Positions 1-64,000 of a stretch of 64,000 nt of DNA are shown one piece after another. The notes beneath the pieces are model-generated. The model was given only the letters and a program-made list of their open reading frames with translations. It did no database searches and was not told the DNA's origin. Source of the stretch: Dendrophyllia cribrosa (taxonomy: Eukaryota; Cnidaria; Anthozoa; Scleractinia; Dendrophylliidae); the NCBI GenBank assembly GCA_024195265.1, contig JAJLRJ010000014.1, positions 14,289,959 to 14,353,958 on the forward strand, read 5' to 3'. The first letter of the stretch is position 1. Each line of letters begins with the position of its first letter. The translations under genes and the position numbers were made by a program.

Positions 1-1010
1 AATAGACAACTATTCAATTGGTCAATCCAGTGACATTGACAGCATTAAGGACTTGTCGTTCCCATGACGAAAGCGATGATGAATTTAATATAACCCCATA
101 ACAGAAACTGACAACTGTGGAAGTTTACTTACTTAGATAGCACTCTTTCTCGCATTGTACATATGCGGCCTTTAACTGCGTCCTAAGGCTGTATTTTAGC
201 AGGTTTTGCACAGGTATACGATTATTAGATTCGTTGATATTTCAATTTCAAATTGTAAGAAAATGTCAAGGTATCAAAAAAACGTGGATCATGTACAGTG
301 TATCTTTCGGAATACTCGATTTTGAACACCCTAAGCCTCAGTACTGAGTATCGTGAAATTTATTTCCAGCAACTCTTACCGTGATTTTGTGAAAGAAGTC
401 TAGCGCTCTCTTCTGTTTTACAAGTGTCGTTACAAAGCTCGCAGCTCAATCCTGTTTGTGGGTGTAAAAGCGAAATCATTTACAATCCTACACTTACTGC
501 TTACTGCTAGTACCGCGTCACCATAAAAAACAGGACAAAACCACTCGAGTGGAAAAGATACATCAATAATGACGTGTTTTTCTCTGTTGTGGGACACTAA
601 GAGGGAGGATATAGATCCGTTAATTTCAGAAGCAACGAGCACCATCAGGTCTAATCATTGACAATCAATTACACCAAAAGATTGTCAATTGCGCGCGTTT
701 AAATGTCCACTTGGCGTCCTTGATTGTCGAAAGATGCTCTTGTTTGTTCGTTGACACTGTTGAACGTTTATAAACATGCAAATTGCGCTCTTGAATGTTC
801 CGTGGCGTTAATGAAGTGCTTCTTGGTGTTATAGAATGTATATTCGCCTTATTGATTCTACACTTCGCGAAAATGAATGTCTTTTTCGCCTAAATGATCA
901 GCAAAAGGTGTATATCCTTGACTAATCCTCTCGTCATCAATATTCAATGAACACTGTTTCTCAGTCTCATTTAAATCCCAGACATGTTGTCTAAAGCAAA
1001 CCTGTAGTTT
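1..1010. other. 5' flank, no gene identified
   Basis: No convincing gene was recognised. A 71-codon reading frame on the minus strand at 430-645 contains a possible splice donor, but I recognise no family in it. No long repeat or inverted repeat was noticed before position 1011. Confidence 0.3.
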
Positions 1011-1079
1011 ATACCCCGTTCACACCAAAACATGAAACATAGTGAGTTTAACTGTTTTTAGTTGGTGTGAATGGGGTAT
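1011..1079. repeat. Short MITE, 'ATACCCC..' family, deletion copy
   Basis: Inverted ends ATACCCCGTTCACACCAA (1011-1028) and its near-perfect complement (1062-1079) enclose about 33 bp. The same ends occur in a longer copy at 11655-11901, so this is a minimal member of a MITE family. Confidence 0.7.
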
Positions 1080-1342
1080 TAGTTGTATTATTTATTTATT
1101 TATTTTTTGGCGACCCATCCAATAATCCTCAAACTTAATGGGTAGACTTCTTTGGTAAATAAAAATTGAAAAAAAAAAAACTCAACCGGCGCTCTCTCTT
1201 GATGAAGAGAGTCACACTACTTGAGCCGTCGTTCTGTGAAAGCAGCGGTTGTTATCTGACAGGTAACGACAGAAGGACGTGAAGCTCACGAATTTGAAAG
1301 GCCGAAATAGAGCTGTGTTTGTGCATTCAGATTTGCTGAAAC

Positions 1343-4300
1343 ATGAGGGTGCTCGCTTTCGTAAGTTTTCTTGGCCTCGTAGTATTTGTACAGATAGCAC
1401 ACGGTGCCGAAAAATCCGAAGAGGAACCTTTGCAGGAGCCAGAAGTATCAAAGAAATCGGAGGCGTCATCCGCGAACGATGCAACGCAAGCTACTGAGTC
1501 CGAATCACCCACGAATGCCGCAACGGAAAGCACTAAAGAAGAGAACCAAAAATATGCATTAGGATCGCTGTGCAATTACTGCTCTTACTGCAAGGTATGA
1601 ATCTACTAAATAGAATATAATCAGCGGAGTTTAGAAAATGCAACCCGTTTATAATAATATGCATGTCTTTTGAACACGTAGCGCTCGACACGCGATGGAG
1701 TGATCAAATTTCCGCTTTCGATTGGGTTTATTTTTATTTATGTATTTTTTTGCTTTGTTCTTGTTCTGTTTTTTAATTGGTACTTGTTGCCATATACGTT
1801 GGAATCTTTTTATATTTTGTTTGCATTGCATCTAATTTTTGTTTGCACAACTGACAAGAGTCATTGGGATTTTTTTGGGAATCAGAAAAGGATATGTCTT
1901 TAATAAAGGATCAGGAGTCAATATCCCCTTTCCCTCTTGAAATCCTTTAATTTCCTCACTTTCACATCATTAGGAATTTTGACATGTGTACGTCCGAATT
2001 TCGGTAGTGTAGCAGCCATATATATGTACTTAAAGAAAATAAACCATCTGGTTCCTTGCATCGGGGAAGCTTTGTAAAAAAAGCTTTTTAAAAGGAACAT
2101 ATTTTCATTAATTATGCAAGTTAAGATGAAAATACACAAAAGAACAAAATTCTTGTTTTAGCAATGTAAATTGTAGTTACGAAAATAGCTGATTCTCTCA
2201 ACACACACTATTCCTTTTATAAGTTAAAGGTGGTCATCAAAACAAGGCTGTCATTTTTTTTAACATAATTTTAAAATAGAAGTGATGTCATGTCATGCCA
2301 CTCTGATGTCATGTCACTCTTCCAGAAGCAAAAGAAGTAAAGTTGTTTTTCTTTATGGTTGAATCAGTTTTTTTTTTTCTGAAAAAAAAAAACATTGTCC
2401 ATATTTGGAACCATTTGTTGGTGGTGTATGGAGTTTTCCAACAGTTGAAACCATAAGAAAATTATTAACACATTATGGCAGCTTGTGTCTTTATTTAAAC
2501 CTTTTCATTTGCACATGCCAAGGAAAAAGTCTAAGCCCATATTTTTTGTTATATACAATATATCAATAAATTTCTTTACCAATTTTCTATACTTGCTGAA
2601 AAAAATTAAAAATCTGTGTTGTGGAAGGTTCAATTTCTTTCTATTTTTTACTATGTTGGCTAATTTATGCAACACTTGTTATGACATACCAAATGTAAAA
2701 ATGTGTTCTGTTTTAGTTCTGTGAGTTGTGTGACAAGGATTGTCCATGTGAAACCAGTAAGGAAAAGCCAAATTGTCATTTGTGCAAGGTATGTGATCTA
2801 GCTATGTAGCTGTACAGTATTCATGGCAGGGCATTGTTGCTCTGGGAAATAACGTCTCATGCATGAACAGTGGAACCTCGATTTAACGAAGTGCCAGCTG
2901 GGACTGGAGAAATTGGTTCGTTAAATCAGGGTTTCGTTAAATTGAGAACCCCGATATACATGTAACATAATATTTTTTGAAAACTGACCAAAAACTTTGT
3001 TAAATTGGAGTATTAATAGTTAATAATTAATTTGCCGTGAATTGTTAGAGGGTGTTTAACATGCTGCACTCCCCAACACTTCCGCAACATTAAAGACAGT
3101 AGTCATAGACTTAAGGACGTTCGCGCGAAAATCTTCTAACATTGATTTTTTTATAAAACTTTTGCTACAGCTAGGTTATGAGTTGTTTGTGTCAGAAATG
3201 CAAAAAAATGAGGGGGTCACCGACTTCGTTTCCGAGATAAGATATCTGAAAGGCGACCCTAATTTTGAAAAATTGGTCTTCCTTACGGGATGAGACCCCA
3301 ATGTCTGTTAGGCTAAAAATATTGCAAATAAATTTCCAAAATGCAACTTTTTTTCCCAAATTTTATGCGAGTAGGTCTGTTCAGCAAATTCATTCAACTG
3401 GTGACGTTTTTTAAAGTAAATTTAATCTTTAAAGAACAGTATTTGCAAACTCTGACAGCCGCAAAATTGGCAGGATTCGATGTCGCGCGGGTAGAAAAAT
3501 GGAAAAAAATTAAACTTCCTACATTGATTTTTAGTTCATTTTTTCACAATCTGTCGAGAAGTAGCAAAGAAAATTATCTATCAAAAAAAAATTGGGGGTC
3601 ACCGACCATCCAAGCGACTTAAATCTAAGCAAAGTTAACGCATCGGCTACCAGTCCTTTATGTGCTTAGATTTCTTCTCTTGCGCACGCGCTCGTGCATG
3701 ATGTAGCATGGCGTTGCGACATGAATTGCGTGCGCAGTAAGGATGCGCATAAACAATTAGCGCGAACGTCCTTAATCAGAGAATAAAAAGATTGTACTTT
3801 GACTCTTAAGTCAATTATTCATCTTCTGTTGCGTGAAGACATTTATTCATTTTATTTGGGTAGATTTTACATTCTGGCTTCTAGATTGTGTTTTCGTTAT
3901 ATCGAGTATTTTATTTCGGGTATTTTGTTAAATCTGGGTTTGTTAAAACTGGGTTCTTTTCCATACATTTGATTGTAATTCTTGCCTGGCTAAATAAATT
4001 TGTGCGTTAAATCAGGGGTTTCACTGTAGTTTACTGCAAAAAGACATTTGCAGACCAGTAGCAGGGGGAGAGGCGAGTCATCCCCCCCCAGAATGTTTTG
4101 AATTTAAAAAAATATATTAATGCACCAAAAAATATATAATTAAAACAAATTAATGTGCAACAATCAGCCTTGAATTATGACGTTCAAAGTGCTTTTTCAC
4201 AACATTTAACAGTCTGTTACAGTCAAAATACCCAGCACATCCCGCTTATCATTTGGGAATGACTTTCATTAATCGGGAATGGATTGCATTATTGAAATCA

Positions 4301-7300
4301 AAATTCAGGTTTAAAATTGATCATTGGAATCTTCCAACAGTAGCCTTAGTCATTCAAAATAACGAATGCTGATTGGTTTGTTATTGACATCAGCTGAATG
4401 TTCACATGTAAGGCAGGCAACAGTTGGTGGCTTGGCTCAACAAAAATGCTTCACTGAGTATTTTTTGATGTAAAGAAGCTCTGCATTAATACAACTCCGA
4501 AAAAGAATTCTTAAAATGCTAGTGTGCTGGTTCTGAAAGAGAAATTTTCACGGAAAATGAAGAAAATAATATTTCCTATGAAGTCCAAGCGACTGAATTC
4601 ACTGAAACCAACAGTGGTCAACGGTTGCATATTTCGCCTGTGAACACATTACTGAAGTGTCTTAACACCGCGTCTCTTACAACCCTTGTTCCATTGCTAA
4701 TGTTCAAGTTAGGTATTATATAACACACAGAATCAATAGTAACAATGTGGTTTGTACATAATGTATTAACAATGACTGAATGAAAAGAGTAACCTTTCTC
4801 CATGTCGGACATCTTCTTATCTTGTTTACCATAAAACTTTTTTATGCATGAGTATACAGCACTGTATAAATAATTAAATATTGCTTCCTGGCAAGTCACA
4901 TTTCTCATTATGTTATACATGATCTTAATATATTGCAAACACTTCTTAGTTGCTCATCGACTGTCAAAATTGCATGTTGTCTTTCTCAGAGAGGTGTACA
5001 TGTACCTATTGTGGTTTTAATTTTTCATTGATTCGAAACTTTTCAAAGAAGTCTGTTTTTGTTTTCCTTTGTCTCAGCTGATTATGGTAATGAATCCGAG
5101 ACAAAGGAAAATGAAGTTAACCCTTTCACTCCCAAGAGTGCCATAATCAAAATTCAAGAAAAATCCCAAATTTCATTTTGTAAAACATAGAAAAACAAAT
5201 GGTACCATGCAAATTAAAAGTACTGCTAAAGAGGTTTCATTTGAATGGTCACACCACAGGTTTTGGTCCACAGAATCAAAAGTTAGAAATACACTACATG
5301 TCTTCATAATTGACTCTGGGAGTGAAAGTGTTAAACTGGTTTGAAAATTTTCAACCAAAAAAATTGTGCCTACAGTAAAATGACTGAAGTACAAGTTACA
5401 CAAACTAGCTTTTCATGGATGTATAGTCTTGAATATCACCTTTATTAAATCAGGGTATGTACATATCTCTTTTAATCAGTAAAAAGCAACTACAGTGTGA
5501 GTAGCAACAGGTGTGCTGTTTAAAATTTCTAAAACTCACTTAAGTCAAAGGAATGTAACACTATTTAAAGTATTAGACTTAAGTTAAAAAAGTAGGGAGG
5601 TGTCCATTGAAAGATAGAGAGAGATCAAGAAAGTTTACTTTTAGTCTATTGTTACATGAAAAAATGTATCATAGTAATATTTGAGTATTTCAATTCATGT
5701 TGCAGTACTGTAAATATTGCAGCCTGTGCAATATATGTGACTCAGTGTGTACCCCAGGTTAGTTTTTTACTACATATTACTGTCTAATTAATATAAAGAA
5801 CTTATTAGCATTGTATTTTGTTAGATGTGTAAATCTACTGTGGTCTATTGTGAATTCATGAGTGTGATTGGCTAAGGGCATTATTACCACCTTAAGTTGA
5901 ACATTGACATTTTTCAAATTGTGTTTTTGAGCTGAGAAATGAGAAATCAGACTAAAAGATAACTTTATTTTCACTCCAGAAAAGGGCATCCTATAAGACT
6001 CTTCAGGTCAAAATAATGCTTTTTTGAGGTGTGGGATCTTTAATTGATCTGATTGGGTCTCTAGTATTTCAAGTATCGTTAGCCTAAGAGTACCAATAGT
6101 TTTGCAACACAATGTTATGTTTTTGGCTTAAAAAACATGATTTGTGAGTGAAAAATGCAACACTCAACATAAGGTGGTTATGCATTCAGCATAGGGGCGG
6201 CCATTTGGAAGACCGGCCACCAAAAAATCTCAAATTTTACTGTACATAAACCACAGGACAACCAACACCAAATTAGGATTGCGTTCTTCGAATGTGATAA
6301 TGACACAATCATCTCCTATCTTTAGAGAGTTCTGAAAGAACAGTGGTTCAGAGCCACTTTCTCACCAGTGTAAACCTTCTTCTTTATAGTTTTGAGTTTG
6401 TTGGGTTTTTCCCTTATCCAAGGTTCCACAGTCCCACCCCCTCTCGCAGAGTTTGAGTCCCCCTCTCCCAGAGTTTGAGACCCCCTTCTCCTCTGCACAA
6501 AAACCAAGTGCCATTGGAACCAAAAAGCAATAATGATCTGGATAGGGAAACTGTATTGAAACCACCTGGTGATGTAACTTTTCTCTGTACCTATGATGAA
6601 TTAATAATTTTATAATTACTCAGACATGCACACGAGTTAAGGTTTGCCCTCCATTTTTACTTTTATTTTTTGTGTCACAATTGTGCACTTCCAGTCCATA
6701 GCTTTGCCATATACACTTTTAGCTTACGGTTTTAATAGACTTCTGGCTCCTTACACTTCCGGATCTAAACAATAATGTTAACAAAACACATTACTGAAGT
6801 GTCACGACACCATCTCCTACAACCCTTGTTCCATTGCTGTATGTTCACGTTAGGTATATATAACACACAGAATCAATATTGACGTGGTTTGCAGGAATGA
6901 TGACTGAATGAAAAGAGTAACTTTTCTCCATGTCGGACATCTTCTTATCTTGTTTAAAACATACCATAAAACGTTCTTATGCACGAGTTTAGGCTACTTG
7001 GAGCCTCTTGTTTTTTATAAACCATCCTTGGTGTATGGTGTATCAATTAGCCCCAACCATAAAGAGCTTGTATTTTTGTTTTGTAAAACCTTTTGTGATC
7101 TTGAAAGAATACAGATGCACTGGTTGATGGTGCACTTAGGTTATGGCATACGGTATAGACTGCAAAACAGTCTGTTTTTTCCTCCTAAGCCATGCAAGGT
7201 TTGAAGCAAGAGGCGCGAAGCATTGCCGAGACACGCGTGTAGAGGCGCAAAGCGCCGATCTGCGCGTGCAAGTCTCCCGCACCCGCAGGGTGCATGAGGC

Positions 7301-9028
7301 GAGGAAAAAAACGACGTCCGTATTTTTAGCGTCCCTCCCCAGTCTCACTCTACGTATCCACACTCGCTCCAGATCTTTTCGGTTGCGCACTTTTTCGGAG
7401 GACTCACGCAAAAATACGGACTGTTTTGCAGTCTACATACATTATGGACCGAGCACCATGTCCAAATGATCATGTTGAATAGCAGTTAACTCTGTGGGTT
7501 TTGGTGACCTTAAAGGACCTCAAATGTCTTGGTCAACATCCAATTCTAAATGAGCTCTTTAATGATGTGTACAGGTGTTGCATAGAGCAGTTTTCATTTG
7601 AGTGTCGTAAAACCAAAACCAAAGTAATTACTCTGACCAATCACAGCAGTCGTAAACAATCCAATGAACCAATCAGAGCTCGAAGCAATTACATGTCGGC
7701 GGCGCCAAGCGCGGGAAAACGCGTGCAAGCAAGTCACGATTGGTTTTGGTTTTACTTCTGATTGGTCGAGAAAGTGGCGCGAGATTTTTTAGCCAATCAC
7801 AAAGCGTAGCAATGCAAAACCAAAGCAATTATGTAATTACTTTCGATACTCAATTGAAAACTGCTCTATTAGCATATTCATGACATTCATGTTGTTCATT
7901 AGCATATGCGGAGCATTTAAGGTTTAAATATTCATTAAAGATTTTAACATGTGCCTGGCTGTGGGCAGCCAAAATAATTGTGTAGCGATGTTTGTGTCCT
8001 GACCAAATTATTACTACAACAGGACCAATACGCTTTCTGGAGTGCCTTATGTATAGACCCATCTGGGCTTACTAACTTTCTCATTTTTATCGCTGTTTTT
8101 TTTTGTTTACAGGAGGAATTCTTGATGTCGTGAGTTCAGCAATTTACAAGTAAGTGTTGTTGTGCATTTTTTTAAGTAGACTGATCGATGTACTGTCAAC
8201 TCCCAATATAAACACAGAGAAATTAAGTGCCACTAGCAGGCCAGGACTTGTTTTTAGTTCATCTTTGACGATTAACGGTAATGTTGTTTGCATTGTTCTG
8301 AATTTATAATACTCTTTCCATCTTTGTTAATCCTACATGTATAGCTCTAAACTGTTGCTAGAAACCCTTTTATAATTTTGTTGATACAAATTCTTCATTC
8401 ACATTTCTTAATCATTCAATTACCAAATAGCTCAAATTATTGGAAAATTGAGCTAAAAGCTTTGACACATAAATAAAGTTTGATGATGATGATTCATGTA
8501 GGATCCTGTATAGAATCCTTGAAGGGACAGCTCAGATCCTTAACTAGGAATAGGGTCTTATTCATGCTCTTATAGGATGTTATGTGATCTTGTAAAATTC
8601 TATTTAATGTCCTACCAGGTATAATAAGTTCCTGTACAGTTACATTAATTTTATTTGTGTTTTTAGCCATGTTTGATTAAACAGCATTTTATTCTTGATT
8701 TTAAATCAAGCTATATTGTAAAGCAAAACATATCGGAATTTTCTTAAAACAGTCACATTGTCTTTGATGTTTGTCAGTATTTTGTGGAAATAAAGTTTTG
8801 TTACAAATGTTTCTTTTGTGAATTGGCTTCTAGTCAGCTATTTCTTTTTCAATTCTCCTCACCTATCTGCATGCTAGTGTGGTTACTCTGTAAGGGGAAA
8901 TCAAATGTTGATCTCTGTCTCTTTCTGTTTAAATTTACAGCTCTCTTCCATCCTTTGATAAAGAAACCAAAGAAAAAGTTGACAAGGATATCGAGTCAGC
9001 ACGCAAGTGGATCAAGGAATACCTTTGA
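1343..9028 (+). CDS. Secreted/lumenal cysteine-rich CxxC protein, 5 exons
   Basis: Five exons join in phase: 1343-1594, 2717-2788, 5706-5757, 8113-8149, 8941-9028 (501 nt, 166 aa). All introns are GT-AG. Residues 1-21 form a signal peptide (MRVLAFVSFLGLVVFVQIAHG). Residues 22-75 are acidic and rich in Glu, Ser, Thr and Ala. Exons 2 and 3 and the end of exon 1 encode a dense CxxC region (for example CNYCSYCKFCELC, CHLCKYCKYC). The C-terminus is a short helix-like segment ending IKEYL. The order of acidic stretch, CxxC cluster and short C-terminal helix recalls the C-terminal region of sarcoplasmic-reticulum histidine-rich calcium-binding protein, but no His-rich repeats are present, so that link is only a guess. 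The CxxC clusters suggest metal binding or disulphides in the secretory pathway. The start is the first ATG before the signal peptide. Introns 2 and 3 hold several MITEs. Confidence 0.8.
2868..4026. mobile_element. Tigger/pogo-like non-autonomous element
   Basis: Begins CAGTGGAACCTCGATTTAAC and ends with the diverged inverted form TTAAATCAGGGGTTTCACTG. These ends match the element at 23352-24129. Internal text repeats phrases such as 'cgttaaatcagggtttcgttaaa', typical of pogo-type terminal sequences. There is no transposase, and another MITE (3111-3775) is nested inside. Confidence 0.65.
3111..3775. mobile_element. TTAA-flanked MITE (piggyBac-type target)
   Basis: Ends read TTAAGGACGTTCGCGC and GCGCGAACGTCCTTAA, exact complements with TTAA at both borders. 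A TTAA target duplication is the signature of piggyBac-type insertion. It carries no transposase. It lies inside the Tigger-like element and is therefore younger. Confidence 0.65.
4643..4853. repeat. Dispersed repeat, copy 1
   Basis: About 210 bp sharing high identity with 6784-6988 in the same orientation, both starting AACACATTACTGAAGTGTC. Both copies lie in introns of the cysteine-rich gene. Class unknown. Confidence 0.7.
5117..5334. repeat. MITE, 'TTAACCCTTTCACTCCC' family
   Basis: Inverted ends TTAACCCTTTCACTCCCA and GGGAGTGAAAGTGTTAA. The core phrase 'gtgtgaccattcaaatgaaac' is shared in inverted form with 32351-32650. Confidence 0.65.
6784..6988. repeat. Dispersed repeat, copy 2
   Basis: Direct copy of 4643-4853 with small indels. 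Class unknown. Confidence 0.7.
7157..7434. repeat. MITE with AGACTGCAAAACAGTC ends
   Basis: Starts AGACTGCAAAACAGTC and ends GACTGTTTTGCAGTCT, exact inverted complements. The 278-bp body is markedly GC-rich compared with flanking DNA and carries no credible ORF. Confidence 0.7.
7584..7867 (+). repeat. CCAAT-rich MITE family, copy A
   Basis: About 284 bp bounded by AGAGCAGTTTTCA and its complement. It contains several ATTGG/CCAAT pentamers in 'accaatcac'-type contexts. Near-identical copies occur at 37786-38069 (same strand) and 62348-62631 (opposite strand), with an old one near 46430-46705. Confidence 0.8.
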
Positions 9029-10678
9029 TGTTTGTAAACATCGCTTTTTATACAGCAGGGTGCAATTCCAAAGTAAACAATGTGCTAATTACTTTATCCT
9101 TACATTGAATGTAATGTTCATTTTTTTAAACTGAAAAATGTTTCTTAATTAAAGTGAATTTTTTACCAAGCAATATGTTTGATTTCCCTGAGTTTTCTCC
9201 CTGAGGGTATAGAAGTGCCTGTTGTACTGTACCTTATGGTGTTTCCAATGTCAATCATTGTAGCTATTTAGCCAGCTCCTCTGCAGGAAACAATCTTTTT
9301 CTTTCTTTATTACATAAATTCTGGGCACATTATTGTATATTAACCCTTACCACAATTTTCTACAAAATATGAATGTTCAACTGTGCAGATTTTGCTCTTA
9401 TTTATTATAATAGAAAATAATATTTACATTAGTCTTGCCCTATCAGAGGAAAAGGATTTACAATAAATGAGTTAACAGAACATGTAGTTTTGTGATTCCA
9501 CCCATACTTTTCCTTTGATGTCTATGTCTTTGTGTTGGGTTTCCAAGCCAGTTTGGTTGGTAGGGAAACAAGTGTCTGACACACATGAATTTTTGAATGA
9601 AAGAAAACTTTAAAAAAATATCAAGTTTTTTTTTTTTTTTTTCTTTTGATCTTGAAACTATCAAATTCCAGCTTGGTAATTGTTCTTTCATTCTTAAATT
9701 CGCAGTTATCAATTCTGGACTCTGGGCTGCCAGTTTCTTTCAACCATTTCTTCCTAGGAAAAAACAACAACAAAAAAAACCTCTTTATGATAACAACTTT
9801 CTTTTCTAGTTAATAAAATAATAAAATATCAAATGTTCTTTTGCAGAATAATGAGAAACCAAAATGAAAGTACTTCTGAATATCAATGATCCTCTTAATT
9901 TACATGTACTGTCCCCACGAGTGTCCTCCAATGGATTAAACACCTGGTCCATGCATGCATTTGTTAGAGAGGGGCTTCTATTTGAAACACTCTTGTGGGC
10001 TATGTGGGTGTATCTGTCTAAAACTATGTAGGTACTGAGTGTGTCTAGAGCTATGGTTGTGTCTGTCTATGAATACAGAAAAAATGATTTTTTTGTACAA
10101 CAAAGTGAAGCCAATGAACATATGCACACATTATATTTTGATTTTTAGACTCCCTAGTGTTCTTCTTATATTTGTTCATAAATGCGTCTGTCACAGTAAA
10201 AGAGCGTAACTTTTCAAATGTTTTCAGTTTAACAATGACATGAACACCGCCCAAAAAAATGCACCAGTTGTCTTGAAGAAATGCCCCTTCTGAGGTTTTG
10301 AATTTGTAATAAGTGCATGCCTGCACTCAGCTGTGCCTCATTTTTTCAACCCACTTCTCTGTGTTTGGAAATCCAGATGAAACACTCTTCCTTATGTTTG
10401 ATATATTACTCAATATTGAAAGCTTCTTTTGAAGTTTGCTCGTCATCACTGTTGTGAAAATTTATTTATGTGTAAGATATAGATAACAGCTGGGCTATTC
10501 TATTAGTGGAATTAAAATTTTTGTTTTTAATAATTATTTGTAGACTAGACTGTATGTCTTTGTGAATAGTAAACAAAATGTAAAAAAAGTATAAACAATA
10601 CATCTACAATCTGCAAAACATTTCTCACTATATAACATTGACAATTTAATGACCAACAGTGAAACAAAAAAATCTTAC
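9029..10678. other. Intergenic/3' region; expected acylphosphatase last exon not identified
   Basis: A polyadenylation-like ATTAAA lies at 9148-9153, just after the cysteine-rich gene stop. The last exon of the minus-strand acylphosphatase should lie here. I tested candidate acceptors near 9935, 10440 and 10275, and none gave a credible acylphosphatase C-terminus. The rest is AT-rich with no recognised repeat. Confidence 0.4.
9148..9153 (+). terminator. Possible poly(A) signal of the cysteine-rich gene
   Basis: ATTAAA, the common variant polyadenylation hexamer, 120 bp after the TGA at 9026-9028 and followed by T-rich sequence. Confidence 0.35.
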
Positions 10679-12112
10679 ATAAGACGGACATTTCTAGCAT
10701 CTCCTTGCACTTGTCCAACCACTGTGTTGCGTTGTGTATTCATAACCCAGCCGCACAGAGAATGTTCAACTGCATTTTCCTTGGTGTGCTAATACAAAAT
10801 ATCAGTAAAACATTATAAAACATACGTATTTTACAATATTATATACCTTTTCCACTTTAAAAAGTGGCCTTTGGTCAGGCTATGTGTATTTTGCTGGCAA
10901 TGCAAATTGTCTGCATCTTCTGTACATGTGATTGGCCAGAGTGACTACCGGTACTTTGGTTTTGATTTTATGACACTCATTTGAAACTTAACGAATGGTT
11001 ATGGCTGAATTTCACTTAACCTAACAAAACTCACTATACATGTACGCCAGACACCTCTCTCTATCTGGTCATCAGTGCTTGGCTGGTTATGGCCAAATCT
11101 CACTAAGTTATCAGTACTAAGCTCTAAGGCCAGCGGATACCTTACTTTATGTACATGTGTAAGGCAGACAGCTCGACTGAGCTAGTCCCAAGGGTTTCCA
11201 ACTAAGACAGAGCTCACTGTATTTGAATTCAACCTCAATGGGGACTTAAAATTGCAAGCTTTCTTACCCCCTCCCCTCCTCCCTCCTTATTACTACCAGT
11301 ATTATTGGTACAGCTGGAACAGGACAACAGGAACCCACAGGAGATGAGAACGTTGAGGCTGGGAGAAGGGAGAAATGGGAAACATTTTTAATAGGGGAAT
11401 GGTGCAATATTTTGTGGGGTGCTTTGCATTTTAGATATGTCAATAATTTTGTTTAGGTAATTAGACAATTTGACCTACACTTCAAGTTGGCTGTATTTTC
11501 TAAGGCTAAGCATATTAACTTAACACACTTAACATTAAAAACTGTCAGGAAGGATTCCTCACCTTTCGAAAAAATACACCTGCAAAAAGAAAAGAATGAA
11601 AGAGAGACACTTTGTTATTTTACACTTATTTTTAACAATCGTCAACCAAGACTTATACCCCATTCACACCAACGCTTAAACATGTTTAAATGTTGTTTAG
11701 TTTAAAACAGGTTTAGAAAAATACGGCCTAACCTCCCGTAATATTTGGAATGAAATCTTTACTAAAAGAAACTTTATTGACTTTATTACCATTCCAGGTA
11801 GTTTGAGTCATAGACATTTCAAAACGTTCAAGATAGAGGCTAAAACGTAGTTAAACTAAACAACATTTAAACATGTTTAACCGTTGGTGTGAATGGGGCA
11901 TGAGTCTTATGCAACACCAGGCCAGCATACAACTGAGCATAAGCTTATATTTTTTTCGCCTAAGATAAAACTGCACAACGTGCTACAACAGCTCGGAACT
12001 GTAAACGACATTACTTGGTCGACCAAACTAAATTTTTATAAGAATAATTGACGTCACCTTGAACTTTTCCAAATACCTCAAAGTCCACAGAACGCAAAGT
12101 TCTGGCAGCCAT
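10679..12112 (-). CDS. ACYP: Acylphosphatase (C-terminal exon not found)
   Basis: Minus-strand exons in order: 12058-12112 (ATG at 12112), 11563-11579 and 10679-10788, all with GT-AG borders and continuous phase. They encode MAARTLRSVDFEVFGKVQ, then GVFFRK, then a segment with GWVMNTQRNTVVGQVQG. Acylphosphatases are about 100-aa cytosolic enzymes hydrolysing carboxyl-phosphate bonds. The phosphate-binding loop (G-x-V-Q-G-V-F-F-R) with its catalytic Arg and the GWVxNT catalytic Asn are both present. The middle exon is only 17 nt and supplies the catalytic Arg. Exon 3 ends in phase 2 after NVRL, and about 37 further residues are expected in an exon I could not locate. Intron 1 carries a MITE (11655-11901). 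The gene is divergent from the F-box gene. Confidence 0.82.
11655..11901. repeat. MITE, 'ATACCCC..' family, long copy
   Basis: Inverted ends ATACCCCATTCACACCAA and TTGGTGTGAATGGGGCAT. Subterminal inverted stretches around 'aaacatgtttaaa' extend the pairing. It lies in intron 1 of the acylphosphatase gene. Family member of 1011-1079. Confidence 0.75.
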
Positions 12113-12287
12113 GTTTGTTGACAAGCAACGACGACGTCATTGCGACGTCATATAATCTCACAGATTATCTCCTCAAACTCGTTCCCAGTGTGTTGCATAT
12201 TCTCAATGGAACGCCTGTAATTTTATCAACTCGGTGGATAAATTTCAAAGTTTTTGCATCTGTCTCGATAAACTACAGTGGTGCATT
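12113..12287. promoter_or_regulatory. Divergent promoter with CRE/ATF-like sites
   Basis: The 175 bp between the two start codons (12112 on minus, 12288 on plus) must serve both genes. It holds two GACGTCAT octamers at 12133-12140 and 12144-12151, 11 bp apart. A perfect TGACGTCA (CRE consensus) lies at 12049-12056, just inside acylphosphatase intron 1. Spacing near one helical turn suggests cooperative bZIP binding (inference). Confidence 0.5.
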
Positions 12288-15200
12288 ATGAATCTGAACG
12301 CCTGTAAAAAGAACAGCTATTTTCCTCTAAGGTAAATTCAAATGCCCCATCTTAGGTTTGTGTTAAGGAAAAGAAGGATCTTTGGTTAAATATAGTTTTA
12401 TCTCACTTAAATGAAGCTACAGTATTAACTATTACGTACATGTATAATTATTTGCCGTTTAGAGGACTTATTGGACCTCTTGTTCGAACTCTGCCATGAC
12501 TTTATGCAGCTTTATGGCTCCGTCAATTCCAAGCCCGCTCATCCCCTCCCCGGGCATTTGTCGGGCATTTGTCGGGAATTTGTCTTTTTTTAATAATGTT
12601 GCAAATGCCCCACGATTGGATCAGCTTTTACGTACAAATTTCTGGCAGAGTGCAAATGCCCGACCCATATGGGACAAGATCAAACTTTAATTTTAATAAT
12701 TAATAATGGAAGCAATAATTGTTCACAAATAAATGGATCTTTATTCACGCTAGGAATACTTTCGTTTTTTCCGTTCCCTCATTCGTTCTAAATATTTGTG
12801 TTATGTTTCCGCAAAACTTTTGACTCCAATAATTTCCTGTTGATTCTCGTTATTTTTGTTAATTTTGATTGAAAATCATGCTTACGTTTAATCCATCAAG
12901 GTACGTTGCTGTTGATTGAAGCGCTTTTTCAAGTTAAGTTGCCATTGAATTTTAAAATAGCCGGATTCTGTTGTGACATATCCTGATGCAAAGACACCAC
13001 AGCCACGTATGTTGGCAAATAGACCTCAACATCATAAAAATTAATTGCTGTAATATTATCTTCTGTGGCACTTGAAAGGTAAAGGCACTATATAAGCTGA
13101 CCTGTTTTGAAAATTGTGTGAAACTTATTTTAAAAATACAAGCCAGAAATGGAATATGACTGCATTCGGTCTGTTGCTCCATTTCACTTGAAAAGTGCGG
13201 GACCCAAACAACGGTTATCAACTCAGTTTTTATATTTTTATATTGGGGCAATCAGGAAATTTAAAATAAACAATGAAGCATGTACGACTTTTAAAATTCA
13301 AAAGATAACTTTGTTTTGACAATGCCCCACCCCTGGGCTGAACGTTTTTAGCATATGCCCCACCCTTGGGAAGGAAAAGTTATAAAATGTCTGACAAATG
13401 CCGGGGGGGGGGGGGGGGGGGTGGGGGGCATGGGTGGGCTTGGAATTGACAGAGCCATTAATCAAAGAAACCCTGCAGCAGTACACAAAAAATGAAATTT
13501 ATAAAGTAACTTGTTCAAATTACCACCATCTCCACCCATAGAGTGTCAAATTCCCCAACCCCAAAATAAATACCGATGTCAAATTCCCAACCCCTGGGCA
13601 AGAGGTCAATCAAATGCCCGGGGGCTGTCTAGGAGGGGATGTTGAAGTTTCATTTTTTAATAATTTACCTGGGTCAGTTACCAGTCTAATCCAGCAATTC
13701 ATGTACACACTAGGAAACTTACTTGACATAGAAATCAAAAGTATTTTTAGGTTGGGGTGACAGTCCATACCAAAGCTGATGTAAGTTAAATATTATGATA
13801 ATTGAAGGGCTCCCGACAAGAATGTCCTAAGTATGTTTTTGGTAACTTTCTCTAAAATTGTATGTTTTAGGCCTTTTAAAGCACAGTTTTGTCAAATAAA
13901 TGATTTATTATTGTTAAGGTACTTAAAACAGATCCAAAATGAGGAAGAAAATCCACATCTTTGAGAAAATGTTTTGGGCCCTTATGACACACCCTATGGC
14001 CCCCAGGACACCCTATGTATCTTTTCAAAAAAAATATTCTGTTCGAAGATAGAAGATTTGTTGACCTGGTTTAAATCCTTTCAGTCATATTAACATGATG
14101 CAGTCATAATTTTGGCAAGCGAGTCCCTTTTGAGGCTAAAAATCCAAGATTTCAGTGAAAATTTTCCAAAAACATACTTAGGACGTTATTGCCGGGAGCC
14201 CTTCAATTATTATATTGTGGTATTTTTAATAACTTATAGTCTCTGCAAGATATTATTTAATATATGTTGTTGTTCTTGTTGTTGAAGGTCTTTACCTGAT
14301 GTAGTGATTTATCACATTGCTCAGTACCTGAGCCCAATCGACCTTGGAAACATGAGCAAAGTTAATCAACATTTCCGTCAACTGTTCAACTTACCACAGT
14401 TTTGGAATGGAATCAAAATATTGATGCCAGCGATATCCATGGAAAATAACCATAGCAAATTGAAGATTGATCCTCAGGTCTTGAATACAATCAAATCAAG
14501 GGGAATAACAGAGTTGGAGTTATGGAGTGTTTACCATGTTGTGGGAAGTGAAATTGATGTTATATTACATTCTTTACCTCAGCTTGAAGGGCTGTCCTTT
14601 CATACCACTACAATTCCCATCTGCAAAGCTTTGCAACAGTTTGTTTCAAGTGGCGATTTGATTAACTTAAGGAAACTTGTCTTTGGATGTGTTGACAAGT
14701 GTTGTTGGGAGTTGAGCATTGTTCAACATTTTTTCATCGACTTGTTTAAGCAACTACCAAGGCTTGAAGAAGTTAGCATTGGACGTGATGAAGTTTGTGT
14801 TGATGACTCCTTGTATACTCTTGAGGTATTCTAATTAAATATTTTTATTAAAATTAATTGTGCTGTAGCAGAAAATATCCACACACTGAATGGACCAAGA
14901 GGGCAAGTAGTACATGTATTAATGCCAAAGCAAAAGAAAGAAACAAGCCGAAAGAAATGTGGCTTGATTAGCATATTAAACAATAGATAATGATTCCCTT
15001 ACAAGCCCTCAGATCTGAGGAAAGAGGGCAACTGCTTGTTGTCTAAAAACAATTTGCAAGACCTTTAAACTTAAAGTGCCTATGAAATGAAATTTTCGAC
15101 CCATTTTTTATACTCATAATTTTCCAATTTAAGTTTTTATATGGTCAAGCACGCAATCTATTTTTTTCTAACCTCAAAGTTGGTCTATTTGAACCAAAAA

Positions 15201-18200
15201 TATGGGACAACCAGCGTGCGGCCAAAATATGCAAATTAGGACTTGTGACGTCAACAGTTGTGCAGACCTTCGTAGTCAACATGGTAGTCAAAATTCATTG
15301 TCGGAGGACGTTTCCAACTGAGTAAAACTGCAAAAATATAGCTAAAAAGTGGTTTGTTTTTGAGAAATACTGAAGCGTCTAAAAGCGACACCGCATTTTT
15401 GGCATTTTTGCACAACTGATGACGTCACCATGTTATTTGCTTCTGCTTCTGTTTTTCTGCCGTAAGGATCGGTTTGCCCTTTTTTTGTTTCACTTTAAGT
15501 ATTAATACTGATCTACAATCTCGAACGGAATAAAAAGAGAAATAACACCTCCCCTCCCCCCGATTCAGTGATGGATTCGCACGAAAAGCAAAACGCGCCA
15601 TTTTCCCATCACTGAACCGGAGGGGAGGGAGGTATTAATTTTCATTTGAAATGTCCAAGATTGTGTATAGGATTTCTACGTGATAAAACAAACTTAAGGT
15701 AGTTACTAATTAGATGGTCATTTATCGCGGTATATAAAGGGTCTCTGACGCAGTCATGCACGTCACAGTTTCACGGCAGCATCTAAGTTTGGGGTTTAGG
15801 CATTACCGGTCGGTTATTTTCAGTAACACAAACTGAATATTTAACAACTATTCACCGAAGTGGAGGTGGGTAGTGGTGGATATTTACCGATCCACGAAGC
15901 GGCGAGGTATATACTGAAACACTGAGATAATATAACGAAAATAATGCTTTTTAACTCATTTATTCCTGTCAACGATTACAATTTTTGTACGCAAATTGAT
16001 GGGAGGTGAATAGCACTTGCTATTCCGAGTTTCAGTAGCCAATCAGAGCGCGCCAACAATGCTATCCACTGTTTCAGTATATACTAAAATGCATTATTCT
16101 TGGCACAACTTTCCAAAGCACTACAGGCAACAACAAGGAATCATATCTTCACTGGAAAATCTATATGTGACATCCAGAAGGAGATCCAGACATCCAGACA
16201 TCCAGACATCTAGACATCCAGAAGGAGAATGCCTGAAGAAACAAAAGCTGTAATCAAAGTCTTAATTTAGACTACTACAGATCTCACATTAGACAAGATC
16301 GCTGAACAATGTAAGGTTACCATAGCAAGTATTCACCGCATAATAACCGCAAAAGACAAAGCCCGGAGTGGGGGGGGGGGGGGGGGGGGTACTCCCTTAT
16401 ATGAGCTATATAGGTAAGTGCCGCTGCATGCTGTGAAGGGGTGAAGGGTATAGTTTTCAGGCAGTTTAGTCTTGGATAGGATAAAGTAATCGGAGATTTT
16501 TGGTCTAGAATAGGGTATCATTTCCCCCGAAACTGATCAGTTGCTACCCTGGGTGCCAGAGGTTTTTCTTGCGCGGTTTCCGGTGTCGGTTATGTCTCTA
16601 TTGTGCCGACCGGCCTTCGGCCGGCAAGTCACGAAGCTCGCCGCGAGAATACCTCTGGTACCCAGGGTAATCAGTTGCATGAATAGGGTATCATTTCCCG
16701 CGAAACTGATCAGTTGCATGAAGAATTTAGTCTAGACAAGGTTTACTGGCAAATGGCATTTAAAAATCGGTACGGCGGCCAGTACGGTATTTTTACTGAC
16801 CCCTGTTAACTAATAACAAAGAAAGCTTCATAAATGAACGAGTTTCTGGAAAATATCTAGTCTGGACTAGGATAGGGTAGGATTTTTCGGTGTTTAGTCT
16901 AAAATAGGGTTGCAAAATGCGGCTAAACTGGTCTAGTATAGGTTAAGGGTCTCAGAGTCCCAGTGGCACACCCCCACCCAAAATTTTGCGGAGTACTCCC
17001 CCCCACCTCCCCCCCGAGAGACAAAGTACCTGAGAACAAGAGGCATTTGTGCGACAGAAAGAAACAGCTTACTCCTGAACACGAGACATTGATTCTTGGA
17101 AGTATTGAAGAATTGAGAGAGCGAGATGGCTCATTTTCTTCAAGACGCCTGGTGGAGCGGACAGGACTTCGTCATGTCACTGATCGAACTGTTCGACGTC
17201 TGTTAAACGGAAATGGGTACTACTTGTAAAAAGGGGCTTATGAGTGAAACGGACAAAGAGAAGAGAGTAGAATTTGCCAGAAAGATACAAGCAAATTACC
17301 CTCCGAGTGTATGGACAGACACTATCGCCTTCTGCTTAGATGGAGTCTCGTTTGTTTACAAGTCGAACCCCATGGATCAGGCCCGAGCTCCCAATAGGAA
17401 GAGTATGGCGAAAAAAATCTGAAGGTCTGACTCAAGGGTGTTTGGCTAAGGGAAGTAAAGCTAGAACGGGAGGGAAAGTTGTCAAGATGATGGAAGCAAT
17501 AAGTCACGGTAAAGGAGTAGTGATTTGTGAGAGATACAAAAAACTGGATGCGCAATATTTTGCATCTTTTATTGACCAACATTTTAACACGAAACTGGAA
17601 AGAATACCAGCGCACTGCCATCATTTCAGTTTCTCTTTCGTCTATGGCTCCTCCCTTTACGTACACGAAATCGTGTTTACTGGTACAAAAAATTGGTGTG
17701 TCCGCATTAAACTCGAGGTCCTTGGAAAAGTGTGACTTTTGGGCAGGAAGATGTACGGGCTGTCCCTCGAGCATTAAGAGGAAATCGTGCGATTGGATGG
17801 TTTGCGCATTCTATCGAAAGTCGTTTAAAAATATAATGACCTCTGCTTTTTCAGCCCCCACCAAAGCAAAAGTGGACGAAGCAGGATTACTAAATGACTT
17901 ATAAACCACATTTAAAGGATTAAGGATGAACGTTTTCCCTGTGTTAGCTGGCCACTTTATAAGAATGTTTCTGAATTTTCCTCTCCCTTGCTCCACTAAA
18001 TTCCTAACAGCCTGAGTAAAGGTGTCTTCCGAAATGTCATTCCACCTGAGTATAGCTGTTTGGCACACTGTGTAGCCATTGTCCGTTGCACTGCTCATTG
18101 CACAGGTCTTCCAGAGCGTTCTCCAAAATCTCCAGTCTGGTCATTCTCCGCCTGAGTAAAGCTTCACTGGCCTTCTCCATTTCACACGCGGTTGCGATTA

Positions 18201-21200
18201 GTTCTTCAACTACTTTATTTCCTCTGTTGACAATGAATTCAGCCAGGTCGGTTTTTCCTTCCGCTTTTTGGGTGCTTGCGTCAGTGCGAGTAGTTCAGTT
18301 CTAGTTTTTATTTGCTTCGAAACTACTATCTCGAGGGTGTACAGGGGTATTTTCGTGATGCGTGATTAGCTGATTTTATTTTCCGTGAAACGTGAATTTA
18401 ATAAATTATTCTTCGTGATCCGTGACCCAAAGGTTTTGCGTGACCTGTGAAGAACTTGAATTAACAACCGATATTCATGATTTCACCACTTTATTCCACG
18501 TGATTTTGAGTCGCAAGACCTCCGGAAGATTTTGAAGACTATGAAAGCATCAAATGCGACCTCCGTACAATTATCGTAACGTCTCGTAAGGCATCGGCAA
18601 CTACCAAATAACCGAGAGCTTTCCTCGATGATCTTCGTCTAATCTTCAGTACATGTCGTAAAGTAATCGATTGGGCTTTCACGCGCTTCGCATACGTATC
18701 ATGTGTGAGATGCCTACGAGGTCACAGCCACAGTGATTCTAAACATGGCAGCGCAAACGGAGAAGATTTGTACGATTGAGTCTGTTATATTTTTAATACG
18801 TCGACCCAAAGTCCGTGGGTCCATTCAATTTCCTTGGAAAGGAAAGAATTCGATTTCCTGTGAAAAATGAGCATTCGTCGTTGACAGTTTTAAGAAGAGA
18901 ATTCGCAGAATTTGCAGAATTAAAGGCAGAGGCGAGAAACGTGGCCTTGGTCCCGGTGAAAGGAGGATATTACCATCTTTCCGGCATGCACTGCAGGCAA
19001 ACTATATTATCAAACGGCGGCGACCCGCAAGCAGCTCATTTTACACAGACGCCGTTGAGGTTGGAGGTCAGTTGGTCGTAGCGGAAACCTTTCAAAAGAA
19101 ATCTACGTTAACCTATTTATTCTATTCACCTTTACAGAATATTTTCTATTTCGGGTTATGTTTACAGTTTGCTTTAAGGCCGCTTAACTTCCCAGAGGGG
19201 CAGAAACCCGCGATAAGCGTCGCGTGGTAGACGCTTGAAATCTCTTCACAGATTCATGGAATCAATAAATCGTCTCGCCATTTCAAAAGAATGCCGATGC
19301 CGGCTTATATTAGAAGAATATCCGTATATTTGCTTGCTTTGACTTATTAAACCTAACACTGGTGAACAGAGCCGGTGAAATAATTCCCGCTAACTGAAAA
19401 TATGAAACAACAGCTACTCAGCTAGCTTCAGCTCAACCACTCAGCACACGACTGTCCTGCTGTGTTTGTTTACGGTTATGTTATTTTTAGTTCAAAATCG
19501 ATCTTCGCTTTTCTCGCTATTTTCTGACTTTTCTATGGTACGAATTATTTTTTTAACTATGAAAAATAAATTATATTTACATGGCCACCTGTTTTGAGGA
19601 GGATTGTTGTCCCATCCTGTGACTGTGCAAGAAATTGGCGAACGATAAACAGCCCAACTTCCTCCTTAATGGATGAAAAACTTTCCTTTGAGCTATTGAG
19701 CAGTTGTTGAATCGTAAGTTGTTCTCCATAGGTTGTAGCAGGACCAGGTGCTAGTAGTTGTGCTGGTGCGGCCGCTGCTGCTGCCAGTGCTTGCCACGGT
19801 GACGGTGGGGTGAGTAGTAGTGCTGGAACTGGAACCGCAACTTGCATTGGAGTGGTTGGGTCATGAACAGGTGCCACCTTGTTCGTTTGTACAGTTGCAT
19901 TTTGGGTGGGTGCTACGGTGTGGTTAGGATTAGGGATGCAGCCTTCTTGGTGCTGTGGGAGCTGGTGTAGTTTAACTGTTTGGGTGCCTATGGGGCATTG
20001 AAAATCTAGCTCTGAAATGATTGTCTGTAGAACAAAAGGGGCCGGTTCTATAAACTCTTCAGGATTTTCAATGACAGTTCGGCAAACCGGGCATTGGGGA
20101 CCACACATGTTAAACGAAAAAGATAGGCAACTAGCACAAAAAATGTGGGGGGTTTGGCATTTTGTCTGGACAGCCTGATCTAGGACTTCTTTGCAGATTG
20201 GACAAATATATTCATGTTTGACAAACTGTTCCGGGTAAAGGGGTTCTGTTTCTCGGTAGGTTTTTCCTCAGAAAATAAAGGTGTGGTGTGGTCTGGTTGA
20301 AAGCTCAAAGTTCCAGATATTCCCTGTACCATTTCTGCCGCTTCCTTCGATCCAGGGTCATCATCTTTTGGTTTTACTCCAGGCTTAGATTTTTCCTTCT
20401 ACCGGGCTTTTGCTGATCCTTAAAGGAACTGTAGACCTTGCAATTCCCAGTTCGCTTATGAGGTGGCCAGACATTGATTGCCAGACGTGTTCCTCTTCTG
20501 GAAGAAAGCTTATAGCACTTGTGACAGAACTTAGGGGAACATGTTTCAAGGTCATCCTCACGACTTTTTACACCATAGGCACTAAAAATAATCTCTCTTA
20601 TCAGCGCAGAACTATTTTCGCGTGTTTCTTTGGCCTTCTTCAACCGCTCACTACAAATTCGGCAAAGCTTTTCAATTATTTGTTGATGTTCAGTGAGACC
20701 AAAGTTAGCCATATTTGAATATTGGTAGTAGTTTGCCTCAGCTAGCTTGGACTGAATGATCCTGGAAATCTGTTTGGAACGTGAAGTTTTAATTTAACGT
20801 TTATCGAAGAATGGAACAAGCTTCTGGTTCGTTTTATATTTCAGGAAAACGTGTGTATTTATCTTTCACAGTTTCGAGGGGAATGTTGCATTCAAGTTCA
20901 TTACGTGACGCGTGGTCAGTAATATTTCAATATAACACATACATGAAATAAAGTAAATCGCCATCAAAACACTCCAGCATGTCAAGGCACTGATTAATTA
21001 TTTTATTTAAGGATTAAAAAGGTATTCTAGAACGGCAAAGAAATCGCTAAATGTTCAGGATCAGTGTGAGGACCAGAGTGAGATGAGATGCGTGGTTTCG
21101 CAATTTCCCGCAACAGATGACACGCACTTTTTTGGGAAGGCCAGAAATCGACATAGTGCGACTTCCATTCGCATCATCGAACCAAATCTGTTGGTTTTAG

Positions 21201-24200
21201 TTGTTTTTCCTTTGCTGTGGTCCTGTCGGCAAGTTTTGTTCACGCAGAATTATATTTCGAAGCGAAACTTGCACATTTCAGGAGCAATAATTTGAAGACG
21301 AAGGAGAAGCGGCCGCCATCTTTGCTATTTTGGTGACTACATGTGGTCGGCGATAAAACCATTCAAACCAATTCGGATCAAAATGGGATAGTATAGAAAA
21401 GAACCACAAAAGATGGAGTAAGAACTAGACGTGTATCTTTATTTTAGGAAAAATTCGACAACATCAGAAACAGCAAGTGTTTTTGAGTATACTTAAAAGA
21501 CGTGAAAGATCCTTTCTTAAAACAGGACGCTTGCAACCCGCGATCAGATTTGACCTTTCCCGGTAGAACATTAACCAGGGACACTAAAAACAATAACTGC
21601 GCATAAAATTATACTTTCTACAAGCTAGGCGCATATACTTTTTGTCTTTAGGTTATCCGTGGGCTCTTGGATGTTGAGCCGTTGTCGCAATCCATTCAGC
21701 GGTTTCAATCTTAAAAAATCAATTTGACATGCGCGAACTTAGTTTCCACAACGATGCCTTCTGAAACACGACTTCCCATGTAATACGAGAATTTAGTTTT
21801 ATCGACTGAGTCGATAAGGTAAATTGACCACCGTAAAAAGATTCAAATAGCTGACGTTTCGAGCGCTAGCCCTTCGTCGGAGCGAATCAAGGAATTGTGG
21901 GTAGTGTGTGGTTTTATATAGTAAGCGGTGGAGCTACGCTATTGGTGGAAATTTGGTGACGTGAAAAACAAATGTAAATTAGTTGAATGAAAAGCGTTCG
22001 TTGATTCCGTGGGGTTTGAGAGTGCCGACAAAATAACAGGACCCAAACGATCTATTAAAATCACTGATCGTTTTACATGCACCTCCGTAAATGTTATCTA
22101 CTGCATAACATGTACTTTTTGCAAAAAGATATACATTGGCGAAACAGGGAGGAGACTGGGCGACCGTTTTCGTGAACATCTCCGAGACGTTGAAAAAAAT
22201 GACAAAGACGCATCCAAACCAGTCGCGCGCCATTTTAATCTTACTAACCATTCTAAACAACACATGACAATCTGCGGCCTTTTCCTACACCAGGGTAACA
22301 CAGAAAGCCGTAAAAACCTAGAACAAAAAAATCATCTTTCAAATCGGCACTCTCAAACCCCACGGAATCAACGAACGCTTTTCATTCAACTAATTTACAT
22401 TTGTTTTTCACGTCACCAAATTTCTACCAATAGCGTAGCTCCACCGCTTACTATATAAAACCACACACTACCCACAATTCCTTGATTCGCTCCGACGAAG
22501 GGCTAGCGCTCGAAACGTCAGCTATTTGAATCTTTTTACGGTGGTCAATTTACCTTATCGACTCAGTCGATAAAACTAAATTCTCGTGTTTCATCCCCCC
22601 ACCGACGCAGCACCACAGTTTCTCTAGAAACTAACCCCATTCTTCCCATGTAATGTTGATTATGTCGAAGCGAGATCCCCCGGGGGGGGGGGGGGGGGGG
22701 GGGGGTACTCACGACAATTTAGGATAGGTGTGTACCGCCAAGGTTCTCAAACCCTGACCCTATTTTTTAAAGGGTAGAAAATCGAGATTTGATACCCTTT
22801 TTAAGGCCCAAAACCAAGCCGTGTAGTACAGTTTTAACAGACCATATCTTTTTCATTTTGCGCGTTGGGGTGGATACTGCAATTTAGTGACCCTATCTAA
22901 GAAATATCTAAGGACCACAATACCAAAAATACCAAAAAGGATACCCTATTTACGGACTGAGTACCTCAAAAACCCTACCCTATCGGGCGGTACATACCTA
23001 TATAGCGTATATAAGAGAGTAGCCCCACCCCCGGGGGGCAAGATCAAGTGGACTATCGATATTCGATTCTGCGTCGTTAAAGGCCACCACGAATGTCCTT
23101 TTGAAGTAAATGTTGTCAATGTTGATGAAACGTTTTTCGCCATCAAGGAGAGAGGAGAACGTAGGAATGCGTTCAAAGTTACCGACGATCGTGGGCAGCT
23201 CGGCTATCTTCAAGCCGAACTTGTTAGTCCTCTCTGGCCGTTACACACAAAGATTGCTGTGTAAGTTTCCTAAAGCCCAATGAAATAGATAATGGAAATT
23301 TAATATCTCTATCGCCGCGGCTCCGTCTTTTGTTCCTAGTTTAGTTTTTTACAGTGGAACCTCGATTTAACAAACCTCTATATAACGAAATCCTCGGGAT
23401 AACGAACGATAATCTTCAGCCCGGCAAAATTACAAGTAAAATGTATGGAACAGAACCTCGATATAAAGAAATCCTCGTTATAATGAACACAATCCGCTAG
23501 TCCAAACGTAAAATCTACCCCGATATAACGAATAAATGTACCCTGGGTGCCAGAGGTTTTCTTTCTTTTCTTTTTTAGTGAAACCTCGAGAGCTTCTTCT
23601 AACCGTTTATGCGGTTAATTTCGCTCATGATATTCAGAGAACGGACATCTGGATCCAGGATGGAATAAATGTCAATGCGCGACAAAAGATGAATGCGGAA
23701 CAGACCAACAGTGTATGCTATAAGGCATAAACTGTACAGTTTTTCACTGCCGCAGTTATATTTATAGTGTACTGTAGCTTCATACAGGCATTTAAGTGCA
23801 AATGTAGACTTGCCACAAGTCGACTGCGAAGCCCCCGAGAGCGCGACGAAGTCGCGAAAAGCGAGCGCCGTAAAAAAAACGGACTTCGAGAAAGCCGCCC
23901 GACCACCCAAAACGAAGAAACGAAAAACGGTCTAGTGCAAATGTTATTTGTTGAGATGCAGAAATACGTAACACTGTTACAAAACAATTATTAACTATAC
24001 CTCGATATAACGATCATTTTGGTTGTTTTCCGCAAATTCGTTATAACGAGGTTTTAAAAAAACAAACCCTCGATATAACGAACGCATTTCCTTAGTCCCT
24101 TGGCAATTCGTGAAATCGAGGTTCCACTGTATAATGAAGGCAATGTTACATAGGGCGATTACTTTTGCAATGATGATTTTTAGAGCAACGATGTTGCGTG

Positions 24201-27200
24201 TTTGATGCCATGTGACATGGGCGCCCGGACGAATTTCAGCGCAATGTTTGTGCTGCCAGCACGTTGAAACCAAAGATCACGAATGTAGTACAAGTTGATG
24301 CTGCGTTGCGCTAAAACTGAATAGCGGTTGCGAATCGTCACGTGTAACATCGGCTTCAGATTATAGCCATATATAGTTGCAAAAGGCCGATTAACGAGGC
24401 GGTGAGGTACAAATTATAAAAAGGCAAGGCTTGATTTGCTGCTGTTACTGTTTTCATGTTTTGTTACTTTGAAATTCAAGCAATGTCAAAAAATTAGCCT
24501 GTTTTATATTGATCTCAGATGGACACAAAAAAACGTTTATCTTTTTTCACAATGATTTCAACATGACGATTCACTCGAACTAGCCGCCTAAAGAAGAAAA
24601 TAGGTTTTTAAATAGGTCGTTTTGTTGTTTTGAGACCATCAATCGTTTCATTGAATGGGTGTTTCTTGGTGTTGCGGAAGCCATTGTTGGTTAGCTTTTG
24701 TGTTGTGGTGTGGGTATTGTTCAGTGTCTTTTGAATCTTTTGTTTTACGTTATTTGGTGATCACACCATCCGCAACACCAAGAAACATTTAATAGAAAGC
24801 GTAAAATAAAAGGCATGATTAGTCATAATTATAATATCGGAAGAAATAAACAAAGTTAAATCCGATTTGTCAATTTATATGATACGTACGTTTTATTGAA
24901 AACATAAAGCAAGATTTAGGTATTCAATGATAATCAATATTAATCAATAATAATCAATAATAATCAATGAAAATCGATACTCACTCAACTTTTAGTCTGA
25001 TTTTTATTGATTTTCTAATAACAATCAATCAATTGGTATTGATTATTATTGATTGTTATTGACTATTGATTTTCATTGATTGGTACCGCCGGGCCTTGGT
25101 TCATGCATTGAGCTAAAATTTTGTCGGCTCGAAAAGGGAAAAGACGGCAGTAAGGCCTTTGCAATAAACACGCAAGAGCAATGGGATGGTTAATGTTTCT
25201 TCGGCCTGTCGCTACACGTAGTGGACGAATGGTCAGAGTCGTCTATCGAGAATGATTAAGGTATACAATTTGCAATATGTAGCCTTCCTTTTGCTTTTCT
25301 CTATTTTTCTTTCTTCAAACACTTCTTCTTTGCCACTTGTCTTTGCGTAAGAGCAGGATAAGAGTGCGTTACTTGCTTATTTTGGTATTTCGGGAAAATG
25401 AAATTTTGATATCCGTGATCCGTGATTCGTTAGTTTTTCTGCCCGTGAACCGTGCCAGTCACACCCCCCTGTACGACCCTCTATCTCCGTCACTTGAAAA
25501 GAGCTTAAGCGCTGAGATCGCCTTCGTTTACTTGACGTCTTTTTTGCCGCCCTTCTACCTGTAGAAGCAGAACTTTCTTCATTTTCCTTCACCCCCAACT
25601 CATCTTCTCCGCTTGCGGAATCTGTCGCTGAATCCTCTAAATTGTCAACCCGTCGTCGTTTCGCACGAGCTTGACTTGCTGACATAGGGCTTGAGTTGAT
25701 TAAGTCTGGATGACCGTGAGACTGAAAAAAGTTTTCGTCTTCTTTCATTGTGTATATAACCAAGCACTGTAGTAATTCACGTGACGGTTTCAGAAGTGAA
25801 CATGGACATTCCACTTGTGTTTTAAATATTTTGGCGAATGGGTAGCCAGGGTAGCCACCGCTTAATCTGTCTAGCTTTATAGCCATATCGGATAATGCTT
25901 CCTTGCTTTTTATGCCTTTCTTGGCAGCATGACCATTGCACTATTTTCGCATTTTGAAACAGCTTCGCAAACTGCAGCAGCGAATGATTCTTTTTCAGGA
26001 AAAATGCTGAGATCTGCTTGGCTATAAGTTAACAGATAGATGCTTCGTACTTGTTGTGTGAGCTGCTGCAAATCGTCTTCAAAACCGTCAGATTGGCTCT
26101 CCGAGGAACTTGAACTCGTACTATACTAGCTGCGAGAGCAATTCCATTATTGTGAGGAACTAAGTTCGCGACCTTCAGCGGAGATTATATATATACTAGT
26201 GTATCCAAAAGATAGTAATTGCTGCGGTAAATTTGTTGTCATAATGCTGTTTTATCGTCTCGCTCAGCTGGTATTACAGAATTTTCTCTTTCGTTTTTGA
26301 GGGGAAGCAAAGCAAATGTAACCGGGATGAATCGACGAAAACTCCAGCTGATAAGACTAATTTTGTTTTGAAATTCACGCATCAAGTTCTTGCAATGTCT
26401 GTTGAATATTGTTGAGCAAAGGACGCGTTCACCACGAGGAAGGTGTGAAAATTTAGGTTAATACGTTGCGTTACTAGCTAGCCGTATCGTAGCTATTGTA
26501 GCTAGCCGTATCGTGTTCGCGTCTCCACGCGCTCAGCTCAGGTTTCGCGTCCCCACGTGCTCAGCTCAGTTCAAAATAAATTTGTCTTTTATTCCGTACA
26601 ATCTTCGAAAATCTTTGCTATCCAACGGTCCTATCACCATGCCTCACAGTCCTCGCTCAACTCGCGGTAGTCTTCAACACTTCAGTTCCGATTTCGACTG
26701 GGACATGTTGGACCAAAAAATATTACAAATCTCGCAGCCAACAGCTTGAAGCAGCAAGCGAGGCTATTGTTCGTGGCGCAGTGCATTCTGGCCCAAAATG
26801 TGTTCGTGGCGCAGTGAATTCTGGTAAAAAGCGATCAATTCGAGATTTTTCCTAGCTTATATTTTTTTTCTCATATATTTCTCTTAAATCCTGATTATGT
26901 TGCTGCTCACTCGCTGCGCTCGTTCCGCAGCAATAATGCAACGGTTATGCTAAATTGCCGCACAATGATAACAATAGCGGTCAGTTCACACAATTAGGAA
27001 TCTATCGGCTTCATTAAAGCAACATAACTTCACTTTTGGACAAAGCTCAGAACATGCAATTATGTATAGTTAATAGTTATATCAATAGAGTAGAACGCAA
27101 AAAAACACAGGCATTATGTATATTGAAATCATCTTTTCAATCCCGCACAGGGTTCCTTCTTTTTAGCTAACAATTAGTTCTTTCTGTTATGTTTATTTAT

Positions 27201-29777
27201 TGAACGTGCACCTGGAGCTTTTATCTTCTGGAATTTGATTTATTTAGGTTCTCACAACGTCAGTGTGAACCTCGGACAATCTCGGACGGAATAAAAAGAG
27301 AATTAAATAACACCTTCCCTTCCCCCCGATTCAGTGATGGATTCGCGCGAAAACCAAAACGCGCCATTTTCCCATCTTTGAACTGGGGGGGTGGGGGGGG
27401 ATTAATTTTTCATTTGAAATGTCCAAGAAGATTGTAGGTCTGGAAACCCAGATCCGGCCATTCTCAACAGTTTGTTGCAGTGCTCGTGCATTCTATGTTT
27501 CTTTTTATACTAGTTCCAGGCCCCAGGACACGAAAAGTTAATTTTTGACCAACTTTGGACGTCCAAAAAAAAAAATACTTTTCGTTGCTTGACTATAACT
27601 TAAATTGGAAAATTATGAATCAGTGGAACATGGACTTCAATTTTTTAGTATAAGAAAACGGGTCGAAAATTTCATTTCATAGGTACTTTAACAAGTAGGA
27701 TTCATTTCTGTACACACAAATAAACTGCACCACAGGAAATTACTGCTCAGATCTCATCCACAAACTCAAACAAATATTTGTTAGAACTGTACACACACAC
27801 AATCATGTTATCAATAATAGTAGGGGTTCTTATATTAGGAGTATGCTTTAAACATGTTTAAAGGTCCATGTTTTTTAGTCCATTGTGAAGTAAGTGACAA
27901 ATAATGAATAATATTGTAGGGTGCAAGTGGTAAAATTACCAGCTGCTAGTAGTCATTTAGAGAGAGTCTCATGGTCTCATAAATAATGTTCTCTTTCTCC
28001 TGTTAGCTGGGAAGTGATCTGCAGAGAGCACTCTGTTGCTCTGGAAAACTGACCAGTGTCTCGCTCATGCATTTAACGATTACGAGGGCCTGCCTCAGTG
28101 CAATAATGGCTAACAATCCACATTTACAGACTTTGTCTCTTGGCTTCATTGATAATTTTGTGGAAGGTAAGCATTAAAACTACTGTCAGTCACATTAATT
28201 ATTTCAATACAACTAATACATTGTATAATAATTTTTATTATGATTTTGTAAATGGTTTGAACCCAGGAGTATCATGAATCTGAAGATGACTTCCGCTCAG
28301 GTTGTTGAAACATCAGTCATTGTCAACAACAACACTGACAGTTCTTTATAGAACAACGCAAACCTGGACGATCACACTCAACAGACTAACATTATAATTA
28401 ACAGTTATTCTTCAAAGACGCACCGGATATGAGCTGAAATATACAGTCTTTTGATTAAACGTTGTCATTGATCGGTTTCATCCCTACGCGACCAGACCGA
28501 AAAAGATTATGGAGAGAAATCAATTCACATTCAACAACTGCACATTATCAAAATACGGAACGTCCGTAACGTAATATGTATCGAAGCGACTCTTGTTGCC
28601 TTTGCGTAACACGCGAAGACAAACGTGAGTTTCCTTCTCCATTGTAAACGCGATAGAGAATAGTTAATCATGCATTTTAATTCACCCATATTCCGTTTTG
28701 GTCTGGTCGCGTAGGGGTAAGACCGATCAATGACAACGTTTAATCAAAGGACTGAATAACCAATGAGGCGTGCAGCACCGAGTTGGTTATCATCAGTTCA
28801 TATCCGGCGAGTCCAAGAACAATAACGTTACTGTTTTAGTAAATTTTCAAACACTTAAGAACATCTTTAACGTACAGAAAATGAGTAAATAATGCAAACT
28901 TGTTGAGTTTTTTAGCTCAAACTGTTTTTCAAAATTATGGTGATTAGTTCGACACAGCTCAACTCGATATAAACAAACCATTCAAACAATTCATCATCAT
29001 TTTTCCACATTTGGTCAACTTAAGGATAATGGCTCAGATCCATAGCGGAGGGAAACAATCAGAAGTTTAGAAAATTATTATCCAGAGGTACAAATTTACT
29101 CAGTATCATGATTATGGCATCTTAAATGTTAATTGTTTTGTTCTAATTATAGTTATTTTAATAATAATCCTTGTTGCTTCTTAATAACTGTGAAATACTT
29201 TAGAGTCATCCACATATTTCCTTTTGGATTAGATGATCCCATGGATCCTGCAATTTGTTCAAGCTTGACATCATTGGATCTGCTTCACTCTTCTCAAGGG
29301 ATAACAAACAGCTTACTCAATTGGGTGTTTGCTGGGATTGAGTCAAACAGGAACCTTACAAGTTTGAATGTGAGTTGCTGTCCCTGCAACGGGATATTGT
29401 CACTGCTTTTCAAATTGCCTGCTTTAAGGAAGTTAAATTTAACCAAGTGTCGCTTCCCTAAAAACATTTCTTTTGAAAACTTTCACCATTTACAAAACCT
29501 TGAGTGGCTAGAGCTTAAAGGCTGCAACAGGGTAAGTGGTCAGGAACTGTGGGAATTGTCCAAATCAGTTGGCAAGACTCTGCGTTACTTGGGTTTAGCT
29601 GATCTGACACTTTGTCCACTCATCACAGACAATCACTTAAGAGATCTGGCAAGTAGGTTTCCTGTTCTTAAAAGTCTTGATCTGAGTGGATGCGTACAAA
29701 TCACTGATGCCTTGCTTGTAGAGTGGTACATTAAGCATGATGAAACAAGATGGCCAAAGTTAAGAAAGCTTGTTTAA
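12288..29777 (+). CDS. F-box / leucine-rich-repeat protein, 4 exons
   Basis: Exons 12288-12331, 14288-14825, 28007-28166 and 29233-29777 join in phase to 428 aa. Exon 1 encodes MNLNACKKNSYFPL. The F-box follows immediately across the junction (SLPDVVIYHIAQYLSPIDL, about residues 16-55). The C-terminal half has leucine-rich repeats of the cysteine-containing FBXL type, for example LKSLDLSGCVQITD and LEWLELKGCNRVSG. Such proteins are usually substrate receptors of SCF (Skp1-Cullin-F-box) ubiquitin ligases. I cannot assign a particular FBXL orthologue. Intron 2 is 13.2 kb and packed with transposons; intron 3 has a Penelope remnant and a MITE. The start was chosen because it gives an open frame and an AG|GTAAAT donor in correct phase. 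An extra exon inside intron 2 cannot be excluded. Confidence 0.82.
12515..13457. mobile_element. Inverted-repeat element with 'TGGCTCCGTCAATTCC' ends
   Basis: TGGCTCCGTCAATTCCAAGC at the left is matched by GCTTGGAATTGACAGAGCCA at the right, with one mismatch. The interior repeats 'aatgcccc/ggggcattt' phrases and contains a G run at about 13404-13421. It sits in F-box intron 1. No transposase was seen. Confidence 0.7.
13798..14211. repeat. MITE, 'AATTGAAGGGCTCCCG' family
   Basis: About 40-bp inverted ends: ATAATTGAAGGGCTCCCG at left and CGGGAGCCCTTCAATTAT at right. A partial copy of one end is at 38899-38935 (GAAGGGCTCCCGGCAAGAA). It ends 76 bp before F-box exon 2. Confidence 0.75.
14826..16364. 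other. F-box intron 2, left part
   Basis: Contains one end of a MITE-like sequence at 15071 (TTAAAGTGCCTATGAAATG; the same end occurs inverted at 27659-27691). At 15515-15664 is a hairpin module whose copy is at 27277-27436 in the same orientation. A short tandem of the 9-mer CATCCAGAC lies at 16192-16222. No coding sequence was recognised. Confidence 0.5.
15515..15664 (+). repeat. Hairpin module, copy 1
   Basis: Begins CAATCTCGAACGGAATAAAA. The body pairs CCCGATTCAGTGATGG with CCATCACTGAACCGG, giving a foldback. The copy at 27277-27436 retains the same order, with the right arm degraded by a G run. Confidence 0.65.
16365..17010. repeat. Poly-G-flanked dispersed repeat
   Basis: A 19-20 base G run near 16371-16389 is followed by GTACTCCCTTATATGAGC and many 'tagggta'/'ctaggat' phrases. 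It ends near a C-rich tract at 16967-17015. Similar phrases in opposite orientation occur at 22676-23038. A MITE (16547-16667) is nested inside. Confidence 0.6.
16547..16667. repeat. MITE with CCCTGGGTGCCAGAGG ends, TA target
   Basis: CCCTGGGTGCCAGAGG and CCTCTGGTACCCAGGG are inverted partners, flanked by TA at 16545-16546 and 16668-16669. The centre CCGGCCTTCGGCCGG is palindromic. A lone end is at 23540-23556. Confidence 0.8.
17024..17605 (+). pseudogene. Tc1/mariner-like transposase fragment
   Basis: The reading covers a helix-turn-helix-like part (TVRRLLNGNGYY at about 17190-17226) and the start of a DDE domain. The first catalytic Asp is in CLDGVSFVYKSNP at about 17332-17370, followed by WRKKSEGL and GGKVVKMMEAISHGKGVVIC. 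One frameshift lies near 17220 (stop, then restart) and another near 17405. The sequence stops abruptly near 17605, where it abuts the Rep-like fragment, so the second catalytic half is missing. Non-functional. Confidence 0.75.
17606..18325 (-). pseudogene. Rep-like protein, C-terminal SF3 helicase-like part
   Basis: Reading on the minus strand from 18325: a charged segment, then a P-loop region KWPANTGKTFIL (about 18000-17965). A hydrophobic strand ending FLNDFR follows (Walker B-like), an in-frame TAG directly after FR, and a segment reading MLEGQPVHLPAQKSHF and DTPIFCTSKHDFVYVKGG. One frameshift lies near 18050. The usual Gly before the P-loop Pro is replaced by Trp. The family is not certain. 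P-loop plus ND-type strand plus the N-terminal part at 25489-26135 suggest a Rep-type (HUH endonuclease plus superfamily 3 helicase) initiator, perhaps virus-derived. It is broken and not functional. Confidence 0.55.
18745..19066 (+). CDS. Exon-like ORF of unknown family inside the transposon
   Basis: ATG at 18745 (MAAQTEKICTIESVIF...) in one frame passes, after one apparent frameshift near 18840, into RIRFPVKNEHSSLTVL and YYHLSGMHCRQTILSN. It ends at a plausible donor GAG|GTCAGT at 19067. No family recognised. It may be the first exon of the transposon's plus-strand gene, with the HIRAN-like exon at 23038-23260 a later exon (inference). Confidence 0.35.
19557..20712 (-). pseudogene. RAG1 N-terminal-like zinc/RING protein (no catalytic core)
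   Basis: Starts ATG at 20712 (MANFGLTEHQQIIEKLCRIC). The first frame (20712-20374) has CRIC, then CSPKFCHKCY, then INVWPPHKRTGNC, the spacing and signature of the RAG1 central zinc-binding region (FCxxC, WxPH). A basic linker follows in a second frame, then in a third frame a C3HC4 RING (YICPICKEVLDQ, TPHIFCASCL, CPVCR; about 20225-20090). Next is a segment (FQCPIGTQTVKLHQLPQHQE) positioned like the RAG1 zinc finger after the RING. A Pro/Ala-rich tail ends at 19557. Two frame changes (near 20400 and 20260) mean decay, assembly errors or missed introns. One Cys of the N-terminal CxxC following WPPH is Tyr. In jawed vertebrates this region has ubiquitin-ligase activity; function here is unknown. 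Confidence 0.75.
21785..22028 (-). repeat. Penelope pLTR arm, inverted copy, with hammerhead-like motif
   Basis: Near-exact complement of 22344-22587. On the minus strand at 21850-21882 it reads CTCCGACGAAGG, then GCTAGCGCTC, then GAAACGTCAGC. This is box 1 with one change, a short stem-loop, GAAA and GUC, as in hammerhead ribozymes. Confidence 0.6.
22009..22458 (+). pseudogene. GIY-YIG endonuclease domain of a Penelope-like element
   Basis: The frame reads VIYCITCTFCKKIYIGETGRR then FREHLRDVEKN and ARHFNLTNHS. This is the Penelope-type GIY-YIG core (here V-I-Y ... I-Y-I-G-E-T) with the upstream Cys pair (CITCTFC) and the conserved downstream Arg and His. The reverse transcriptase part is missing; the ORF runs into the right arm and its C-terminal residues are probably not native. 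Non-autonomous. Confidence 0.85.
22344..22587 (+). repeat. Penelope pLTR arm with hammerhead-like motif
   Basis: Partner of 21785-22028. The hammerhead-like motif is at 22490-22521 (box 1 CCGACGA, GAAA at 22512-22515, GUC next). U4 of the canonical CUGANGA box is C, so catalysis is doubtful. Confidence 0.6.
22676..23037. repeat. Poly-G-flanked dispersed repeat, inverted relative to 16365-17010
   Basis: Starts with CCCCC and a G run of over 20 at 22681, and ends with CCCCCGGGGGGCA. It is flanked by AGATC on both sides (22671-22675 and 23040-23044 region), a probable 5-bp target duplication. Text such as 'ctaccctatcgggcggtaca' recurs in reverse at 16365-17010. Confidence 0.6.
23038..23260 (+). 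CDS. HIRAN-like exon inside the transposon
   Basis: The frame reads IKWTIDIRFCVVKGHHECPF, then ETFFAIKERGERRNAFKV and GQLGYLQAELVSPLWPL, and stops being exon at a strong donor (GT|GTAAGT at 23261). The order GxHxxP, a basic strand, aFKV, then a GxLGYLxxxL segment resembles the HIRAN fold found in SNF2-type helicases and in several transposon proteins. Assignment is tentative. The upstream border is obscured by insertion of the poly-G element. It probably belongs to the plus-strand gene of the 7.1-kb transposon. Confidence 0.45.
23352..24129. mobile_element. Tigger/pogo-like MITE with TA target duplication
   Basis: CAGTGGAACCTCGATTTAAC at the left and TCGAGGTTCCACTG at the right, flanked by TA on both sides (23350-23351, 24130-24131). 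Repeated 'cgatataacga' phrases run inward from both ends. One end of the CCCTGGGTGCCAGAGG MITE is at 23540. No transposase. Confidence 0.8.
24640..24790. repeat. Dispersed repeat, copy 1 (inverted partner at 46910-47035)
   Basis: Shares 'cacaccacaacac', 'caagacactgaacaatac' and 'gatggtgtgatcacc' in reverse complement with 46910-47035. It also has its own inverted ends around 'tgtttcttggtgttgcgg'. Probable MITE. Confidence 0.6.
24922..25085. repeat. AATCAAT-rich foldback tract
   Basis: Multiple AATCAATA units at the left and TATTGATT units at the right form an imperfect foldback, near the right end of the 7.1-kb transposon. Confidence 0.6.
25489..26135 (-). pseudogene. Rep-like protein, N-terminal HUH-type part
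   Basis: Read on the minus strand from about 26130. There is a Ser-rich acidic start, a segment DDLQQLTQQVRSIYLLTY, a His-Tyr site followed after a small indel by MAIKLDRL (about 25890-25865), and VIYTMKEDENF (about 25775). A nuclear-localisation-like basic stretch (KRRRVDN, RAAKKTSSKRRRSQR) follows. A His-containing strand and a YxxK(E) helix in this order fit HUH replication initiators. At least two frame breaks lie near the His site. The 7.1-kb transposon separates it from its helicase-like half. Inactive. Confidence 0.5.
26136..28006. other. F-box intron 2, right part
   Basis: Contains the second hairpin module (27277-27436) and an inverted TTAAAGTACCTATGAAATG end near 27659-27691. A 78-codon ORF at 26513-26749 (ending MLDQKILQISQPTA) is of unknown nature and could belong to the disrupted Rep-like element. 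Nothing else was recognised. Confidence 0.4.
28258..28390 (+). mobile_element. Penelope-like 3' remnant with hammerhead-like motif
   Basis: At 28280-28319 the strand reads CTGAAGATGAC, then TTCCGCTCAGGTTGTT, then GAAACATCAGTCA. CUGAAGA matches the hammerhead box CUGANGA, and GAAA follows a pairable stem. Downstream text (GAACAACGCAAACCTGG, ACTCAACAGACTA) resembles Penelope-family termini that I have seen elsewhere. No ORF remains. Confidence 0.55.
28444..28754 (+). repeat. 311-bp MITE, copy 1
   Basis: Ends CAGTCTTTTGATTAAACG and CGTTTAATCAAAGGACTG. A second 311-bp copy in opposite orientation lies at 30927-31237. It lies in F-box intron 3. Confidence 0.85.
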
Positions 29778-29874
29778 AAGATTGCAGGAATATCAGTCAA
29801 GAAGTGGTTGACTCTGTGCGGTTGAAAACAAGAAATCAGCTTCTGGTGGATTTGTGATTATTTTCCTATCATCT

Positions 29875-30003
29875 GGTCAACATTCATTTACAAGGACGGC
29901 ATTAGGTATATCTGGCCAACATTCATTTAGAAGGAAGGCATTATGCATATTCAGTTGGCCAACATTCATTTGGAAAGAAAGCATTTTGTATATCTGGCCA
30001 ACA
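29875..30003 (+). repeat. Short tandem in the F-box 3' UTR region
   Basis: Three to four copies of a roughly 36-45 bp unit with the phrase CTGGCCAACATTCATTT, starting 100 bp after the stop codon. Confidence 0.7.
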
Positions 30004-30076
30004 TGGGATTTGCTTACTCTTCCTCTTCCATGAACTTGCAGTGTGATGCACCTTACAGTGTGATTCACCTTACAGT

Positions 30077-30176
30077 TAGCCTGTTCCAGGCGTTCCGATA
30101 GTGGGGAAAGCGCGAATAGTTAGGGAAGGCGCGAAGAAAAGCGCTTTCCCCACTATCTGAACGCCTGGAACAGGCT
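30077..30176. repeat. Palindromic MITE, 'TAGCCTGTTCCAGGCG' family, copy 1
   Basis: TAGCCTGTTCCAGGCGTTC and GAACGCCTGGAACAGGCTA are inverted partners spanning nearly the whole 100 bp. A longer copy is at 63246-63422. Flanking TA suggests a TA target. Confidence 0.8.
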
Positions 30177-31448
30177 ACGTTACAGTGAGCACCCATCAAT
30201 GATATCCCCAGCTAATACATAATAATTACTATAATCATTTTCGTCACTGCGGATATAAAATATTTGAAACGATAAAGTGAGTAAAATCTTTGTATTTTGT
30301 AACTAATTTTACACCCCTGTGATAAACAAGAAGCGTCAAGATTACATTCTGGACATCGTGCTAAACTTTTCAAGGGGGTGTGCCAGTCATTGAATTTGCA
30401 CTCTCTTATTGGCTAACTTGTTAAAAACGTTTGTTGGGTGTTCCAGTAAGGCATGTTGTACTGTAAAACTGGCAGAGTGAGAAGCCCAATTTCCAGTTAA
30501 ATTGTAGTTTCCTCCAGACAGCACCCAGATACGATTTTGTTTGATGTTGGGCAAAAAGAGGCTGGATACAAGTGAAGAGAGGTGCACGTACAACAACAAC
30601 AACTTTTATTAGTTTCTCCCATTCCCTCATGCCTTATTTCACTGTGTCAATCTTTTTTCTTGCCTGCTATAAGCAATCCTAATAAAATAGATGTTTGTTC
30701 AATATTACAAAAATCTTGACAAGTTAAATTTGAATATAAGAAAAACATGTATTTTATGGGACTGATTTTGCAAAACCTTGTGAATAACTTGAGTCTGTAA
30801 ATCCATTCATAATGACTTTCATAATAAACATATTTTACCAATTGAAAACTCTATTTACACTTAGTCAGATCATAGTTTCAATAAATAGACAAACTGGTTA
30901 TGAAACTCAGTCAGTTCTTTGTTATGCAGTCCTTTGATTAAACGTTGTCATTGATCGGTCTTACCCCTACGCGACCAGACCGAAAAGGAGTATGGGTGAA
31001 TTAAAATGCATGATTAATTATTCTCTATCACGTTTACAATGGAGAACAAAACTCACGTTTGTCTTCGCGTGTTACGCAAAGACAACAAGATTCGCTTCGA
31101 TACATATTCCGTTAAGGACGTTCCGTATTTTGATAATGTGCAGTTGTTGAATGTAAATTGATTTCTCTCCATAATTCTTTTCGGTCTGGTCGCGTAGGGA
31201 TGAGACCGATCAACGACAACGTTTAATCAAAAGACTGTTTTTGTTCGTTTGCCTTGACCCTGCACAAAACACAAAAGGTATTGAAATGCATATGAGCAAC
31301 TGACCAGTGGAAACATCTGGGCTCACACCTTAAACAAAACAACGTGCAGGGTCACGGTTCGTTCAACATAAAACAAAGCAGCTTTGTAGACTCTTTTTGA
31401 AATTTGTTGAGCTTCAAAACCAGTTTGTTCTATTAACTATGCTCAGAT
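30177..31448. other. Convergent intergenic region (F-box 3' to WDHD1 3')
   Basis: No coding exon seen. It holds the second 311-bp MITE and T/A-rich sequence with several AATAAA-type hexamers usable by either gene. Confidence 0.4.
30927..31237 (-). repeat. 311-bp MITE, copy 2
   Basis: Same family as 28444-28754 but inverted; the two enclose the last F-box exon. Confidence 0.85.
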
Positions 31449-61643
<30,195 letters not shown>

Positions 61644-61760
61644 TTTGGCCCAAATAGAAGCTAAAACAAGCGATATTTTTCTTCGAGTTGTAGAGATTTT
61701 AGCGCGCTCAATCGTACAACTTTCCCGCCAGTGCGGCCGAATAGCATTCTGGTGAATCTC
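61644..61760 (-). promoter_or_regulatory. WDHD1 promoter region with E2F-like site
   Basis: TTTCCCGCC at 61721-61729 matches the E2F consensus TTTSSCGC and lies about 78 bp upstream of the ATG. Nearby GCGCGC (61702) and CGGCCG add CpGs. Regulation of a replication-fork gene by E2F would be expected from other animals. Confidence 0.5.
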
Positions 61761-62347
61761 GGAACCAGTTTTCCTTTCACTTGAGTGAATACGTAATGTA
61801 TGATCACTAAGCAGTCTTTGTTGAAGCCGACAAAATCTCAAATCGTATATGTATGGTGGGGGTGGGGGCCACTGTATGATTGAGTATGATGTATATATTT
61901 TGGTACAAATGAAACCTAAACATGCTTCAGCTTTGTTAACAATTACTATGCTAGTACACTGAAATTTAAAATAAGTGTCTTTGGCTGCGAACTGAGCAGT
62001 TCTTGAAAAAAAAAAAAAGCAAAACAATTTGGGAACAACTACAGAATGCAGGGGCACTTTTTACCGTATACGCTCGGCAGTGGAGTAAAGCCGATAAATA
62101 ATTGATATGCTCACTACAGTGTGGGTTCTATGTATTTGGTGGCTCGTTTGTTTGGCTTGTTTGGCTCGGCACTGGATTAAGTCGATTAAAGAACGAGAAA
62201 TAAATGATATGCTCACTAAAGTATTGGCACTATGTATTTGGTGCCTCGTTTGGCTCGGCAGTGGATTAAACTAAACATCTACATGATTTACTTGCAAAAT
62301 CCTAATGGACATACAGCAATTTTCAGTGCAAAGTGCTAAATGTAAAT
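61761..62347. other. Upstream of WDHD1, no gene recognised
   Basis: Contains three related phrases 'GGCTCGGCA(C/G)TGGATTAA' (62161-62182, 62250-62271, and near 62075 as CTCGGCAGTGGAGTAAA), an old local tandem duplication of roughly 85 bp. Confidence 0.5.
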
Positions 62348-62631
62348 AGAGCAGTTTTCAATTGACTGTCGAAAGTAATTACACAATTGCTTTGGTTTTG
62401 CATTGCTACGCTTTGTGATTGGCTAAAAAATCTCGCGCCACTTTCTCGACCAATCAGAAGTAAAACCAAAACCAATCGTGACTTGCTCGCACGCGTTTTC
62501 CCGCGCTTGGCGCCCGCGACATGTAATTGCTTCGAGCTCTGATTGGTTCATTGGATTGTTTACGACTGCTGTGATTGGTCAGAGTAATTACTTTGGTTTT
62601 GGTTTTACGACACTCAATTGAAAACTGCTCT
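62348..62631 (-). repeat. CCAAT-rich MITE family, copy C
   Basis: Inverted copy of 37786-38069 and 7584-7867 with few differences. Confidence 0.85.
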
Positions 62632-63155
62632 AATAGTGCAAATAAAAATGATGACAATTTGTCCGGCTAACTTAGGCGATAATCATTAACAGTTGCCTTA
62701 AAATTACAGCTGAAATTACTGGTCGAGGTCATGTTTATAATATGTGATGGCAAGCTATTCCAATCATTAATTGCTCTGGGCCAAAAACTAAATTTGTATT
62801 CGTCACATGATGTTTGCATTTGAATAAATTTCATTGGGTCAGAATATCTAGTTTTCCTTACAGTTTTATGCCTAGTACATAAGGTGGGACATTTATTTAT
62901 CTCTGCTTGGTCGTGCAGTGTCTTAGACTCTATACCTTAGAGTTTGTCTGGCAACTTTTCTTCTAAGATGTTTAAGTGTTGGCCAATTGAGATGATCCAG
63001 TGCGTGAGTAACGCATCTTTCGATCTGGTCTAGAATATGTTTTAGTTCCGCAAAGCGCGCAGCACGTCGCTGTACATGTTCAACTGCCAAATTTCCTGGT
63101 ACGTCCTATAAGGATCCCATGCGGCACTTCCAAATTCCAGGATTAGTTTTAGGTA

Positions 63156-63653
63156 AGTAGGATCGCAACCGTGGACAGCCGTTTCGTTGTTATTGCAACT
63201 CATAACAACGTTATGAGTTGTTTCGTTGTTCAGTATTGCAACTCATAGCCTGTTCCAGGCGTTCAGATAGTGGGGAAAGCGCAAATAGTTGGGAAGGCGC
63301 GAAGAAAAGCGAGCAAAAAAAAAAATGGGGGGAGTCTCCCCGCATTTTTTTCGCTCGCTTCTCTTCGCGCCTTCCCCAACTATTCGCACTTTCCCCACTA
63401 TCTGAACGCCTGGAACAGGCTATGCAATTCATAACTCTTTGCGATACTATGGGCTCTTTGTTCCTCGGAACACGTGATGTGGCAGCGCGTGATTCGAATG
63501 ACAAGTGAGTACATAGTACGGAACCTGATATCGTGAACGGGTCATTGTGAAATCTATTTGCGCTGGCTTCTTGCTGGCGACATTTAGTTCGCTCCACCGT
63601 GTTGATGAGTTGCAATAACAACGAAACGGCTGTCCACGGTTGCGATCCTACTT
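63156..63653. repeat. MITE with 45-bp TIRs inserted in the reverse transcriptase remnant
   Basis: AGTAGGATCGCAACCGTGG...CGTTGTTATTGCAACTCAT at left is mirrored at 63604-63653. It interrupts the reverse transcriptase reading, showing insertion after the retroelement. It contains the palindromic MITE 63246-63422. Confidence 0.8.
63246..63422. repeat. Palindromic MITE, 'TAGCCTGTTCCAGGCG' family, copy 2
   Basis: A nearly perfect 177-bp palindrome from TAGCCTGTTCCAGGCG to its complement, with centre GGGGGGAGTCTCCCC. Related to 30077-30176, which lacks the central part. Confidence 0.85.
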
Positions 63654-64000
63654 TATCAGTTTCTGTCGTGACAATCTGGTGTCTCGCAAAGTCTTTTTTT
63701 ACGTAGTCAGATCAGCCCTGCAGTTTATTGTATGTTTGTTCATTTTTTGGCTGGTTAGGTCTTCCGCAGATCCTACGTATACCGTTAGCAGCATTATCGT
63801 TTGCGGTCCTTTGCAGATTTCACGTTTAAGGAAATGTATACCTTGTGCTTTAACTCTTTCTGGGCATGAGTGGAGATTTCTTTTGATACAGCCTAAGATC
63901 TTGTTTGCTTTATTCTTCACTTTTAGTATCTGTGTTTTACAGTTAAGTGTTTCCGAGATGGTAATTACCCAGGTAAGGGTGATGGTCAACAGTCTTGAGG

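Follow-up and report, generated by a model that had tools for sequence, protein, structure and literature searches.

A decayed Chapa–RING exon, very probably of Chapaev type, in a nested insertion of a coral genome

Nested elements at the locus

The window, a 64,000-nucleotide stretch (G000:C6:14289959-14353958), carries on its minus strand the motifs CRIC, CSPKFCHKCY and WPPHKRTGNC, followed by a basic linker and a C3HC4 RING, in the order given by the original prediction, which read them as a RAG1 N-terminal region encoded without a catalytic core inside a DNA transposon. The motifs are divided between two open reading frames, ORF A and ORF B (Table 1), that lie in different frames, and a linker conserved in relatives occupies the third, revealing two frameshifts, near 20398 and 20264. 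With ORF A, linker and ORF B in three frames, the region 19557..20712 is not a single open frame, and the present copy cannot encode the protein as one. A single 136-bp GT–AG intron linking ORF A to ORF B would be possible, but this reading was rejected because relatives conserve the protein sequence of that stretch.

Table 1 Features of the exon and of the elements that surround it
Feature	Position	Strand	Evidence
Left 8-bp flank CTATCTCG of outer element	18326..18333	.	7/8 versus 25481-25488
Left arm of outer element, starts AGGGTGTACAGGGG, CGTGAT-type subterminal repeats	18334..18951	+	12 further genome rows match
Left 7-bp duplication CCTTGGT	18945..18951	.	Unbroken site in L050, L059
Inner insertion, 6,142 bp, ends CCCGGTG... 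/ CCCGGCG..., holds RAG1-N-like exon and several repeats	18952..25093	.	Locus comparison
Truncated high-copy repeat, TIR AAAGGAGGATATTACC, 9-bp TSDs in other copies, cuts off intron 1	18959..19543	+	Repeat search
GTAAAT at splice-donor position and 37-bp intron 1 stub abutting repeat	19544..19580	-	Sequence; donor motif in relatives; GTAAGT at C21
ORF B, RING (ICPIC...CPVCR), second zinc-binding segment and proline-rich tail, ends KTGGH	19581..20267	-	Translation, Pfam
Stretch common to window and degraded C1 copy (C1:48867-48870 kb)	19664..21727	-	86-88% by BLAST
Third-frame linker between ORF A and ORF B	20264..20398	-	Identity 58-73% versus P0034, P0003, P0001
ORF A, Chapa (RAG1 N-terminal) zinc-finger part of exon 1, MANFG...KPGRRK	20374..20712	-	ORF translation, Pfam
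Nested foldback repeat, 251-bp arms 99% complementary, GIY-YIG fragment inside	21778..22594	.	Pfam 7e-5 for GIY-YIG
Right 7-bp duplication CCTTGGT	25094..25100	.	Unbroken site in L050, L059
Right arm of outer element, ends ...CCCCTGTACGACCCT	25094..25480	+	Sequence, locus mapping
Right 8-bp flank CTATCTCC of outer element	25481..25488	.	7/8 versus 18326-18333

The AGGGT ends at 18334 and 25480 and their flanks, alike at 7 of 8 positions, bear out the predicted TIR-bounded insertion, but the exon is absent from other copies of this element. We mapped window positions 17801-26000 to 12 other loci matching the left arm. L050, a partial copy without an AGGGT end, joins left-arm 18397-18951 directly to right-arm 25092-25186, and L059, which has AGGGT...ACCCT ends and other sequence in the left part of its middle, reads GAGAAACGTGGCCTTGGTTCATG through the insertion site; the uninterrupted site is CTTTGGTTCATG in L050 and CCTTGGTTCATG in L059. 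In the window the same junctions read CCTTGGT-CCCGGTG...CGCCGGG-CCTTGGT, a duplication of 7/7 bases around ends inverted over about 7 bp. The arms at L053 are joined by a deletion spanning the site, with a flank match of 6/8 kept, L051 holds other sequence between its arms, and the remaining mapped loci are partial; no convincing flank duplication was found at L051 or L059. Without its insert the outer element (18326-25488) comes to about 1.0 kb.

The original prediction, in which the exon belongs as a gene to the AGGGT transposon with its 8-bp target-site duplication (TSD), would suit the exon's place between the AGGGT ends and the 7/8 flank duplication. We nevertheless hold this to be extremely improbable: the insert is missing from L050 and L059, which both continue across the site, it is bracketed in the window by a duplication of 7 bp, and the outer-element ORFs scanned gave neither a Pfam nor a core-profile match. 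The original prediction had itself named other copies as the place to look for a refutation, and these two place the exon outside the AGGGT element. When the outer flanks are joined (25489-25940 and 18210-18333), a charged, Lys-rich frame of 191 amino acids is open across the empty site; it has no Pfam match, and its presence is consistent with the outer element having inserted in a coding or formerly coding stretch.

Several repeats share the inner insertion. The truncated repeat sits just inside the left end and abuts intron 1, 37 bp from the donor. A search for this repeat gave 575 first-look candidates, of which 40 were scored and 29 loci fetched; both ends were present in 22/29, with 8-9 of 9 flank bases duplicated in 20 of these 22 and 9/9 in 18. 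Full copies measure 1.11-1.18 kb (L020-L048), and from the TSD size we take the family to be Mutator-like. The GIY-YIG fragment of the foldback repeat is presumably of the kind found in Penelope-like elements. A palindromic, AT-rich array of ATTGATT type (24921-25066) adjoins the right end of the insertion, and a short plus-strand frame at 23040-23260, VKGHHECPFEV...RGQLGYLQAELV, is followed by GTAAG; this frame has no Pfam match and appears to us, by eye, HIRAN-like.

Likeness of the exon to RAG1

ORF A matches the RAG1 N-terminal profile PF12560 (RAG1_imp_bd) with an E value of 3.6e-5 and 23.9 bits against a cut-off of 23.3, in agreement with the original prediction. ORF B matches RING models at 1.1e-4 or worse, every one under its curated cut-off, and among solved structures the RING alone finds TRAF6 (5.8e-8) and RAG1 (6.6e-8) about equally well. 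This tie, together with a PF12560 score merely 0.6 bits over the cut-off, is what a generic TRIM/TRAF-type RING gene fragment with a chance likeness to RAG1 would give. Such a fragment is scarcely credible, as PF12560 exceeds its cut-off in 3/4 relatives scanned (1.8e-6, 1.7e-8 and 1.2e-8) and the Chapa cysteines are kept among relatives.

A profile of 15 relatives places RAG1 first (3.6e-10), slightly ahead of RNF125 (1e-9) and TRAF6 (1.2e-9), and a single continuous alignment matches its positions 9-304 to residues 102-414 of mouse RAG1. Sequence comparison therefore supports a likeness to the RAG1 N-terminus exceeding that of a generic RING, as predicted, although the RING by itself does not tell RAG1 from TRAF6. 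A model of the Chapa–RING module from P0001 reached a pLDDT of 35.7 and was set aside.

Catalytic core in relatives and same-genome copies

A search with the read-through exon found 38 proteins, nine of which cover at least 89% of the query at 58-68% identity; the named relatives are the Pocillopora proteins P0034 and P0035, both automatic gene models, and this closeness makes an anthozoan host likely. The motif [KR]TG[GC][QL]V stands where the chain reaches in 9/15 aligned relatives, as expected, on the protein side only, for translation into a GT donor. P0035 (P. meandrina) continues past this junction with PLELVKRTKARKTTDEV..., and its joined sequence aligns across the junction with P0066, Asterias P0078 and Branchiostoma P0054; alignment at E <=0.01 was obtained for 7/10 proteins compared, and failed for P0063, P0075 and P0072. 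In P0034 (P. verrucosa), a Chapa part (PF12560 0.0061, below cut-off) is linked with DUF1280 (2.8e-13), a domain that passages of PMC3985635 assign to Chapaev transposases, in a clade with RAG1.

The P0034 core as query returned 50 proteins, P0034 included. DUF1280 was present in 10/10 of the matches scanned, with PF12560 above cut-off in 4 and below it in 3; P0042, P0043 and P0046 combine Chapa with the core but gave no match to RING, and P0075, P0078, P0063 and P0048 carry Chapa, RING and core. Residues 1-290 of Hydra P0063 returned three Hydra proteins, P0063 itself among them, and pattern matches to exon relatives in viral_contigs and genome_contigs were in no case confirmed by tblastn. 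The predicted fold of a full-length relative is RAG1-like, in that a fold search finds RAG1. By sequence, a PDB search with the full-length alignment found no transposase and no RAG1 chain.

The window yielded no remnant of a DUF1280 DDE core in a 31-protein profile search (best E 0.82 anywhere), nor a RAG1/Transib core by Pfam in 18 ORFs of the element and its surroundings, a scan that short exons could escape. The lack of a catalytic core, as the original prediction had it, is most likely a property of the broken present copy and not of the gene.

ORF A finds five rows at four places in the same genome: itself, C1 (two rows), C19 and C21. Within the exon, the close C1 copy matches the window at 974/1,020 ungapped positions, with 20 gaps. 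No core match was found in the 40 kb read around C1, including 18 kb downstream, or in the 40 kb read at C19, including 28 kb downstream; C19 does have Chapa and RING matches. The C21 copy, itself decayed, has on the minus strand a Chapa–RING exon (25-31% identical to P0001) in two frames, with one stop inside the match, that ends in a consensus donor, AAA/GTAAGT. After the donor, core matches follow in order: GGDHGQGSMKF, preceded by a CAG acceptor, FLFGDYEFLC, YPCLW, LHISLG and RQAYHSHSFVGNH. Both aspartate segments of the DUF1280 DDE core are matched and the final glutamate segment is not; stops fall within some of the segments. With no core in the window or near C1 or C19, the linkage of exon to core is seen only in more distant relatives (C21) and in the gene models P0034 and P0035.

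Around the exon-split transposase gene at C21 (C21:27627379-27644940) lie candidate CAC...GTG ends of pattern CACARATTGATATC, alike at 13/14 bp, with a TSD of ATTG. An end match of at least 13 arose in 0/60 shuffles, but in 4/12 cross-comparisons with other real DNA; these ends are weak candidates. AGGG ends with an 8-bp TSD around C1, C21 and C19 amounted to one pair, at C1, with one TSD mismatch.

The inner 6.1-kb unit could itself be a core-less, RAG1-N-coding transposon moved in trans, like N-RAG-TP; its 7/7 duplication and inverted CCCGG ends would fit, as would the lack of a detectable core in the present copy, the C1 copy and the C19 stretch read. We judge this improbable, since only about 7 bp of its ends match, other repeats crowd the unit, no CCCGG ends with a TSD of 7 bp (<=1 mismatch) turned up in the 40 kb read at each of C1, C21 and C19, and the exon is linked to a core in relatives and at C21. 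It is quite improbable, too, that core-less Chapa–RING exons circulate in cnidarians as mobile units of their own with such ends and duplications, which would give the RAG1 N-terminus a donor resembling N-RAG-TP outside molluscs.

Origin of the exon and known systems

The exon, a Chapa zinc finger followed by a RING, is very probably the decayed remnant of the first coding exon in a transposase gene of Chapaev type; it is carried in a 6.1-kb insertion inside an AGGGT element that is present elsewhere without the insert. We infer the name Chapaev for this copy, together with its splicing and the loss of its core by insertion or deletion. Against the name, Chapaev ends are given in passages of PMC4079192 as CAC...GTG with a TSD of 3-4 bp, whereas CCCGG ends and a duplication of 7 bp bound the inner insertion; a comparison of 33 x 83 end pairs across window positions 17001-27000 gave no Chapaev-type ends with a 3-4-bp TSD that matched at 10/14 or better.

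An intact relative would join the exon, by splicing at KTGGQ/GT, to later exons holding the DDE core. Its complete protein would bind transposon ends, the Chapa–RING part perhaps serving, by analogy with RAG1, as an accessory module for DNA binding or ubiquitin ligation, while cutting and joining of DNA would fall to the RNase-H-like core. Probably, a Chapaev-type transposon lost its 3′ exons and its 5′ exon came to lie in the inner insertion, which entered the AGGGT element, with repeats inserting too; the loss may have come before or after the inner insertion. What looked like a RAG1 N-terminus standing alone in a transposon of a cnidarian is no longer such a case: exon splitting and nested insertions can create a seemingly core-less RAG1-N element, and such elements can now be tested by seeking a splice donor and downstream DUF1280 exons.

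The find is most likely a largely ordinary one, a known Chapaev-type arrangement with the core predicted in later exons of relatives. Passages of PMC4411706 describe two Chapaev subgroups with Chapa followed by RING, occurring in lancelet and sea anemone. The window has this feature (PF12560 above cut-off and a RING motif) and the relatives hold the DUF1280 core, whereas the present copy is frameshifted, core-less and nested. The vertebrate RAG1 N-terminus and the RAG1L of RAGL transposons share the order of zinc-finger motifs and RING, and the full-length relative is predicted to share their core fold; the core of the relatives is DUF1280, however, and a sequence search with its profile recovers no RAG1 chain, and the duplications that bracket the exon (7 and 8 bp, at CCCGG and AGGGT ends) differ from RSS-like CAC ends with a 5-bp TSD. 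Cnidarian RAG1L (Aurelia) is described without a RING domain in passages of PMC7204232. N-RAG-TP of Aplysia, set beside the exon by description only (passages of PMC8355894), likewise has RAG1-N-like sequence without a core, whereas the present exon has core-linked relatives. The RAG1-like predicted fold of a Chapa–DUF1280 transposase fits the view, put forward in passages of PMC4411706, that an ancestor shared by Chapaev, Transib and RAG1 brought Chapa, RING and core together.
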